Shown here piece after piece: positions 1-64,000 of a DNA stretch of 64,000 nucleotides. Position 1 is the first letter of the stretch, and every line of letters begins with the position of its first letter. The translations under genes were made by a program, and so were the position numbers. The stretch spans positions 372,001 to 436,000 of the forward strand of contig CP003083.1 in the NCBI GenBank assembly GCA_000306725.1, written 5' to 3'. Source of the stretch: Methanolobus psychrophilus R15. Lineage in GTDB: Archaea; Halobacteriota; Methanosarcinia; Methanosarcinales; Methanosarcinaceae. The notes under the pieces were generated by a model, which saw only the letters and a program-made list of their open reading frames with translations, was not told the origin of the DNA and made no database searches.

Positions 1-62
1 GAAAAGGAGCAGCAGCTTTGAATAAGCTATGTGAGAGTAAAAAGAAAAGAAGGACAGGCGGG

Positions 63-956
63 TCAGCCCATCCTGCGCTTCCATACAATAAGACGTCCGG
101 TAGCGTTTATAAGCATAACTATGACTATCAAGACCAAAGCTGCTGCGAAACCCTCAGAAGGAGATATTAGATGAGGATGCTCATAGGCATGATAGATAGT
201 TAAAGGTAAAGTTCCCACCAAATCCTGGAAAGGATATATCTTAATCCCATAGATCAGCTTTTCACTGGCTCCCACCCTGAACTCCGGGAAGAACTGTGAG
301 TAGCCTGCTGTTAGGATAACCACAGCAGATTCTTCGGCAGCCCGCCCAACACCAAGGATCACACCTGTCAGGATGCCTGACAGGGCATAGGGGATAGTTA
401 CACGTTTTAAAGTATCCCATTTAGTTGCACCCAGAGCATAACTCGCTTCCTCTATATCCGTAGGTACTGTGTCAATCGCCTCCTCTGCTGCACGTTCGAT
501 CACCGGAAGAATCAATATGGCAAGGGCTATACTGCCTGATATCAAGGAGAATCCACCAGTAACTGTCCTCATGTAGAACACAAGCACCAGAACTGCAAAA
601 AGTCCCAGGACTATTGAAGGGGTGCCCGATAGCACATCAATGAAAAAGCGGAAACTCCTGACTAAAAAGCCATCTTTTGCATACTTCTTAAGATATATCG
701 CAGTGCAAACTCCCAAAGGGGCGGCAAGCAATGTTGAAAAGAACGAAAGGATGAGAGTGCCTGCAATAGCGTTGCCGATGGCACCCCCAAGACTTGGGGC
801 TCTTGATTCAGGGGTTAGTATGAAATAGAGACTCAGGCTGGGTATTGCTTTTACTGTGATCGTGCCTAAGATCAATATCAGTATCAAGGCACATGCTATA
901 GCGCAAGCATATGCAATTGAAATGAATATCTTGCCCTTGATAAAACGAAGATTCAT
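63..956 (-). CDS. pstA: Phosphate ABC transporter permease PstA
   Basis: Second membrane subunit of the high-affinity PstSCAB phosphate importer. The 297-residue protein has an N-terminal membrane helix (about residues 10-36), then the six-helix binding-protein-dependent transport permease domain. The coupling motif region around residues 165-180 reads EEASYALGATKWDTLKRV, the EAA loop that contacts the ATPase. The start ATG overlaps the end of pstC by 4 bases, which implies translational coupling. The next gene in this direction would be pstB, just outside the window; the first 62 bases show no start of it. Family and length are normal. The assignment to phosphate rather than another anion rests on pstS two genes upstream. 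Confidence 0.95.
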   Translation of the reverse strand: MNLRFIKGKIFISIAYACAIACALILILILGTITVKAIPSLSLYFILTPESRAPSLGGAIGNAIAGTLILSFFSTLLAAPLGVCTAIYLKKYAKDGFLVRSFRFFIDVLSGTPSIVLGLFAVLVLVFYMRTVTGGFSLISGSIALAILILPVIERAAEEAIDTVPTDIEEASYALGATKWDTLKRVTIPYALSGILTGVILGVGRAAEESAVVILTAGYSQFFPEFRVGASEKLIYGIKIYPFQDLVGTLPLTIYHAYEHPHLISPSEGFAAALVLIVIVMLINATGRLIVWKRRMG

Positions 957-1903
957 AAATTACCTCCTATCTTCCTTGCTACTGCGACGAACACGATCTC
1001 TATAGCAAATAATACCGCTGCGATTGCAAAGAGGGCACTTCTTGGCTCCGGGTGTGCAATATAGATGCCTGTCTCGATAAGGATCTTTGAAGTCATAGAG
1101 TAGCCATAACTGAAGAAAGAAGATGGTACTGCCATCATGTTCCCAAAGAGCATTACCACAGCCATGGTTTCACCCATAGCCCTCATCATGCCAAGGATGA
1201 CGGCAGCCATTATGCCCTTTGATGCTGCAGGCAGCACTACCTTGCTGATGGTTTCCCACTTAGTGGCTCCCAGAGCAAAAGAGGCTTCACGGTACTCTTT
1301 CTTGACTGCCCTTATGGAATCCTCCGAAATGGAGACAATTGTCGGCAGGATCATTATTGCAAGCACTGTCGCTGCCAGGGCAAGCCCCAGACCATCCACA
1401 GAGAATACCCTGAAGAAAGGGAGGAAGCCAAATGCTGCTTCCGAATAGGGATGGATATAATCCCTGAAAAGACCGGACAGTACAAAGAGGCCGAAAATAC
1501 CATATACAACAGATGGAATGCCTACCAGAAGTTCGATTATGGGACGCATTACTGACGCAATCCTTGGGTGTGCAAGTTCGGACATGAAAATAGCGGTGAA
1601 CACGCCAAGAGGAACTGCAAGAATCATAGTGACCAGCGTAAGCAGAATAGTCCCTGCTATGAAGATGCGTATACCGTAGATGTTCTCATGGAAATCCCAT
1701 CTGGAGCCGGTTATGAAATTGAAAAAACCCTGATTTACAAATGTAGGGTAAGCAGTATAGAAAATGAAACCTACCACCAGAATCGTTGTAACAGTAGTAA
1801 GCAAGGCACATAAGCCAAAGAATATATGAGGGATCGTATACTCGGACCTTGAATCAATTTTAAAGAAAACGCTAGTAATTGAGTATTTGGACTTTAAGTT
1901 CAT
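953..1903 (-). CDS. pstC: Phosphate ABC transporter permease PstC
   Basis: First membrane subunit of the PstSCAB importer, 316 residues from the chosen ATG. An in-frame start 17 codons further upstream is possible, but the ATG at 1903 is preceded by a GGA-type ribosome site and gives the normal N-terminus, a short cytoplasmic tail then a helix near residues 27-50. The EAA coupling loop (EASFALGATKWETISKV) is clear and closely matches that of PstA. It lies 76 bases downstream of pstS and overlaps pstA by 4 bases, so the three genes form one operon. Confidence 0.94.
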   Translation of the reverse strand: MNLKSKYSITSVFFKIDSRSEYTIPHIFFGLCALLTTVTTILVVGFIFYTAYPTFVNQGFFNFITGSRWDFHENIYGIRIFIAGTILLTLVTMILAVPLGVFTAIFMSELAHPRIASVMRPIIELLVGIPSVVYGIFGLFVLSGLFRDYIHPYSEAAFGFLPFFRVFSVDGLGLALAATVLAIMILPTIVSISEDSIRAVKKEYREASFALGATKWETISKVVLPAASKGIMAAVILGMMRAMGETMAVVMLFGNMMAVPSSFFSYGYSMTSKILIETGIYIAHPEPRSALFAIAAVLFAIEIVFVAVARKIGGNL

Positions 1904-1979
1904 TTTTATCCAGATTCCATTAAAAAAAGGGATTTGTGCTTTCGCACAAATCATTCAAGTATTCTTATTCTTTCCCGGT

Positions 1980-2993
1980 TTAAACGATGTCGTACATTGA
2001 GAAGTAGCCAACATCATTGAAGAGGGTCTTCTGACCTGGCTGTGTTGCGAATTCAATGAATGACTTCTCGAGGGTAGATGGCTCACCGTTTGTCAGGTAG
2101 ATAAGTGGCCTGGTAAGAAGGGTTGGGAATGTGCTGGTGCTGTCTCCCTTGAGGGCCTTAATTGAATCAGCTCTTACATCTTTGTAGGAAGCTTTTGCTT
2201 TTGGCATGCTGTCCATTGGAAGTATCGTAACGGTGCCCTTCTCGGTAAATCCAACGTCTACGAAGCCAATTGCTGGTACGGTTGATGATTCAACAGCATT
2301 AAGAACTAAAGCATTTCCTGCTCTACCGAGTGCATTTGTACCATCGATGTGGGTCTTGCTCTTAGTCGTGCTAGATGTCAGATAGTAGGAGAATGTTTCT
2401 GCAGTACCACTGCCAGATTCGGATCTCTTGAAGATAACTGCAGGAGCAGATGCATCGATGTTATTATTGCCCAAGAATGTGGTGTTTACCATCCCAGTAG
2501 AGTTTGCTGCATTGTAAATTGCTAGCACGTTGGCAGCTGTTAATGTGTTGTTGGCTTTTACATTTACATTTTTACCAATAAGAACTACAGCGCTGGCACC
2601 GATCTGGTGCTTCTTGAGAGCTGGGAACTTAACTGTGGTGTCAACGTCCTCGGAAGAGGCACCGATGTCAACAACACCCATGTTTACAGCGTTGATACCA
2701 GCAGTTGAGCCGCCTGCCTGAACAGTGACCTTTATACCGGGGTTCTCTGTCATGAATTTCTTTGCAAGGAGTTCAGAGACTGGCTGGACGGTTGTGCTGC
2801 CTGCAACCAGGAGCTCGGCGGATGCACCAAGTGCTGCATTGTCTGCGCTTGCATCTTGAGAAACGTCGCTTGAGAATGATCCTAAAATTGTACCGACTGC
2901 TGCTGCACCGGCGATTGCAACTACCACGAGAACGAGGGTTGCAACGATGGGTGAAACACCAGCTTCGTTGTTAAAGAGTTTCTTCATATTCAT
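1980..2993 (-). CDS. pstS: Phosphate-binding protein PstS with archaeal pilin-type N-terminus
   Basis: Extracytoplasmic phosphate receptor of the Pst importer. Residues about 60-337 form the phosphate-binding fold, with the typical start VAGSTTVQPVSELL and the GGSTAGINA segment that binds the anion. Instead of a Sec/lipobox signal, the N-terminus has a short basic leader (MNMKKLFNNEAG) and the hydrophobic stretch VSPIVATLVLVVVAIAGAA seen in archaeal type IV pilins and archaellins (Pilin_N type). It is probably processed by a prepilin peptidase or stays anchored by this helix. The gene heads the pstSCA operon. The AT-rich region between it and the divergent arsC-like gene holds TATA-like elements. 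Confidence 0.93.
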   Translation of the reverse strand: MNMKKLFNNEAGVSPIVATLVLVVVAIAGAAAVGTILGSFSSDVSQDASADNAALGASAELLVAGSTTVQPVSELLAKKFMTENPGIKVTVQAGGSTAGINAVNMGVVDIGASSEDVDTTVKFPALKKHQIGASAVVLIGKNVNVKANNTLTAANVLAIYNAANSTGMVNTTFLGNNNIDASAPAVIFKRSESGSGTAETFSYYLTSSTTKSKTHIDGTNALGRAGNALVLNAVESSTVPAIGFVDVGFTEKGTVTILPMDSMPKAKASYKDVRADSIKALKGDSTSTFPTLLTRPLIYLTNGEPSTLEKSFIEFATQPGQKTLFNDVGYFSMYDIV

Positions 2994-3059
2994 ATCTTTA
3001 CACCTTTTATGCTACTTGTTTTGTCATTTCTGAGCGGGGTTTAATCGCTCTGAGTGCTA

Positions 3060-3200
3060 AACTGTGTTTAGGATATATAATACTTTTACAAATAATGTAT
3101 ATAGAGACAGCTCCAATATAGATTTAGTATATATCTATATATTGATGTATAAATCTGATGAAGAATCGGAGTCATATAAAATCAATGGGAGATATATTGT
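3060..3200. promoter_or_regulatory. Divergent promoter region pstS / arsC-like gene
   Basis: AT-rich intergenic stretch between pstS (minus) and the ArsC-like gene (plus). It contains several TATA-like runs, including the element at 3067-3075 and tatatatcta near 3127, plus partly inverted copies of CAATATAG/CTATATATTG between 3114 and 3145. The TATAGATTT core near 3117 also occurs upstream of ppk1 (about 9354). Shared control by a phosphate regulator such as the AbrB-PhoU protein at 15217-16179 is inference only. Confidence 0.4.
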
Positions 3201-3244
3201 TTATACAGGACAGGTTTATCCGTGTGGTATGAGTAAGAAGGAGT

Positions 3245-3706
3245 ATGGCTTATAATAATAGAAAGATCAAGGTGCTTTTCATATGCGTACACAACAGCGC
3301 AAGAAGCCAGATGGCCGAAGAATACCTCAGGAGGATCGGAGGGGACAGGTTCGAGGTGGAGAGTGCAGGGCTCAAACCTTCCAGCATCAATCCTATTGTG
3401 ATCGATGTCATGAAAGAGGACGGTTTCGACCTCCGGAGAAAGAAAACCCAGGCAGCATGGGACCTGTTCAGGCAGGGGAAACTTTACAGTTTCGTCATCA
3501 CGGTCTGTGACAGGAAAAATGAAGAAGAATGCCCCATATTCCCCAGGCCGTTTGTGCAGATGAACTGGCCCTTCCCGGACCCTGAAACTTTTACCGGCAC
3601 AGATGAAGAGAAAATGCAGCAGGTGCGGGATCTGAGGGACACTATCAAAAAGAGGATCGAGCAATTCGTCGAGGAGACCACGGGGGTTTCAGACGGCGGG
3701 GAATAG
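3245..3706 (+). CDS. arsC: ArsC-type arsenate reductase / low-molecular-weight phosphatase
   Basis: 153-residue protein of the low-molecular-weight tyrosine phosphatase superfamily. The P-loop CVHNSARS (CX5R, residues about 15-22) starts the fold after the strand KVLFI. A further cysteine pair lies in [14 protein letters not shown] at the position of the resolving cysteines of thioredoxin-coupled arsenate reductases, which argues for arsenate reduction rather than protein dephosphorylation. The ATG is preceded by a strong AAGGAG site. Divergent to pstS, which fits the biology since arsenate enters through the Pst importer, but a phosphatase role cannot be excluded. Confidence 0.85.
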
Positions 3707-3728
3707 GCTGCCCCTGTTGGTATTTCCA

Positions 3729-3825
3729 GACACAGATCAACACGGATTTACACTGATCTGGACTTTTGCGGGGTTTAACTCCCCGGCTTTACTACAATCT
3801 GTGTTAATCTGTGTAAATCCGTGTC
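3729..3825. repeat. REP/MITE-like inverted repeat, copy A
   Basis: About 97 bp bounded by GACAC at the left and GTGTC at the right. The left arm (CAACACGGATTTACAC) is complementary to the right arm (GTGTAAATCCGTGTC). The centre carries a second hairpin, CGGGG-tttaact-CCCCG. A near-identical copy starts 161 bases further on. No open reading frame lies inside. It is most likely a non-autonomous, foldback repeat. Confidence 0.8.
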
Positions 3826-3889
3826 TTAAGATATTATTGCCTGACGCATTACCCCAGCTTATGGTTGTTAAGTTTTGTTGGTACTTTCA

Positions 3890-3985
3890 GACGCAGATTA
3901 ACACGGATTTACACGGATTAACCTTTTGCGGGGTTTAGCTCCCCGGCTTTACTATAATATATGTTAATCTGTGTAAATCCGTGTC
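3890..3985. repeat. REP/MITE-like inverted repeat, copy B
   Basis: Second copy of the element at 3729-3825, in the same orientation, with the same arms (AACACGGATTTACACGG and GTGTAAATCCGTGTC) and the same GC-rich central hairpin CGGGG-tttagct-CCCCG. Homology extends a little to the left (TTGGTA..TTTCAGAC) of each copy. The pair fills most of the 377-base gap between the arsC-like gene and the CYTH-HD gene. Confidence 0.8.
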
Positions 3986-4083
3986 AGAGTAGTTTTGGGA
4001 ACTGATCAGATACCCTCAAACATGAATTTCTTCTCCGGGCAAAGATTTAATCTTCAATCAAACCTAATTTACTCAGGATAACT

Positions 4084-5346
4084 ATGGAGATAGAAGCCAA
4101 GTTCCTGGTGCAGGATAGGGAAGTTTTCGGCAGGCTTGCAGGCCTCACATCGATCGCTTCATTTGGGATAGGAAGTTTTTCAGAGAGCGTATTCACAGAT
4201 ACTTACCTTGACACCCTCGACATGGCAATATACTGCGCAGGATACTCCTTCAGGTGCAGGGAAAAGCCCGGTAAGGTCACATACACTTTCAAGTCACTGG
4301 ACAGCACCTGCTCCCCGGTCAGCAGGAGAGAGGAAATAGAGACATCCTTCCCTGAAAAAAGCGCGGTGGAGGAGATGGAGGACAGCAAAGTGAAGCAGAT
4401 GCTCTCCCGGATTGCCGGCTCTGGTAGGCTGTTTCCCCTTTTTGAAGTAGACCACAAAAGGAAAATATCCATGATTACGGCCAGTTCCGGGGAGATTGCC
4501 GAAATCAGCCTTGATGATGTCACAATCACCTGCGAAGGGAACAGGAAAAGTTACCTTGAAGTTGAACTGGAGCTCCGCGGTGGTACGGAAGAAGAGCTTG
4601 ACCAACTGGTCTCTGTCATGAGGGAGGATTTCGGGCTGACCCCGGGCGGCAGCTGCAAGTTTGACAATGGAATGGAGCTGTTGCAGGAAAATATCCGCGC
4701 TGCTGCTGCAGGATCGGATTACAAAGTAATATCCGTCAAAAAAGAGTCAAAACCCCTTCCACTTAAAGAAATGTTTGAGGAATACGACGTTGAAAGAGCC
4801 CATGCCCGTAAAGTCGCAGAGAACGCCCTGGAGCTCTTTGACAGTCTCGTGCCCGTACACGGCCTTGGCCCCCATCTTCGCACAGTAATGAGAATAGCAG
4901 CCCTTGTCCATGATGTGGGATTTACGACCGACACGAAGGACCATCACAAGGAAGGAAGGAACATCCTCATGGCCCACCCGCCCGCAGAGCTTCCTTTCCC
5001 CCTGCACATGATGCTTCCCTGGACAACTTTCCTCCACAAGAAAAGGATCGATGGCGCAAAGCTTGAGAAGCTGCAGACCAAAAAGGAATTTGCGGCTATG
5101 CCTGCGCAGATGCAGCGTGATACCCTTAAGATGGCGGCCATCCTCAGAATTGCAGACGGCCTGGATTACAGCCGCATGAACAGCAGAATAACAGCCATTG
5201 ACCTGCAGCAGGACAGGGCTGTCATCGAACTGCAGGGACCCGGCGCCCGGACAGATGCGGACAGGGCAGACACAAAATGCGATATGTGGCGTTTACTGTT
5301 CAAAACGGACCTGCAGTTCAGGCCTGCCATGCAGGAGCAGGATTAA
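4084..5346 (+). CDS. CYTH domain - HD domain fusion (triphosphate/polyphosphate hydrolase-like)
   Basis: 420-residue two-domain protein. Residues 1 to about 205 are a CYTH triphosphate-tunnel domain: it starts with the signature ExExK (E2, E4, K6) and carries the alternating charged strands FRCREKPG, YTFKS and YLEVELELRG. Residues about 235-400 form an HD domain with H276-D277, H287-H288 and D358 in LRIADGLDYSR, closely resembling the C-terminal HD domain of bacterial exopolyphosphatases (Ppx/GppA). The ppx gene of this window (11515-12411) lacks exactly that domain. Likely substrates are inorganic triphosphate, polyphosphate or a nucleotide; the neighbours favour polyphosphate, which is inference. 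Convergent with the PPK2 gene, 9 bases apart. Confidence 0.85.
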   Translation: MEIEAKFLVQDREVFGRLAGLTSIASFGIGSFSESVFTDTYLDTLDMAIYCAGYSFRCREKPGKVTYTFKSLDSTCSPVSRREEIETSFPEKSAVEEMEDSKVKQMLSRIAGSGRLFPLFEVDHKRKISMITASSGEIAEISLDDVTITCEGNRKSYLEVELELRGGTEEELDQLVSVMREDFGLTPGGSCKFDNGMELLQENIRAAAAGSDYKVISVKKESKPLPLKEMFEEYDVERAHARKVAENALELFDSLVPVHGLGPHLRTVMRIAALVHDVGFTTDTKDHHKEGRNILMAHPPAELPFPLHMMLPWTTFLHKKRIDGAKLEKLQTKKEFAAMPAQMQRDTLKMAAILRIADGLDYSRMNSRITAIDLQQDRAVIELQGPGARTDADRADTKCDMWRLLFKTDLQFRPAMQEQD

Positions 5347-5355
5347 GAGGGCTTA

Positions 5356-6846
5356 TCAGGCATTCAGTTCCCTCTTAAGGGTTTCTGCAACAGTCTCAAG
5401 CACTTTGACCCTTGAGTAGAACTTGTCGTTAGACTCCACGATGGTCCAGGGCGCATATGATGTACTTGTCCTCTGCAGCATCTCATCCACTGCCTCCTCA
5501 TACATATCCCACTTTTCCCTGTTCTTCCAGTCGTCCGGCGTGATCTTCCACTGCTTATAGGGTGTGTTTTCCCTTTCCCTGAACCTGCGAAGCTGCTCAT
5601 CCCGGTCCATGTGCAACCAGAACTTTATGATTATGGTCCCGTTGTTTGCCAGAACTTCCTCAAGCTCCCTGATCTCGCCATAGGCCCGCCTCCACTCCTG
5701 GTCACTGCAAAAACCTTCCACTCTCTCCACAAGCACCCTGCCATACCAGCTCCTGTCAAAAATGGTCATTTTTCCTGCTTCGGGTATATGGCGATAGAAA
5801 CGCCAGAGGTAATGGTGCGCGAGTTCGACGTCCGAAGGTACCCCTGAGGGAATGACCTTGTAAAGCCGGGGATTGAATATCTGCGCCAGCCTCCGGATGT
5901 TTCCTCCCTTGCCAGACGCATCCCAGCCTTCAAAAACTATCACTGCGGGCCTGCCCTGCCTGAACAGGTCAAACTGAAGTCCCTCCAGCTCCTTCTGGTA
6001 CACTTTTTTCATTTCTTTATAATTTTGATTGGACAGTGACTTGCCCAGGTCTATTTTTTCAAGAACGGAAGGACTTAAAGGCCTGGATACGGCAGATTCT
6101 GTCCCCTGCATGTCCGGTCCTGAGTTTTCCTTCTCTATCACCTTTATTTTCTCTTCAAGAGCCCATATGAAGGTCTTTATGGCCTTAATGGTTCCAAAGT
6201 TGAGGTCGTCTGATTCAACTATGGTCCATGGTGCTTGTGGAATATCGGTTTTTTCCAGCATCCTTTCAATAAGCGGCAGATTCTTCTCATATCGGCTGGC
6301 AATCTCCCCGTCCTCCTCTTTCACAAGCAAAAGGGGTATCCCTTTTTTCTTAATCGCGTCATAGCGCTCCTGCTGTTTTTCCTTGCTTATGTGCAGGAAG
6401 AACTTAATTATCAGGTAGCCGCCATCAGCAAGCTGCCTTTCAAAATAGGTCAGGCCGTTGATGCACTTTGTGATGGCATTGTCTGCTGCGTCCTCATGGA
6501 GATGCTCCGCCAGAGCCCTCTTGTACCAGCTTCTGTCAAAAATGGCTATTTTCCCCCTGTGCGGGACCTTTGTCCAGAAACGCCATAAAAGAGGCCTGTT
6601 TTCCTCTTCGGGACATGGCTTGCCCGTGGTGTAAAGCTCAAATCCCATGGGGTTTAAGGGCATAAGGAACCTGTTAATTATTTCAGCCATGCCTGAAGCA
6701 TGCCAGCCTTCAAAGACCACCATTACGGGTATTCCCATTTTCCATGCTTTTCTCTGGAGCTCACCCATGCGGATGCCAAAATCATCCATAAGCTCCTCAT
6801 ATTCCTTTTTCCCGATACTCTTTGAAAGGTCAATATTTTCAAGCAT
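5356..6846 (-). CDS. ppk2: Two-domain polyphosphate kinase 2 (polyphosphate:AMP phosphotransferase type)
   Basis: 496 residues made of two tandem PPK2 domains, the length and layout of polyphosphate:AMP phosphotransferases (PAP). The C-terminal domain (about 265-496) has an intact Walker A (FEGWDASGKGG), Walker B with lid (IFDRSWYGRVLVERVEG) and should be the active copy. In the N-terminal domain (about 1-235) Walker A has decayed to FEGWHASGMAE, lacking the lysine, as is usual for this subclass. The enzyme transfers phosphate between polyphosphate and a nucleotide, AMP to ADP by analogy; direction in the cell is not visible here. It is transcribed away from the ferredoxin-CHAD-ppk1 unit, sharing the intergenic region 6847-7022. 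Confidence 0.93.
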   Translation of the reverse strand: MLENIDLSKSIGKKEYEELMDDFGIRMGELQRKAWKMGIPVMVVFEGWHASGMAEIINRFLMPLNPMGFELYTTGKPCPEEENRPLLWRFWTKVPHRGKIAIFDRSWYKRALAEHLHEDAADNAITKCINGLTYFERQLADGGYLIIKFFLHISKEKQQERYDAIKKKGIPLLLVKEEDGEIASRYEKNLPLIERMLEKTDIPQAPWTIVESDDLNFGTIKAIKTFIWALEEKIKVIEKENSGPDMQGTESAVSRPLSPSVLEKIDLGKSLSNQNYKEMKKVYQKELEGLQFDLFRQGRPAVIVFEGWDASGKGGNIRRLAQIFNPRLYKVIPSGVPSDVELAHHYLWRFYRHIPEAGKMTIFDRSWYGRVLVERVEGFCSDQEWRRAYGEIRELEEVLANNGTIIIKFWLHMDRDEQLRRFRERENTPYKQWKITPDDWKNREKWDMYEEAVDEMLQRTSTSYAPWTIVESNDKFYSRVKVLETVAETLKRELNA

Positions 6847-6967
6847 GTTCCACCTCCCGGATCAACATGAGACCAGCACCAACATCCCAATAAATATCCA
6901 TTACATCGCCGATCAATGAAATTAATGAAACAACAAATATGCTGAACATTATAGATATATTTACTCA

Positions 6968-6990
6968 GGAAACACATTTGTATGTGTTCC
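6968..6990. promoter_or_regulatory. Palindromic operator candidate before ferredoxin gene
   Basis: Inverted repeat GGAAACACAT-ttgt-ATGTGTTCC immediately upstream of a TATA box (tatatata, about 6991-6998), in the intergenic region between ppk2 (minus) and the ferredoxin gene (plus). Position next to the BRE/TATA fits a dimeric repressor or activator site. No regulator can be named from the sequence. Confidence 0.5.
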
Positions 6991-7022
6991 TATATATACT
7001 TGGGTATTAAAAGGAGTGGATA

Positions 7023-7367
7023 TTGGTGCCATGGATAAATAAAAAGAAATGTATTGCCTGCAAGAAATGTGTCAGGAAATGTCCTGTGGATGCAATCTCC
7101 ATGGTCAGGGGAACGGCTCTTATCAATGACAATGAATGCATCTACTGTGGCAAATGTGTCCGTATCTGCCCCGTGGAAGCAATACTTAAGGATAAGGAGC
7201 ACATTGACTTCGAGATAAAGTCCGGTATAAAAAAGATAAGAAAGTCCCTTGCAAAGTCCGGGAATAAGAAAAAACAAAGAAGGATGGTCAGAAGTAAGGT
7301 TATCCAGCTGAGAATGCAAAGAAAAGTCATTGAGGGCACCCTTAAGGAATTAAAGCACCTTAAATAA
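7023..7367 (+). CDS. 2[4Fe-4S] ferredoxin with basic C-terminal tail
   Basis: Small protein of about 114 residues. Two classical cluster motifs, CIACKKCVRKCPVDAI (residues about 10-25) and CIYCGKCVRICPVEAI (about 40-55), make an eight-iron ferredoxin. The last 50 residues are an extension that is extremely rich in lysine and arginine (KKIRKSLAKSG, KKKQRRMVRSK), unusual for a ferredoxin. An AGGAG site at 7011-7015 allows initiation at the TTG (7023) or the GTG at 7026; which is used is open. It lies 73 bases before the CHAD gene, probably same transcript. The basic tail could bind an anionic partner such as polyphosphate or nucleic acid (inference). Confidence 0.8.
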   Translation: MVPWINKKKCIACKKCVRKCPVDAISMVRGTALINDNECIYCGKCVRICPVEAILKDKEHIDFEIKSGIKKIRKSLAKSGNKKKQRRMVRSKVIQLRMQRKVIEGTLKELKHLK

Positions 7368-7440
7368 AGCACCTTAAATATTAGTAGATAATATCATACG
7401 AATAGTTGATCACATTCTTCAGTCCAAAGGAGAGATAAGC

Positions 7441-9261
7441 ATGCCATATACAGCACCTCAAAAGAAAAACCCAACCCTGGCAGTTTTCTCTGTCCTGTTC
7501 GGTCTCGTGTTTTCCATGACCGGGGTTTTGTACGCCTCGGTCGGGAAAGTGACGAGGTTCTCTGACCCGCAGGTCATACTTGTCCTATGCAGTCTTATAG
7601 GACTTGGCCTTGTGCTGATCATGGCAGGTGTCAACATTGCTGCCATGAACAAGAGCATTGGCCGCATCAGGTCATTTATGGCAGGCATCCTCTTTTCAGT
7701 TCTCGGTATCTTCATTTTTGTCACATATTATCCAGAAGGATGGTTCTATCCCATTGTGGCATATGCGATCATCTCCTACTCGCTGGGGATATTCCTGATA
7801 CTGCTCAATATTTTCGTTAACTGTTTCACACTTTCCTATTGTTCTCCTTCATGCACCAGTCCCGTAACAGGGCTATGCAATGAAGATCTTCCAGAAAATA
7901 AGGAAAGCTCGGGTAGCTGGGACAATTCTGTAATGGCCAGGTTTGCAGGAATATTTCTGGCCAACATCCTGCCCAATCAACCTGGTTCCATTCAGGATAA
8001 CGAAGACAATGGAAGTAACAGGCATGTTGGATCAGATCTGCAAAGTAAAACGGATGAAATTGCAGATTCTGATGCGATATCCAGGGTCATTGTGAATCAT
8101 GAGGCAGTCAATGTCGGTTCCGGGGCTGCTGAGGAAAAGCCGGTCGAAGGTGTTCAGGAAGCAGTGCTTCCTGATGAGCCTGCAAGCAGCCAGGCAACTG
8201 CCGTTAAGCCCGCTTCAGAGGAGGAAGAGCCACCTGCAGTTGCAGATTCTCCCTTCAATGAGTTCATCTCCATGAAAAAGACCGGAATCAAGGCAAATGA
8301 CACAATGCGCGAGGCTGCGAGCAAGCTGCTGATGTTCCAGTTTGGCAGGATGATAGAGCATGAAGAGGGCACCAAAATAGGCAGGGACATAGAGGAACTT
8401 CATGATATGCGGGTTGCAGCAATGCGCATGCGCTCCGTGTTCCAGGTGCTTGAGGAATACCTTGACATGAAAGCGCTTGATAAGCACCTGAATAACCTGA
8501 GGTCAACAAGAAGAGCACTCGGTCAGGTACGCGACTTGGACGTATTCCTTGAGAAGATAGACCATTACCTTGAGAACCAGCCTCCGGGAAGCAATATTGA
8601 TCTCAGTAAGCTCACAGACTCCCTGGACATAGAGAAGGCAAAACGCAGAGGCATGATGCTTATATATCTGGACAGTGCCAAATATGGCAAATTCAAAGCC
8701 ATCTTCACAAAGGTGCTTCTCGATAAAAGATCATGGACCATGAAGCCGGTAACAAAAAAGGGAGAACCGATACCCGGTCTCGTGAAGGATGTGCTGCCGG
8801 TATTGCTGTACTCCCGGTTTGCAAGAGTGCGCTCATATGACCATATTGTATCGGCGGAAGCATCGCCGACCCTTGAACAGTATCATCAGCTCCGCATAGA
8901 TGTCAAGATACTGCGTTATACGCTTGAGTTCTTCAGGGAAGTGCTGAGCACGGAGTCAAAAGATCTTATACAGGACCTCAAAAACCTGCAGGATAACCTG
9001 GGGGATATGCATGATGCCGCAGTTGCACTGGAACTCCTTGAGAACTTCGAGAGATATGGCCGCTGGGGAGTGACAGAAGAGGAACATGTACATGCCCTGA
9101 GGACCCCCCTGAAGGAGCTGGGTGTGGAATCTTATATGGAATATCGCAGACAGGAACTTGAAAGGCTGATTGCAGAATTCCCCGCCGCCTGGTCAAAAGT
9201 GATCGATAATGATTTCAGTGTCACTTTGTCCGGGACGATCGCAGGCATGTATTCAAAATGA
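7441..9261 (+). CDS. Membrane-anchored CHAD domain protein
   Basis: 606 residues. The N-terminus (about 1-135) has four predicted membrane helices. Residues about 135-280 are a low-complexity, acidic linker. The C-terminal part (about 290-600) is a CHAD domain: ELHDMRVAAMRMRSVF is the conserved histidine/arginine helix of the family, with a second such helix at YHQLRIDVKILRYTLEFF. CHAD domains are polyphosphate-binding modules and often sit beside polyphosphate genes, as here, where ppk1 and ppx follow. A membrane tether could place polyphosphate or its enzymes at a membrane (inference). ATG with AAGGAG upstream. Confidence 0.88.
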   Translation: MPYTAPQKKNPTLAVFSVLFGLVFSMTGVLYASVGKVTRFSDPQVILVLCSLIGLGLVLIMAGVNIAAMNKSIGRIRSFMAGILFSVLGIFIFVTYYPEGWFYPIVAYAIISYSLGIFLILLNIFVNCFTLSYCSPSCTSPVTGLCNEDLPENKESSGSWDNSVMARFAGIFLANILPNQPGSIQDNEDNGSNRHVGSDLQSKTDEIADSDAISRVIVNHEAVNVGSGAAEEKPVEGVQEAVLPDEPASSQATAVKPASEEEEPPAVADSPFNEFISMKKTGIKANDTMREAASKLLMFQFGRMIEHEEGTKIGRDIEELHDMRVAAMRMRSVFQVLEEYLDMKALDKHLNNLRSTRRALGQVRDLDVFLEKIDHYLENQPPGSNIDLSKLTDSLDIEKAKRRGMMLIYLDSAKYGKFKAIFTKVLLDKRSWTMKPVTKKGEPIPGLVKDVLPVLLYSRFARVRSYDHIVSAEASPTLEQYHQLRIDVKILRYTLEFFREVLSTESKDLIQDLKNLQDNLGDMHDAAVALELLENFERYGRWGVTEEEHVHALRTPLKELGVESYMEYRRQELERLIAEFPAAWSKVIDNDFSVTLSGTIAGMYSK

Positions 9262-9442
9262 TAAACCTCTTCCGCTGCTGGCAAATGAGAAAGATGCAGA
9301 TATGGGAATACCTATGAAATATATTAAGACCGGATTTAGTTCTGTCTGTATAGATTTCTATATATACTTGTATGTGAACTATATATAGGGTTTTCCTTTA
9401 TAATTTCACATCCGATGAAAGAATTTGGGGAAATGATCTGCA

Positions 9443-11518
9443 ATGGCCAAAAGCAAGGATTATATAAATCGGGAAATAAGCTGGCTTTCCTTTAATGAGC
9501 GCGTGCTTCAGGAGGCTATGGACCCTTCGGTGCCGCTTCTTGAGAGACTTAAGTTCCTGGGCATCTTCTCGTCCAATCAGGACGAGTTTTTCAGCGTCAG
9601 GGTGGGCACCCTGCAGAGAATGCTGGATGCGGGCGTTAAATCAAAGGCAATGGTGGGTGGTTCCCCGAAAAAGGTCATGAGGGAAATACACGATACTGTA
9701 ATCCGGCTCAGGGATAAATTCGATACGGTTTTCAGGCAGATAGCCCTGGAGCTTGAAAGTTACAATGTGTTCATTGTCGATGAGACCGAGCTTACCGATG
9801 AACAGCAGGCGTTTCTGAAGGCGGATTTCAATGAAAAAGTAAGGCATCGCCTTGTTCCCATTATGATAAAGGACCTTCCGGAATTCCCATACCTGAGGAA
9901 TCAGGCGATTTATCTTGCAGTTGCAATGTATCGTTACTCTGAGCCACAGCAATTCAACTATGCCCTTATAGAGGTTCCGACGGATGTGCTTCCTCGTTTT
10001 ATTGTCCTTCCGGATTGTGATAGAGGTACATGCATCATAATGCTTGAAGACGTCATCCGTTTCGGTCTGTCCGGAATCTTCTCTACCTTCCAGTATGATT
10101 CAATTAAAGCCTATACTATAAAGCTGACAAGGGATGCAGAGATGGATTTCGCTGACGATGTGACCAAGAGCTTCTTTGAAAAGGTATCAGAAAGCCTCAA
10201 AGCCCGGGAGAAAGGGGAACCTGTGCGTTTTGTCCATGACCGGGAAATGCCCGAGGATCTGCTTGATTTCATTCTGGATAAACTTCACCTGGTAGGTTTT
10301 GAAAATATAGTTCCCGGCGGCAGATACCACAACGCACGTGACTTCATGAATTTCCCTGCTGTTGGTCCTGAAACACTGAGAACACAAAAAGACACTCCTC
10401 TTCCCCACAGGGATCTCATCAGGCACAAAAGCATGTTAAATGCCATTAAGGAAAAGGATATCCTCCTGCATTATCCCTACCAGTCTTTTGGTTATCATAT
10501 CGACTTACTTCGTGAAGCAGCAATAGATCCCAACGTGATAAGCATTAAGACAACTCTTTACAGGGTGGCAAAATCCTCAAACGTTGGCAATGCGCTGATC
10601 AATGCCGTGAAGAACGGAAAGGAGGTCACAGTGGTCATCGAGCTCCAGGCTCGCTTTGACGAGGAGCTCAACATGTACTGGACACGGAAGCTTGAAGAGG
10701 CGGGAGCAAGGATAATTGACGGCGTGCCCAGCCTCAAAGTACATTCCAAGCTTTGCCACATCACAAGAAAGGAAGGCGATGAGCTGGTGCACTATTCATG
10801 CATTGGCACCGGTAATTTCAACGAGGCTTCGGCAAGAACATACTGTGATCATACACTGATGACCGCTAATGAGGACCTGACCAGCGAAGTGGAACATCTT
10901 TTCGACTTTTTCAAGTGCAACTACAAGAGGTTCCTCTATAAGCACCTGCTGGTTTCACCCATGCATATGCGCAGGAAACTGCTGGCCATGATCAATAACG
11001 AACGAAAGAATGCCATGGCAGGAAAGCCGGCTTACATATATGCAAAAATGAACAGCCTTGTTGACGTCCAGATGATTGGGAAACTCTATGATGCCAGCAA
11101 AGAAGGTGTAAAAATAAAGTTGATCATCCGGGGAATATGCTCTCTTGTACCAAGCGTGGAAGGATTGAGCGAGAACATTGAGGTAATAAGCATAGTGGAC
11201 AAATACCTTGAGCACTCACGGATATTTATCTTCTGTAACGGAGGAGAAGAGAAGTACTACCTGTCCTCTGCAGACTGGATGGCGCGAAACCTTGACAGGC
11301 GGATAGAAGTCGCAGCACCCATATACGATCGTGAGCTGCAGCAGGAACTCAGGGATTATATGGAAATACAGTTCAGGGATAACACAAAGGCAAGAATCAT
11401 CAATGAGTCGCAGGATAATAAGTACAGGAAGGGAGATGAAAATGAGCTTCACCGTGCCCAGGTGGATATCTACCGGTACCTTGAAGGGAAACTCCGGGGT
11501 GCAGAGGGAAGCAGATGA
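9443..11518 (+). CDS. ppk1: Polyphosphate kinase 1
   Basis: 691 residues, full length for PPK1, which polymerises the gamma phosphate of ATP into polyphosphate. N-terminal domain begins YINREISWLSFNERVLQEA, the family signature. The catalytic histidines are visible: H434 in KVHSKLCHI, equivalent to the autophosphorylated H435 of E. coli, and H591 in LEHSRIFIF, equivalent to H592. The C-terminal phospholipase-D-like domains are complete. The stop overlaps the start of ppx by 4 bases (ATGA), so synthesis and degradation enzymes are translationally coupled. The 180-base leader has TATA-like runs near 9365-9390. Confidence 0.97.
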   Translation: MAKSKDYINREISWLSFNERVLQEAMDPSVPLLERLKFLGIFSSNQDEFFSVRVGTLQRMLDAGVKSKAMVGGSPKKVMREIHDTVIRLRDKFDTVFRQIALELESYNVFIVDETELTDEQQAFLKADFNEKVRHRLVPIMIKDLPEFPYLRNQAIYLAVAMYRYSEPQQFNYALIEVPTDVLPRFIVLPDCDRGTCIIMLEDVIRFGLSGIFSTFQYDSIKAYTIKLTRDAEMDFADDVTKSFFEKVSESLKAREKGEPVRFVHDREMPEDLLDFILDKLHLVGFENIVPGGRYHNARDFMNFPAVGPETLRTQKDTPLPHRDLIRHKSMLNAIKEKDILLHYPYQSFGYHIDLLREAAIDPNVISIKTTLYRVAKSSNVGNALINAVKNGKEVTVVIELQARFDEELNMYWTRKLEEAGARIIDGVPSLKVHSKLCHITRKEGDELVHYSCIGTGNFNEASARTYCDHTLMTANEDLTSEVEHLFDFFKCNYKRFLYKHLLVSPMHMRRKLLAMINNERKNAMAGKPAYIYAKMNSLVDVQMIGKLYDASKEGVKIKLIIRGICSLVPSVEGLSENIEVISIVDKYLEHSRIFIFCNGGEEKYYLSSADWMARNLDRRIEVAAPIYDRELQQELRDYMEIQFRDNTKARIINESQDNKYRKGDENELHRAQVDIYRYLEGKLRGAEGSR

Positions 11519-12411
11519 GGTTTGCAGCTATTGATGTTGGTTCCAACGCTGTCCGTCTTCTTCTCTCAAGAGTGGATATCACAGGTGTCAGCCCGGTGTT
11601 TGAAAGTATCTCCATGATGCGTATGCCCATACGCCTGGGGGACGATGCTTTTGTCCATGGCCATATCTCAGAGGAAAAGGTCGGCCAGCTTGTAAAAACG
11701 ATGATAGCATTCCGGTACCTTCTGGATGCCTATGAACCCATAGATTTCATGGCATGTGCAACCTCGGCGCTGAGGGAGGCTCAGAACACTGATGATATTA
11801 TACGCAGGATTAAGGATGAGACCGGGATGGAACTTGACGTCATCAGCGGAAGGAAGGAAGCCAGGATCATATACTCAAACCATATCGAGAAAATAATTGC
11901 CAACGATACTTCCTCCACATACCTTCACATCGATGTTGGCGGAGGGAGCACTGAACTTATTCTCTTTGACAGGAGCAAGGTACTTGCGTACAGGTCGTTC
12001 AACATTGGTGCCATCCGCATGATCGAGGGCCTTGTTTCAAAAGAAGAGTGGAACAATATGAAAAAATGGGTCAAATCCGTTACCGGAGAATACAGTCCTG
12101 GCTCTTCTGTAGGGAGCGGCGGCAATATAGGCAAGTTATTCTCTCTTGCAAATACTAAGGAAGGAACGCCTCTTTCATACGATGACCTTAAAAAGGTCTA
12201 TGACCACCTGAAGGCTCATACTCTTGAAGAGAGGGTTGTGAAGCTCGGGCTTAAACCTGACAGGGCGGATGTCATAATACCTGCTTCAAAAATCTATCTC
12301 TCTGTCATGAGGTGGGGTAATGTGGGAAAAATAAATGTCCCTCAGCTGGGCCTTGCTGATGGGATCATCCATGTATTGTATGAGAGACACAAGGACCGCT
12401 ACGTAGAATGA
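11515..12411 (+). CDS. ppx: Exopolyphosphatase Ppx/GppA, ASKHA domain only
   Basis: 298 residues covering only the two actin-like lobes of the Ppx/GppA family. Visible are the phosphate-1 motif AIDVGSNAVRLLLS, the catalytic ISGRKEARIIY segment with its glutamate, and the phosphate-2 motif HIDVGGGSTEL. The C-terminal HD-like domain found in E. coli PPX (about 500 residues) is missing; a similar HD domain occurs in the CYTH-HD protein at 4084-5346. It removes terminal phosphate from polyphosphate, or from pppGpp in relatives; the ppk1 operon favours polyphosphate. Overlaps ppk1 by 4 bases. Confidence 0.93.
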   Translation: MRFAAIDVGSNAVRLLLSRVDITGVSPVFESISMMRMPIRLGDDAFVHGHISEEKVGQLVKTMIAFRYLLDAYEPIDFMACATSALREAQNTDDIIRRIKDETGMELDVISGRKEARIIYSNHIEKIIANDTSSTYLHIDVGGGSTELILFDRSKVLAYRSFNIGAIRMIEGLVSKEEWNNMKKWVKSVTGEYSPGSSVGSGGNIGKLFSLANTKEGTPLSYDDLKKVYDHLKAHTLEERVVKLGLKPDRADVIIPASKIYLSVMRWGNVGKINVPQLGLADGIIHVLYERHKDRYVE

Positions 12412-12448
12412 ATTTTTGTTCTTTACACTGTAAAAATAAAAAATACAC

Positions 12449-12466
12449 GCGCCCGAAAGGGCACGC
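12449..12466 (-). terminator. Hairpin terminator of the surface-protein gene
   Basis: GCGCCC-GAAA-GGGCACGC, a six-pair stem with one bulged base and a GAAA tetraloop. Read on the minus strand it is followed by the T-rich run tgtattttttattttta. It sits between the convergent ppx and CARDB-like genes. Confidence 0.65.
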
Positions 12467-12504
12467 AAAAAACGGAGGATAATCTGCAAAAGCTGACAGC
12501 GTGG

Positions 12505-14529
12505 TCAGCGGGATATCAGGACGTACACAGCCATGAAAACTCCCAGGGCAATGAGAATAACAATCGCATACAGGTGGTTCTCCACAGCATCTATTGCCAC
12601 ACCTTCGACCGTCCCGAAAGCCGCTGAGACTCCCTCTATGGTACCTCCAAGCAACCTGTGGATAATCTCCTGCACCTTCAGCACGGACGCTGAAAAGGGA
12701 TCCGGAAGCCAGTCCATCATGGAGGAGTTGACTGCCTCCTGCTGCACCTCAGTGGAATAACCACTTTCCAGTTCATACACATCTTCAGTCGAATACAGAG
12801 GCTCATAGAATGTGTCAGCATCTACTGCAACCGGACTTTCCGGGGTTTCATCGGTCACAACCCCCCAGCCGCCATTGAGGGGATCCCAACGCTGCTTCAC
12901 TTCCACTCCTGCAACAAAGAGGGAAGACTGCGCTTCTCCCCGGTGTCCATCGATAGCCTTGAAAGCTGCCCTGGCAGCAGGCAGGTCAGGAGCAATGGCC
13001 GGTTCGATGCTGTAACCCAGCTCCAGCGATGTCCCTGGGGACAGGAGCACACCGGAAACTGTCAGCATCTGAGAGCCGTTCACCTGCGAGAAGTCCATGT
13101 CCCATTCGCTCAGAGGCAAATCACTTCCGGCCAGGCTTTCCTCTGCACTGCCGGTTACATAATTAGCACTTTCCGGTATCACGTCGCTCAGGTTAACCCA
13201 GGCAGCACGGTCGCCGCTGTTCCTGATTTGGAGGTCCACCCTGTAACCGCTATCCGATGGAGACAGCTTCTTTTCCATTATCACATGCGCCCCATGCACC
13301 GTAATGCTGCCGGTCCCGGAAGTCCAGGTGAATTCCTTCCCGAAGAAATCAGCCTTTGCCGTCACCGGACCGAACGAATATAGGCCCTGTCTCAGGGGCA
13401 CCAGTTTCCGGGCAATGTAGTACTGGCCGTCGGGAGTAACATAACTGTAGTCCCCGTGCTCGAAGGTTTCCACGGTTATAAGCTCTTCAGGGATGTCTGC
13501 AAACGTAACGTTAGCATTATCCACCGAATAAAAACCGAGATTGTAGATGTTGGTCCTGAGGAAGGAATACTCCCATGCATCCCATATCTCATAATAGACA
13601 TTGCGATTGCCTTCAGTACTGCCCCCGTTCTGGCGGACCGACCATGTGGTCATGTTGATCTCATCGCCGACCACCTCCATGATGACTTTAAGCTCAGGGT
13701 CCGTGCAGCGGAAAAACGTGGCTGCGCTTGTATCATAGTACCCTTTTCTGATATCGGTGCCGCCGGCAGTGGCATTTATGTAATAGTTCAGTTCATAGGG
13801 AGAGGTCCTGCCATCCCATTGCGGCGCTATCACCGTGAAATTGATGCTCTGCTGTTCCCCTTTCTCAAGGCAGCCCAGGTTCCTGACAATGATGTTGTCC
13901 CGATACTCAAAATCGCCATTCCCTTTAAGCTTGAACTCTCCAAGGTTCACCTTAAGGACCGCATTCTCAACCCAGGCATCCCCTGTGTTCTTTACCGTAA
14001 CCTCGACCTTCTTTTCCTGTCCGGGTGCATACTGTTCCGTTGAAACATCGACGCCTTTGACCTTCTCGGAACTCGCCGCAAAACTTATCTCAAGTTCAGG
14101 CCGCCCTCTGGAGTATACCTGCAACTGTGCAGAAGGAGTATTATAGCTGTCAACACTGATGCCTGTCAGCTCCACCTTTATCTCATTGTCCCAGTGGAAC
14201 CACTTGTCACTGTCCTGTAATTCCAGAAACAGGAACTCCTTGCGGACAGCACCCTGCTTTTCAGCCGAGATCAGGGCAGACTTTGTCTTCGGGTCAAAAT
14301 CATCCGCCCTGAAGGTGTATTTCACCCCTTCGACCTCCATTTGCCCTGTCCTGCCCCACTGCAGGCTAAGAGAGCCTTCACTTACCCATTCGGTACATGT
14401 ATCAAGCTCATCGCAGGGACAGAACGTACCTGCAGACACTGCAGGCACCAGCAATAATAACAATAATAACAAAAAGGCAAGACCTGCGACGCAGCGTAAA
14501 CTAAAATTGACACAAAACGTTTTTTTCAT
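12505..14529 (-). CDS. Secreted/membrane-anchored CARDB-like surface protein
   Basis: 674 residues from the ATG at 14529, which has GGAG 9 bases upstream; an in-frame GTG five codons earlier is less likely. A signal peptide (residues about 10-35) is followed by a cysteine-containing segment (FCPCDELDTC). Several beta-sandwich repeats follow; the one with YAPGQEKKVEVTVKNTGDAW is a CARDB-type adhesion module, and similar 'NTGD/NSGD' repeats recur. One transmembrane helix lies near the C-terminus (about 650-670). Probably a cell-envelope protein with the beta domains outside. Function unknown. The small membrane gene at 14548-14727 lies just upstream on the same strand. Confidence 0.7.
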   Translation of the reverse strand: MKKTFCVNFSLRCVAGLAFLLLLLLLLVPAVSAGTFCPCDELDTCTEWVSEGSLSLQWGRTGQMEVEGVKYTFRADDFDPKTKSALISAEKQGAVRKEFLFLELQDSDKWFHWDNEIKVELTGISVDSYNTPSAQLQVYSRGRPELEISFAASSEKVKGVDVSTEQYAPGQEKKVEVTVKNTGDAWVENAVLKVNLGEFKLKGNGDFEYRDNIIVRNLGCLEKGEQQSINFTVIAPQWDGRTSPYELNYYINATAGGTDIRKGYYDTSAATFFRCTDPELKVIMEVVGDEINMTTWSVRQNGGSTEGNRNVYYEIWDAWEYSFLRTNIYNLGFYSVDNANVTFADIPEELITVETFEHGDYSYVTPDGQYYIARKLVPLRQGLYSFGPVTAKADFFGKEFTWTSGTGSITVHGAHVIMEKKLSPSDSGYRVDLQIRNSGDRAAWVNLSDVIPESANYVTGSAEESLAGSDLPLSEWDMDFSQVNGSQMLTVSGVLLSPGTSLELGYSIEPAIAPDLPAARAAFKAIDGHRGEAQSSLFVAGVEVKQRWDPLNGGWGVVTDETPESPVAVDADTFYEPLYSTEDVYELESGYSTEVQQEAVNSSMMDWLPDPFSASVLKVQEIIHRLLGGTIEGVSAAFGTVEGVAIDAVENHLYAIVILIALGVFMAVYVLISR

Positions 14530-14547
14530 CCAATTCCACTCCACATA

Positions 14548-14727
14548 TCATGATCTTTTTGAAACGCGCCTGAAAACAACATACATTAACAGGACATAAG
14601 CCAGCAAAGCAGCAAAAACAAAAGGAACAGCCATATTGAAGAAAGAAGATGCAGTGTACCAGCAGGTAGAATAGAATGTGTAAAGGGACAATATTGACGC
14701 CGCCAGCAGACTCAGCAATCTTTTCAT
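14548..14727 (-). CDS. Small two-helix membrane protein
   Basis: 59-residue open frame starting ATG with AGGA a few bases before it. The protein is MKRLLSLLAASIL..., with two hydrophobic stretches (about 4-19 and 32-52) and a basic C-terminus RRVSKRS. It ends 18 bases before the start of the surface-protein gene on the same strand, so the two may be cotranscribed. No family recognised. An overlapping longer frame on the same strand is out of phase and has no membrane-protein pattern. Confidence 0.55.
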   Translation of the reverse strand: MKRLLSLLAASILSLYTFYSTCWYTASSFFNMAVPFVFAALLAYVLLMYVVFRRVSKRS

Positions 14728-14828
14728 GGTTCCTAGTTAGGATTGTGCTCTTATATCCCTTGCACAAACGAAATAAATAGCAAAAAAGGATTTTATTAGG
14801 CACCTGCCAGATATATATGCCTATATAG

Positions 14829-15263
14829 TTATCCCCGCCGGAAAACCTCATACCCGAAAACGGAGAGAGCTATGATTATGGAGGTCATTGACAGCATGAA
14901 CACCATATTTGAAAACGCCTCTTTCAGCACTATCCATGACATGCCGCCCAGGACATGCGTAATGCTCATCAGCAGGATAATGAGAACACCTATCGGATAT
15001 ATCTCCTCTCCCGTAAGGAGCTTCAGGACAGTATAACCCATAACATAATAGAAAACCACAGTAAATGCCAGATATGGCAGTACTATATCGTTCCTGACAG
15101 CAAAGACCAGGGTGGGGCTGAACTCATAAGCAAGGATGTTCTCGATACTGCCTGCAAAATAGAAAGTAAGTGCGTAATCAATGACAACTGATATTGAAAG
15201 GAAGAGGGGGATCACCCTATAATTGCGATAGATCGATCGAATATTCTGTGATATTTGATGCAT
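14829..15263 (-). CDS. Four-helix membrane protein, function unknown
   Basis: 144 residues, mostly hydrophobic, with about four membrane segments (near 17-38, 55-80, 87-108 and 115-138). It resembles the small archaeal DUF5658-like membrane proteins, but this match is from general appearance only. Its ATG lies 47 bases inside the end of the AbrB-PhoU gene in a different frame, so the two genes are likely translated from one message. Any link to phosphate control is inference from position. Confidence 0.65.
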   Translation of the reverse strand: MHQISQNIRSIYRNYRVIPLFLSISVVIDYALTFYFAGSIENILAYEFSPTLVFAVRNDIVLPYLAFTVVFYYVMGYTVLKLLTGEEIYPIGVLIILLMSITHVLGGMSWIVLKEAFSNMVFMLSMTSIIIALSVFGYEVFRRG

Positions 15264-16179
15264 AGTCCCTTATCCTGCCAAAACTGTCAATGATCATATT
15301 TATTGATGAATCATCTGCCGACTGGGCGACAATAACAAGCCTGCCGTTGATTTCCTCTCCCCTTTCAAGCAATTGGTTGGCAAGCAGATTATCAGATCTG
15401 CGTAAAGACTCAAGAGAATCCATAAACAGATTCTGCAGATCCATGCATATCTCTTTCAACTGGTTCAATACATCCGGCATGATCTCAGTATGCTCGTAAT
15501 GCAGGACTATTTTAGATATATGGTCTCCTATTCGCTCGATATCGTTGCCTGCAAGGCGGTAATAAAAAGCCTCTATAAGACTGAGACTGTCATTCTTTGA
15601 GAATTTCCTCAGGCTCAGCCTGCTCACAAACTGCTTTGATACCAGAATGAACAAACGGTCTATATCATCATCCCTCTTAATTATATCTTTACAGACAGAA
15701 CGGTCGTTGTTCTCAAATGCATCGTACAGCTCCTCAAACATGAGGTAAATTATCGATGACATGCGCTTGATGCCTTTCTCGATCGTGAACTCATCGATGT
15801 CCAGGTAGTTCTGGATCACAAGCAACTTGTCGCTGCTTTCGGAAAGTTCAAGGCCAACGAGACGATTACATAAATTATTGATCTCATTCCCGAACTCCCC
15901 TGATAAATGCTCTCCGTGTACCTCTATAGACTTATAGTCGCCTACTATGTAAAGCCCGATGATGTCTCTTTTCAGGTGTTCCAGGTTCTTGTTAGCTTTT
16001 ATTTTCCGGGTATCCCTGCCTTTTTCCAGACGAGGGGGGCTTATTATAAGCGAGCCGTCGTCGTTGTAGATAATTGATAACGGAGATCCCGACTTCAGTT
16101 TTTCTTTAGAGGCCCATTTTTTGGGAAGCGTGACAATGTATGTTGATTTTCCTGTGATCTGCACTTTTCTTGTATCCAT
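15217..16179 (-). CDS. phoU: AbrB/SpoVT - PhoU fusion regulator
   Basis: 320 residues. Residues 1 to about 50 (RKVQITGKSTYIVTLPKKWASK) form a SpoVT-AbrB swapped-hairpin DNA-binding domain; residues about 110-315 contain the helical PhoU repeats, with acidic metal-binding helices such as YYRLAGNDIERIGDHISKIV. PhoU proteins keep the Pst transporter and phosphate genes in check; the archaeal fusion can bind DNA itself. It is the obvious candidate to regulate pst and polyphosphate genes in this window. The upstream region 16180-16280 carries two TATAGATG-type repeats next to TATA-like runs, possibly its own operator. Confidence 0.9.
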   Translation of the reverse strand: MDTRKVQITGKSTYIVTLPKKWASKEKLKSGSPLSIIYNDDGSLIISPPRLEKGRDTRKIKANKNLEHLKRDIIGLYIVGDYKSIEVHGEHLSGEFGNEINNLCNRLVGLELSESSDKLLVIQNYLDIDEFTIEKGIKRMSSIIYLMFEELYDAFENNDRSVCKDIIKRDDDIDRLFILVSKQFVSRLSLRKFSKNDSLSLIEAFYYRLAGNDIERIGDHISKIVLHYEHTEIMPDVLNQLKEICMDLQNLFMDSLESLRRSDNLLANQLLERGEEINGRLVIVAQSADDSSINMIIDSFGRIRDYASNITEYSIDLSQL

Positions 16180-16335
16180 TTCGAACCACTGACTGCTCCT
16201 GTCACATTATGAACAGTCATCAACAATATAGATGTATCCTACATAAATATATAGATGATACATAGTATATATATGTAAAATGTCATTCCGTTAAAAAAGA
16301 ACAAGCCAGAATAAGATGAAAGCCAGAATATGGTA

Positions 16336-17433
16336 TTATTTTATTAAGGATTCCGGACCTATTCGCCCGGACCTTATCATATGGTCCGCGATCACAAGCG
16401 CCATCATGGCTTCGGCCACCGGCACCATTCTTGGCGGTATGGTAGGGTCATGGCGCCCATGTATCTCGATATCCACTTCATTCATCTGCGCCATATTGAC
16501 ACTTCTCTGGGACTTTGAAATGGATGGTGTCGGCTTTACAGCGATACGGCATATTACAGGCAGCCCTGTTGAAAGACCCCCTATGATCCCGCCTGCATTA
16601 TTTGTATCGGGGATTATGCTTGAGTCATCGATAACAAAGGCATCGTTCATCTGGCTGCCTTTCATGCGAGCACACTCAAAACCCGAACCTATTTCCACGC
16701 CTTTGACAGCACCTATGCTCATGAGCGCAGCAGCGATATCCGCATCAAGCTTACTGAATACCGGTTCTCCAATACCTGCAGGCACTCCGGTTGTGATAAT
16801 TTCCACAATGCCGCCGATGCTGTCACCTTCATCCCGTGCAAGCCTTACCTGCTCAAGCATTTTTTCGGCCGCTTGCGGGTCTGCACACCGGACAGGTGTC
16901 TTTTCGACATTTTCACGGATCCCGGTAAAAGTAACACTTCCGGCTTTCACGCCGCCAAGCTCGATAACATGGGCAAGGACCTCAACACCTTGAAGTGAAA
17001 GTAACTTTTTAGCAATAGCACCTGCAGCCACCCTGCCGATGGTTTCCCTGCCGGAAGACCTTCCGCCTCCCCTGTGGTCCCTGATGCCGTACTTTTCCTG
17101 GTAGAAGAGATCTGCGTGTCCGGGGCGTGGGATATCCCTGATATAATCATAAGCATTTGGATTTGCATTCCTGTTCCATACCAGCATGGACACCGGACAT
17201 CCTGTGGTCATACCTTCGAAAACACCGGAAAGTATTTCCACAGTATCGGCTTCTAAGCGGGGAGTTGAGACTTCGCTCTGGCCCGGTCGCCTGCGATCCA
17301 GGTCCTTTTGTATGTCTTCCTCCGAGAGTTCAAGCCCTGCAGGTACTCCGTCAACAACCACACCCACTGCTTTACCGTGTGACTCTCCCCAGGTCGTAAT
17401 CCTGAGCGAGTGACCAAAGGTGTTTCCTGGCAT
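16336..17433 (-). CDS. aroC: Chorismate synthase
   Basis: 365 residues, last enzyme of the shikimate pathway, making chorismate from EPSP with reduced FMN. All three family signatures are visible: [20 protein letters not shown] at the N-terminus, the [20 protein letters not shown] core (about 120-140) and [14 protein letters not shown] near the C-terminus. Start ATG is unambiguous. It stands alone between the PhoU region and a divergent-looking CDF transporter on the same strand, 25 bases apart. Confidence 0.97.
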
Positions 17434-17458
17434 AGTGCTATAGTATCCCTGAAGTTAT

Positions 17459-18340
17459 TTATGTATGACTGTTCTCGGCGGGCTCGATATGCACGAGCAC
17501 TTCCTGGATGCCTTCAAATCGTTCTTTGATGCGATACTGGACTATGTGAGCCACAGTGTGTGATTTATAAGTAGGCATCCCCGGGTCGACTTCAACATGC
17601 ATATCCACATAAACACTCCCCTGAGGACCACGGGTGCGTATGTTATGACAGCCCTGCACACCTTCCACCCTGCACACAACATCCGCGATCTGCGCCGGGT
17701 CAATAGACGAATGATCACAAAGTATCGAAGCGCTGCTGAATATTATCTCGACTCCCGCCCGCAGGATAACAACTGCCACCAGGACCGAGATTATGGGATC
17801 CACGAGAGGATAGCCTGCATTGATAGCAAACATACCCAGAAGAACTGAAAGTGAAACGTAGATGTCGCTTTTTGTGTGCGCAGCATCTGCCAGCAGGACC
17901 TCACTCTGCAGTTCTTTCCCTTTTCGCCTCTCGTAGGTAGTGACAGCATAGTTCACACCCATTGTGCCCAGCATTATCATGAAACTGAATGTTGTAACTT
18001 CCGGATGGGCACCATCACCGAATCGCTCAATAGCGGAGCGAACTATCTCAAAGGCCACGACTCCCAGTATGAATGCGATAAAAATAGCAGCAAGGGTCTC
18101 GAACTTCCTGTGCCCGTAAGGATGTTCAGCATCAGGCGGCTTTGAAGCTATCTGGATACCGATGAGCCCTATAACATTGGATATACCGTCAAACAGAGAA
18201 TGATATCCATCAGACTGCATACTTAGCACGTTGGTGTACATACCATAGATTATCTTAGCAGCAGCAACGCCAAGGTTCAGGAAAAGTACATACCACATCA
18301 CCTTTTGTATCTTTCTGAACCTCGATGGCGGGATATCCAT
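17459..18340 (-). CDS. Cation diffusion facilitator (CDF) metal transporter
   Basis: 293 residues from the ATG at 18340. An upstream in-frame start would add 43 mostly hydrophobic residues from an AT-rich promoter-like stretch and is rejected. Six membrane helices cover about residues 15-210; the metal site appears as SDGYHSLFDG (helix 2) and HTKSDIYVS (helix 5), the usual paired Asp/His motifs of zinc, iron or manganese exporters. The C-terminal cytoplasmic domain (about 212-290) has the expected HVEVDPGMPTYKSHTVAH. Metal specificity cannot be read off. Confidence 0.92.
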   Translation of the reverse strand: MDIPPSRFRKIQKVMWYVLFLNLGVAAAKIIYGMYTNVLSMQSDGYHSLFDGISNVIGLIGIQIASKPPDAEHPYGHRKFETLAAIFIAFILGVVAFEIVRSAIERFGDGAHPEVTTFSFMIMLGTMGVNYAVTTYERRKGKELQSEVLLADAAHTKSDIYVSLSVLLGMFAINAGYPLVDPIISVLVAVVILRAGVEIIFSSASILCDHSSIDPAQIADVVCRVEGVQGCHNIRTRGPQGSVYVDMHVEVDPGMPTYKSHTVAHIVQYRIKERFEGIQEVLVHIEPAENSHT

Positions 18341-18508
18341 GCTAATAGATATTACCACGGTAGATATAAAATGTATTATTTTTATAACTAACAAAAGAAG
18401 GTGCCACAACAATGTTTTTATAAACCAAGTGTTTAATATATAAATAATAGTATCAAAAATAACTATCAATCAGCCAACAATACTATTCTGAAAAATCTCG
18501 GTGATATA

Positions 18509-19225
18509 TTGAAAAAACTCTACACTCCGTGTATTCTGGTAACTCTTATGATCATGTCATCCCTATCAATAACAGGATGTATAGATACTCCCGACGCGCT
18601 TCCGGCATTTGTGGACGAGAGTGCGCTGGAAAGTTATGGATGGTCGCAGATTCAAGCTGTTGAGTACAGGACCTTTGAACAGAAGATATCCAACTCAACC
18701 AGTGTCAGTATTAACAGCACGGTTGTTAAGTATCGCAACGACAGGCTTGCAGAAGACATTGAAAAGCAGGTAAGCGATTTCAAGAACGATCATAATCTGC
18801 CTGTCAACATCGAAGTACCATCGATCACTTCCGAGATCCATACCAGCCGCATCACTTTCCCGGCAGGTGTGAAACTACCCAATAATATAATAAACAGAAT
18901 AGTGGAAAGCAGTGTAAAAGACCTGAGCTCGGAGAACAATATCGAGGATCTCAAGGCTACCAGCACAAGGCAGATCACATTACAAAGCGGACTTACGGTC
19001 CCCGTCTACATACACTCCGGAGCCAAGGACTCCGGAAGCGGGGGCTTGAGTGTAATTGCAGTTGTTGCAGCGTATGAGGGTGAAGATTCCAGCACCATTA
19101 TCACAGGGATAATCCCCAACGGCAGCATGTCCGTAAACATGGGACCTGTCAGCGGTAACCTCTTCACTATCGACGGTGAGCGTGAGCTGGAAGAGATGCT
19201 GAAACTGATAGCAACCCTTGAGTGA
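18509..19225 (+). CDS. Secreted lipoprotein, DUF6517-like
   Basis: 238 residues from a TTG start preceded by a GGTGA site. The N-terminus is a lipoprotein signal with the lipobox SITGC (cysteine at about residue 24). The rest is soluble alpha/beta with many serine and threonine residues. It resembles the DUF6517 lipoproteins common in euryarchaea. No catalytic motif seen. It is transcribed divergently from the CDF gene. Confidence 0.65.
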   Translation: MKKLYTPCILVTLMIMSSLSITGCIDTPDALPAFVDESALESYGWSQIQAVEYRTFEQKISNSTSVSINSTVVKYRNDRLAEDIEKQVSDFKNDHNLPVNIEVPSITSEIHTSRITFPAGVKLPNNIINRIVESSVKDLSSENNIEDLKATSTRQITLQSGLTVPVYIHSGAKDSGSGGLSVIAVVAAYEGEDSSTIITGIIPNGSMSVNMGPVSGNLFTIDGERELEEMLKLIATLE

Positions 19226-19363
19226 TAGTTACTGACAGTTGGTCAAAAATATCATTAGAATAATATCTATTTTTCTCTTTTTCTTATATTTCCATAATTA
19301 AGTATAGATATAGCCAAATATCTATTTATATCAACACCTGCATGGACACTATGGTGTCCAAAA

Positions 19364-20182
19364 ATGAGCCTTCGACTGAAAGAGCATTTTATTAAAAAAG
19401 TCCTGTTAATAGTGATATTGATATCCATGATCCTGTTTTCCGGATGTACGGGGGACAAAAGTAAGGATATCGAACAGAAGTACAATAACTCCCTGGGCAT
19501 GGAATTCGCGTTTATTCCTGAAGGTGAGTTTTACATGGGTTCGGATTCAACTCCCTTGGTCGCATTTGACAATCCGGCTCACAAAGTAAAGATTCCCAAA
19601 CCTTTCTATATGGCCAGATACGAGGTCACACAAAAGCAATGGACCATGCTGATGGGAGAAAACCCATCATTCTTTGAAGGAGATGATCTGCCGGTTGAAC
19701 AGGTGTCATGGAATGATGCTCAGGAGTTTGTAAAAAAACTGAACGAACTTGAAGATACAGATAAGTACAGGCTGCCCACTGAAGCTGAGTGGGAATATGC
19801 CTGCAGGGCCGGCACAACAAGCATGTTCTCGTTCACAGAAGAAGCAACAGACCTTGATGAGTACGGCTGGTCCGATACTTACGGCTGGTGCGCCATCAAT
19901 TCGAACAGGACCACCCATCCGGTTGGAGAAAAAGAACCAAATCAATGGGGACTGTATGATATGCATGGCAACGTATGGGAATGGACCCAGGACAATTGGC
20001 ATGACACCTATGAAGATGCATCCACTGACGGCAGTGCATGGGAAGAAGACTCTATCATCCGTGTAGGAAGAGGAGGAAGCTGGATGGACGGACCCAATAT
20101 ATGCCAGAGTGCTTTTCGCGGGCAGCTGGATGCCGACAGCAGCATCAACGTCCTTGGTTTCAGGCTTGTCAGGGAAGTCTAG
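19364..20182 (+). CDS. Formylglycine-generating-enzyme (SUMF1/EgtB-like) family lipoprotein
   Basis: 272 residues with a lipoprotein signal (ILFSGC, cysteine about residue 28) followed by a complete SUMF1-type C-lectin fold: GMEFAFIPEGEFYMGSD at the start, PVEQVSWNDAQEFVKKLN, YRLPTEAEWEYACRAG, GLYDMHGNVWEWTQD, VGRGGSW and the terminal GFRLVRE. The paired cysteines of true sulfatase-modifying enzymes are not evident and no sulfatase is nearby, so it may be a secreted structural or sensing member. Its leader contains several copies of an ATATCTATTTATA-like sequence. Confidence 0.85.
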   Translation: MSLRLKEHFIKKVLLIVILISMILFSGCTGDKSKDIEQKYNNSLGMEFAFIPEGEFYMGSDSTPLVAFDNPAHKVKIPKPFYMARYEVTQKQWTMLMGENPSFFEGDDLPVEQVSWNDAQEFVKKLNELEDTDKYRLPTEAEWEYACRAGTTSMFSFTEEATDLDEYGWSDTYGWCAINSNRTTHPVGEKEPNQWGLYDMHGNVWEWTQDNWHDTYEDASTDGSAWEEDSIIRVGRGGSWMDGPNICQSAFRGQLDADSSINVLGFRLVREV

Positions 20183-20242
20183 AAGTTCCCTTCAATTGCT
20201 TTACCGGAACATATAATTCTTATAAGTCCCGAGTTGAAGAAT

Positions 20243-21013
20243 ATGGTTAAGATTGCAGTTACAGGAAAAGGAGGTGTCGGGAAGACGACGCTCTCCGGTA
20301 CCCTGGCAAGGATGCTTGCAAGGGATGGATATGAGGTGCTTGCTATCGATGCGGATGCTGATATGAACCTTGCGTCGGCCATCGGTGTGAAAAATCCTCC
20401 CAAGCCCCTGACCGATTACCAGGAGCTTATCGAGGAAAGGGCCGGGGAGAAGGGGGGCATGTTCAAGTTCAATCCCAAGGTGGACGATATCGTTGATATG
20501 TTTGGCGTTGTGGGGCCTGACAATGTTAAAATGCTGGTGATGGGGACCATCGAAAGAGGCGGTAGTGGCTGCATGTGTCCCGCGTCTTCCTTCCTGCGTG
20601 CTTTCCTGCGTCATGTGACCTTGAAGGAGAGCAGTGCCGTCATCCTGGATATGGAAGCAGGCATCGAGCATCTGGGAAGGGGCACCACTCGTGGAATAGA
20701 CCTGATGATCGTGGTGGTTGAGCCTGGAATGCGGTCCATAGAAACGGCCCAGAGGATCAAGGAACTGTCAGAGGGTATAGATATTAGGCACCTTGCGGCT
20801 GTGATCAATAAGGGCAATTCCGCCAATATCAGGCCGCATCTTGAGAAGCTCGGCATTCCGGTCCTGGGAGAGATACCTTACGATACCGGGCTTGCAGAAG
20901 CCGACCTCATGGGCCTGGCACCCATCGATGTCGGCGGTGAATGGGTGGATGCTGTCAGAAGCATAAAAGAGAACATGCTGAGCATGATAGCGACATTTGA
21001 AAAGGAAGCATGA
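20243..21013 (+). CDS. cooC: CooC-type nickel-insertion ATPase of CO dehydrogenase
   Basis: 256-residue MinD-family ATPase. The deviant Walker A is KGGVGKTTLSGTLAR at the N-terminus, followed by the switch region IDADADMNLASAIG and a CMCP motif (about residue 111) that binds the metal at the dimer interface in CooC. Members help load nickel into CO dehydrogenase. No CODH genes are in this window. The chosen ATG lies about 22-25 bases after a TATA box (ttataag, 20219), so the message may be leaderless; a TTG three codons upstream is possible. It overlaps the cupin gene by 4 bases. Confidence 0.92.
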   Translation: MVKIAVTGKGGVGKTTLSGTLARMLARDGYEVLAIDADADMNLASAIGVKNPPKPLTDYQELIEERAGEKGGMFKFNPKVDDIVDMFGVVGPDNVKMLVMGTIERGGSGCMCPASSFLRAFLRHVTLKESSAVILDMEAGIEHLGRGTTRGIDLMIVVVEPGMRSIETAQRIKELSEGIDIRHLAAVINKGNSANIRPHLEKLGIPVLGEIPYDTGLAEADLMGLAPIDVGGEWVDAVRSIKENMLSMIATFEKEA

Positions 21014-21411
21014 TTTTAAATCTAAATCTAACGGCAGGACCGTTTATGTCGCTAAAAACATCATATCACCAGACAGAAGCCTACATAACAAAAGACGGAT
21101 CATCTATCAGGGAACTGATGCATCCTCTTGTGCATGGGAACCGGACACAGAGCCTTGCAGAGGCAATTGTGATGCCAGGCTGCGAAACACTGCGCCACAA
21201 GCATGCCTTTTCTGAGGAAATATATCACATCACCGGAGGCTCAGGATACATGACGGTCGGAGAACATGGCTTTCAGGTGAACGAAGGAGACAGTATATGC
21301 ATCCTGCCTGGAGAATATCATAGTATAAGAAACACCGAAAAGGTGCCCCTGAAGATACTGTGCTGCTGCTCACCTCCGTATTCTCATAAAGATACCGAGT
21401 TATTTGAGTGA
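21010..21411 (+). CDS. Cupin-domain protein
   Basis: 133 residues with a single cupin barrel. Motif 1 is PGCETLRHKHAFSEEIYHITGG, with two histidines and a glutamate as metal ligands, and motif 2 is GDSICILPGEYHSIRN with the third histidine. The ATG overlaps the cooC stop by 4 bases, so the two are translated together; a second ATG 12 codons in (MSLKT) is an alternative start. Small mononuclear-metal cupins have diverse roles. Coupling to cooC suggests, but does not show, a part in metal handling or CODH maturation. Confidence 0.8.
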   Translation: MILNLNLTAGPFMSLKTSYHQTEAYITKDGSSIRELMHPLVHGNRTQSLAEAIVMPGCETLRHKHAFSEEIYHITGGSGYMTVGEHGFQVNEGDSICILPGEYHSIRNTEKVPLKILCCCSPPYSHKDTELFE

Positions 21412-21574
21412 GTCGAACTGCCCCTGTAGTTATAGAAAGTAAGGAGTAAAGATAGAACAGGTTAATGTCGGAAATATTTTATAAAGCCAGCGAGGTAAAT
21501 GTTCTCATATAATAGTGTGAAAATTACCCCCGGAGGACATGTAAATCGCTAATGGGAACGCTTTTTATAGGATA

Positions 21575-21717
21575 AGGTCACTTGTTGACCTAAGCATAAG
21601 GAGGTAGTATGAGGCGCCTGGAAACCACCACGCTTTAAGGCGCCTCTCTCCTAACGAATCCGAAATATTCCCCAATATTTCTTCCTGGACATTGCGAGTG
21701 ACATTACCCGCAATGTC
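21575..21717 (+). ncRNA. Candidate structured RNA: four successive hairpins
   Basis: In the 430-base gap after the cupin gene four foldbacks follow each other: AGGTCA-cttgt-TGACCT (21575-21591); a long one in which AGGAG (21599-21603) and GAGGCGCCT (21611-21619) pair with AGGCGCCTC (21638-21646) and CTCCT (21648-21652); GAAATATT-cccc-AATATTTC (21662-21681); and GACATTGCG-N12-CGCAATGTC (21688-21717). A TATA-like tttttatag lies at about 21562-21569. The downstream plus-strand gene is far away and the next gene is convergent, so this may be an independent transcript. Strand is inferred from the TATA element and the ribosome site. Confidence 0.5.
21609..21638 (+). CDS. Nine-codon reading frame inside the structured RNA
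   Basis: ATG preceded by AAGGAGG five bases upstream, encoding MRRLETTTL and a TAA stop. The ribosome site and the start codon lie in the long hairpin (21599-21652), which would hide them when folded. Just upstream another good ribosome site, CGGAGGAC, is followed directly by ATGTAA (21539-21544), a minimal start-stop. Whether either is translated is unknown. Confidence 0.3.
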   Translation: MRRLETTTL

Positions 21718-21841
21718 TAATAGGCACTTTCTATATATAACCTAATCCGTTCTTAATAATACGAACGAGCTGACAATTTTCCATCAGGCTTTATTTTAAT
21801 GCCATTATAATTTCAGCCCGCCTTTTCTGCTCATTCTACGT

Positions 21842-22339
21842 CTATCCTTTTCTCTTAAAGTAAATGGCCGATAGTATTCCGACAATGGCAAGAACAGCAC
21901 CAAATCCAGGGGATTGTTGCTCAGATGCTGATTCATCAGATGGCTCCTCATTCGTTTCCTGTTCCTGACCTTCATTTACAGGAGCAGGTATGTCTCCTGT
22001 CGATGGAGTCTCCGATTCAGTTTGTGGGTAATCAGCAGGGTCCCCCGGGAATGTCAGGGTATTGATCTCTTCCAGGTTGGTGAATCCATCCCCGTCAGAA
22101 TCGAGCGCTTCAATCGATGCAAAGTCCCTTCCACTTGCCGCATATGCCATCCCGTAAGGATTCCGAGAGCCTCCGCCGTTTGGACTAATGTGACAGGTAG
22201 CGCATGCATCAAGCTTTGTGTCTTCTGTGTCATATTGCTGGTTGAAAGCATCCAGATATGCGGGCCTCGCTGAGACAATGGGTGAGCCCAACAACATTAT
22301 AATTACTAACAAAACCACTGCAATTAAATTATTGTTCAT
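21842..22339 (-). CDS. Secreted c-type cytochrome-like protein with PGF-CTERM anchor
   Basis: 165 residues from the ATG at 22339; an in-frame ATG five codons earlier is also possible. After a signal peptide (about 1-22) comes one heme-attachment motif, CATCH (about residues 44-48), then NPYGMAYAASG and the calcium-binding repeat DSDGDGFTNLEEI. A disordered acidic stretch (about 105-138) leads to the archaeosortase signal SPGFG, a hydrophobic helix and the basic end KRKG, so the protein should be processed and lipid-anchored on the outer surface. Likely a monoheme electron carrier; partner unknown. Confidence 0.75.
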   Translation of the reverse strand: MNNNLIAVVLLVIIMLLGSPIVSARPAYLDAFNQQYDTEDTKLDACATCHISPNGGGSRNPYGMAYAASGRDFASIEALDSDGDGFTNLEEINTLTFPGDPADYPQTESETPSTGDIPAPVNEGQEQETNEEPSDESASEQQSPGFGAVLAIVGILSAIYFKRKG

Positions 22340-22466
22340 ATTTTCATCCCACATTCCTAAGTAAATAATAAGTTCATTATTACATAGTTATAAATGTTCT
22401 TATCTGATTGAATAAGAGAAGATTGATAATAAAGATTTCATCAGGTAAGAGAGTTATTGTTTAAGG

Positions 22467-22843
22467 TTGAAGCTCTCAGAAGCAAAGGAAGTTACTGAGG
22501 AGTTCAACACGTGGATGAATAAGAAAACACCTTATCAAAAGCAATCAGTAATGTGGAGTTATGCCTTGTTGTTGAAGACTAGAGAATTGGCTCAGTTACT
22601 TATTGAAAAGAAAAAGTCTTTGATTTCTGAAAGCCTGAATATGCTATTTAAAGACAGGATTCAGAGGGTATCAGGCATAAGATATTGAGCATCTCATATA
22701 CTGATTGGGAGAGTATGGGATTCTCTAAAGTTACTCTGCATTACATGAAGAAGAATGCTGAAGCTGACAAGCCATTTACTCTTAATGCTCATGTTAGGGA
22801 AAGATTGGAGACTTGGGAGAAAAATAAAGCATCATTGATGTGA
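22467..22843 (+). pseudogene. cas1: cas1 fragment (C-terminal part, frameshifted)
   Basis: Remnant of the CRISPR integrase Cas1. The first frame (to about 22662) encodes EEFNTWMNKKTPYQKQSV and LLLKTRELAQLLIEKKKSL; after a one-base loss near 22662 the next frame continues as ILSISYTDWESMGFSKVTL, HYMKKNAEADKPFTLNAHV and RERLETWEK to a TGA at 22841-22843. This is the C-terminal third of Cas1; the catalytic N-terminal two thirds are absent, and no other cas gene or repeat array is in the window. A short stretch of low-GC DNA from here to 23745 looks like a leftover of a lost CRISPR locus. Confidence 0.75.
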
Positions 22844-22959
22844 TACAGCTACATCGGAAGCATATTCTATTACAATAAGTTGCCTTTAAATATTGTTATA
22901 CCAGATATACTAGAGCTCTTAAGTAAATACTTCATAATTCAAGACAGGATGTAATGTAA

Positions 22960-23745
22960 ATGAAGAAGCCCTTACTTGATGTGATATTTGCATCTGAGAA
23001 GCGAAAAGGAGTTCTCTTGATGCTACAGGATGGAGCAAAGGAAATGGGTTTTCTTCTTGAATCCCTTAGTACTACTAGGCAGGCATTGCTTCCTCAGATT
23101 AGAATACTTGAAGAGCATTACCTTGTTGATCACTATGCGGATACTTATAAATTGACAACTATTGGAAAGTTAGTTGTTGATGAAATGGCTTCTTTAATAA
23201 ACACTGTTGAGACTTTTGATGTTGACATTGACTATTGGGGAACTCATAATATAGATTCCATTCCGCCTCATCTATTAGAAAGGATTAGCGAGCTTAGAAA
23301 ATGCACTATAGTCAAACCTCAAATTACAGAGATAAACAGCTTATACAAACCATTTAACCTTGAGAAATCAACTACTAAATCAGTCCATTTAGTTGGTGCT
23401 TTCCTCTATCCTGATTTCTATTCAACGTTTACAAAGCTGCTTGAGAATAGTTTTACTATACACTACATTATTTCTAAAGAACTGCTCGATAAAATAAAAG
23501 AAGAGCAACATGAAAAATTTGCAGCTCTTCTTAAGAACAAATCTTTCAATTTGCATGTTTATAATAAAGAAGCAAGTTTCTTATTTTTTGTATATGATGA
23601 TGTTAATCTTATGATTGACTTCATAACAAATGAGGGAAAATTTGATATTGAACATGTTTTGTGCAGGAGAAAAAGTGCCCTTGAGTGGGCAAAAGAGTTA
23701 TTTGAATACTATTTGAGAGACTGTACACCAATTACTGAGATTTGA
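22960..23745 (+). CDS. FilR1-like winged-helix transcriptional regulator (DUF1724)
   Basis: 261 residues. Residues about 1-75 form an ArsR-like winged helix (DVIFASEKRKGVLLMLQDG, STTRQALLPQIRILEEHYLV, YKLTTIGKLVVDEM); the remainder matches the methanogen-specific C-terminal domain of the FilR1/DUF1724 family, with IPPHLLERISELRKCTIV. These proteins are abundant in Methanosarcinales, FilR1 being linked to methanogenesis and filament formation in Methanothrix. Low GC compared with neighbours. It sits next to the cas1 remnant and is convergent with the TctA-like gene. Target genes unknown. Confidence 0.85.
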   Translation: MKKPLLDVIFASEKRKGVLLMLQDGAKEMGFLLESLSTTRQALLPQIRILEEHYLVDHYADTYKLTTIGKLVVDEMASLINTVETFDVDIDYWGTHNIDSIPPHLLERISELRKCTIVKPQITEINSLYKPFNLEKSTTKSVHLVGAFLYPDFYSTFTKLLENSFTIHYIISKELLDKIKEEQHEKFAALLKNKSFNLHVYNKEASFLFFVYDDVNLMIDFITNEGKFDIEHVLCRRKSALEWAKELFEYYLRDCTPITEI

Positions 23746-23984
23746 GGATTGATTTTTTATTACATTCTGGCACAAATTTTGTAGACGTGTTTTTGGGATT
23801 GAACAGATAGTATAGTTTTTCACAGTTCGGTTTTTCTCATTACCTATAACCACATATAAATATGCGATGAAAGTGATTTGAATCCAACCCCTCAATTATT
23901 CCATCATATCATCAACAAACAGGAGTTAATCATACATCACCTCCTTATTCTCATGATGGCAGCCAACTCGTAACCTCCAGGCAC

Positions 23985-25328
23985 TCACAAAAAGTAAAGT
24001 ATTACCGGCAATAAAATAACACCCATGGCGTGGCTCTTGCGTATTTTCAGGAAGGGGGAGAGCATTCCGACAGATGTGGAGATGGCAAATACCACCAGGC
24101 CAAAGAGACCTGTGAAGAGCAGGACCAGCAGGGTTAGCACTGCGATCACGCAATAGCACAGGATGGGATAGTCTATGGACAAAAGCCATAGGTGGACCCG
24201 GTCTCCTAGATAGATGGTGGAGAAGTAGGACATTATCGCTGTCAGGGCGATGGCACACAGGAAAAGGATAATTGTGGATGCATCCAGGCTCACTCCTTCA
24301 AGCAGGCCGTTGATCACCACCATGGCTCCGTTCCTTGTCTTACCGATAACGGCAAGTGCTATCAAAGCAAAGATGGCGTTGCAGGTGTTCACACCTGAAA
24401 CAGAGACAATGAACTCTTTTGCAGAGCTGAGCATTTCCTCGTCCGAGTATCGGGTATATTGGTTCTCTTCCTTTGAGAAGTCCTGCTTGATGAACAAACG
24501 TGCAAAGACCGTGGCGATAGAAGAGGATATTCCTGGCAGCCATGCTACAAGCGAGCCTGAGAGACCGCCGACGAAGATGCCCCTGAATATGCGTTTCCTG
24601 TCCAGCTCAAGCCGGGAACGTAACTGAGCAGGGATTACAGGAGCCGACATAAGGCTGATGATGAGCTGCGATGAACCGAAAAGGCCACTGAGCAGGGGGA
24701 GCAGTATGGAAGGCTCGCCAAAGGATATGACCGGATTCATCAGATACTCCATCCTGAAAGCGAACACTCCGAGCATCCCGCTCATGAAGAATATCACCAG
24801 GGCGTAGAACCTGCTCCTCCAGTGGGAAAGCGAACCCTGCCCTTTGACAAATTCGCCTCTCTCGGTCATTATCATCAGGAACACCACAAAGATGAGTATC
24901 CACGCAAGATAAGCCTGTATCAGCGGGTATGCTGTCAGGATAATCATGGACAGCGGGAGAGCTATGAATAGCGCAAGAGCAACGGAACCTGCGCTGCCAA
25001 GTGCGGAAAGGCGGACAGCCTCTGCACCGCGGCCTTCCAGCAGGAGAGCATGTCCGGGGAGGACTGCCAGCGCGGTGTCATCGTTAGGTGCTCCAAGGAA
25101 AATTGCCGGGATTATGTCGTGAAAGGTATGTGACAGGGAGTTTGAGAGGATGATAACGGCCACATAGAACACCGGCACCCCGTTATCAGATAATAAGGGG
25201 GATATTGCAAGCAGTATCAGCGCGAAATTATTGGTATGTATCCCGGGAATCAGCCCCGATATCACTCCCAGGAGATATCCGGCAACAATGCAAAGTATGA
25301 ACAGTACCGGAGATATATCAGTGAGCAT
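23985..25328 (-). CDS. TctA-like membrane permease (archaeal DUF112/COG1784)
   Basis: 447 residues, strongly hydrophobic, with ten or more membrane segments. The N-terminal glycine-rich motif GVISGLIPGIHTNNFALILL and the matching C-terminal LPGISSSIATVFAR are the paired signature of the TctA/tripartite tricarboxylate transporter large permease family. No TctB or TctC partners are nearby, which is typical for the archaeal branch and leaves the substrate open. Transcribed divergently from the TtuA/NcsA-like gene. Confidence 0.82.
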   Translation of the reverse strand: MLTDISPVLFILCIVAGYLLGVISGLIPGIHTNNFALILLAISPLLSDNGVPVFYVAVIILSNSLSHTFHDIIPAIFLGAPNDDTALAVLPGHALLLEGRGAEAVRLSALGSAGSVALALFIALPLSMIILTAYPLIQAYLAWILIFVVFLMIMTERGEFVKGQGSLSHWRSRFYALVIFFMSGMLGVFAFRMEYLMNPVISFGEPSILLPLLSGLFGSSQLIISLMSAPVIPAQLRSRLELDRKRIFRGIFVGGLSGSLVAWLPGISSSIATVFARLFIKQDFSKEENQYTRYSDEEMLSSAKEFIVSVSGVNTCNAIFALIALAVIGKTRNGAMVVINGLLEGVSLDASTIILFLCAIALTAIMSYFSTIYLGDRVHLWLLSIDYPILCYCVIAVLTLLVLLFTGLFGLVVFAISTSVGMLSPFLKIRKSHAMGVILLPVILYFL

Positions 25329-25452
25329 GTTACCTCAGTTGTGAACTCAAATTTTTCATTGGGTAGCAGAATATTAAAGCCTTATTTAATTTTTTTGATT
25401 TTGTTCTGTGTACAAGACAGGTATTTATACTAGCATTCCATTGCAAAAGCTG

Positions 25453-26373
25453 ATGGAAACCACGACACTCAGATGCGATAAATGCAACAGGGATGCGATC
25501 ATATTCCAGAAATATTCCGGCATGCACTTATGCAGGAAACATTTCATCGAGGATGTTGAACGCAAAATAAAGCTGACCATCAGGAAACATTACAGTATCA
25601 AGAGGAACGAGACCATTGCAGTGGGTCTGAGCGGTGGAAAGGACAGCAGTACAACGCTTTACATCCTGCACAAGATATTCGGAGGAAGGCCGGACATACG
25701 TCTGGTTGGCATTTGCATTGACGAGGGAATAGAAGGTTACCGTCCCAATACCATCGCGTCTGCAAAAGAATTGACCTCACAACTTGGAATTGAACTCATT
25801 GTACGCTCCTTTAAGGAAGAATATGGAACTACAATGGACCTGATAGCACCTCAGAAAAGAGAAAAAGGAACATGCAGCTATTGCGGGGTCCTCCGCAAAT
25901 CCCTGCTCAACAAGACCGCACTTGAGCTTGGTGCCACACGGCTTGCAATAGGCCATAACCTTGACGATGAGGCGCAAACTATCCTTTTGAACCACCTCAA
26001 AGGCGATGTTTCAAGAATGGTACGGCTGGCTCCGCCCAAGGAACTGGAAGGGCTCGTACTGCGCATGAAACCTCTTCGGCAGATACCTGAAAAAGAAGTT
26101 GCCCTGTATGCTTACCTGCATGACCTGCCTCTGGGGTTTGGCGGGTGTCCGTATGCACATGAAGCTATGAGAGGAGAGATCAGGGTGCTGCTTAACGACC
26201 TTGAGGTAAACCATCCTGGAACAAAGTATGCACTCCTGAGTGGATTTGACAAGATGTCAGGCATTCTGGGAAGGGAGTTCCCTCAGGAAGGGCTCTCAAA
26301 ATGCCGTATCTGCAGCCAGGCGTGTACGGAAGATGTGTGTCAGGCCTGCAAGCTATTGGGCAGAAATCAGTGA
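25453..26373 (+). CDS. TtuA/NcsA-like tRNA 2-thiolation enzyme
   Basis: 306-residue N-type ATP pyrophosphatase. An N-terminal zinc site (LRCDKCNRDAI ... HLCRKHF) is followed by the PP-loop VGLSGGKDSSTTLYIL, the cluster-binding CSYCGVLRK and downstream cysteine (GGCPYAHEA), and a C-terminal zinc motif CRICSQAC...CQACKLL. This is the layout of TtuA/Ncs6, which activates uridine for thiolation in tRNA; the target position (34 or 54) is not decidable here. The ATG lies 26 bases after the TATA box tttatact (25422-25429), consistent with a leaderless message. Overlaps the convergent membrane gene by 7 bases. Confidence 0.9.
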   Translation: METTTLRCDKCNRDAIIFQKYSGMHLCRKHFIEDVERKIKLTIRKHYSIKRNETIAVGLSGGKDSSTTLYILHKIFGGRPDIRLVGICIDEGIEGYRPNTIASAKELTSQLGIELIVRSFKEEYGTTMDLIAPQKREKGTCSYCGVLRKSLLNKTALELGATRLAIGHNLDDEAQTILLNHLKGDVSRMVRLAPPKELEGLVLRMKPLRQIPEKEVALYAYLHDLPLGFGGCPYAHEAMRGEIRVLLNDLEVNHPGTKYALLSGFDKMSGILGREFPQEGLSKCRICSQACTEDVCQACKLLGRNQ

Positions 26374-27275
26374 TCGAAAATATAATCCTCGAGAGAATAT
26401 AGTTTTTTACCGTTCCTGTTCAGGTACAGACGAGTCCACCAGATAGCCGTGAGCGGCTGTACCACTATCAGGGTAAGCATAATATTAGTCAATGACCACA
26501 CCTGTGCCACTACATCAATGTATCCTGCAATCTCACCTAGAAGCTGTATAACTACAGCAATAACCATCAAGAACAGCCACAGTGCCAATGCGCTGGACTT
26601 GTTGGACATAAAAACCGCCACTCCTTTTTCAATTGCACTTACCGGGTCCAGGTTTTCAATCACCAGGGCATACTGGACAAATACCAGTACAATGCTTATC
26701 GCCAGAAGATAGAAGCCCCATATCAAAAGCCCGAAAAGCAGCATGGAAGTACCTGCAATAGCCTGCTGCGGATCACTGAGAAGCGTTCCAAGGTCCCCTA
26801 TGGAGAGGATGCCAGGTATCATAAAAACAATTCCTGCCAGGGCGAGCAGCAACATAAGAATTTTTGCAAGGAACAGGCTCACAACATTCCTCATTCCGTA
26901 TGCTGACATATCCCCTAAATTCGTGTCACCCCTTTGTGAAGCTTCTTTTGACATGCCTATGGCACCTGCCATAAAGAAAGACTGCAGGAACATATACATA
27001 AGGACAAAAACAATCCCGAATGCCACAAGGGGCCAGATACTTCCAGAAAGCAGGGAGCTAGTTACAGCCAGAAACTCCTCAGGGCTTAGCTGCTCGAGGT
27101 CCACATTGTTGGCTGAAATCCCAGGAAGTATGAATAGCATTACAAAGAACATAGTAAATATAATGAACAGGACAAATGTCGTCAGAATCTCCATGATAAA
27201 GGGCACGCAGATAGCAAGGTTTCTTTTCCATGTGCTAAAACCTTTGTGTACTATAGTTGTAATATCTTCGGTCAT
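26367..27275 (-). CDS. Polytopic membrane protein, DUF7847-like
   Basis: 302 residues with about six long membrane helices, several with small-residue packing (YMFLQSFFMAGAIGM). It resembles archaeal DUF7847/glycerophosphodiesterase membrane-domain proteins. No catalytic motif seen. The 3' end overlaps the convergent tRNA-thiolation gene by 7 bases. Function unknown. Confidence 0.6.
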   Translation of the reverse strand: MTEDITTIVHKGFSTWKRNLAICVPFIMEILTTFVLFIIFTMFFVMLFILPGISANNVDLEQLSPEEFLAVTSSLLSGSIWPLVAFGIVFVLMYMFLQSFFMAGAIGMSKEASQRGDTNLGDMSAYGMRNVVSLFLAKILMLLLALAGIVFMIPGILSIGDLGTLLSDPQQAIAGTSMLLFGLLIWGFYLLAISIVLVFVQYALVIENLDPVSAIEKGVAVFMSNKSSALALWLFLMVIAVVIQLLGEIAGYIDVVAQVWSLTNIMLTLIVVQPLTAIWWTRLYLNRNGKKLYSLEDYIFDH

Positions 27276-27460
27276 GGTTTTTCTCCTGGGTTACAGCCAA
27301 TAGGAGATAGGTATTTATATAGATATTTGACTTCACATTAAGTACACAAGTAATAGAGCTTGCCGGAAATATTAATATCCATTTATATAATTAACGGCGC
27401 ATTCAGTGCCCCCTATTTACAGAGACGGTAAAGCCTAAATACAATGATGTCATTATGGGG

Positions 27461-27537
27461 TTTGCGCGGGTGCTTTTTTCATACACTAAACCCCACTCCC
27501 CAAATACATTAAACCCCCACTCCCTAACCCGCGCAAA
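27461..27537. repeat. 11-bp perfect inverted repeat enclosing two C-rich direct repeats
   Basis: TTTGCGCGGGT (27461-27471) and ACCCGCGCAAA (27527-27537) pair perfectly over a 55-base loop. The loop holds two near-identical units, TAAACCCCACTCCCC and TAAACCCCCACTCCC. GC content of the arms stands out from the AT-rich surroundings. Could be an RNA foldback or a small mobile-repeat remnant. Confidence 0.55.
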
Positions 27538-27628
27538 TTCTTATTCTTGTTTGATATACGTTCACTTCAATTCTATATAGTATAAGTTTAACAAGTCATA
27601 TTCAGGTCTTTTTCATATTTAGTTTCTG

Positions 27629-27655
27629 TAGAAACTCCCAATAATGGAAATTGGG
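27629..27655. repeat. Dispersed foldback motif, copy 1
   Basis: TAGAAACTCCCAATAATGGA followed by AATTGGG, containing the foldback CCCAAT/ATTGGG. A close match lies at 48257-48282. Confidence 0.4.
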
Positions 27656-27836
27656 AATTCCGTAGCTTATGGCTTATATGAAGATTTTCTTCACTGTTAA
27701 TGAACCGGCAGAGCCTTTAAACGGATATCATACATTTGATTGTACTTCAATCTTCTGTGAACCCGCCTGCAATTATTTTTGAAGGCACTAAAAAGAATTG
27801 AATAGCAAAGAAGAACACTAAAAAAAGAAAGCATTC

Positions 27837-27852
27837 CCGGCTTAATAGCCGG
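27837..27852 (-). terminator. hppA terminator hairpin
   Basis: CCGGCT-taat-AGCCGG, a perfect six-pair stem 14 bases past the hppA stop. On the minus strand it is followed by gaatgctttctttttttag, a T-rich tract. Confidence 0.7.
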
Positions 27853-27865
27853 AAACATACCTGTT

Positions 27866-29887
27866 TTAGAAGATACCTGCTCCGATGAAGAGAGAGGAGA
27901 ACAGGATCGCGACCATGTTCACTACCTTGATCAGGGCATTGAGAGCTGGTCCGGAGGTGTCCTTGAACGGATCGCCTACTGTGTCACCAACAACCGCTGC
28001 CTTGTGAGCATCGGAACCTTTGCCGCCGTACATTCCATCTTCGATGAGCTTCTTTGCGTTGTCCCATGCTCCTCCTCCGTTGTCCATTGTAAGGGCAAGC
28101 AGAAGACCACATACGATGATACCTATAAGAAGGCCACCGAGTGCTGCAGGACCAAGTACAAGTCCTACTATCACCGGTACAAAGATCGCCAGCATGCCGG
28201 GGATTGCCATTTCGCGAATCGCGGCTGCGGTTACAATATCGACACACTTGCCGTATTCGGGTTTTGCAGTTCCTTCCATGATACCCGGGATCTCCCTGAA
28301 CTGGCGGCGTACTTCATTGACTATCTTGAAGGCTGCTTTGCCAACAGCCTGCATCGTGACAGCTGTGAATATGAACGGAAGCAATCCGCCTATGAACAGT
28401 CCCACGAGGACGACCGGCTGGTCAAGGCTCAGGTTGACAGGATCCACTCCCTGATTCACCTTGTGTACGTAGTCTGCGAACAGTGCAAGGGCACCGAGTG
28501 CTGCAGAGCCTATAGCATATCCCTTTGTAACGGCCTTTGTGGTATTACCCACAGAGTCAAGGGAGTCTGTGACCTTACGGACGTTGGAAGGCAGACCTGC
28601 CATTTCCGCAATACCGCCGGCATTGTCAGTGATAGGCCCGTATGAGTCAAGAGCTACGATCATACCTGTTGTGGAAAGCATTGCTGCTGCTGCTATTGCA
28701 ACACCGTAGATACCAACTGCAGGGTCTGTCGCTCCACCCACAACGTAGAATGATGCGAGGATACCAATGACAATAGTAACTACGGGTAAAACTGTGCTCT
28801 CAAAGCCCATTGCAAGACCGGAGATGACGTTTGTACCGGCACCTGTCTCAGAGGCTTTTGCAATTGCCTTTACCGGACGGAAGGATTTGGATGTGTAGTA
28901 TTCAGTGAATACTACCATGAGCACCATTATAGCGATACCGACAAGGGCTGCATAGTAGAATCTCATGTCGTCCATCAGGGATGTCGTAACAAAATAGAAT
29001 GCTATCAGGGACAGAATTGCTGAACCTGCAACACCTTTGTACAGTGCATTCATGATATTACCGCTGCTTCCCACTTTAACGAAGAATATGGAGATAATGG
29101 ATGCGAAGATCGCAACTGCACCAAGTATGAGCGGGTAGAGAATTGCGTTGGGATATGAAGATATGATGAGTGAACCAAGAAGCATAGAAGCAAGCACTGT
29201 GACCACATATGTTTCAAAGAGGTCAGCACCCATGCCTGCACAGTCACCGACGTTGTCACCGACGTTGTCAGCTATTACGGCTGCGTTACGCGGATCGTCC
29301 TCGGGGATACCGGCTTCGATCTTACCTACAAGGTCTGCACCTACATCGGCAGCCTTTGTGAAGATACCTCCGCCAACCCTTGCAAAGAGACTGATCAGAC
29401 TTGCACCGAAACCGAAACCAATCACCAGGTCGACATCACCGTACAGAATGTAAAAGCCACTGGTACCGAGCAGTGCAAGACCTACCACTGCAAGACCTGT
29501 GACAGCTCCTCCGCGGAATGCAACTGACATGGCTTTCTGCAGGCCTTTGGATGCAGCGTGTGCTGTCCTGACATTAGCCCTGACAGAAACGTTCATTCCG
29601 ATGTATCCGGCCACTGCCGAGCTTATTGCACCAACCAGGAAACCAACGGCGATCTTTGTTCCATCATCAAGCAGAACAAAGATAAGTGCCGCAAGGATCA
29701 CAGCCACTACGGCTATAGTCTTATACTGACGGTTCAAGTATGCCATCGCACCCTCCTGGATGGCGCTTGCTATTTCCTGCATCTTTTCTGAGCCAGCCTC
29801 TTCCTTGAGAATGCTGCGCGCAAAGATCCCAGCAAACAACAAACTGATCAGACCAGCAAGAGGGGCAAGATAAATTAAAGATTCCAT
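27866..29887 (-). CDS. hppA: Membrane-bound K+-independent pyrophosphatase
   Basis: 673 residues with some 16 membrane helices. It hydrolyses pyrophosphate and pumps cations out of the cytoplasm. Family motifs are intact: the substrate-binding loop [20 protein letters not shown] with the following [20 protein letters not shown], and the C-terminal [17 protein letters not shown]. The segment [21 protein letters not shown] has lysine at the position that marks K+-independent, proton-pumping enzymes (K+-dependent ones have alanine). In methanogens it recovers energy from pyrophosphate made by biosynthesis and can serve polyphosphate-rich acidic compartments. Single-gene transcript with terminator at 27837-27852. 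Confidence 0.96.
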
Positions 29888-29964
29888 TTTAGAACTCCTC
29901 TCAATATATTTCTGTTACAAATTGTAAATGTGTTGATTCTTTATTCATAAGTGTTAACCGGAAA

Positions 29965-29990
29965 AACAAACCGCTTGTGAACGGCTTGTT
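29965..29990. promoter_or_regulatory. Inverted repeat in the hppA leader
   Basis: AACAAACCG-cttgtgaa-CGGCTTGTT, nine-base arms with one mismatch, about 80 bases before the hppA start and just downstream of TATA-like runs near 30015-30045 read on the minus strand. It could be an operator or a leader hairpin. Confidence 0.4.
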
Positions 29991-30096
29991 ACATAATTTT
30001 TTAATAAATGCCGGCTATAATAGAGATATATAATATATAAAGATAGGCTGAATTATTACATCTTTGATATGAACTTATCGATTGAGACTGGCAGGG

Positions 30097-30552
30097 TCAC
30101 AATCCTCCACCTATCTGCATAAGCTCAAATCCTATGTCCTGCGGCACGTCAACCCTGAATACAAAGACATTGTATCTCAGTTTCCTTGCAGCAGCCACTG
30201 CATTCCTCTCTTCTGAATCAAGGATGCCGTCAGCGCTTGCAATGCAGAAAGATTTCCTTTCGTTCTTTACAAGGAAATCAAAATATTGACCGTAGTCACG
30301 CAGGAATCCCATCAGCTCTGCAAGCTCATCCCATTTCTCACACATGTGTATGTTCTTGGTAGCTGAATTGCTCACATACCAGTCGCGACTCATATAAGGA
30401 TACTTATCGTACTGCTCCTTGAGCTCATCATAGGCTTTGTATATAGCGGATGTCTCGTTCCTGACATCCACCCATTTCCAGCCCTGCTGTGAGAAATACC
30501 TTGCAGCGACGATCACAACTACCTTATCCATATCCTGTTTTTCCAGTTTCAT
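30097..30552 (-). CDS. Hypothetical protein linked to the DHPS-like gene
   Basis: 151 residues, soluble and charged, rich in aromatic residues (YPYMSRDWYVSNSATKN). The C-terminal half, SFCIASADGILDSEERNAVA followed by YNVFVFRVDVP, has the pattern of a small alpha/beta domain. I do not recognise the family. It follows the DHPS-like gene by 8 bases on the same strand and is probably cotranscribed with it. Confidence 0.6.
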   Translation of the reverse strand: MKLEKQDMDKVVVIVAARYFSQQGWKWVDVRNETSAIYKAYDELKEQYDKYPYMSRDWYVSNSATKNIHMCEKWDELAELMGFLRDYGQYFDFLVKNERKSFCIASADGILDSEERNAVAAARKLRYNVFVFRVDVPQDIGFELMQIGGGL

Positions 30553-30560
30553 AGCAACAC

Positions 30561-32039
30561 CTAAAAATCATCATCCTGTGAATAACTTCTATTGAATTTA
30601 AGGGCTATCTCCGCTTTTTTGAGCTCCCTTCCAAGATAACCAGCATGTTCAAGCCTTGATACAAGGCTCAGGTCAATAAGCGTATCCATCACCTCACCGG
30701 CAGTCTTCCCGGCAACAGAGGCCGTCTCATGCTCGGCAAGGATTAAGCCACCCTTACCACCTTCATCGGGGATGATACCAATCCTTATACTGCCTGCTGG
30801 ATCGAGCTTCCACATCCTGTGCGGCTTGGCCTTAATGAAGGCATCAGGCAGAACGGCATCATTACGCCTTCTTTTTTCCTTTATTTCCACGAGGTCTATT
30901 CCAAGATCCTTGGGAGAACTGTCCCTTTCACGTGCCAGCAACATCATAAGGGAAGCTTTACGGAGTTCACTGATAGAACCCCGTGTCTTGTTGCTGAACT
31001 CAGGTGTAAAGAGTATGCTTGCACCGACATCGGCCCCTATGCCACAAAGTGTTGCATTGGAGCCTGCAGAGTCTGCATCAAGGAGTTCTGTTACGTTGCC
31101 AACCCCCAAAAAAACAGGGATATCAGGGAAAAGCCTGTGGAATTCACTGTATCGAACAATAGAATCTGTGAATCCGTGTCCTATCGGGTCAAGCACGGGA
31201 TCAGCTATTATTTCCTCAATGCCTTCTGAGCGTGCTGCATCAATATTCCTTAGAAGGCTTTCAAGACCTTCGCCCGGATTCGGGATAACTACCGCCGGCA
31301 CACCGGATGTGGCAACAAGGGAGCCAACAACTCCAATATTGCTGCTGTCCAGACTGAGTATCATATCCACACCCGTCCCAAGTGCCTTTGCGAGAAGATC
31401 CGGGTCAAGCGTATCTATGCTGACAGGGACCTCTGTGACTGATCTGGCAACCTTGATGGCGCGCTCAACATCATTGGGTGTTGCATGGAGGGAGGCTCCA
31501 AGGTCGATGATATCAGCGCCTTTTGCGACAAATGACCTTATTTTCCCTGCAAGAGCATTGCTCTCCATTCCAGTGGCGTCGACCACCTCTGCCATCACCT
31601 TCATGCGGCTGTTCCCGCCCAGCTTCAGGTTACCCAGCACCAGAGATGGTCCTGATCCGTCTTCAAGTTCCCTGGCTTTTTCCAGGGCCATCTTCCGCCT
31701 TACATCAGTAAGCAACTCACAGGCTGGAACTTTATCTGAGAACTCTATTTTATCGGCAAAGGGAAGTACATAACCCAGGTCGTATGCATGCTTGGGACCA
31801 AGAAGGATCCTGCAATTAAGCTGAGCTGCACCTTTTGAAAAATCTCCGGAACAGATTCCCGGTATAAATATAATATCGTAATCGAACCGGGAAATGTGCT
31901 TCTCAATGGCATTCAGCAGCTTGCCCGGAGTAATAAAAGCCGCTATCTTTGTGTCAGCGACAATAATATCAGCATTATCACCTACCGACTTCCTTACAGC
32001 CATCTCTGCCAGATGACCCGTGGCAACCAGTATTTTCAT
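30561..32039 (-). CDS. Dihydropteroate synthase-like protein (archaeal family)
   Basis: 492 residues with an extra N-terminal domain of about 150 residues before a pterin-binding TIM barrel. The barrel motifs resemble those of DHPS: SRMKVMAEVVDATGM, GADIIDLGAS, VPVSIDTLDPDLLAKAL and DPVLDPIGHGF. Archaeal members belong to the TIGR00284/DUF6513 group, whose exact reaction is not established; a role in tetrahydromethanopterin-type cofactor synthesis or another pterin step is plausible. Operon with the 151-residue gene downstream. Confidence 0.85.
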   Translation of the reverse strand: MKILVATGHLAEMAVRKSVGDNADIIVADTKIAAFITPGKLLNAIEKHISRFDYDIIFIPGICSGDFSKGAAQLNCRILLGPKHAYDLGYVLPFADKIEFSDKVPACELLTDVRRKMALEKARELEDGSGPSLVLGNLKLGGNSRMKVMAEVVDATGMESNALAGKIRSFVAKGADIIDLGASLHATPNDVERAIKVARSVTEVPVSIDTLDPDLLAKALGTGVDMILSLDSSNIGVVGSLVATSGVPAVVIPNPGEGLESLLRNIDAARSEGIEEIIADPVLDPIGHGFTDSIVRYSEFHRLFPDIPVFLGVGNVTELLDADSAGSNATLCGIGADVGASILFTPEFSNKTRGSISELRKASLMMLLARERDSSPKDLGIDLVEIKEKRRRNDAVLPDAFIKAKPHRMWKLDPAGSIRIGIIPDEGGKGGLILAEHETASVAGKTAGEVMDTLIDLSLVSRLEHAGYLGRELKKAEIALKFNRSYSQDDDF

Positions 32040-32133
32040 GGCTCAAAATTGTAATGCTACGTGATAAGAATTTCTTTTTTAAAAAAGTTACATTGCCGTG
32101 CCATTATGGCACGGCTGCAAATGTTACAGACAA

Positions 32134-33318
32134 TCAGTGGATTATATCGATTATTGATCCACCGGCATTTCTGGAACTGACAGGCTCAACGACTGTGCGC
32201 CTGGTCTTGTTCATAGGAGTTGTCGCATGCCTGTATGATCTGGGAGTTTCCGGGACCATGCTGGCTGCCCTTGCCTCATACTGCGGACCAAGCACCTGTG
32301 CGGACTGAACGCCTGTCATGATAGCCATCACACGCACCTTGCCTTCGTAATCATTGCTGATACGGGCGCCCCATATGACATTTGCACTGGGTGCCAGTTC
32401 ATAGGTAAGTGATGCAGCGATCTCTTCGGCTTCCTTAAGACTGAGATCAGGACCGCCTGTTATGTGTACAAGGCTTCCTGTTGCGCCCCTGTAGTCAACA
32501 TCAAGGAGCGGGTGATTCAGTGCAGCGCGCACTACATCGTCACTCTTGTCCTGGTTCTTGCTCTCGCCCACGAGCATGACTGCAACTCCGCCACAGCTCA
32601 TGATGGCCCTGATATCTGCATAGTCAAGGTTGATGAGTGATGGTTTGGTGATTGTTTCTGTTATGCCCTTCACGGTCTCGGAGATCAGCTGGTCCATTAC
32701 AGAAAAAGCCTGTTCTATTGGCAGGTTTGGGACATATTCCAGAAGCCTGTTGTTGTCAAGTACGATAACTGTATCTGCTGCACGGCGGAATTCCTCAAGA
32801 CCCTCTTCGGCCTTGACAGCCCTTGCCCTCTCGACCCTGAAAGGGCTGGAGACCATACCTACAACGATCGCTCCCTGCTCCTTGGCAATCTCAGCAACGA
32901 CGGGGGCAACACCTGTACCTGTTCCTCCACCCATGCCGGCTGTAATAAAAACAAGGTCAGCATTCTTGAAGACCTCTTCAAGGGTACCACGCGCAAGTTC
33001 TGCTGCCTTGGCACCTATCTCGGGATAACCTCCGGCACCAAGACCCCGGGTCAGTGTCTTTCCCACAAGTATCTTCTTGTCGGCGCGGATGATGTCAAGG
33101 TGTTGCTTGTCAGTGTTGATAGCAATTGTCTCGGCACCTTCGATCCCGATGTTGTAGAGTCTGTTTATAGTGTTGTTACCTGCACCACCGCAACCTACAA
33201 TAAGGATTCTCGGCTGTCCGAACATGTCGAACTGATCATCCACTGCGATCGTCTGGCGGTACTCTTTTTCCTTTTCAGTGTGTTTTAATGCTTCCTGGAC
33301 TATCGATTGCACATTCAT
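32134..33318 (-). CDS. ftsZ: Cell division protein FtsZ
   Basis: 394-residue tubulin homologue that forms the cytokinetic ring. The GTP-binding segments are visible: [17 protein letters not shown], the tubulin signature [20 protein letters not shown] and the [10 protein letters not shown] region; the T7 catalytic loop lies in [16 protein letters not shown] 35-residue N-terminal extension rich in charged residues is typical of one archaeal FtsZ type. ATG preceded by GAGGGGATGA. Single gene; the upstream intergenic region has tandem repeats and a palindrome. Confidence 0.97.
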
Positions 33319-33676
33319 CCCCTCACGGATATGTTACATCGCGGTATAGTATACGATTTCAAATATTGCTCGTTAATGCTCAAACCATTCATCAACGTTT
33401 ATCAACGTTTCACAGTTCTGTGATTGCTATATTTCGTTCCTTGTTTTTATACTTATGCTTTTATGCAAATAAAATAAGTATATAAGTCAAGGTAAGCCAG
33501 AAGTACTCTTGGCTTGGAAACACAAACTGCTCAGTGTTTGGGGCCACAAGACCATGATGTTCGATAAACATGAATCATTTGATATTTAAAAATAGTTATA
33601 TATAAGAGTATCTAAGCAATCGGTTTACAAGCATGCACATACAAAAGCATGAATTTTCGCAGGTACATCTATATAT

Positions 33677-33704
33677 ACATATGCTACTATACATATGCTA
33701 CTAT
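33677..33704. repeat. Tandem 14-base duplication
   Basis: Two exact head-to-tail copies of ACATATGCTACTAT upstream of the site-2 protease gene, next to a TATA-like atctatatata. Confidence 0.75.
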
Positions 33705-33731
33705 GTTATCTCACCTTTAGAAAAGGAGCAA

Positions 33732-33797
33732 ATGGAAGAAATTCCCTTATGCAATAAACGCCTTACGATCAAGAATCCACAGACATTCCATAAATGA
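33732..33797 (+). CDS. Possible 21-residue peptide upstream of the protease gene
   Basis: ATG with AAAAGGAG three bases before it, encoding MEEIPLCNKRLTIKNPQTFH plus lysine and a TGA stop. It lies 31 bases before the site-2 protease start. The spacing of the ribosome site is short, and nothing else supports translation. Confidence 0.3.
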   Translation: MEEIPLCNKRLTIKNPQTFHK

Positions 33798-33828
33798 TCC
33801 ATAATTCAAGCCTCAACGGAGAGTTTTT

Positions 33829-35571
33829 TTGAACACTACCATCGCACTTACAGTATTTTTACTGTACTGGTTATTTGTCATAGCCCTTAAAAAAAAAGGG
33901 ATACTGGAAAAGTACAATATCAGCACATACGGGCCTGTCCTGATGATAAGGACCACCCGTGGACTAAGTCTTCTTGACAAGCTTGCCAAACCCAAAAAGG
34001 CCTGGAGGCTCTTTGCCGATATTGGCATCAGGCTGATGTTCATCGGTATGATAGCAATGTTCCTTATAGTCATACTATCTGATATTGCCCTTCTGAGCTC
34101 GATCGGGGCCAATAATATCCCGGAGCCGGGTAAGTTCAACGAAGCAAGGAACATATTCCTCATCCCTGGCATCAATGAGTTCATACCACTTACATGGGGA
34201 ATAATTGCGCTCATAGTCACCCTGGTAGTTCATGAGTTCTCACATGCCATACTATGCAGAGTGGAGAATATCCGTGTCAAATCCATGGGTATCCTGCTTG
34301 CGCTTGTACCTATCGGAGGGTTTGCCGAACCTGATGAAAAAGAACTTTTTGGCAAGGAAGATGAAGAAGAGGACAACAGGCCCGACCCCTACGGCGACCG
34401 CAGGCTTGGGATCAGGATACATGACGATGAGCCGGTAAAAAAGAAGGTTGTGCCCGAGAGAATGGCTACCCGTACCCAGAGAGGCCGCATCCTGGCAGCC
34501 GGCGTAATGGCAAACTTTGTAGTGACGCTTATAGCATTTTCCCTGCTGTTTGGACCTGTAATGGGAGCGATCTCACCCCTTGGCAATACCATGATAGTTG
34601 ACGTGGAAGAGGACTCTGCTGCCTATGCTGCCGGCCTGAGGCAAGGAATGGTCATTACACAACTTGATGAGACCAGCATAAGTGATGTAAATGAAATGCT
34701 GCTTTATCTTGGCACTGCGCAAGCCGGGTCCACAGTCATGGTACATGCGGCAACAGATAGGGTTGTTTCTGTTTATGAGATGGAAGTATTGGATATCGAG
34801 CCTGATAACAGAGGTGTTCAGGTGCAGGGAATCGTTGAAGGCTCACCTGCAGAGGCTGCAGGGTTTGAAGAGGGCATGTACATAAGGAGTATGGATGGCC
34901 AGCCAATATTGACTGCCGCTGATTTCATGTCCTTTATGGATACGACAACTTCCGACCAGACCGTCGTGGTCGAGGTCACCAGTGAAGAAAACATACAGGA
35001 TACTACAAGAGAGCTGACCGTACAACTGACAGCTCATCCGGATGAAAGTGTTGAGAAAGGATTCCTGGGAGTATATACGGGAGGATCCGGATATGTAGAA
35101 ACACCCCTTGGATTCTCAGTAGGCGAGTTCCCGGCACGTGAGTATCTTGACCTCCTCAAGGATATACCAGGCATGCTTACAGGACCCACCGGATGGATAA
35201 TCCTTCTGGGACTTCCGATAATAGGATTCGCCGGCGAGGGCTTCCCGGGGTTCAGTGGCACACTGGCGCAGTTCTACGAACCGGTGGGCTGGGCTGAACC
35301 TCTTGGAATCGGCCTCTTCTGGATAGCCAACGCCCTGCTGTGGATAGGATGGCTCAATTTCTATGTGGGTCTCTTCAACTGCCTGCCTGCAGTTCCTCTT
35401 GATGGCGGACACGTTTTCAGAGACTATCTTCACGCAGCCATATATCGCATCACAGACAACGAGCCAAAAGCAGAGCGTCTGTCAGCCGCCATAACGGCGA
35501 CATTTGCACTGCTGATACTTATGTCCTTCCTGCTCATGATATTCGGGCCATACATGGTACATGGGTTCTAA
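33829..35571 (+). CDS. Site-2 protease family (M50) membrane metalloprotease with PDZ domains
   Basis: 580 residues starting at a TTG after CGGAGAG. Membrane helices flank the zinc motif HEFSH (H135, E136, H139). Between about residues 250 and 415 are two PDZ-like domains (DSAAYAAGLRQGMVITQLD and GSPAEAAGFEEGMYIRSMD). The third zinc ligand lies in FNCLPAVPLDGGHVFRD near residue 525. These proteases cut membrane proteins within the bilayer, usually to release regulators or clear signal peptides. An acidic loop (KEDEEEDNRPDPYGDRR) sits between the active site and the PDZ part. Substrate unknown. The K+ channel gene follows 63 bases later. Confidence 0.92.
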   Translation: MNTTIALTVFLLYWLFVIALKKKGILEKYNISTYGPVLMIRTTRGLSLLDKLAKPKKAWRLFADIGIRLMFIGMIAMFLIVILSDIALLSSIGANNIPEPGKFNEARNIFLIPGINEFIPLTWGIIALIVTLVVHEFSHAILCRVENIRVKSMGILLALVPIGGFAEPDEKELFGKEDEEEDNRPDPYGDRRLGIRIHDDEPVKKKVVPERMATRTQRGRILAAGVMANFVVTLIAFSLLFGPVMGAISPLGNTMIVDVEEDSAAYAAGLRQGMVITQLDETSISDVNEMLLYLGTAQAGSTVMVHAATDRVVSVYEMEVLDIEPDNRGVQVQGIVEGSPAEAAGFEEGMYIRSMDGQPILTAADFMSFMDTTTSDQTVVVEVTSEENIQDTTRELTVQLTAHPDESVEKGFLGVYTGGSGYVETPLGFSVGEFPAREYLDLLKDIPGMLTGPTGWIILLGLPIIGFAGEGFPGFSGTLAQFYEPVGWAEPLGIGLFWIANALLWIGWLNFYVGLFNCLPAVPLDGGHVFRDYLHAAIYRITDNEPKAERLSAAITATFALLILMSFLLMIFGPYMVHGF

Positions 35572-35634
35572 AGAGGAAATGAAATGAACTAAAAGAGACA
35601 TTGCAGTAGAATTAAAGTTTAAAGGACCGATACT

Positions 35635-36645
35635 ATGCAGAAAAAACTCTGGTACAGGACAATCCTGAGGTCCTTTTTACTTACATTGAGCGTGGTACTT
35701 GTCTACCTCCTTATTTTCATTCATATCATGGAATATGAGCAACAGTATGACCATGCCAACATGGTGGACGGCGCATACTGGACAATATCCACCATCACCA
35801 CAGTGGGATATGGAGATATCATATTCGCTTCCGCCGCAGGAAAGTTCTTTTCCATACTGGTGCAGCTATCAGGCATCCCTATTGTTTTCGGATTCCTTTT
35901 CAGCCTAATAATATCTCCCTGGCTTGAAAAGAACATACGTCCAAGCCTCCCTGTAAAGAGTCCCCGGAATTTCTCAGGCCATATAATCATCTGCGGATAC
36001 AACAGCCTTATAGAAACACTTGTGGAGGAACTGAATGAGAACAAGATACCCTATGTGTTAATCGAGGAAGAGGATTCCACAGTTGAAGACCTGCTGAAAA
36101 AGAATGTCAATGTCGTGCAGGGAAACCTATCTGATGAAACGACCTTCAGGAACGTCCATATTGAAAAAGCCAGTTCTGTTATTGTTAACCGTTCTGATGA
36201 AGTGAATGCGAACATCATCCTGACAGTGCGCACCATAAGTGATATCAATATCATTGCCATAGCCGAGGACAGGGCAAATAAGAAATATATGAAATATGCC
36301 GGTGCGACAAGTGTGATCTCTCCAAAGGAGCTGTTTGGAAGATTCATTGCCAGAAAAGCTGCGGATCCGTTCCTTAGAAGACTTACAGGTGCCACGGAAT
36401 TTTTTGATGGAGTAAGTATTGTGGAATTTCCTATATACCCTAAAAGCCCCCTTCTGGGAAAAAGCATCAAAGTAGCATCAATCCACGAAAAGACAGGCGC
36501 CAATCTAGTAGGCATGTGGAAAGGAGGAGTCCTTTCCTTTGACATTGATCCTCATGATATCATCAAAGACAATTCCGTACTTCTGGCTGTAGGTACCACA
36601 GACCAGTTGTCAGAACTAAGGAAGCTCACACAGCAGACCAGGTGA
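35635..36645 (+). CDS. Potassium channel with RCK/TrkA domains
   Basis: 336 residues. Two membrane helices (about 10-32 and 75-97) surround the pore loop with the selectivity filter TTVGYGD. A cytoplasmic RCK domain follows: TrkA-N (IIICGYNSLIETLVEELNE, about 115-230) and TrkA-C (about 255-335). This is the MthK-like class of ligand-gated K+ channels. The stop overlaps the start of the next TrkA gene by 3-4 bases, so the two are coupled and probably work together. Confidence 0.93.
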   Translation: MQKKLWYRTILRSFLLTLSVVLVYLLIFIHIMEYEQQYDHANMVDGAYWTISTITTVGYGDIIFASAAGKFFSILVQLSGIPIVFGFLFSLIISPWLEKNIRPSLPVKSPRNFSGHIIICGYNSLIETLVEELNENKIPYVLIEEEDSTVEDLLKKNVNVVQGNLSDETTFRNVHIEKASSVIVNRSDEVNANIILTVRTISDINIIAIAEDRANKKYMKYAGATSVISPKELFGRFIARKAADPFLRRLTGATEFFDGVSIVEFPIYPKSPLLGKSIKVASIHEKTGANLVGMWKGGVLSFDIDPHDIIKDNSVLLAVGTTDQLSELRKLTQQTR

Positions 36646-37337
36646 TGGCCATGATGACAAAAGACAACGGACACCTGATAATACTCGGATGTGGCGATGT
36701 TGGGAAGCACGCCGCTCAAACCCTTAAATATTCCGGCCTTAGATTCATCGCTATTGACTCTGATCCAGGGATGTTTGATAATGCTGATTTTGATTACGTC
36801 GTTGGCAATGCTACCGATGAGGATACACTGAAAAAGGCAGGCATTGAGACTGCTTCGACTGTTATCGTTGTCCTTAACAATGATACAGAAGTCATATTCG
36901 CAACCCTCATGGCACGGGGCATGAATCCTAAGTCAACCATCCTTGCGCGTGCAAATTCATATAAGTCCATCGATAAGATATACAAAGCAGGCGCAGATTA
37001 CGTTGCCGCTCTTTCTATAGTTGCCGGACAAATGATTGCAAAGATGACCTCACATTGCTTTGAAGTGTCCTGCAGGAAAATGGATGAGGACATCATGCTT
37101 TATGAAGGCATTGATATAGAGAAGCACACTGTCACCAATGAGCCTGACCTTGTCAACAGGACAGTAGCAGAAATTGGGTCAATGGAAAGATTTGGGTGTA
37201 CACTCATCGGGATAGAAAGAGAAGGAAAGATAATTACTGACATACTTCCATCAACTCTAATATTAAAGAACGATGTCATTGCAGTAGTTGGTATGAAACA
37301 GGGAATCGGCCTGTTCAAAGAGAAATATGTGAAGTAA
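36642..37337 (+). CDS. TrkA-family K+ transport regulatory protein
   Basis: 231 residues of soluble RCK type: TrkA-N with the nucleotide-binding LIILGCGDVGKHAAQTLKYS (residues about 11-30) and the acidic end of the second strand FIAIDSDPG, and TrkA-C from about 145. The start is a GTG overlapping the channel stop; ATG codons two and four codons later are alternatives. It likely binds NAD(H) or another nucleotide and gates the adjacent channel or another K+ transporter. Confidence 0.9.
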   Translation: MMAMMTKDNGHLIILGCGDVGKHAAQTLKYSGLRFIAIDSDPGMFDNADFDYVVGNATDEDTLKKAGIETASTVIVVLNNDTEVIFATLMARGMNPKSTILARANSYKSIDKIYKAGADYVAALSIVAGQMIAKMTSHCFEVSCRKMDEDIMLYEGIDIEKHTVTNEPDLVNRTVAEIGSMERFGCTLIGIEREGKIITDILPSTLILKNDVIAVVGMKQGIGLFKEKYVK

Positions 37338-37382
37338 ACCTGACCGGAAACATTGACATATCCGCGAATTGAGGAAATAGAG

Positions 37383-38135
37383 ATGGAAAATATACTTTTA
37401 GTGATTATAGTTTTCATCACATCCATCCTTTTCTCAATGCTTGGGATTGGAGGAGCTGTCTTTTATGTTCCTTTCCTTTACGGAACAGGTATGGAGCTTC
37501 TTAGTGCCATCACGACTGCCCTTTTACTCAATATTGTGACCTCCGGCTCTGCAGCCATGCTCTACCTGCGGAAAAAAATGGTGGACCTGCAAGTGGCAGT
37601 ACCCTTGATACTTTTTGCTGCTATCGGAACACAGATAGGAGGATACCTTGCAAGGCTTACTCCTGTTAATTTACTGCTTTTGATTTTCAGTATCCAGATG
37701 GTGTTCATTGGGACAGAGATGCTCTTTGCAAGATTTGAGAAGTTCTATCGTGGAAAAGAGATTTCCGGGAAAAAGAAAAAGATCCTGATAATTGTCGGAG
37801 GATTTGTGATAGGCATCCTTTCCGGTTTATTAGGCGTGGGAGGAGGGTCTTTTGTGGTCCCTATGCTCATAGTTCTGGGGTATGGGGTCAAATGTGCCGC
37901 TGCAACTTCGGGGTTTGTGGTTGTCTTTGCGTCGCTCGCCGCGTTCCTTGCGCATGTATGGACCTGGGAGCCTGATACAACATTGGTGCTCTACATAATT
38001 GTGGCTTCTTTCCTTGGTGCACAGATAGGTTCAAGACTGATGTACAGCAGAATAAAAGCGGAAACGCTTAGAAAAATACTGGGAGTCATGCTGCTGGTTA
38101 TGGCAGCAAGAATATTGCAGGGTCTTCTTTCATAG
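37383..38135 (+). CDS. TSUP (TauE/SafE) family anion permease
   Basis: 250 residues from the ATG at 37383, which has a GAGG site upstream; an upstream in-frame start adds ten polar residues and is less likely. Eight membrane helices in two similar halves, with the repeat signature SMLGIGGAVFYVPFL in the first half and GLLGVGGGSFVVPML in the second. The family moves sulfite, sulfonates and related anions. Substrate not visible. Follows the TrkA gene by about 45 bases. Confidence 0.88.
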   Translation: MENILLVIIVFITSILFSMLGIGGAVFYVPFLYGTGMELLSAITTALLLNIVTSGSAAMLYLRKKMVDLQVAVPLILFAAIGTQIGGYLARLTPVNLLLLIFSIQMVFIGTEMLFARFEKFYRGKEISGKKKKILIIVGGFVIGILSGLLGVGGGSFVVPMLIVLGYGVKCAAATSGFVVVFASLAAFLAHVWTWEPDTTLVLYIIVASFLGAQIGSRLMYSRIKAETLRKILGVMLLVMAARILQGLLS

Positions 38136-38175
38136 AAAGCTTTAATACAGTCAATATCAATCAGTACATTCCTGT

Positions 38176-38273
38176 GGGCTCGTAGGGTAGCCAGGATATC
38201 CTGATGGGCTTCGAAGAGGTTTTATTTGCCCCGAAGACACCCATTGACCCGCGTTCGAATCGCGGCGGGCCCG
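38176..38273 (+). tRNA. tRNA-Arg (anticodon TCG), with a 24-nt intron
   Basis: Full cloverleaf: acceptor stem GGGCTCG/CGGGCCC with one G-T pair (38176-38182 and 38266-38272), D arm from 38185, anticodon stem ATGGG/CCCAT (38204-38208 and 38240-38244), anticodon TCG at 38211-38213, T arm CCGCG-TTCGAAT-CGCGG (38249-38265), discriminator G at 38273. CCA is not encoded. It decodes CGA and related arginine codons. An intron interrupts it after position 37. The gene is convergent with pheT. Confidence 0.92.
38215..38238 (+). other. tRNA-Arg intron with bulge-helix-bulge
   Basis: 24 bases between anticodon-loop positions 37 and 38, the canonical archaeal site. Exon bases CTTC (38209-38212) pair with intron bases GAAG (38233-38236), giving the four-pair central helix flanked by three-base bulges recognised by the tRNA-splicing endonuclease. 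Confidence 0.88.
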
Positions 38274-38302
38274 CTTGCTCTTTTTCTTTGAGGATTTTTG
38301 AA

Positions 38303-39936
38303 TCACTCTTTCATCAGATCAATCTCGAAACCCACCACAGGCTGCCCCAGACCGAAGTTCACTATGACCTGTGGGTAAAGCTCCCCCATGACGCCCGTTT
38401 TCCTGCCATTTACAAGTATATCCGCTCTTCGGCCTTCCCCCGACGTTCCATGAAGGCCGGATCTTCTGACTCTGAAACCTCGTAGGGGGTAACTCTCTCT
38501 CTCATGAACGCATCCACAAGCTCCCTCAGTTCTGTGAAATTGGCCTGGGCATGGATAGATACTGCTGCAAGGTGCAGGCCGTTCTTGTTATTTACAACGA
38601 TATCCCCAACCTCAAATACCTTTTGGGGAAGCTCCCTGTGCTGGTTCATGGAAAGTATCTCAAGGAGATTGGGCAGGATAGTGGTCCTTACCATTGTCTG
38701 CTCTTCGCTTATAGGATGCAGCACACAGGTGACGTCATTTGATCTTTCCCTGCACATCCAGTCGAAATTGATCTTCTCACTGGTCAGAGTGAAGGGCATT
38801 ACCTGCGAATAACCGAGGCCTGTCATGATCTCCCGTATTGAGGAGCTGATATCCGATAGGGGGTGAGACTTGCCCACTGTGGCATTCATCGGGAATATAG
38901 CAGGGATATTGTTGAAACCATAGCCAACTGCAATATCCTCGATGAGGTCGGAATTATCAAGGATATCCGCACGGTAGCCAGGTATCATTACTTCGATGAT
39001 GTCCTTGTGAAGCTCCTGCGCACCAAATCCCATCCTGTTCAGCTGTCTGATGATCTCCTTCACAGGAAGGTCAAGTCCTATGAGAGCATCAACTTCGGAC
39101 TTCCTAAGTATTTTCACGTGGGGAGAAAGATTAAGGGGTATATGTTCAGTGCCGTCCGCCTTGATGATCTTCACATATTCAACCTGCCCGCCACGCTCTG
39201 CAAGTGCTGTTGTCACTATGTTCAGGGCAGTATAGACTTCAGAGCCCAGGCCTGTGACATCCACAAGCAGATCAGTGGTGTTCTCATTCACCATTGTAAG
39301 TGTGCCATTGATAATAGGAGGTAATGAAAGGACATTGTCATTAGCATCCAGTATCAGCGGATATTTATCCAGGCCATCCAGTATGCCTGCGAACTTCATA
39401 CCCTTGGGATGCTTTTTAAGTATCTCTTTCATGGACATGGGCTCCGTGAAATCCAGCGGCACGAAGCTGAAGGCAGGGTCTGCGGCAATATACCGGAAAG
39501 GAGCCTGTACCTTGGATAGGTCATGCACACCGATGGATACTTTTTTCCTGTCACGTCCAAGGCCCCAGTGCAGCGATTCCTGCAGGTCCATCAGGGATTT
39601 GATTGAGGTGGAAGTGAACCTGAGGCCTCTTACCACAGCACACCCGAACACCGGCCGGATGTTCTCAATTTGGGCGTCCATGCTTATCTCTATCTGATAA
39701 GGCCTGACCTCGTAGTCGCAAAAGCCGGTTTCAATATCAAGAAAACCACGCATCGCGCGTGCCACGCCCTCTACACTATAGAGGTCCGGGCGATCGGGGA
39801 AGAATTCAATGTCGATGGACTCCTCTTCGATGCGCTCTATATCGGCACCGATCATAGGCACACGCTTAATGATCGTGTCCTTATCAGTTCCTGTCAACTC
39901 TTCAAGATCGTTGTATGGTAGGGTTATTATTGGCAT
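38303..39936 (-). CDS. pheT: Phenylalanine-tRNA ligase beta subunit, apparent frameshift near 3' end
   Basis: Archaeal-type PheT, which with PheS charges tRNA-Phe. The main frame runs from the ATG at 39936 and contains the B5 region ([20 protein letters not shown]), [19 protein letters not shown] and the [12 protein letters not shown] core. That frame stops early at 38410, but the sequence continues the family C-terminus in the next frame, reading [20 protein letters not shown] and [20 protein letters not shown] to a stop at 38303-38305. Adding one base in the run of five C (38437-38441) joins the two and gives 544 residues, the normal length. pheS is not adjacent. Sequencing error, true mutation or programmed slippage cannot be separated here. 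Confidence 0.85.
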
Positions 39937-40347
39937 GCAGGATATCCTCTCTGTCCCTTATCACTATTCTACCTGAACATATCAACCTTTAGATTTAATG
40001 TTTTTGATTTAGCGGAGCAAGGATTATATTCAGATCAATAGAAGAGTACTAAAGATAGTGATGATACACCATGTACATGAAATCTCTGTAAAAATGCTCT
40101 TTTGTACATAGCTGTGCCAAAAATGAATGCACATTTAGCGTTATTATATTTTTCATGTCCATTTTAGATTTAAAGGTGTACATCAGTACAAAGATAAGGA
40201 AGACCTTCAAGGCATAGCTGCAAGTTTATGGCGGTGTTCGCTTTAAGATCATTCATCGATACAATACCTTTAATAACCAGCATAATTATAATAAATATAT
40301 AATATAACTATGTATTTGGACAATTCAACTATTATTTGGTGACATTC
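39937..40347. other. 411-base divergent intergenic region pheT / pilus ATPase
   Basis: AT-rich, no convincing coding frame or known RNA. TATA-like runs at 40297-40310 (tatataatataa) probably drive the ATPase gene. A weak repeat TGTACAT occurs at 40073 and near 40114 and 40179. Nothing else seen. Confidence 0.5.
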
Positions 40348-42522
40348 ATGGCTGATGCTCAAACTGGAAACATGAAAAACAAAGAGCTTGAAAAAGCCAA
40401 GGCAGAAGATGAAGCATTTAGTGTTCTACCAATAGAAGAAGCATCATTAGCTGTCGAAAGAGTCTCTGATACCTTTAACACAGACGACGGTGATCAGGAA
40501 GGCGAAGGAAGCGAAGACACCCTGGAGGCATCAAATCTCCTTGAAAAGTTAGCGCAGATAAAGATATCCGAACAGAAACTTGATGATGAATTCAACTCCC
40601 TCATAATGAAAGGTTCAGCTTCATCAGAGACTGGAAAGCCTTTTGGTGAGAAAGAGATCCTTGTTCCCAGATCAGAGACTACTCTCCGAGATAAAAAAGC
40701 CGAGATCCCATCCAAAAATGATGAATTTAATATCCTGCTTCCAAAGTCAGCAGGTTTTGGCCCAGCTAAAAGAAGTTTCCCTGATATAAGAGTGAAAGAA
40801 GAGCCTGTGCCTGAAAAGGACAAAGAGGCAAAATTAAAAGTTAAGAGCCTGCTTGAAGACAAATCAAAGGAAGAGAAGCTTATACCAATCAGGGAAAACA
40901 AAGCAGAAACAGAGATAGAAGCAGTAGAAGAGACTGTCAAAGAAGAAAAGATAGGATTCCTTGGTAAAGTAAAGAGCCTCTTTAAAAAGATAGAGGTGGA
41001 GATAGAACCTTACGACCCGCAGTTGCATGGCCTCATCTCCGAATTTAAGGGTGTTGAAGGATATGAGGAGATAGAACGCTATTGGGTCAACGAACCTTAT
41101 ACGTTCATTGTCATCCTCTACAACGAAGAGACAAACCACCACCTGTATTATGTTGTAGAGCCGGAGCTTACAGATTTTGAAGAAGTGTTCCTGAAAGAGA
41201 TAAGGGACAGACTGCGTGATGTGCTCCTGGTAGAGGACATAGATGAAGATACATGCAACAAGGAAACTGTACTGGAATCCAAGATATGGTCTATCATACA
41301 GGACTATACCCTTGAGATTACCTCTCCGATGCTTGCCAAGATCTCCTATTATATCAAAAGGGACTTTATCCGTTTTGGAAAGATCGATGCGCTCATGTGT
41401 GATACTTCCATAGAGGACGTATCCGGCAACGGCCATGACGTACCTATCTTCCTTTACCACCGGACATATCAGAACATCCCAACAAACATAGTATATCCTG
41501 AGAATGAGCTAAACTCTTTCATCATCCAGATGGCTCAGAGAAGCGGTAAGCATATCTCAGTGGCCGAACCAATAGTAGACGCCACCATGCCTGACGGATC
41601 AAGGATCCAGATGACGCTGGGGACCTGCGTCACAGCCCATGGAAGTACTTTCACCATACGTAAATTCAGCGAAACCCCAATCACACCTGTGGACCTCATC
41701 AAATGGGGAACCTTTTCTGCAGAAGCTATGGCCTACCTGTGGCTATGCATTGAGAATAACAAGAGCCTTATCTACGCCGGAGGTACCGCTTCAGGTAAAA
41801 CATCATCGCTTAACGCGGTGTCACTCTTCATTCCTGAAAAGGCAAAGGTCATTACACTTGAGGATACAAGGGAACTCAAACTTCCTCACCCCAACTGGAT
41901 ACCCAGCATGACCAGAGATTCGTTCACTGCTGACGAAAGGGGAGCTGTGGATATGTACGACCTTCTCAAGGCTGCACTGCGTCAGCGTCCGGAATACCTG
42001 CTTGTAGGCGAGGTAAGGGGTAAAGAGGCATTGACACTTTTCCAGGCAATGTCCACAGGACATACCACATTCTCCACAATGCATGCGGACTCAGTGGCAT
42101 CTGCCATTCACAGGCTTGAGAACCCGCCGATCAGCGTACCGCGTTCCATGATCCAGGCACTGGATATCATGAGCATACAGTCCCAGACATACACCAAAGG
42201 AAAACGTGTGAGAAGAAACATTAAGCTTGTTGAGATCATCGACATAGATCCCAATACGAGAAACATCAGGACCAACGACATCTTTGTATGGGATTCCGAA
42301 AATGATGTTTTTGTCAGGACCGGAGAATCAAAGGCACTCTTTGACATCAAGATGCGCCGTGGCTGGGGGCAGGGCAGGATTGACGAAGAGCTCTATTACC
42401 GCCAGAAGATACTGGAATACATGGTCAATAACACCATAACGGACTTCAACGAGATATCAGGAATAATCAATGCATACCAATCAAGACCCGAGAGAGTCCT
42501 GAAGAAACTGCAGATAGCGTAG
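40348..42522 (+). CDS. Type II/IV secretion system (archaeal pilus) ATPase
   Basis: 724 residues from the ATG at 40348, with GGTGA five bases upstream; TTG and GTG codons slightly upstream are alternatives. The first 220 residues are highly charged and probably disordered. From about 230 the GspE/TadA/FlaI-type ATPase follows, with N-terminal domain and Walker A AGGTASGKTSS (lysine about 484), Asp box VITLEDTRELKL, Walker B YLLVGEVRGKE and His box STGHTTFSTMHADS. It powers assembly of type IV pili or a related surface machine together with the membrane protein that follows 16 bases later. No pilin genes are adjacent. Confidence 0.93.
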   Translation: MADAQTGNMKNKELEKAKAEDEAFSVLPIEEASLAVERVSDTFNTDDGDQEGEGSEDTLEASNLLEKLAQIKISEQKLDDEFNSLIMKGSASSETGKPFGEKEILVPRSETTLRDKKAEIPSKNDEFNILLPKSAGFGPAKRSFPDIRVKEEPVPEKDKEAKLKVKSLLEDKSKEEKLIPIRENKAETEIEAVEETVKEEKIGFLGKVKSLFKKIEVEIEPYDPQLHGLISEFKGVEGYEEIERYWVNEPYTFIVILYNEETNHHLYYVVEPELTDFEEVFLKEIRDRLRDVLLVEDIDEDTCNKETVLESKIWSIIQDYTLEITSPMLAKISYYIKRDFIRFGKIDALMCDTSIEDVSGNGHDVPIFLYHRTYQNIPTNIVYPENELNSFIIQMAQRSGKHISVAEPIVDATMPDGSRIQMTLGTCVTAHGSTFTIRKFSETPITPVDLIKWGTFSAEAMAYLWLCIENNKSLIYAGGTASGKTSSLNAVSLFIPEKAKVITLEDTRELKLPHPNWIPSMTRDSFTADERGAVDMYDLLKAALRQRPEYLLVGEVRGKEALTLFQAMSTGHTTFSTMHADSVASAIHRLENPPISVPRSMIQALDIMSIQSQTYTKGKRVRRNIKLVEIIDIDPNTRNIRTNDIFVWDSENDVFVRTGESKALFDIKMRRGWGQGRIDEELYYRQKILEYMVNNTITDFNEISGIINAYQSRPERVLKKLQIA

Positions 42523-42538
42523 GCGTGGAGGTGAAAGA

Positions 42539-44716
42539 TTGACTGAAAGGAAGAACTCTTCTGAAACTACCATGCTGCAGCCGGATGAAACTGAACAGGG
42601 AATCGTTGAGAGCGCTGTGGACCATCCGGCAGATAACGACAAGGCAGTTGAGACTTCAAAAAGCAAGAAAAAGAAGAGTAAACTTAATCTTGATCCGTAC
42701 ATAAAGAAAGCCGGTGTTTATTACAAAGTGCTTAAAAAGGTACCATTTGTCCTGCTTGGCACAAGGATCAAAGCCCGGAAGCAAAACTACGTGAACCTGC
42801 AAAAGCAGCTCAACCAGGCTCGCATACCAGTGTCACATGAGATGTATATCTCAAATGCCATATTCTACTCCATACTGGCGGGTATATTGGGAGCTTTCCT
42901 GGGACTTTTTCTCACATATATTATAATAGAGCTTGTTGGTCTTCCCGATAAGCTGACAAAACTTACTTTCAGCCCTAGCATGGCTTTTCTTCTTTCCTAT
43001 AAGGAGATATTCATCGCCTTTTTCATTACCATCGTCTTCATTGTAGGCCTTGGAGGACTGGTATACACTATATTCATGATCTATCCGGGATTCCAGGCAG
43101 GTGAGCGTAAATCAAAGATAGATATGCAGTTACCCTATGCCGTAACATTCATGTATGCACTCAGCAAGGGTGGCATGAATATCCTTGATGTGTTCAGGGC
43201 TCTTGCAAAGTCCGAGGATACATACGGAGAGGCTTCAAAGGAAATAGACGCCATCGTAAGAGATATGGATTATTTCGGACATGACCTCAGGACAGCGCTT
43301 ACAAACGCTTCGGAAACAACACCTTCGGATAGGTTCCAGGACCTCATATACAATCTGCTTACTGTGATAGACAGTGGTGGTAACATACCCAACTACTTCC
43401 GTGACAAGTCAGAGCAATACCTGGTAAGATCAGAGGTCGACCAGAAGGGCTTCCTTGATACACTCGCATTGCTCGCTGAGTCATATGTGACGGCTTTTGT
43501 GGCAGGCCCCCTATTTATCATCATCATGGGAGTCATGATGGCCGTTATGGGGTCCGGAACAAGCACCATGGTATATGCGATCATCTATGCCGTATTGCCT
43601 GTGGGATCACTGATGTTCGTGGTCATGATAAGTATCATCACCCCCACTGAGATGGGAGAACCAAAACTCCTTAACACGCGCATGGTGCTTGACCACGGGA
43701 TACCGGAAGTGCCAGGATATCTCCTGCCGGTGTACGATGAGAACGGGGAACCGATTGGAGAGACACAGGAGAAAGTAAGGGAAAGAGGTTATTTCGAATC
43801 ATTCATCAAATCAAAGAAATGGCTTGCCATAAAGAACATTATAAAGAACCCCCTTGCACCGATGTTCCGCAACCCGCTTACAACAATGGCTATCACCGTT
43901 CCGCTGGCACTTCTTCTGGTGGGCGTGCCTCTGATGATGAACATTAATAGGCTTACCACCCCTGCGCTTTTAGTGGATTTCATCGATGATAAGCTCGTAT
44001 TCGCAATGCTGCTGGTAATAATACCACTGTCCATCTTCTTTGAGATCAAGAGCATGAAGAAGAAGAAGCTGGAGAGCAATTTCCCGGATTTCCTGAAGAA
44101 ACTGGCAAGTACTAATGAAACAGGCATGACACTGAGAGATTCAATCAAGCTTATGGCCAAATCAGAAACTGATGCTCTCAGCCGCGAAGTGAAGAAGATA
44201 TGGCATGATATGCTATGGGGGATCGAGATCAACGATTCGCTCGTAAGATTCGCTAACAGGCTCAGAACCCAGGTTATCACACGTTCACTATCCCTGATAA
44301 CAAAAGCAAATGAATCCAGCGGTGATGTGGGAGAGGTACTGATCGTAGCAGCAAGGGATGCGGCTTCCGAGCAGGGGATGAGAAGAGAACGAACTATGAG
44401 CATGATGATCTACATTGTCATCATCTACATTTCATTCCTTGTGTTCGTGGGTGTTATATATGTTATCTCAACAACTTTCCTGACAGAGATGGCATCAGCC
44501 GGGAAACAGATGGCAGCATCAGGAGGCCAGGGAGGCTTCCTTGGCAATTTCGATCTGAACGCCTACACACAGCTCTTCAAGCATGCAGCTATTATCCAGG
44601 GACTTAGTTCGGGCCTTATGGCAGGGGCCATGGGTGAAGGCAGTGTCATGGCAGGCCTCAAGCACTCCACGATCATGATTATAATCGGATATGTTATATT
44701 CACGCTGTTCATCTGA
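42539..44716 (+). CDS. Pilus assembly membrane protein (TadC/FlaJ-like)
   Basis: 725 residues starting at TTG behind a strong GGAGGTGA. After a charged N-terminus (about 1-60) come two copies of the GspF/T2SSF module: helices near 105-180, a cytoplasmic helical domain (MQLPYAVTFMYALSKGGMNI), helices near 320-365, then the same order again with FPDFLKKLASTNETGMTLRD at about 515 and helices to the C-terminus. This platform protein anchors the ATPase encoded just upstream. Doubled modules are typical of the archaeal form. Confidence 0.9.
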   Translation: MTERKNSSETTMLQPDETEQGIVESAVDHPADNDKAVETSKSKKKKSKLNLDPYIKKAGVYYKVLKKVPFVLLGTRIKARKQNYVNLQKQLNQARIPVSHEMYISNAIFYSILAGILGAFLGLFLTYIIIELVGLPDKLTKLTFSPSMAFLLSYKEIFIAFFITIVFIVGLGGLVYTIFMIYPGFQAGERKSKIDMQLPYAVTFMYALSKGGMNILDVFRALAKSEDTYGEASKEIDAIVRDMDYFGHDLRTALTNASETTPSDRFQDLIYNLLTVIDSGGNIPNYFRDKSEQYLVRSEVDQKGFLDTLALLAESYVTAFVAGPLFIIIMGVMMAVMGSGTSTMVYAIIYAVLPVGSLMFVVMISIITPTEMGEPKLLNTRMVLDHGIPEVPGYLLPVYDENGEPIGETQEKVRERGYFESFIKSKKWLAIKNIIKNPLAPMFRNPLTTMAITVPLALLLVGVPLMMNINRLTTPALLVDFIDDKLVFAMLLVIIPLSIFFEIKSMKKKKLESNFPDFLKKLASTNETGMTLRDSIKLMAKSETDALSREVKKIWHDMLWGIEINDSLVRFANRLRTQVITRSLSLITKANESSGDVGEVLIVAARDAASEQGMRRERTMSMMIYIVIIYISFLVFVGVIYVISTTFLTEMASAGKQMAASGGQGGFLGNFDLNAYTQLFKHAAIIQGLSSGLMAGAMGEGSVMAGLKHSTIMIIIGYVIFTLFI

Positions 44717-44755
44717 CAGACATATTAATGTAGACAGATGGACGGATAGAGTATA

Positions 44756-45400
44756 ATGAGAATCGCTGGAATCGATGAGGCTGGAAAGGGACCTGTGATA
44801 GGTCCCATGTGCGTTGGCGGAGTCCTTATGGAGGAGTCCAGGATAAATGCCTTGAAGAACCTGGGTGTGGCTGACTCAAAGAAACTGACCCCTAAAAAAA
44901 GGGAAATGCTTGCCCTCCAGATAGAAAAATACGCTCTTCAAGTCTTTGTTCTTGAGATCACACCTCAGCAGATAGATGAACTGCGCAAGCTGATGACCAT
45001 GAACGAGATCATGGTGCTTGCCTTTTCGAGAGTCCTCGAGGAACTGCATCCGAATGTTGCTTTTGTCGATGCCGCCGATGTGAGTGAGGAAAGGTTTGGG
45101 AAAAGGCTCCTGCTTGAGTATGAGAAAAAACATTCTGAGAAAGCTGGCTGCATGTCAATTATATCAAAGCATCAGGCTGATTGCATATACCCCATCGTTT
45201 CTGCTGCTTCCATTGTAGCAAAGGTGCGCAGGGACAGCCTGATAGAAGAGCTCAAAAAAGAGATTGGAGTTGACTTTGGCAGCGGTTATCCTTCAGACCC
45301 TAAGACAAAGCAGTTCCTGCAGGACTGGTTCAAGGAACACGGAGAATTGCCTGATATAGTAAGGTATTCCTGGAAGACTGCAGAGAATGTAATGAAGTGA
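44756..45400 (+). CDS. rnhB: Ribonuclease HII
   Basis: 214 residues; removes RNA primers and single ribonucleotides from DNA. N-terminal active-site block AGIDEAGKGPVIGPMCVGGV carries the first Asp-Glu pair, VAFVDAADVSEERFG the next Asp, and KHQADCIYPIVSAASIVAKV the final catalytic Asp. Length is normal. It follows the pilus membrane gene by 39 bases on the same strand but is functionally unrelated. Confidence 0.96.
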   Translation: MRIAGIDEAGKGPVIGPMCVGGVLMEESRINALKNLGVADSKKLTPKKREMLALQIEKYALQVFVLEITPQQIDELRKLMTMNEIMVLAFSRVLEELHPNVAFVDAADVSEERFGKRLLLEYEKKHSEKAGCMSIISKHQADCIYPIVSAASIVAKVRRDSLIEELKKEIGVDFGSGYPSDPKTKQFLQDWFKEHGELPDIVRYSWKTAENVMK

Positions 45401-45636
45401 GAAGGTCTATTTTATCATGCCCGCTGTTGGAATCTAATTTGCGAACTTTGAGGGACACGGGTCCAAATGGATATTACATGGCTAATGGTGCCTATTTGCC
45501 TGCTATAGTCAGCACTTTTTACAGGACTTACCATCGGATTGTTCTGACTGAGCAGATTAAATCTTGAGATTGAGGCCGAATTGAATAACAGGTATGCTGA
45601 AAAGATACTGAGTGTCAATGAAAACTAAAAAATATT

Positions 45637-45660
45637 GAAACGAAGCTTTAACTTCGTTTC
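45637..45660 (-). terminator. Terminator of the PKD surface protein
   Basis: GAAACGAAG-ctttaa-CTTCGTTTC, a perfect nine-pair stem overlapping the last codons and stop of the gene. On the minus strand it is followed by aatattttttagttttc, a T-rich tract. Confidence 0.75.
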
Positions 45661-48167
45661 CTGTACAGGACATATGCACCTCCAAGCATTATCGAGATAC
45701 TTCCCAGTATCAGAAGGGTACTAGTTGAGATACTCTTGGTTGCTGCTACAGTTCCCGCTTCCTCATCAGTTACCAGGTCTGTACCTGTATCATCCACCGA
45801 TCTCAGTGATGTGTCAATAACATCGTTATCAGAAGTTTCAGAACTGATAGCAAAAGGTGAGAAACCCGGCGTATGGCTTTCGAAGTACATATACCTGTCA
45901 TCTTCCCTGACAGGAGTTGTCGGGACTGCATCCCACGAATCATCCGCATACCTGTAGAGTTTTACCAAATCAACATTGATCTTATTCTCTTCGAGCCAGG
46001 ACTTCTCCACTTTGAAGTTTATGCTCAGGTTCTCGACATTTTCCGGAGACACAAAGCCGACACTACCAACCCAGATGTTCATTTGCTGGTAAACTTTTCC
46101 CGGCGCATCGGTCTTTGCGAAAGAGGACCTGCCCTTTAGCACTTCAACTATGGCCTGTATCTTTCCTGAGTTTTTCAAAGCATCGAACTGGATGGATGTG
46201 ATGGCATTGCCCTTTTCCTTAAACTCGTAGCTGATATGTGAGTCCGCGTTTACGAAGACTCCCTGCAATTCCTTTACCTGGATATTCTCGTACTTCTCAC
46301 CACTGGTGCCACCGCCACCTGAGCTGCTGCTTCCACTGCTTCTGACAACTGAAGAGGATTGGGAGGGCTGCGGACCAATCCAGAAGGTGGTGGTGAATAT
46401 CTGCAGGTTGCCCGCATTGTCCTCAACATACACTGAAGCGGAATGTGCGCCTTTGGTAAGTCCTGTGGCATTGTAAGAGGCGTATGAATCAGTGATACTT
46501 GCATTGGGACTGTCTGTGACCTCTATGCCGTCAAACATGAAAACTATGGAGCTTGCGTTAATGCCTGCCCCCGCATCAGAGTAGTTGAAGTGGATATCCA
46601 CATCTGTTGTATCTTCTGCGAAAGCATGGCCCTCAGAAGGCGTGACGCCGTCAAGAACCGGAGCGGTCCGGTCCACATTTACAATATGGTCAGACTCCGT
46701 TGAATTGCTGTTTTTTGCAGTGTCCTTTGCAACTGCTCTGAGAGTATAGTTTCCTTCAGCAACCTTTGAGAGATCGAACTCTGCAATCCACGAACCATCT
46801 TCCAGGTGTCCAGTGGCCGTTTTCACAATCGTGGACCCGGAAAGCAGTTCAATGCTGACAGCTGCTACATCTGCTGATGTACCGGATTCAGAGACCTTTA
46901 CTAACAGGTCGGAATTAGTGTACACGAGCTTACCATGGTCAGATGTTCCTGAAACATTACTTATAACAACTACGGGAGCTGTGTTGTCAACGGCCACAGC
47001 CACTACTTCTGATATCTCCTTACCAGAAGCAGCCGTGCTGAGCAGATTCAAAGTATATATTCCACTTGGAAGGGGCTTTCCCTGCTGATCTGTTGCATTC
47101 CATCCAACTGTATATATGCCCGAAACAAGATCATCAGTGATGTTCTTCTTGAAAAATGCAGCACTAGTGCTATCAGTTATTGAAAACTCGGCTGATACAT
47201 AATCAATGCCACTTATATTAACTTTTATTTCTACCGGATTGTTAACACTTATGGCTTTCACAGAACTTACCTGGAGATATTCAGTGTCGCCTTCAACTAT
47301 TACGGTCGTGACTACCTTAGACCAGGACATATGATCCTTTACTTTGAATTCAATAGTATGGGTTCCCACGGACAGGTTTGATCTGGAGAAGCTTGACTGG
47401 TTGCTTAGCAGATTATCAATGCTGGACCACCATTGATATTCGCTTATGTCCTTTCCGTCTGGGTCAATACCTGTCCCGGCGAATGTAATGCTCTGACCTG
47501 CTTTCGCAGGATTCGGAGTGATAGAATCAATGATAGCTATCGGAAGAGTATTCTCCAGAATGACCAGATAACCATAAACCTTGTCGGACCACTGACCCTC
47601 ACTGTCCACGGCCCTGAAGCTCATCGTATGATTGCCTACAGATAGGCCCCCCGTATATAGGGTCCTTCCTGTGCATTGTAAACCATCTCTATCGGAGTAC
47701 CATTCATGACCTTTCTTTGATGGGATGGCAGTATGATTGTAAACGTATAGGCCAACTAAGCTAACAATCTCACCCCTTATTGCAGGGTTGGGCCTGATAT
47801 AGTCAATTGCAACTACAGGACGTGTATCCGCCGAGATATAATCAATCCTTGTCAAGGAATCCGATCCGTTTGCATTGCTGACCGTCAGATTCACAGTATA
47901 AGTACTAGACGCCATATAGGTATGTGCAGGATTCTGTAGATTGGATGTATTACCATCACCAAAATCCCAGTACCATGACATCGGCTCCCCGCTTGAGGTG
48001 TCAGTGAACCTGACCTCAAGAGGAACTTTTCCGCTTACAACATCCGAGTCGAAGGAAGCAACCGGAGCTGAAGTAATTTCAGAAGCATTCGCGACACCTA
48101 TGCATAGAAATGATACAATTATCATTAGAGTAACAAAGTTAGTTTTGATTATGATACCACCACTCAA
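45648..48167 (-). CDS. Large surface protein: PKD, Ig-like and PGF-pre-PGF domains
   Basis: 839 residues, apparently initiated at TTG. A signal peptide (about 8-30) is followed by a PKD domain (VPLEVRFTDTSSGEPMSWYWDFGDGNTS, about 45-115 overall), two related Ig-like repeats each starting 'PNPA..G' (about 125-300), a FlgD-like domain, a further Ig-like domain, a serine/glycine linker (RSSGSSSSGGGGTSG, about 625) and a PGF-pre-PGF domain (about 640-790). The C-terminus is one membrane helix plus YRKRS. This is a typical Methanosarcinales envelope or adhesion protein. No enzyme motif seen. Confidence 0.82.
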   Translation of the reverse strand: MSGGIIIKTNFVTLMIIVSFLCIGVANASEITSAPVASFDSDVVSGKVPLEVRFTDTSSGEPMSWYWDFGDGNTSNLQNPAHTYMASSTYTVNLTVSNANGSDSLTRIDYISADTRPVVAIDYIRPNPAIRGEIVSLVGLYVYNHTAIPSKKGHEWYSDRDGLQCTGRTLYTGGLSVGNHTMSFRAVDSEGQWSDKVYGYLVILENTLPIAIIDSITPNPAKAGQSITFAGTGIDPDGKDISEYQWWSSIDNLLSNQSSFSRSNLSVGTHTIEFKVKDHMSWSKVVTTVIVEGDTEYLQVSSVKAISVNNPVEIKVNISGIDYVSAEFSITDSTSAAFFKKNITDDLVSGIYTVGWNATDQQGKPLPSGIYTLNLLSTAASGKEISEVVAVAVDNTAPVVVISNVSGTSDHGKLVYTNSDLLVKVSESGTSADVAAVSIELLSGSTIVKTATGHLEDGSWIAEFDLSKVAEGNYTLRAVAKDTAKNSNSTESDHIVNVDRTAPVLDGVTPSEGHAFAEDTTDVDIHFNYSDAGAGINASSIVFMFDGIEVTDSPNASITDSYASYNATGLTKGAHSASVYVEDNAGNLQIFTTTFWIGPQPSQSSSVVRSSGSSSSGGGGTSGEKYENIQVKELQGVFVNADSHISYEFKEKGNAITSIQFDALKNSGKIQAIVEVLKGRSSFAKTDAPGKVYQQMNIWVGSVGFVSPENVENLSINFKVEKSWLEENKINVDLVKLYRYADDSWDAVPTTPVREDDRYMYFESHTPGFSPFAISSETSDNDVIDTSLRSVDDTGTDLVTDEEAGTVAATKSISTSTLLILGSISIMLGGAYVLYRKRS

Positions 48168-48256
48168 TTAAAATAAGGACATAAGTTAGATAAAAACCTT
48201 ACTAAACAGTGTTAACATCAATAAAATAATTAATATAAAAAAACAGACATAAATAG

Positions 48257-48282
48257 TAGAAATTCCCAATTAATGGAATTGG
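48257..48282. repeat. Dispersed foldback motif, copy 2
   Basis: TAGAAATTCCCAATTAATGG followed by AATTGG, matching the motif at 27629-27655 in most positions. It lies in the 271-base gap upstream of the PKD protein gene, which shows no coding frame. Confidence 0.4.
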
Positions 48283-48438
48283 ATGGACATTCCTGAGAAC
48301 TTCATTCTAAGCAGCCAGGAATTACTCTAGGGACGAATTAGCTTGATCTGCAAATCATAAGTCCCAGAAATAGATATAAATGCACAGGAAACATCAAGAG
48401 TGCTCCCTGTCCCCTAAAACGCAATGACCAGATCGCTC

Positions 48439-49134
48439 TCACTTGTTGGAGATATATTCCACCATTGATCTGAACACCTTCAATCCGTCAGAAGAGCCCA
48501 GTACTTCCTCGGATGCCCTTTCAGGGTGTGGCATCATTCCAAGCACGTTCTTCCTTTGGCTTACTATGCCGGCGATGTTCTCCCTGGAGCCGTTGGGGTT
48601 TGCTTCGTCGGTGGCATTACCGCTTTTGTCCACGTACCTGAATACGACCTGATCATTCCTCTCCAGTGCTGCGAGGGTCGGCTCGTCAGCGTAATAGTTA
48701 CCTTCCATATGGGCTATGGGGATACTGAGAATTTCTCCTTTCCTGAACATGGATGTGAAGGGCGTGTCGGTGGTCTCGACCCTCAGGTAGGTGCATTCGC
48801 ACCTGAATTTGGGGTAATTGTTGGTTGTGAGCGCACCGGCGAGCAGGCCGGACTCGGTAAGCACCTGGAAACCGTTACATATACCAATAACGGGTTTTCC
48901 TGCATCTGCCTGTTTCTTGACGGAATTCATTATCGGGGTTCGTGCGGCTATTGCGCCAGCCCGGAGGTAGTCACCGTAGGAGAAGCCTCCCGGTATCACG
49001 ATACCATCGAAGCGGTCAAGGTTCTCTTCCTTGTACCATACTAGTTCGGCATCAACACCCAGTACATCCTTAAGGACGTGTATAATATCAAGGTCACAAT
49101 TACTTCCGCCAAACTGGACAACAGCAATGCTCAT
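48439..49134 (-). CDS. purQ: FGAM synthase glutaminase subunit PurQ
   Basis: 231-residue class I glutamine amidotransferase that supplies ammonia to PurL in purine synthesis. The nucleophile elbow is [11 protein letters not shown] with the catalytic cysteine; the His-Glu pair is in [12 protein letters not shown] near the C-terminus. N-terminal [12 protein letters not shown] is characteristic. The ATG overlaps the purS stop by 4 bases. PurL is not in the window. Confidence 0.96.
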
Positions 49135-49382
49135 TCTATTTCCCTCAGGGATACGGAATAATTATGAATGATCGGGTTAGCTATCAGTTTCTGGCACATC
49201 TCTTCTACATTTTCCCTTGCACTGTGTATGTCAGCAGCCTTCAGGACAATGGTATATTTCTTTGCGGTCCTGACACTGTCGGCCTCATAACCAAGATGTT
49301 CAAGTGCCCTTTTGACAGTCGTGCCTTCCGGATCGAGCATACCGGCCTTGAGTTCAATAATTACTTCAGCTTGATACTGCAT
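49131..49382 (-). CDS. purS: FGAM synthase subunit PurS
   Basis: 83 residues, normal for PurS, which bridges PurL and PurQ. Typical pattern [20 protein letters not shown] then [20 protein letters not shown]. It comes first in the purS-purQ operon. Confidence 0.95.
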
Positions 49383-49484
49383 CTTCTATCCTCAGCTCTC
49401 TTTTGAATATGCATAATAGTGGATATCACGCTTTAATGCAGCACTTGATATTATAATCTTTGCCCCGGGAATATGGTCTGTGCC

Positions 49485-50072
49485 TTATGCAAGTGACCGC
49501 TTTGCATGCAACAGGCGTTGTACGACAGTCACATGAGTTAGCACCACAATTATCACGATAGCCAGACCCAGCATTCCGGTAAGGGCTCCTGCCACAAGCA
49601 CCAGCAACCTTTCCGGTCTTTCAGCTATCCCCACGTCCATTTCCTTTGCTCCCGCAGCCTCTGCCCGGGAACGTGTATAACTTACAAGGTAGGAGCCGAT
49701 AATCGCTACTACTGCCCACAGCCACATCGGAATGGAAAGGAAATCTACCTGAACGATGTTGCCGGACACCAGGCCATAGATAATGCCCGCAAATATCAGG
49801 GCATCAGCATACCTGTCACAAACAGAATCAAGAACTGCCCCAAAAGCAGTAGTAAGGCCATTAGCCCTGGCAACTGCTCCATCGAAAATATCAAAGATCC
49901 CGCTCAGGAGGATAGTGAGAGCCCCCAGTATAAGAAAACCCCTGGCAAACTGGAATGCGGCAATAACACTCACAAGCAACCCGATAATAGTTAACGTGTT
50001 CGGCGATAGAGGTATATTTCTTGCAAGAGGCAGGAACCATTCCCTGATATTGTCTTTTAGTACTCCCAACAT
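49485..50072 (-). CDS. CDP-alcohol phosphatidyltransferase (archaetidylinositol-phosphate synthase-like)
   Basis: 195 residues with five or six membrane helices. The family motif D-G-(x)2-A-R-(x)n-G-(x)3-D-(x)3-D is seen as DIFDGAVARANG...GAVLDSVCDRYAD. N-terminal PLARNIPLSPNTLTIIGLL is usual for the archaeal enzymes. It likely joins CDP-archaeol to myo-inositol phosphate in membrane lipid synthesis; a serine or glycerol phosphate acceptor cannot be excluded. Confidence 0.85.
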   Translation of the reverse strand: MLGVLKDNIREWFLPLARNIPLSPNTLTIIGLLVSVIAAFQFARGFLILGALTILLSGIFDIFDGAVARANGLTTAFGAVLDSVCDRYADALIFAGIIYGLVSGNIVQVDFLSIPMWLWAVVAIIGSYLVSYTRSRAEAAGAKEMDVGIAERPERLLVLVAGALTGMLGLAIVIIVVLTHVTVVQRLLHAKRSLA

Positions 50073-50322
50073 AACATGTACATCCTTTTATCTCATATCC
50101 CAACCCATTTTGTTTTATTTGTATTTATCCAATCTGCCTATTTTTGTCCTTGTACAAAGGGAATACTCATCATAATGATGGTAATTATACAAAAGAATGT
50201 AGATATTATTATATACTTGATTGTCAAACCAGCAATTGTATTACACAAAACAGGACCCATCCTTTCCTTAGTTATGGAGTCATGTCAAAAATAACCATAA
50301 ATCCGGGCAGAGGCATTAACAA

Positions 50323-50706
50323 ATGAAGACCGAACGCAAGATCATCGTATCAGAGAATGGAAAACTCGTTCTGAAGAAGATCACACTGGCATGCAAGGAT
50401 ACCAGTGGAAAGAATATTTATCTCTTTGAACCGGACAACAAGGGCGAGAAAAAGGAAAGTCTTTACCAGCGCATTGAAAATAATTTCCTGAGAATCGGTT
50501 TGCTTAAGAAAGTGGACATGTCAACATTAAGCAATGAGGAGATCAACAGGCTCATTTACAAAAAGCATGAGAAAGAAGACAGGTTTCTCAAGGCTGGCGA
50601 AAAGCGCGGTTTCAACTTCGGCGTTGATATGGACCCGGAGGACATCCTGAAGTTCTATGTCTCTCTCACGCCCGATGAAAGGATAGAACTTAACTGCAAG
50701 CCATAA
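50323..50706 (+). CDS. Conserved-looking hypothetical protein
   Basis: 127 residues, soluble, very rich in lysine and glutamate. Patterns of note are KIIVSENGKLVLKKITLACK at the N-terminus and DPEDILKFYVSLTPDERIEL at the C-terminus. I do not recognise the family. ATG start without a strong ribosome site. Neighbours on both sides are unrelated. Confidence 0.6.
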   Translation: MKTERKIIVSENGKLVLKKITLACKDTSGKNIYLFEPDNKGEKKESLYQRIENNFLRIGLLKKVDMSTLSNEEINRLIYKKHEKEDRFLKAGEKRGFNFGVDMDPEDILKFYVSLTPDERIELNCKP

Positions 50707-50927
50707 AATTTGAGACAGAAGTATTTCACAGGGATTTCACTCAGATCTCTGCTTATCATTTATTTTATTGTTTCGATTTTTAATAAAGGTCATACTTTCA
50801 ATTAAGTGACCTCTGTAAACCTGCGCGTTTTTAGATTTAGAGGCTTCTTCTGTAAACCCATATACAAAACTCTTATGCATAATCATTGTGTATAGCCCCT
50901 CAAAACAAATCCTATGAAGAACTGAAA

Positions 50928-53138
50928 ATGTGTGCAATTACAGGCTTTTTCAATATTAATGACTCTACTGAGCTGGCTTTGAAAGCCTTGGAGAGCATGA
51001 GGAACAGGGGGCTTGACTGCATTGGGATGTGCGGACCCGCATGGACAGAGTATGGAGATGAAGCACGCAGCCTGGAATTTCCCTCGGGCACACAGCAGAA
51101 AGTGCTTGGTCATCGCCTGCATTCCATGGTCAGTTTTGTACGCCAGCCCATAGTGTATAAAGGGAAAATGGTTGCCAACTGCGAAATATACAACTGGAGA
51201 GAACTCGGGGAAAAATACGGTATTCAAGCCGCAAATGACGCGGATTTGCTCATAAGGCTGATAGAGCTGAAACTGAAAGACGAAACAGATAGCCTAAATG
51301 ATGAAAAGGCTGATGTGCCGGAGAATATATCAGAAACCTTTGTCCTTGGGAAACTTGATGAGCTGCTTACCGAAGTGATAGGAGTGTATGCCTTTGCCTA
51401 CTGGCTTGACGATAAGATATACATAGCCAGGGATATTCTGGGAATCAAGCCGCTTTGGTATAGCATGGCTGACGGGTTTGCCTTTGCCTCAGAGAAAAAA
51501 GCCCTTGTTGCTACAGGACGCACTAACATCAAGGAACTTAACCCACGGGACATAATAAGCTATGACATGCAGAGCGATTCCACTGCTCATTTTAACAGGA
51601 GCTTCTTCTCCATCCAGCCGGAGCACACAAAACCGATTGAAGAGATCAAGAAAGATTTCCACAGCCTTCTGGAAAATGCCGCGTCCATACGCTTCCCTGA
51701 TGAAAGGTTTGGCATACTATTCTCAGGCGGACTGGACTCTACCGTTATAGCATGCCTGTGCAAGATGCTGGGGAAAGAGCCTGGAATTGATTTCACATGT
51801 TATACAGCCGGACTGGACGAAGTAAAGCTTCCCCCAGATGTTGAATATGCACAGAGGATGGCAGAGGAGCTTGGCCTTGAACTGAAGATTAAGAGAATCG
51901 GGCTTGAGGAGGTTGATGAATACCTCAAAACTGTCGTCCCTCTTGTTGAAGACACCAATGTCCCTAAAGTGGGCGTTGCCCTGACGATGTACGCAGCATG
52001 TGTCGCTGCGAGGGAGGATGGCATAAGGGTCATGTTCTCAGGCTCCGGTGCTGATGAACTGCTGGCCGGATATGACCGCCATAAACGTTCCACAGACATC
52101 AGCAGGGACTGCTATGCAGATATCCTGAAGATATACGAGAAGAACACCTACAGGGATGATGTGGTCTCGATGAACAATAACATCGAACTGCGTGTACCCT
52201 ATCTGGACAAACGCTTTGTTGATTATTGTCTTAAGATACCTGCAAGATACAAGATGCACGAGGATCAGAATAAGTGGATACTGCGTGAGATAGCCCGGGA
52301 GCTTGGTCTCCCGCAAGAGCTGTCCCTGAGGAAAAAACAGGCTGCACAGTATGGCAGCAGGTTTGACAAGGCAATCGGCAAACTGGCAAAGAGGGCAGGA
52401 TTTAACACAAAGACCGCATACCTGAAACAATTCTATGACCAGCACAACCTCAAGCTGGGTGTGCTTTTTAGCTCAGGCAAGGACAGCAATTATGCAATGC
52501 ACATCATGCAGGAGCAGAACTACTCCATAGAGTGCCTTATCACTATTAAGAGCCAGAATCCCGATTCATATATGTTTCATACTCCCAACATCAGCCTGGC
52601 CAACCTGCAGGCAGAGGCGATGGGTATTCCCCTTATAGAGGAGACCACCAGAGGCGAAAAGGAAACAGAGCTTCAGGATATGAAGAACGCCATCCTCAGA
52701 GCAAAGGAAGAGTTCGGGATAGAAGGAGTTGTTACGGGTGCTCTGTACTCGAATTACCAGCGCGAAAGGATAGAGAAGGTGTGCGATGAACTTGGCCTTA
52801 AGGTATTCTCACCTCTCTGGCATATCGATCAGGAAAAGGAGATGCACCAGCTACTGGCCATAGGGTTTGAGTTCATATTCAGCAGTGTCGCAGCCTACGG
52901 GCTTGACAAAAGCTGGGTCGGACGCAGGATAGGGGAGAAGGACATCGAACGACTTGTCAGGCTCAACGAGAAGATCGGTCTCAATGTCGCAGGTGAAGGA
53001 GGCGAGTTCGAGAGCTTCGTGCTCGACGGGCCTATGTACCATAAAAAGATAGAGATCCGGGAAATGGAAGTTGTAGAACTGGACGAGTATACTGCAAAAG
53101 TGGTCATCACCAATGCAGTGCTTGTCGATAAAGACTGA
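50928..53138 (+). CDS. Asparagine synthetase (AsnB) - diphthine-ammonia ligase (Dph6) fusion
   Basis: 736 residues from the ATG at 50928, chosen because it makes Cys2 the N-terminal nucleophile (MCAITGFFN). Residues about 2-215 are a glutamine amidotransferase of the AsnB type; about 245-480 the AsnB synthetase domain with PP-loop GILFSGGLDSTVIACL; and from about 505 a Dph6-type ATP pyrophosphatase with LGVLFSSGKDSNYAM and GEGGEFESFVLDGP. Dph6 amidates diphthine on elongation factor 2. The fused amidotransferase may provide ammonia or a related aminated product; AsnB-like chemistry on aspartate is the alternative. Confidence 0.88.
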   Translation: MCAITGFFNINDSTELALKALESMRNRGLDCIGMCGPAWTEYGDEARSLEFPSGTQQKVLGHRLHSMVSFVRQPIVYKGKMVANCEIYNWRELGEKYGIQAANDADLLIRLIELKLKDETDSLNDEKADVPENISETFVLGKLDELLTEVIGVYAFAYWLDDKIYIARDILGIKPLWYSMADGFAFASEKKALVATGRTNIKELNPRDIISYDMQSDSTAHFNRSFFSIQPEHTKPIEEIKKDFHSLLENAASIRFPDERFGILFSGGLDSTVIACLCKMLGKEPGIDFTCYTAGLDEVKLPPDVEYAQRMAEELGLELKIKRIGLEEVDEYLKTVVPLVEDTNVPKVGVALTMYAACVAAREDGIRVMFSGSGADELLAGYDRHKRSTDISRDCYADILKIYEKNTYRDDVVSMNNNIELRVPYLDKRFVDYCLKIPARYKMHEDQNKWILREIARELGLPQELSLRKKQAAQYGSRFDKAIGKLAKRAGFNTKTAYLKQFYDQHNLKLGVLFSSGKDSNYAMHIMQEQNYSIECLITIKSQNPDSYMFHTPNISLANLQAEAMGIPLIEETTRGEKETELQDMKNAILRAKEEFGIEGVVTGALYSNYQRERIEKVCDELGLKVFSPLWHIDQEKEMHQLLAIGFEFIFSSVAAYGLDKSWVGRRIGEKDIERLVRLNEKIGLNVAGEGGEFESFVLDGPMYHKKIEIREMEVVELDEYTAKVVITNAVLVDKD

Positions 53139-53229
53139 ATACTGCCACCAACTGCGAGAATATAAATACTGTTCTTCTTATAATTGTTAATTAGAATTGC
53201 GATATAGCAGTTATAAGGAGTGGAGTATT

Positions 53230-54459
53230 TTGGAACTTACAATGGTGATACCCAGTTACTGGAGCCGGGATAGTGCTACAGGCTGGAAAGAAGGGGATGC
53301 TGTTTACGACCATCCCATCCCGATAGACCAGAAGGGGACGCTTGGCAGGGCGATCAGAAGCATGAAGATCCTTGATGATAAGGATTTCAGGCTCGTGGTA
53401 CTGGCAGTGGCGACATCTCAGGATATCGAGAGTGAGGTTGAGGATATCGTAAAAGAGATCGTTGAGCAGACAGCACCTGATGCAGGAATAAAGGCTGCAG
53501 TGTTTGGACCTTCACACCTGAAAAACATCCATGAGATACTGGACAAAGAGGGAAATGCCGCGTACCAGGACCTTCTGCGGCTTAGGGGATATTCCAACGT
53601 TCGTAACATGTGCCTTTTCGTACCTCACATCATTGGAGCAGATGCTGCAGTGCTTATCGATGATGATGAAGTGTTCGAGGACCCTGATTTCATTGGCAAG
53701 GTCCGGGAGCATATCGGCCAGGATGTTAACGGCAGGAAGATATACGGACTTGCAGGCTATTATCTGCAGCCGGATGGCAATTTCTATGTACCTGCTCCTG
53801 AAGATGGCTGGGCCTACTACTGGGGCAAGCAGACACAGATGAACAAAGCCTTTGAAGCTGTGATCGCATCCCCGCCAAGAATAAAGGAAACACCATTCGT
53901 GTTTGGCGGGAACATGACAATTCACAGGAACCTTTTCACAAAGATACCCTTCGATCCCCATGTCAGACGGGGCGAGGATATTGATTACATCATGAACGCC
54001 ATGATGTTCGGTTTTAACTTCTTCCTTGATAATGAACTGCACATCAAGCACCTGCCGCCTGAAAAAAGCCATCCGCAGTGGATGCGTCTTAGGGAAGATA
54101 TATACCGTTTTGTCTTTGAGAGGGAAAAACTGAGGCATCAGAAGGACATAAAAGGCATGAGGCGCATCTCGGCCGAGGATTTTGGCGAATACCCCGGTAT
54201 TTTCCTGAAAGAAGACCTTGACGAGAGAATAAAGAAAGCCAGCATGCTCCTCTCTGGAGAATACCGTCGCAATGGCGACCTTCAGGGCGGCATTGAGGCT
54301 TTGAAGAACATTGAAGTTGCTAAAGAGGAGGCAGTACCTTCATTTGATCCTTTTGAGCATCTTTTAGAACTTCAGAAGAGTTGGGAGCAGTTAATGAGCT
54401 ATACGGGTCAGGATATGGTCAGGCAGGAGATGCAAGGAATTTTGGAGGGAAAGAGGTAG
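53230..54459 (+). CDS. Glycosyltransferase family 2-like protein
   Basis: 409 residues from the TTG at 53230, nine bases after AAGGAG; the ATG at 53242 is an alternative. N-terminal LTMVIPSYWSRDS is the first strand of a GT-A fold, VLIDDDEVFEDPDFIGKV (about 140-155) the DxD-like nucleotide-sugar and metal site, and RRGEDIDYIMNAMMFG (about 250) a late conserved acidic segment. The C-terminal 100 residues are helical. Sugar and acceptor unknown; surface glycan or lipid glycosylation is plausible. Stands alone, ending in a hairpin. Confidence 0.75.
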   Translation: MELTMVIPSYWSRDSATGWKEGDAVYDHPIPIDQKGTLGRAIRSMKILDDKDFRLVVLAVATSQDIESEVEDIVKEIVEQTAPDAGIKAAVFGPSHLKNIHEILDKEGNAAYQDLLRLRGYSNVRNMCLFVPHIIGADAAVLIDDDEVFEDPDFIGKVREHIGQDVNGRKIYGLAGYYLQPDGNFYVPAPEDGWAYYWGKQTQMNKAFEAVIASPPRIKETPFVFGGNMTIHRNLFTKIPFDPHVRRGEDIDYIMNAMMFGFNFFLDNELHIKHLPPEKSHPQWMRLREDIYRFVFEREKLRHQKDIKGMRRISAEDFGEYPGIFLKEDLDERIKKASMLLSGEYRRNGDLQGGIEALKNIEVAKEEAVPSFDPFEHLLELQKSWEQLMSYTGQDMVRQEMQGILEGKR

Positions 54460-54479
54460 GTTGGCCAGACTTGCCAACC
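54459..54479 (+). terminator. Hairpin after the glycosyltransferase gene
   Basis: GGTTGGC-cagactt-GCCAACC, a perfect seven-pair stem starting at the last base of the stop codon, followed by ttcctatattcctgttc. It lies between convergent genes and may serve both. Confidence 0.6.
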
Positions 54480-54494
54480 TTCCTATATTCCTGT

Positions 54495-55874
54495 TCATAC
54501 CCGGAAAAATTCCACATAGACAAAACCAAGTGTCATCAGCAGGAAAAACAACAGTCCAGCCCAGCTCAGGATCTTAAGGAATGTTCCCGGACGGTCTTTT
54601 ACCGGCACATTGCTGCCGTTCATCACTTTATAGTTTATGTAGGCCAGAACCGGCGAGGTGACAAAGCTGATGATGGCAGCAAAGCTTAGCAGTTGCAGCA
54701 GGTCATTGACGAAAAATAGCACGATTATGCAGGAAGCGACTACCGACAATACAATTGTAAGCTGGAAGATTTGTTTAAAGCGCCTGGAAAAACTGTCGTT
54801 GAGCAACGTGCAGCTGGCAGCCAGTGAGCGCGGATAACCATCTATACAGGTCATGGTAGTGCTAAACATCGTGGTAAAGGCGGCAGTCAGGATCAAAGGC
54901 TTTGACCATGAGCCAATATTTGCTGAATACAAATTGACCAGTTGTTGACTGAAACCTATGCCACCACTTGCAAGTTCCTCGCCAGACCCATACATGATGA
55001 GTTTGCCAAGCCCAACAAAAGCTACGGCCATGAGTACAGCCATTACATATCCCAGATAAAAATCAATCGAGGTTTCCTTAGTCGTTGCGAAGTGGCCGGT
55101 TTCTTCTTTGCGGCTGAACATCCACAGGCTTGACCATGCTGACAGGTCTATCGGTGCCGGCATCCAGCCCAGCAACATCACTAAGAACGGAAAAGCCATC
55201 CATGTCCAGGGACTTGGGCCAACAAAGTCTGGTGATGCAACAGGACCGTGAGAAAATGCCAGGCCCAGCGCTACCAGTGTGCTCAGACCAAGTACCACAA
55301 CAGCAAGTTTTGCCATCTTATCAAGCATTTTGTAATGCCCCACCAAAATAACTGCAGCACATATTAACAGAATGCCAACAGTGAGAATGGGAATACTGCT
55401 GCCATCAAATCCATAGCCTGCAAATAAAGTTCCACTGATCATGGCCACACTGGCCGTATTTATTATCCCTGTGAAGATATTGATACCCAGGAAGATATAT
55501 ACATAGGCGACACCCTGCCGTTTATACCCGGCCAGGAGACTTTCACCTGTAGCGGCTGTATAGCGCTGGCCATATAAGAAGAACGGATATTTGAACAGGT
55601 TAGCCAGCAGAATCAAACCAATTAGACTCCATCCGTATTGTGCCCCGGCCTGGGTCGACCAGACAAGATGCGAGCCGCCAATGGCAGCACAAGCTACCAG
55701 AATACCGGGGCCTATCGCCTTGAACAGGTTGGTACGGCTGTCGGAACTTGCGAAAAGCTCTGAACTGATCTTTTTGAACATACTGGCATGACTGCTGGGA
55801 TATTCAGCAGTTACCGGCGTGGTAGATCCAATAGCCGTTTGTGCATTGGTCATAGCTACGGGTTGTTTGGTCAT
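54495..55874 (-). CDS. NRAMP-like metal ion transporter, lacking the DPGN motif
   Basis: 459 residues with about eleven membrane helices. The N-terminal core GPGILVACAAIGGSHLVWST followed by QAGAQYGWSL aligns with helix 1 of NRAMP proteins, where the metal-binding DPGN should be; here it reads GGSH. Helix 6, normally with a methionine-proline-histidine, has PFLVMLLGWMPAPIDLSAWSS. The fold is therefore NRAMP/APC-like, but the classical manganese/iron ligands are absent, as in divergent NRAMP-related proteins. Substrate open. Upstream neighbours are convergent or divergent, so it is monocistronic. Confidence 0.75.
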   Translation of the reverse strand: MTKQPVAMTNAQTAIGSTTPVTAEYPSSHASMFKKISSELFASSDSRTNLFKAIGPGILVACAAIGGSHLVWSTQAGAQYGWSLIGLILLANLFKYPFFLYGQRYTAATGESLLAGYKRQGVAYVYIFLGINIFTGIINTASVAMISGTLFAGYGFDGSSIPILTVGILLICAAVILVGHYKMLDKMAKLAVVVLGLSTLVALGLAFSHGPVASPDFVGPSPWTWMAFPFLVMLLGWMPAPIDLSAWSSLWMFSRKEETGHFATTKETSIDFYLGYVMAVLMAVAFVGLGKLIMYGSGEELASGGIGFSQQLVNLYSANIGSWSKPLILTAAFTTMFSTTMTCIDGYPRSLAASCTLLNDSFSRRFKQIFQLTIVLSVVASCIIVLFFVNDLLQLLSFAAIISFVTSPVLAYINYKVMNGSNVPVKDRPGTFLKILSWAGLLFFLLMTLGFVYVEFFRV

Positions 55875-56058
55875 GGTTACATCTCAGAATAAAGATTATG
55901 TATCAATTTCAATCGTTATTTCTATTATTTTATAAATATAGATATTATTAGTATTATAAAACTGTTCCCGGCAGGTATTGGATATCATTATCCGGAAAAA
56001 CCCCGAATTTCTCTGAGCATGGAGCCGAAAACCTTAATGCTGCCGAGCAACAGTTAAA

Positions 56059-56076
56059 GTACTCATCTAAGAGTAC
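56059..56076. promoter_or_regulatory. Inverted repeat upstream of lrgAB
   Basis: GTACTC-atctaa-GAGTAC, perfect six-base arms about 65 bases before lrgA, in the divergent region shared with the NRAMP-like gene (55875-56141). Possible operator or leader hairpin; the rest of that region holds only TATA-like runs near 55925-55960. Confidence 0.4.
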
Positions 56077-56141
56077 ATGTTGCACATGCACGGGATGATC
56101 ACTGACAATTTCTCAAAATACACTGACCCTGCTGAAAATCC

Positions 56142-56501
56142 ATGATAAAATATCTTGTTCAATTCGGTATTATATTCCTTGCCAGTTTTCTGGGCGAACT
56201 CCTCTATACATCCCTGGATATCCCCATACCTGGTAACATACTGGGAATGTTGCTGCTGCTTTTGTTCCTTCTGACTGGCCTGTTGAAGCTGTCCATGATA
56301 GAGGATGTGAGCAACTTCATGCTAAAGCACCTCCCCTTCTTTTTTATACCTGCAGCTGTAGGATTGATAACCAGTTTCTCTTTGTTGGAGGGAAAATGGA
56401 CAGCTCTTGTGTTCATAGTCGTTATTTCGACCTTTATCGTTGCAGCGGTTACCGCTATAACGACACAGGTACTGATTAAAAGGAGTAAATCAGATGAATG
56501 A
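56142..56501 (+). CDS. lrgA: LrgA/CidA family holin-like membrane protein
   Basis: 119 residues with four membrane helices; N-terminal FLASFLGELLYTSLDIPIPG with the family's PIPGNILGMLLLLLFLL. In bacteria these small proteins act with LrgB in murein hydrolase export, pyruvate uptake or osmotic responses; archaeal roles are unknown. It overlaps lrgB by 8 bases. Confidence 0.88.
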   Translation: MIKYLVQFGIIFLASFLGELLYTSLDIPIPGNILGMLLLLLFLLTGLLKLSMIEDVSNFMLKHLPFFFIPAAVGLITSFSLLEGKWTALVFIVVISTFIVAAVTAITTQVLIKRSKSDE

Positions 56502-57210
56502 GATAATCTCTTCTCTTGTTACTTTCCTGATAGCTTCCCCGTTGTTTGGCATAGGGATATCTCTGCTGACTTATTATGCAGGCAGTCTGCTATATGAAAA
56601 GACTGGCTCCCCCTTCCTGAATCCTCTGGTTCTGAGTATGCTGGTGATCATTGCCCTTCTTGTGAGCTTCGATATAAGTTTCGATGACTACAACCGGGGA
56701 GGAAGATTCATATCCTTCTTCCTGGGACCTGCCACTGTGATCTTGGCCGTGCCCTTATATAATAAGATCAGCCTGCTCAAAGAGAATGCCCTGCCTATAC
56801 TTGCAGGAATCGTAGCAGGTTCTGCCGCTGGCATTGTGAGTATAATTCTCATGTCCAGAATGTTCGGGTTGAATGAGCTGGTGAGCATTTCACTGATCCC
56901 CAAATCTGTCACAACACCCATCGGGATAGAAATCTCCAACCAGCTTGGGGGAATGCCATCAATAACAGTGGCAGCCATTGTTTTAACAGGAATAACAGGT
57001 GCCCTGCTGGGACCCATGGTCTGCAGGTTTTTCAGGATAAGGAATAAGGTGGCGATAGGAGTTGCTATCGGCACCTCATCCCATGCCCTTGGCACCACCA
57101 AGGCCGTGGAGCTGGGAGAGACCGAAGGGGCAATGAGCGGACTTGCGATAGGTATCGCAGGGTTGGTTACAGTGTTTCTGGCTCCGATACTGGCGAATTT
57201 GCTGATGTGA
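56494..57210 (+). CDS. lrgB: LrgB/CidB family membrane protein
   Basis: 238 residues, about seven helices. Family motifs PLYNKISLLKENALPILAGI, LIPKSVTTPIGIEISNQLGG and GTSSHALGTTKAVELGETEG are intact. Partner of LrgA, encoded in the overlapping upstream gene. A hairpin follows at 57233-57252. Confidence 0.92.
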   Translation: MNEIISSLVTFLIASPLFGIGISLLTYYAGSLLYEKTGSPFLNPLVLSMLVIIALLVSFDISFDDYNRGGRFISFFLGPATVILAVPLYNKISLLKENALPILAGIVAGSAAGIVSIILMSRMFGLNELVSISLIPKSVTTPIGIEISNQLGGMPSITVAAIVLTGITGALLGPMVCRFFRIRNKVAIGVAIGTSSHALGTTKAVELGETEGAMSGLAIGIAGLVTVFLAPILANLLM

Positions 57211-57232
57211 GAAGAATTGATGCTTTTCAAAT

Positions 57233-57252
57233 CTGTTATTGGAATCTAACAG
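57233..57252 (+). terminator. Hairpin after lrgB
   Basis: CTGTTA-ttggaatc-TAACAG, six perfect pairs 23 bases after the lrgB stop, followed by gaatgcttatttcag. Confidence 0.45.
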
Positions 57253-57306
57253 GAATGCTTATTTCAGTAATAACCAAACTATGTCCTAATGAATAGGGGA
57301 GTTTTC

Positions 57307-57534
57307 ATGATCCATATACAGAAAAGATATCAGGATATTGCTGATGAAATAAAAGAAGAAGATGTCGACCTTGTAAAGATCAACCTGACGATCACAAGAA
57401 AAGTCTGCTGTGGCGGCAGGGATAAGAAAGACTACGACCTGGGCTGGGTCGAGCATCCTAAGGACATGAAACTGACTACTGTCAGGGAATACACAATTAA
57501 GGACAGGGTGCTTGAGGTATGGATAGAACCCTGA
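57307..57534 (+). CDS. Small hypothetical protein with a CCGG motif
   Basis: 75 residues from the ATG at 57307, which has GGGGAG five bases upstream; an ATG six codons earlier is less well placed. The middle contains RKVCCGGRDKKDYDLGWVEH, with two adjacent cysteines and two glycines. No family recognised; the vicinal cysteines could bind metal or be redox-active. It lies before the fen gene on the same strand. Confidence 0.55.
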   Translation: MIHIQKRYQDIADEIKEEDVDLVKINLTITRKVCCGGRDKKDYDLGWVEHPKDMKLTTVREYTIKDRVLEVWIEP

Positions 57535-57606
57535 TACTTCCAGACATGGGCTTATGCTGCAGATAAGTGCCAAAAATGCTATCTATATCAGATGCATCTT
57601 ACTTTT

Positions 57607-58632
57607 ATGGGTACGCAGATCGGAACCTTACTAACAAAAACCCCTATCACTTACGAAGAACTGTCGGGCAAAGTCATTGCTATCGATGCATACAATACCA
57701 TATACCAGTTCCTGAGTGCCATCAGGCAAAAGGATGGCTCCTTACTCACGGATTCTTCCGGTAATCCAACTTCGCATCTTACCGGCCTCTTTTCAAGAAC
57801 CAGCAAATTGAGGGACGCTAACATCAAACCGGTCTTCATTTTTGATGGAAAGCCACCGGAGATGAAGAAAGAGACACTGGAGAAGCGCAGGGGGATTAAG
57901 GAAACAGCAACCCTCAACTATGAGATTGCCAGAGAGGAAGGCAACCTTGAGGATATGAAGAAATTCGCACAGGGAACTTCAAGAATTACTCCGCAGATAC
58001 TTGACGAATCGAAAAAGCTCCTTGAACTCATGGGTATTCCCTGCTTGCAGGCGGAATCTGAGGCTGAGGCACAGGCGGCATTTATGACCTCCCGGGGAGA
58101 CGCCGACCTCGTGGGTTCACAGGACTATGATGCATTCCTTTTCGGAGCAGAGAGTGTCGTCCGCAATCTGGGAAGCACCGGGAAGAGGAAAATCCCCGGC
58201 AGGAATGCCTATGTTGCAAAGACACCGGAGCATATCTCCCTGTCAGGCTCCCTTGAGCAGCTGGAGATCACCCGTGAACAACTGATAGATGTTGCCATTT
58301 GCATCGGCACGGATTTCAATGAGGGTATCCATCATGTCGGAGCAAAGACCGCTCTGAAACTTATCCTTAAGCACAGGGATATAATCACGATGATCAAAGA
58401 AGAGAATAAGGATATACGCACATGCGCTTCAGTTGAAGAGATAAGGGAGTTCTTCCTGAACCCGCCGGTAACAAGAGATTATACCCTGAAGTGGAAAAAG
58501 CCAGAACCAGACGTATTGTTTGATTTCCTTGTAAGGGAGCGTGACTTTTCCGAGAAGCAGGTTTTGGGTAATATTAAGATCTTAGAGGGCAGAGCGAGCG
58601 ATAATTGCCAGTCTTGCTTAGGCGACTGGTAA
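57607..58632 (+). CDS. fen: Flap endonuclease 1
   Basis: 341 residues from the ATG at 57607 (MGTQIGTLL); five more codons upstream are in frame but not needed. FEN1 trims 5' flaps during Okazaki-fragment maturation and repair. Acidic active-site residues are visible in IAIDAYNTIYQFL, VFIFDGKPPEMKK, QAESEAEAQAAFM, LVGSQDYDAFLFG and CIGTDFNEGIHHVGAKTAL. The C-terminus ends QSCLGDW, a short version of the PCNA-binding PIP box (Q-x-x-L-x-x-W). Confidence 0.96.
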   Translation: MGTQIGTLLTKTPITYEELSGKVIAIDAYNTIYQFLSAIRQKDGSLLTDSSGNPTSHLTGLFSRTSKLRDANIKPVFIFDGKPPEMKKETLEKRRGIKETATLNYEIAREEGNLEDMKKFAQGTSRITPQILDESKKLLELMGIPCLQAESEAEAQAAFMTSRGDADLVGSQDYDAFLFGAESVVRNLGSTGKRKIPGRNAYVAKTPEHISLSGSLEQLEITREQLIDVAICIGTDFNEGIHHVGAKTALKLILKHRDIITMIKEENKDIRTCASVEEIREFFLNPPVTRDYTLKWKKPEPDVLFDFLVRERDFSEKQVLGNIKILEGRASDNCQSCLGDW

Positions 58633-58662
58633 GCAGTTTTTAATGAGGCTGCAGGAATATTT

Positions 58663-59442
58663 TCATGGCTGGAACAGGGAACCAAGGATCACAAGTATTG
58701 TGAGCATGGATGTCACGTTGGCCAGTATAGCTGCTTCAAGTCCTTTTTTCCAGTAAAGCCATCCGAAAACGCTTCCTGCCATGACGTTCAGGATCATAAT
58801 TCCTGAGGCAAACGCCGTATTGAGTTCTACTGAAGGTGATAGTGATGAAACATAGCCAAGACCGTAAAGGACACTTGCAAGCATTATGGATAACCAGATA
58901 CCGGTGGTTGTAGGAAGACCTGCAGATGTCTTTTTTATCTTCCATGTGATCCATACTAAAACGGTTACCAGGAAGAATCGCAGGATTAGCTCTTCCACTA
59001 TGCCTACATAGAATGAATAGAGAAATCTCTGCCATACGGGCGGTGACGACAGGAATATGGTCAAAGGTTCAGTGAACATGGAAAAAATACCCCTGTCCAC
59101 TGCAAAGATAATGGTACCCACCAATACGCCAAGCAATAAGGACAATTTTACAGACGAACTGAATCCTGCAGGTAAACCCCTTCCCTCGAACAAAGATTCA
59201 AGTACTGGTGCCTTTAAGCCAACTTTCCTTCCAAGGAAAAGACCTACAACGATGGAAATGATCAAAAAAATTGTGCCCCGGGCAAATTGCGTTGCCAGGA
59301 CCATTGGAAGGGAACTGCCAAACTGAGCAACCACATCCCCTGAAACTGACACTGCATATGGAAGGGATGCAAGCATCGAAAACTCTGCTACCATGAACAA
59401 CACCCAGAAGACCCCCCAGTCAGTAATATTTTTCGTGTTCAT
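58663..59442 (-). CDS. CPBP family intramembrane metalloprotease
   Basis: 259 residues with about seven membrane helices. The family motif E-E-x3-R occurs as IVEELILRFFLVTVL (about residues 138-152), with a later histidine/asparagine motif in FASGIMILNVMAGSVFGWLYW. CPBP/Abi proteins include CAAX prenyl proteases. Substrate unknown. Convergent with fen. Confidence 0.78.
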   Translation of the reverse strand: MNTKNITDWGVFWVLFMVAEFSMLASLPYAVSVSGDVVAQFGSSLPMVLATQFARGTIFLIISIVVGLFLGRKVGLKAPVLESLFEGRGLPAGFSSSVKLSLLLGVLVGTIIFAVDRGIFSMFTEPLTIFLSSPPVWQRFLYSFYVGIVEELILRFFLVTVLVWITWKIKKTSAGLPTTTGIWLSIMLASVLYGLGYVSSLSPSVELNTAFASGIMILNVMAGSVFGWLYWKKGLEAAILANVTSMLTILVILGSLFQP

Positions 59443-59694
59443 CCTTAATGTTCCTTTTTTCTAGCCAACTTAGCAGAGTTGTGCGCGCGTTGTCTCTTCA
59501 AGCAATACGATTGTCCATTATATAAGTATTCTTTTATTTGTAACTGACCTTATGTTACTAGAAGACCACCAGGAATAGACTATTCTGGACGCGATGCTTG
59601 ATGCCTAGATAGAAACCTGGAGAAAAGAAACAAAAATACATGCTTAGCATAAAACAAAAATCAAATCCGTTTTTAGATCAATTTCATTGACTGT

Positions 59695-59985
59695 TTATTC
59701 TATTTCGAGTTCCAGGCCCCCTATGACCCCGGTCACTACATTGAATATCAATGCGGTGATCACACCACCAATAAAGCCAAGCACACCATAGAAAATGGGT
59801 AATGCGATAATCGCCCATACCCCAAATAACATTCTTCCGGCTTCCTGACTGTACATCATGGAGCCCACGGTCAGGGAAGTAATAGCTATGATAACTCCAA
59901 ATATCAGACCCATTACTGCATAGATCACTCCCGTAATTTTCCCAAGTGAAAGCACACCAATCTTTCTCACTAATTTCTTTACCAT
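59695..59985 (-). CDS. Small membrane protein, DUF3566-like
   Basis: 96 residues with two long membrane helices (about 15-45 and 55-88) around a short loop, SMMYSQEAG. N-terminus basic (MVKKLVRKIG), C-terminus acidic (GLELEIE). The glycine-rich helices resemble DUF3566-type proteins. No function known. The 252 bases upstream of 59695 towards the CPBP gene show no gene. Confidence 0.65.
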   Translation of the reverse strand: MVKKLVRKIGVLSLGKITGVIYAVMGLIFGVIIAITSLTVGSMMYSQEAGRMLFGVWAIIALPIFYGVLGFIGGVITALIFNVVTGVIGGLELEIE

Positions 59986-60283
59986 AAAATGAACCCTCCA
60001 TTAGTATATTCTTTAATAGTAGTTTAAAAATATACCTGCGGGTATGATTGCAAATAAGCGGGGAACCTGGATTGTATAGCTGTCATAGGGTGCGTTTAAG
60101 GGGGACGTTTGATTGCGGGTCGCCGGAGAAGGGCTGGAGGGGATGAAGGAGAAGTTGAAGTAAGTATGATTCTGTAGAATTCCTCATTCGCCATTGACAA
60201 ACAAAGAACAACACAACCCCACCCACCGGAGGCGGCACATTCCCTTGCTGCCGTACTGAAGACTATTGAATCAATGCCAGTTG

Positions 60284-60514
60284 TCAAGTCGAAAAAGCAC
60301 GCCCCAGATAACCGGCCCGTGCAGCAAAAAGATATCTGGTTTCAGGAGGGATTTTGCCTGCATCTTCTCCAATTATCTCAAGGTTGCGGACAACCGCATC
60401 AACCCGCATCTCGTCTTCCAGAAATTCCTCAAGAGTGATATTCTCCATATAGCTTTGGATTTTCTCGATTGCTGCAAGCATATCTGCAAAGAAAACCAGT
60501 TGGTCTCTAGGCAT
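60284..60514 (-). pseudogene. hepT: hepT toxin gene, 3'-truncated
   Basis: 76 residues of the HepT (DUF86) family that partners MNT. The N-terminal helices are clear: QLVFFADMLAAIEKIQSYME and VVRNLEIIGEDAGKIPPE. After this the reading frame diverges and stops, so the C-terminal half with the RX4-6H RNase-like motif (normally RNxLxHxY) is missing. The toxin should therefore be inactive. It overlaps the end of the mntA frame. Confidence 0.75.
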
Positions 60515-60790
60515 AAACAGCCTCTTTCAGGATATGCTCTCTTAGCCGTGGCTTTATGGCAGTCTCAATGACAAGGTCCACGTCTCTTCCAAAAAGTTCT
60601 TCGAGATAGAACTTGAGTTCCATATAATTACCAAAGGTCTTTGACCTTCTTTGAATTCCACAAGGATATCAACATCACTGTCTTCGTGTTCCTCTCCTCT
60701 TGCAAAAGAACCGAAAACACCCACTTTTTTTACATCAAAACGCTCCATTATCACGTTCTCATGTTCTCTTAATATCCCGAGGACATCCAT
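60507..60790 (-). pseudogene. mntA: mntA antitoxin gene, frameshifted
   Basis: Minimal nucleotidyltransferase that detoxifies HepT. The intact frame has VKKVGVFGSFARGEEHEDSD with the GSFxRG...DxD catalytic motif. After FKEGQ a single-base loss (AAA where AAAA is expected, near 60647) throws the frame out; the next frame resumes as NYMELKFYLEELFGRDVDLV and ends at 60507-60509. Joined, the protein is 94 residues, the normal size. Confidence 0.78.
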
Positions 60791-60948
60791 TATTATTGCT
60801 CACCGACAAAGTTTAAATCGTTAACCCTGAACGTGGCAGAAACCGGTTAATGAAAAATGAGAGCACATAGGGCCGTGGTAACTGTTTGGAACCTACTACA
60901 CTGTTCACTCCGGCCAGAAGTAAACCCTTCGTTAAAGTGAAAGCAATC

Positions 60949-61176
60949 TCAAAGAAGATTCAAGAACTCTTCCGGCGTCATTCCCGATTGCCGGATTATT
61001 GATCTTAACGTCCCGACGGGAATTTCGTCATAATCAGGGATTATAGTAACAAATGTTGCATCAGGAGTTCTTTTTTTCATTTTTATGTGGCTTCCCTTTT
61101 GAGACACGATCTGAAAACCGGCAGTTTCCAGAATCTTGATGACTTTATGTGCTGACAGAAGAGGAATCCTTGTCAT
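60949..61176 (-). CDS. hicA: HicA-type mRNA interferase toxin
   Basis: 75 residues with the double-stranded-RNA-binding-like HicA fold. The catalytic histidine is in QKGSHIKMKK (about residue 30). Typical N-terminal helix SAHKVIKILETAGF and C-terminal SGMTPEEFLNLL. Its start lies 32 bases inside the end of hicB, so the antitoxin gene comes first and the two are coupled. Confidence 0.88.
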   Translation of the reverse strand: MTRIPLLSAHKVIKILETAGFQIVSQKGSHIKMKKRTPDATFVTIIPDYDEIPVGTLRSIIRQSGMTPEEFLNLL

Positions 61177-61387
61177 ACGAAACCTCGAAGGTAGTTGTGA
61201 AAACAGAATTGCCTTCTACTATAACAGTGTCCTCATCTTCCAGGTAAAGTTCTACTGCTTCCTTAAGGTTAGCAATAGCCCCCTCTACATCCTTACCCTG
61301 GCTTGCAATGTCCAGTTCAGGACACCATGATACATACCAATCTCCTTCTTTATGTATAACTGCAGAGAACTTGTGTGAATATTGCAT
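61145..61387 (-). CDS. hicB: HicB-type antitoxin
   Basis: 80 residues with the partially degraded RNase H fold of HicB: FSAVIHKEGDWYVSWCPELD followed by the helix VEGAIANLKEAVELYLED. The C-terminus is short with no clear DNA-binding domain. Transcribed before hicA and overlapping it, which is the usual order in archaea. Confidence 0.88.
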   Translation of the reverse strand: MQYSHKFSAVIHKEGDWYVSWCPELDIASQGKDVEGAIANLKEAVELYLEDEDTVIVEGNSVFTTTFEVSYDKDSSSVST

Positions 61388-61514
61388 GTTTAAAGTATGG
61401 AATTGGTTTATTTAAGCATTTTCGGCTCTGTATAAGTAGAGATTATAGTATGAGGATTCACACAGAGCTGAAAACGCATTGTTTTATATTGTTTAACTGA
61501 TATTAATTTATTTC

Positions 61515-62411
61515 ATGATGGAAGTCACAAATGATTCCGAGAGTACGTTTTTAACATATATTAATAAAATTTTGTTTTACGATGTATGGGAGAATGAGAA
61601 GTTTAGCGATGAACAAAGAAACCTATTCAAAAGTCTTCTAGACAAAAACTATCATAGATTATATGGCAGAAAAATTAATAAAGAGATAATTTATATTGGG
61701 CTTGATCATCCGTCGACAAATGAAATTAATGGACAAACGTTAATGTTTGGTCCTGCTGGTAATCTATGCAATTGTCCTGAAATAATCATAACTGGAATAT
61801 CAACTTCAATAACAGCTGCTAATGGGATTGCAAATCAATTAATAAACAGCGACTTAAACTTACTATCCACAAATGATTTGAGAAGCATATACCTTCAAAA
61901 CATTTACAAAGGAAAGATGTATACACAATTTAAAAAAGATTGGATGGACAGATCAAAAGATAGCATCTATGAGTCTTCATTCTCAACTTTGTTTGAAATC
62001 ATTGAAGGTGCCAGGAAGGAATCAAATAATATCAACATTATGGTTACACAAATGACTTTACATGGAATAGCTACTTTTTACGATAAACGACATGATAGGA
62101 ATACATGGCATTCACCATCAAATGCTGTGTTTAAAAGTGAGATTTCAAAAAACTTATATAAAGAATATTTTGTAGATAAAGTTCTAATAGCAAAATTCCT
62201 TGAAAATAAAAATGCTAAGTATTTGTTTGTTATGGGAAATGATGCATATACTATGCTTAAGAGAACATTCAAAAATGATAGAAACTTGTCTTCATTGAAT
62301 AACAAAAGAGTTCAGTTTATTGATGTAATAGAAGATGACTTTAAAATGGTGAACTTCAGTTTGGATCCTAACATGAAATACATAATTAAGATTAAACATG
62401 CAGCGGCATGA
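61515..62411 (+). CDS. Orphan AT-rich hypothetical protein
   Basis: 298 residues encoded by DNA clearly richer in A and T than its neighbours, next to toxin-antitoxin remnants, so probably acquired. Soluble. Two segments recall the uracil-DNA-glycosylase-like fold, IIYIGLDHPSTNEI (like the first active-site loop) and KYLFVMGNDAYTML (like the later strand), but the match is loose. Also present are MVTQMTLHGIATFYDKRHDR and NTWHSPSNAVF. I do not recognise the family. Confidence 0.5.
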   Translation: MMEVTNDSESTFLTYINKILFYDVWENEKFSDEQRNLFKSLLDKNYHRLYGRKINKEIIYIGLDHPSTNEINGQTLMFGPAGNLCNCPEIIITGISTSITAANGIANQLINSDLNLLSTNDLRSIYLQNIYKGKMYTQFKKDWMDRSKDSIYESSFSTLFEIIEGARKESNNINIMVTQMTLHGIATFYDKRHDRNTWHSPSNAVFKSEISKNLYKEYFVDKVLIAKFLENKNAKYLFVMGNDAYTMLKRTFKNDRNLSSLNNKRVQFIDVIEDDFKMVNFSLDPNMKYIIKIKHAAA

Positions 62412-62441
62412 AAATGTCTATATTAAAACCAAACAACAACC

Positions 62442-62450
62442 CTTAAATAT
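62442..62450 (+). promoter_or_regulatory. TATA box of the leader/acetolactate synthase transcript
   Basis: CTTAAATAT, about 27 bases upstream of the leader ATG at 62473, so transcription should begin at or near that ATG (leaderless). Confidence 0.55.
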
Positions 62451-62472
62451 CACCTCCCCCAATTCTCCCATA

Positions 62473-62550
62473 ATGTCAATCCCTACCACAACCTACACCG
62501 TACCTGACGTACCCGTTGTAGCTGTAGTAGTGGTAGTACTGTCAGCTTGA
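62473..62550 (+). CDS. Valine-rich leader peptide upstream of acetolactate synthase
   Basis: 25-codon frame ATG to TGA. Nine residues are valine (positions 10, 13, 15, 16 and 18-22, the last five in a row), with one isoleucine and one leucine; the C-terminus reads VVVVVLSA. Valine, leucine and isoleucine are products of the pathway started by the downstream enzyme. There is no ribosome site, but the TATA box spacing predicts a leaderless start. Hairpin 62504-62545 (CTGACGTAC with GTAC-T-GTCAG) encloses most of the valine codons. The low-complexity GTA repeats could arise by chance, so translation is unproven. Confidence 0.5.
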   Translation: MSIPTTTYTVPDVPVVAVVVVVLSA

Positions 62551-62593
62551 GCAAGATCAAAGGAAACTTTTCGGGCTCAAGTGCACTGTTTTT
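62546..62593 (+). terminator. Attenuator-like hairpin with T tract
   Basis: CTTGAGC (62546-62552) pairs perfectly with GCTCAAG (62575-62581); inside is a second small stem AAAG-gaaa-CTTT (62559-62570). Seven bases later comes TTTTT (62589-62593), continued by ggttgttt. The 5' arm contains the leader stop codon (62548-62550), so a ribosome stalled on the last valine codons would cover it. Located 60-107 bases before the acetolactate synthase start. Confidence 0.55.
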
Positions 62594-62652
62594 GGTTGTT
62601 TACTGATTAGTGTATCCTGTGCCTGGATCGTTTCTTTCACGGAGAATTGAAA

Positions 62653-64000
62653 ATGGAAGAAATGAACGGAGCAGAAATCCTTGTTAAATGCCTGGAGGAC
62701 CTTGGGGTCAGACACGTCTTTGGTTATACGGGAGCGGCAATACTTCCGGTATTTCATGCCCTGAAGGATAGCGGTATAGAGATAATCATCAATTCCAACG
62801 AGCAGTCGTCGGCGTTCAGCGCGGCGGGGTACTCGCGGTCTAGCGGACAGGTCGGTGTCGCAATAGTCACATCCGGACCTGCCATCACCAACACCCTCAC
62901 AAGCGTTGCGGATGCTTTTGGTGACAGTATTCCGTTGCTGGTATTTGCGGGGCAGGTCCCGGAGCATAAGATAGGCACCGACTCCTTCCAGCACATCAGC
63001 GTCAGGAATGTCTTTGGGGACGCTGCCAAGAAGGTCATCCAGCTCTCCAATGATGACGATGTCGAAACAATAGTCAAGGACGCCTACTACTTTGCAAAGT
63101 CTGGCAAGCCGGGACCTGTTGTCATAGATTTTCCCATGGACAAACAGCAGAAGGTCCACGAGTATCAGGGCATGAACGTCATGAGGTTCGAGGAGAGTTA
63201 TCATGACGACAGGCACCTGTGTGAGGAACAATGCGCAGAGTTCTTCCGGCTGCTGCTCAACTCCAGGAAACCGCTGCTCTACCTGGGCGGTGGCCTGAAC
63301 TCGGAAGCAGGAAGCAAGGCCATCAGGGAGTTCAACGAGCACTTCAATATTCCCTCGGTCAACACCCTCATGGCAAAGGGCGTCGTTGACGAGCGGGACG
63401 AACTCAACCTCGGGATGCTGGGCATGTTCGGCACTCCCTGCGCCAATATGCTCATCCAGGAGAACGACTTCTTCTTCGCCATCGGGGTCCGGTGGGATGA
63501 CAGGGTCGCGGAGAAGGTCGGGTTTGCAATAGGCACCGACATAGCCTACATCGATATCAATCCTGAAAAGATGCACCAGATAAAGATTGAACGCGGCCCG
63601 AAATTTACATTCATCGGTGATGCTGCCACAGCCATCCGGGACCTGCTCAATTATGCTAAAAAGCATAATATCACTCTGGATATACACGAGTGGCAGGAGC
63701 GTGCCAGATTCCTAAAGAGGTCCTGGCCTCTGGATTATAACAGGGAGTCCGAACATATACAATCTGCCGAGGTCATGGCCCTGCTGGCAGGCTATATCGA
63801 CGGGAACACGAAGATAACTACAGGCGTCGGCAACCATCAGATGCTTGCGGCCCAGTACCTGCCCATGCAAAGTGCAAAATCCTTCATGACATCAGGCTCT
63901 TTCGGAACAATGGGTTTTTCCCTGCCCACAGCCATCGGTGTCTGCTATGCCAACCCGGAGGCAAGGGTCATTGCTATCGACGGTGACGGCAGCCTGAAAA
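62653..64000 (+). CDS. ilvB: Acetolactate synthase large subunit (runs off the window)
   Basis: 449 complete codons from the ATG at 62653, with GGAGAA about eight bases upstream; the 3' end is beyond the window. ThDP-dependent enzyme that makes acetolactate or acetohydroxybutyrate for valine, leucine and isoleucine. The catalytic glutamate is in NSNEQSSAFSAAGYS; the region GTDSFQHISVRNVFG matches the family's FAD/substrate loop; the middle domain has KPLLYLGGGLNSEAGSKAI; the ThDP domain has VGNHQMLAAQYLP, SGSFGTMGFSLPTAIG and the start of the GDGS motif. Preceded by the valine-rich leader and hairpin. Confidence 0.88.
   Translation, partial: MEEMNGAEILVKCLEDLGVRHVFGYTGAAILPVFHALKDSGIEIIINSNEQSSAFSAAGYSRSSGQVGVAIVTSGPAITNTLTSVADAFGDSIPLLVFAGQVPEHKIGTDSFQHISVRNVFGDAAKKVIQLSNDDDVETIVKDAYYFAKSGKPGPVVIDFPMDKQQKVHEYQGMNVMRFEESYHDDRHLCEEQCAEFFRLLLNSRKPLLYLGGGLNSEAGSKAIREFNEHFNIPSVNTLMAKGVVDERDELNLGMLGMFGTPCANMLIQENDFFFAIGVRWDDRVAEKVGFAIGTDIAYIDINPEKMHQIKIERGPKFTFIGDAATAIRDLLNYAKKHNITLDIHEWQERARFLKRSWPLDYNRESEHIQSAEVMALLAGYIDGNTKITTGVGNHQMLAAQYLPMQSAKSFMTSGSFGTMGFSLPTAIGVCYANPEARVIAIDGDGSLK

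Follow-up and report, generated by a model that had tools for sequence, protein, structure and literature searches.

The window analyzed here comprises 64,000 nucleotides of the Methanolobus psychrophilus R15 genome (contig CP003083.1, positions 372,001 to 436,000), which consists of one contig of 3,072,769 bases. Position 26,651, assigned in PMC5378194 to the histidine kinase gene Mpsy_0031 ahead of HisKA and REC, falls in such a gene in this contig, as judged by reading the domains from its sequence. Within this window, four adjacent foldbacks together span 143 nt. The first pairs AGGTCA with TGACCT (21575-21580/21586-21591, 6 pairs), the second and third are perfect (21611-21619/21638-21646, 9 pairs; 21662-21669/21674-21681, 8 pairs around a CCCC loop), and the fourth has 12-nt arms that are 92% complementary (21688-21699/21706-21717). 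CTCCT at 21648-21652 is a possible pairing partner of an AGGAG near 21600, and by this outer pairing the second foldback (H1) can be extended. The same stretch holds a nine-codon frame (ATG..TAA, 21609-21638) and an ATGTAA at 21539-21544 with GGAGG ahead of it. All elements listed in a preliminary description of this DNA were found, and the foldbacks are real: positions 21500-21730 folded at -70.2 kcal/mol, whereas shuffles averaged -52.6 (sd 4.3; z -4.1), and none of 200 dinucleotide shuffles folded as low as the native plus strand. For the minus strand of the hairpin stretch, the folding z was -3.1. The next gene downstream of the hairpins (21842-22354) lies on the minus strand and is convergent, which bears out the earlier view that the plus strand carries a structured element other than a leader of that gene. 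The product of the convergent gene is small, of a secreted type, and carries two motifs, PGF-CTERM (PF18204) and a heme-binding-like CATCH motif (CxxCH); its match to Temptin_C fell just under the cut-off. The features of the locus are as follows.

21527..21536, plus strand: CC..GG dyad (CCCCCGGAGG) ahead of the promoter, a candidate binding box for a regulator; recurs before TATA boxes
21562..21569, plus strand: TATA box (TTTTTATA) of the putative sRNA gene; belongs to a TATA pile-up before H1 and is kept in the ortholog
21588..21592, plus strand: predicted transcription start, genome positions 393,588-393,592, from a TATA-to-start spacing of 19-22 nt (PMC5378194)
21611..21646, plus strand: hairpin H1, 9 pairs, loop with a near-invariant AAACCACCACGC; covariation
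21647..21661, plus strand: pyrimidine-rich linker TCTCCTAACGAATCC; conserved in the alignment
21662..21681, plus strand: hairpin H2, 8 pairs, CCCC loop; covariation
21688..21717, plus strand: hairpin H3, 12-nt arms with one mismatch; covariation on 32 chosen stems, and the ortholog
21726..21742, plus strand: T-rich tract ACTTTCTATATATAACC, candidate terminator; conserved after H3 in a 58-locus alignment
21791..21816, plus strand: conserved distal box of TTTTAATGCCATTATAATTTCAG type, present in most loci ∼100 nt beyond H3; perhaps a further terminator
22960..23745, plus strand: gene for a FilR1-type regulator (PF08350 FilR1_middle, E 4.6e-20; PF25213 HVO_A0261_N, E 2.4e-9)

When a 401-base stretch of the locus was compared with its own genome, 24 matches were obtained, most covering only ∼21602-21682. 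Covariance model R1, built from an alignment of 38 units from several genomes, gave 24 matches in R15 at E values up to 1. Across the order, the model (E up to 0.001) matched in 11 of 185 genomes and in 1 of 27 genera, with 2 to 24 matches per genome; the carriers are 11 of the 27 Methanolobus genomes. The 26 other genera yielded no family match in this search, which used stricter filters, scored 24 candidates per genome and could miss weak matches outside Methanolobus. An exact-pattern scan of named genome contigs, which detects near-identical loops only, found 28 stretches, all labelled Methanolobus. The whole window had 0 matches at or above the gathering threshold in Rfam 15, and a lax Rfam search at the locus returned only two irrelevant weak matches beside it (E above 2).

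From four of the 11 carriers, chosen for assembly or copy number, 50 regions were fetched, in which model R1 located 79 units; these form 59 loci, of which 20 are tandem pairs. The family architecture comprises three covarying hairpins, with the H1+H2 unit either single or in two tandem copies. Locus counts refer to 58 of the 59 loci (a truncated unit at a contig end, L013:3693-3770, was dropped), a set without at least two places in genome G003 that the order-wide search had listed. The dropped remnant (genome 3072692-3072769) overlaps a truncated FilR1 reading frame at the contig end. In another copy (L016:2976-3105), a longer, unrelated hairpin stands in place of H2, while H1 and the tail are kept. 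Many pairs of R15 copies whose flanks are unrelated had in common just the unit and the ∼80-95 nt after it, an extent that would fit a transcribed body; a few copy pairs shared longer flanks.

The covariation check in relatives, as proposed in the preliminary description, was carried out with the covariance model and three alignments. In the first (A2; 38 rows from 49 rows of matches, omitting the degenerate unit L013:3146-3230, one duplicate and short or weak matches), 93.2% of cells were paired versus 88.3% after shuffling, 41 cells were changed on both sides versus 13.5, and pairing was 36-75% when partners were slid. One of five measures, that of further pair types, was not above the shuffles in A2, with 125 of 500 shuffles reaching the observed value. 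In the second alignment (A3; 79 matches, 76 distinct, fitted to model R1), pairing reached 91.4% of cells versus 84.0% in shuffles, and changes on both sides affected 120 cells versus 42. Examples of such changes in H1 were GGTGCTT/AAGCACC and GGCACCC/GGGTGCC. For H3 (A5), 59 loci yielded 55 stems, from which 32 in the homologous place were selected by hand, a choice that leans towards pairing; here, 85.1% of cells were paired versus 76.3% shuffled, with 30 double changes versus 13.5, and two of five measures were not above the shuffles. Since H1, H2 and H3 all exhibit compensatory changes, their structure is conserved as that of an RNA would be, and the structural core of the preliminary description stands. 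The structured RNA gene family is real and is new to Rfam.

Judged from sequence, each locus resembles an independent gene, with a TATA box before H1 and the T-rich tract after H3, where T-rich sequence is conserved. TATA-like sites 40-54 nt before H1 gave 66 hits versus ∼6 expected; a TATA box was present 34-60 nt before H1 in 41 of the 58 loci and missing from the expected place in 17. Among these 41 loci, which are related and hence not independent, 15 carried a CC-N4-7-GG pattern 30-39 nt ahead of the TATA box (1.1 expected from shuffles), and a second CC..GG pile was seen 70-79 nt before it in 12 (1.2 expected). The orthologous locus in a second genome (L109 in G011) is identical over the unit and has kept the TATA box and the tail. 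Its H3 has gained a pair that mends the window's mismatch, and its distal box (21791-21816) is identical but for one base, with the alignment ending past ∼21820. Its dyad is altered to CCCATGAAGG, and hairpin 1, the first of the four foldbacks, is broken.

TATA boxes of M. psychrophilus R15 lie 19-22 nt from the start site (PMC5378194). With a predicted start at ∼21588-21592, hairpin 1 and the start-stop would lie outside or at the edge of the RNA. Because hairpin 1 sits at this predicted start and is broken in the ortholog, the conserved chain consists of three hairpins, and not of the four originally described; hairpin 1 as part of the RNA was ruled out by its disruption in L109. The strong ribosome site followed by a start-stop, which had been noted upstream, finds no support: ATGTAA lies 5' of the TATA box at 21562-21569 and therefore probably outside the RNA, and its GGAGG is one half of the recurrent dyad.

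The reading that we favor, with a probability of about 0.6, is that this stretch is one member of a multicopy family of sRNA genes in Methanolobus, whose RNAs act in trans and are probably cold-induced, and whose mode of action we infer. Features of such families found here are several structured copies, an own TATA box (from sequence evidence) and accessible C/U-rich motifs. In R15, 195 intergenic start sites have been reported, as well as nine sRNAs, highly conserved and induced by cold, that share a 'cold box' motif upstream of the promoter (PMC5378194). These RNAs resemble the present family in that they are conserved intergenic RNAs of the same organism with a shared motif upstream of their promoters. 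The main text of that paper gives no sequence, structure, spread or gene neighbors for them; the nine sRNAs are candidate and likely members of the family, and the upstream dyad is possibly the published 'cold box'. A literature search, which did not extend to the supplement of PMC5378194, found no description of the family.

Dispersed palindromic copies, up to two dozen in part of one genus, together with tandem and partial copies, would also suit a non-autonomous mobile or REP-like palindromic repeat, whose structure is kept for mobility and which has no regulatory role. The unit remnant over the truncated FilR1 gene at the contig end, which suggests recombination between units, points in the same direction. 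However, the TATA box at a fixed distance and the conserved tail lie outside the shared body, the orthologous locus L109 has been kept with its promoter, and the family is strongly tied to one gene family, FilR1. Moreover, phage and plasmid records contained no match, nor did viral contigs contain the exact pattern. We therefore consider a mere repeat unlikely.

The tie to FilR1 was apparent from the neighborhoods. A FilR1-type regulator gene was located within 2 kb in 37 of the 58 loci of the four genomes (12/18, 9/15, 2/10 [G026] and 14/15), whose FilR1 gene lists had already been seen before the regions were fetched. In the genome of R15, 12 of 19 loci among the matches listed were within 1.5 kb of a PF08350 domain, a distance for which 3.0% of the genome qualifies. 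G026 alone had 2 of 10 loci within 500 bp of FilR1 (p 0.013; within 1.5 kb, p 0.057); the linkage test with PF08350 used 32 of 34 places in G000 and 33 of 34 in G026. Over the 27 Methanolobus genomes, unit number and number of FilR1-protein matches were correlated (Spearman 0.72, uncorrected for shared ancestry), as they were within the 11 carriers (Spearman 0.82), and the window's FilR1 protein had on average 27.4 matches in the 11 carriers versus 10.8 in the 16 others. The RNA and the FilR1-type regulator might conceivably form a two-part cassette, co-multiplied in part of Methanolobus, in which the RNA is controlled by the regulators or itself binds and controls them. We hold this reading to be doubtful; if true, it would constitute an archaeal family in which regulator proteins are paired with regulator RNAs.

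The nearest FilR1 gene lay 5' of the unit and on the same strand in 22 of 58 loci, with a gap between frame and unit of commonly 74-81 nt. This arrangement would be compatible with an untranslated or processing element at the 3' end of FilR1 genes, that is, an mRNA tail serving stability control or a 3'-derived sRNA. Such an origin is rather improbable, since 21 of 58 loci had no FilR1 gene within 2 kb, the nearest FilR1 gene was opposite or 3' in 15 of 58, and a TATA box separates gene and unit; the window copy itself is preceded by a cupin gene and possesses a TATA box of its own.

The nine-codon frame, whose ATG had been described as locked by the pairing of AGGAG with CTCCT, was not maintained among the copies. 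An ATG was present at this place in 50 of the 79 units, a stop at codon 10 after any first codon in 28, and both together in only 17; in many units, the frame is shifted by single-base indels in the loop. A conserved peptide was rejected on these grounds, and the frame is best read, from its sequence distribution, as a chance occurrence within a conserved RNA. A translation-coupled leader, in which AGGAG locked by CTCCT controls the nine-codon peptide in an attenuation-like manner, would draw on the AGGAG and ATG of the window copy and on the ATG of the 50 units, but is most improbable given the scarcity of the complete frame and the frame-shifting indels, the convergent gene that the window copy faces with no co-oriented gene downstream, and the FilR1 gene being nearest on the 3' same-strand side in only 8 of 58 loci.

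As members of a trans-acting sRNA family, the copies would each be transcribed on their own. An RNA starting near 21590 and ending in the T-rich tract would measure ∼140-170 nt, or roughly 240 nt with tandem units. The upstream dyad might mediate joint induction of the copies, possibly by a FilR1-type regulator and possibly at low temperature. Acting in trans, the RNA would expose redundant, unpaired C-rich stretches (H1 loop, linker, H2 loop and H2-H3 linker) as contact sites for mRNAs or an RNA-binding protein, and a purine-rich leader would be able to mask the linker. The C share was 33% in the H1 loop, 34% in the linker and 82% in the H2 loop, with 5-12% G, and C plus U made up ∼72% of linker letters over the 79 units. 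To see whether the C-rich stretches pair with start regions, 44 genes of the window were used, their start codons assigned by a simple rule. Against these 44 start regions, the C-rich stretches had no advantage over shuffled versions of themselves. For the linker, pairing was better at start regions than inside genes (p 0.017), yet no better than for shuffled linker, and the other two C-rich stretches showed no start-region preference among the 44 genes. Ten FilR1 start regions showed a slight pairing advantage over other genes (p 0.20, 0.065 and 0.035, uncorrected), a difference that was not counted. With this test negative against shuffles, the RNA may act either by pairing with mRNA or by binding protein.

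Among the closest known parallels is LhrC of Listeria monocytogenes (PMC4132741), which likewise has several near-identical, partly tandem genes and redundant C/U-rich motifs in loops and in a single-stranded stretch. Control of the whole group by a single regulator is a feature of LhrC and is only proposed for the Methanolobus family; pairing with ribosome sites is proven for LhrC, whereas the corresponding test was negative here. LhrC is bacterial, and its sequence is unrelated as far as seen. On the protein side, the Methanolobus neighbors share the FilR1_middle domain with FilR1 of Methanosaeta (Methanothrix) harundinacea (PMC3991700). The latter has a receiver domain, and the abstract of that report mentions no RNA partner; the four neighbor proteins examined contain HVO_A0261_N-like and FilR1_middle domains only.

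The functions of archaeal sRNAs are poorly known. The present family combines clear covariation with up to two dozen copies per genome and absence from Rfam, is linked by position as well as by number to an expanded family of methanogen regulators, and may account for the conserved cold-induced sRNAs of R15. The exact coordinates and stems given above can be checked against existing R15 dRNA-seq data.

Two short plus-strand frames at 22467-22843 of the window had no Pfam match. Elsewhere, a partial Cas1 gene (L012:4344-4934, PF01867) is located near another copy of the element. The end of the window frames, TLNAHVRERLE, resembles the tail of this gene, and the frames are perhaps a cas1 remnant.

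Follow-up and report, generated by a model that had tools for sequence, protein, structure and literature searches.

A conserved valine-rich leader and overlapping RNA folds upstream of an archaeal acetolactate synthase gene suggest ribosome-mediated attenuation

An acetolactate synthase (ALS) gene of Methanolobus psychrophilus R15 lies at the end of the window, the 64,000-nucleotide stretch of DNA analysed here. It is preceded by a TATA box, a short leader frame with nine valine codons, five of them consecutive, and a series of RNA segments capable of alternative pairing (Table 1). The first-pass annotation had described the TATA box, a leaderless 25-codon frame and a second hairpin, which has the leader stop codon in its 5' arm and a T-tract after it, and their coordinates were reproduced. 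The ALS gene is solitary, the next gene being convergent. A 298-aa ORF at 61515-62411 (+), without an NCBIfam match, adjoins the promoter on its 5' side, and small ORFs at 60284-61387 (-) resemble MNT/HEPN-like and HicA/HicB-like toxin-antitoxin pairs, as read from their translations.

Table 1. Features of the leader region and ALS start in the Methanolobus psychrophilus R15 window
Feature	Position	Strand	Remark
TATA box CTTAAATA	62442..62449	+	box end 23 nt 5' of leader ATG
Leader ORF, 25 codons, MSIPTTTYTVPDVPVVAVVVVVLSA then stop, probably leaderless	62473..62550	+	48 orthologous leaders in frame
Five-valine-codon run GTA GTA GTG GTA GTA, candidate control codons	62524..62538	+	
Segment 1 CTACCAC	62483..62489	+	pairs with 62530-62536; 95-100% of cells paired, Methanosarcinaceae
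Segment 2 GTGGTAG, within valine codons	62530..62536	+	partner of segment 1
Segment 3 CTTGAGC, 5' arm of 3:4	62546..62552	+	holds leader stop TGA 62548-62550
Segment 4 GCTCAAG, 3' arm of 3:4	62575..62581	+	
T-tract TTTTT, candidate termination or 3'-cleavage site	62589..62593	+	conserved in Methanosarcinaceae
4:5, 5' half	62563..62588	+	GAAAC 62563-62567, CGGGC 62572-62576, TGCACTG 62582-62588
4:5, 3' half	62608..62634	+	TAGTGTA 62608-62614, GCCTG 62621-62625, GTTTC 62630-62634
Segment 5 CGTTTCTTTCA	62629..62639	+	can pair with ALS start region 62654-62664 (5:6)
Shine-Dalgarno-like GGAG of ALS gene	62641..62644	+	sits in 5:6 loop
ALS start ATGGAAGAAATG	62653..62664	+	last 11 bases = segment 6 of 5:6
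Acetolactate synthase (acetohydroxyacid synthase, AHAS) large-subunit gene, 602 aa	62653..64000	+	extends past window end

The ALS protein shares 35% identity with the product of the canonical ilvB elsewhere in the same genome, scores 497 bits against TIGR00118, under the cut-off of 538, and finds AHAS as its closest match among PDB structures (E about 1e-110). It carries leucine where the canonical paralogue has tryptophan, as does every orthologue with a readable position, at what we take to be the site governing 2-ketobutyrate preference in AHAS mutants. A pyruvate-preferring, valine/leucine-directed ALS would be coherent with a valine leader. The canonical ilvB, two hisG genes and three leuA-like genes of R15 showed no comparable leader, which gives no indication that this genome uses such leaders generally. 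The two hisG genes (G000:C1:1855924-1856472 and 331515-332075) both score above the family cut-off.

The search covered 60 relatives and then 112 Methanosarcinaceae genomes, the element being sought with a covariance model. This ALS subfamily and the RNA element occur together in 44 of the 112 genomes, and the remaining 68 have neither; the ALS gene is undisrupted over the searched stretch or interrupted by a single in-frame TAG in 43 of the carriers and clearly broken in one. Carriers belong by name to Methanolobus, Methanosarcina, Methanococcoides, Methanohalophilus and Methanohalobium. No carrier outside the Methanosarcinaceae was added by an evenly drawn set of 295 genomes from the phylum. 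The same layout with leader and hairpin appears on four more archaeal contigs, which carry the labels Nanoarchaeota, Woesearchaeota or 'archaeon'; these DPANN-labelled contigs are metagenome bins whose taxon labels may be wrong, and two of them (L053 and L055) were detected by a model not trained on them. The leader is absent in four bacterial relatives of the ALS (L056, L059, L060, L061). Together, the 44 Methanosarcinaceae and four DPANN-labelled sequences form a set of 48 orthologous leaders, which are related, so that counts over them are not independent. Conservation of the valine-rich frame and hairpin in relatives, which the first-pass annotation had named as a test of its proposal, was thus found.

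Leader length ranges from 22 to 30 codons and changes by whole multiples of three in all 48 sequences, unlike the non-coding spacer 3' of the leader, which varies by single bases. The C-terminus typically reads V-V-V-L-x-A-stop, with alanine last in 48/48, leucine third-last in 45/48, and valine at positions -4, -5 and -6 from the peptide end in 45, 47 and 47 of the 48. Distant leaders keep the branched-chain residues while using other codons (MLNNSTNYIMTLLVVVVVVLIA, MNNITNLQSVLLLLVVVVLLVA, MQITNRTMRAFLLALVMLVVLVA). Counting both strands of the 3.07 Mb, in-frame runs of five valine codons turn up at about five separate sites. Between the leader stop and the ALS start, the non-coding sequence shares 87-93% identity with that of three congeners, against only 48-55% at fourfold-degenerate ALS sites. 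The rarity of such runs, the conservation above synonymous sites and the common leader ending disfavour a chance origin. The TATA box lies 22-26 nt from the leader ATG in 45/48 sequences, a spacing that matches a start site expected at the ATG; transcription therefore probably starts at or beside this codon, making the leader leaderless, and the frame itself appears to be translated. Leaderless transcripts make up about 16% of those mapped in M. psychrophilus (PMC5378194), and the main texts of this dRNA-seq paper and of a Ribo-seq paper (PMC11456600) make no mention of this ALS gene.

Extended conservation of non-coding sequence, together with alternative folds, could also reflect a ligand-binding riboswitch or a protein-bound 5' UTR, the short frame being incidental. 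This is improbable, given that the frame, valine run and stop position are retained in 48/48 with length changes in threes, that the ending stays rich in branched-chain residues in distant sequences despite different codons, and that Rfam gives no match; searched for T-box, riboswitches and known leaders at E up to 10, it returned two weak matches far below gathering scores. Still less credible is a leader that works as a functional small (e.g. hydrophobic) protein, with RNA folds serving mRNA stability only. Such a protein would suit the conserved hydrophobic C-terminal run, but the RNA segment pairing with the valine codons is the one that encodes the conserved N-terminal residues, the element always co-occurs with the ALS gene, and among three decayed extra copies not located at ALS, two lack the ATG.

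The N-terminal segment takes part in the conserved pairing 1:2 (CUACCAC/GUGGUAG), which links the leader beginning to the valine codons and would explain why the threonine-rich N-terminus is conserved. Among 334 leader valine codons, 210 are GTA and 103 GTG, a bias attributable in part to pairing with segment 1; valine codons of the window ALS gene are mainly GTC, and the long ORFs of the window use valine codons evenly. The nine-pair, one-bulge hairpin at 62504-62545 originally proposed to enclose these codons is present in the window, but occurs in only 3/48 sequences, those of the window genome and two close relatives.

The second hairpin, 3:4 (CUUGAGC/GCUCAAG, 7 bp), is paired in 99.7% of cells across the 48 sequences, with compensatory changes at two pairs, as in CTTGAAC/GTTCAAG (L020) and CTTAAAC/GTTTAAG (L063, where the stop is TAA), and its 5' arm contains the leader stop codon in 48/48. 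In Methanosarcinaceae, T4 is found in 43/44 sequences and T5 in 39/44 (base rates 17% and 5%), at a nearly fixed distance of 7 nt from 3:4; the tract is broken in L013 and missing in two DPANN contigs, L052 and L055. Regulated termination at this conserved tract is plausible from the alignment. The fixed tract and the stop position would suit transcription attenuation only, with 3:4 and the U-tract terminating transcription and a stalled ribosome blocking 3:4. Against this exclusive role stand the sequences with an absent or broken tract, the ability of U-tracts in many archaea to terminate transcription without a hairpin, and a further fold, 4:5, that extends past the tract.

The 5' strand of 4:5 comprises the 3:4 loop, the 3' arm and bases just beyond, and its 3' strand lies upstream of the ALS ribosome-binding site; GAAAC, CUGGC and UGCGCUG pair with UAGUGUA, GCCGG and GUUUC. 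Paired cells amount to 93.2%, with both-side changes at 11 of 17 pairs, whereas slid versions reach 35-54% and none of 500 shuffles scores as high. Examples include GAAAAAATCA/TGATTTTTTC (L065), GAAATTA/TAATTTC (L074), GGAAAA/TTTTCC (L052) and GGCTCAAGTG/CATTTGAGCC (L055). Both 3:4 and 4:5 are conserved while having arm-4 bases in common. A pseudoknot that keeps 3:4 and pairs the 3:4 loop with segment 5 may form instead, yet in L055 the 4:5 pairing occupies arm 4 entirely, so that 3:4 and 4:5 compete there. Since the 3' half of this strongly covarying fold is transcribed after the T-tract, 4:5 comes too late to decide termination there, and translation is placed first as the output. Termination as the sole mechanism is accordingly judged unlikely, and an output at the level of translation, with or without termination, is the more likely reading. 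The termination logic suggested by the first-pass annotation agrees with the conserved tract but is incomplete, as covarying 4:5, which reaches past the tract and competes with pairing over the ALS start codon, points to translational control, either by itself or combined with termination. The reverse logic, with 4:5 as the terminator, was rejected because 4:5 is not consistently succeeded by a T-tract.

Segment 5 (GUUUCUUUC) can pair either with segment 4 or, as 5:6, with the ALS start (AUGGAAGAAAUG). About 90% of cells are paired in 5:6, with little compensatory change, and ALS codon 3 is GAA in 42/43 orthologues, although GAA makes up only 47% of glutamate codons elsewhere in the gene. Another pairing over the Shine-Dalgarno sequence, UCCUGUG:CACGGAG, was dropped, as 5:6 folds better in most sequences.

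Accessibility of the ALS start region was estimated as the predicted cost of opening it with 3:4 formed or with arm 3 masked as a proxy for a stalled ribosome, the energies referring to naked RNA at 37 C. Masking arm 3 reduced the mean predicted cost from the 9.2 kcal/mol of the state in which 3:4 is formed to 4.9, a drop of 4.2; the window gave 10.7 and 5.5 kcal/mol, respectively. Masking lowered the cost by more than 1 kcal/mol in 44/48 sequences, with none in the opposite direction. Shuffling segment 4 reduced the difference to 0.3 kcal/mol, and shuffling the segment-5 region brought the closed-state cost down to 6.7 kcal/mol. Values for the DPANN contigs were mixed, at +7.6 kcal/mol for L052 and, with corrected start codons or longer 3' flank, +2.0 for L063, +1.6 for L053 and -4.1 for L055. 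The accessibility switch is thus predicted clearly for Methanosarcinaceae, but not uniformly for the DPANN contigs.

At the sequence level, the leader frame, promoter spacing, 1:2, 3:4, 4:5 and T-tract are conserved, and the original proposal of a ribosome-mediated attenuator in an archaeon stands, strongly supported by conservation of the leader and overlapping hairpin. In the proposed mechanism, transcription would start at or beside the leader ATG. With charged tRNA-Val plentiful, the ribosome would pass the valine run, end at the stop codon in arm 3 and depart; 3:4 would then form, leaving segment 5 free to form 5:6 over the ALS start codon and turn translation off, while the U-tract 3' of 3:4 would probably also terminate some transcripts. 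When valine is scarce, a ribosome halted on the last codons of the valine run would cover arm 3 and prevent 3:4, so that segment 4 would pair with segment 5, exposing the ALS ribosome-binding site and allowing ALS to be made. Valine stalling, termination and induction are inferred, as are the regulatory direction and the relative contributions of translation and termination.

Sensing by stall position is the weakest step of this model. The last valine codon lies four codons 5' of the stop in nearly all leaders. If a ribosome footprint is taken to reach about 15 nt beyond the P site, a ribosome on the last run codons would cover the start of arm 3, whereas one on the first run codons (62524-62529) would miss it. 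The earlier expectation that a stall on Val18-Val22 covers the arm accordingly narrows to late stalls, at about Val20-Leu23. It is very likely that the element is a conserved archaeal leader-peptide attenuator, and we consider it probable that it is a cis-acting, ribosome-mediated valine attenuator of ALS translation, probably with T-tract termination in addition. The fullest reading, an archaeal valine sensor in which ribosomes stalling within a leaderless frame chiefly control whether the start codon of the next gene is exposed or hidden, with termination second and with joint transfer of gene and switch between methanogens and DPANN, is held with slightly better than even confidence.

Ribosome-mediated attenuation is a textbook form of amino-acid control in bacteria, and in Escherichia coli the ilvB and ilvGMEDA leader attenuators encode end-product-rich peptides upstream of ALS genes. 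The archaeal element resembles these in its hairpin and T-tract and in a ribosome position that would select the RNA fold; it differs in being probably leaderless, in the stop codon lying inside arm 3, and in a conserved fold predicted to expose the ALS start through RNA past the T-tract. The ilvBNC attenuator of Corynebacterium glutamicum is of the bacterial terminator type, with a three-hairpin model (PMC11857589), and its leader lacks a ribosome-binding site (Morbach 2000, as cited in PMC13158618). Both systems have a short leader coding for branched-chain amino acids 5' of the ALS gene, apparently translated without a ribosome-binding site, but their sequences and structures differ. In ermC, as proposed for the archaeal element, a leader-stalled ribosome refolds the mRNA and releases the ribosome-binding site of the next gene (PMC10219788); the signal there is an antibiotic with the nascent peptide, whereas the archaeal signal is most likely a shortage of charged tRNA-Val. 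The LEU element 5' of actinobacterial leuA likewise combines a leader carrying a leucine-codon run with an alternative structure involving the Shine-Dalgarno box (PMC1262725), but is a bacterial pseudoknot in which the leucine codons pair with that box itself, unlike the archaeal element. No case of archaeal ribosome-mediated attenuation was found in the literature searched, outside which most subscription papers lie. Culturable Methanosarcina, Methanolobus, Methanococcoides and Methanohalophilus carry the element, making leader-translation control of biosynthesis in archaea directly testable; if the model is true, the element is a natural tRNA-charging sensor based on leaderless initiation.

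Several loci depart from the common arrangement. Three Methanolobus genomes hold a second, decaying copy of the element 5' of a 172-aa membrane-protein-like gene (L103, G026:C15:198720-198836; L104, G020:C1:3141481-3141604; L105, G023:C4:22671-22766); the part corresponding to the ALS ribosome-binding site is missing from these copies. At a locus of another genus (L106, G027:C6:1843-2055), the promoter is joined directly to the GGTTTC...GGAG start region, followed by an ALS gene fragment with a stop, the leader and hairpins having been lost. The single in-frame TAG in a Methanohalophilus ALS gene (G088:C2:1112334-1113680) could be a codon for pyrrolysine, which Methanosarcinaceae use, an error or a sign of decay. 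In a Methanohalobium MAG, the ALS gene (L065 / L108, G083:C88:12636-13984) has TAA at codon 2 and more stops and is probably a pseudogene or poorly assembled, the leader and both folds being nevertheless intact.
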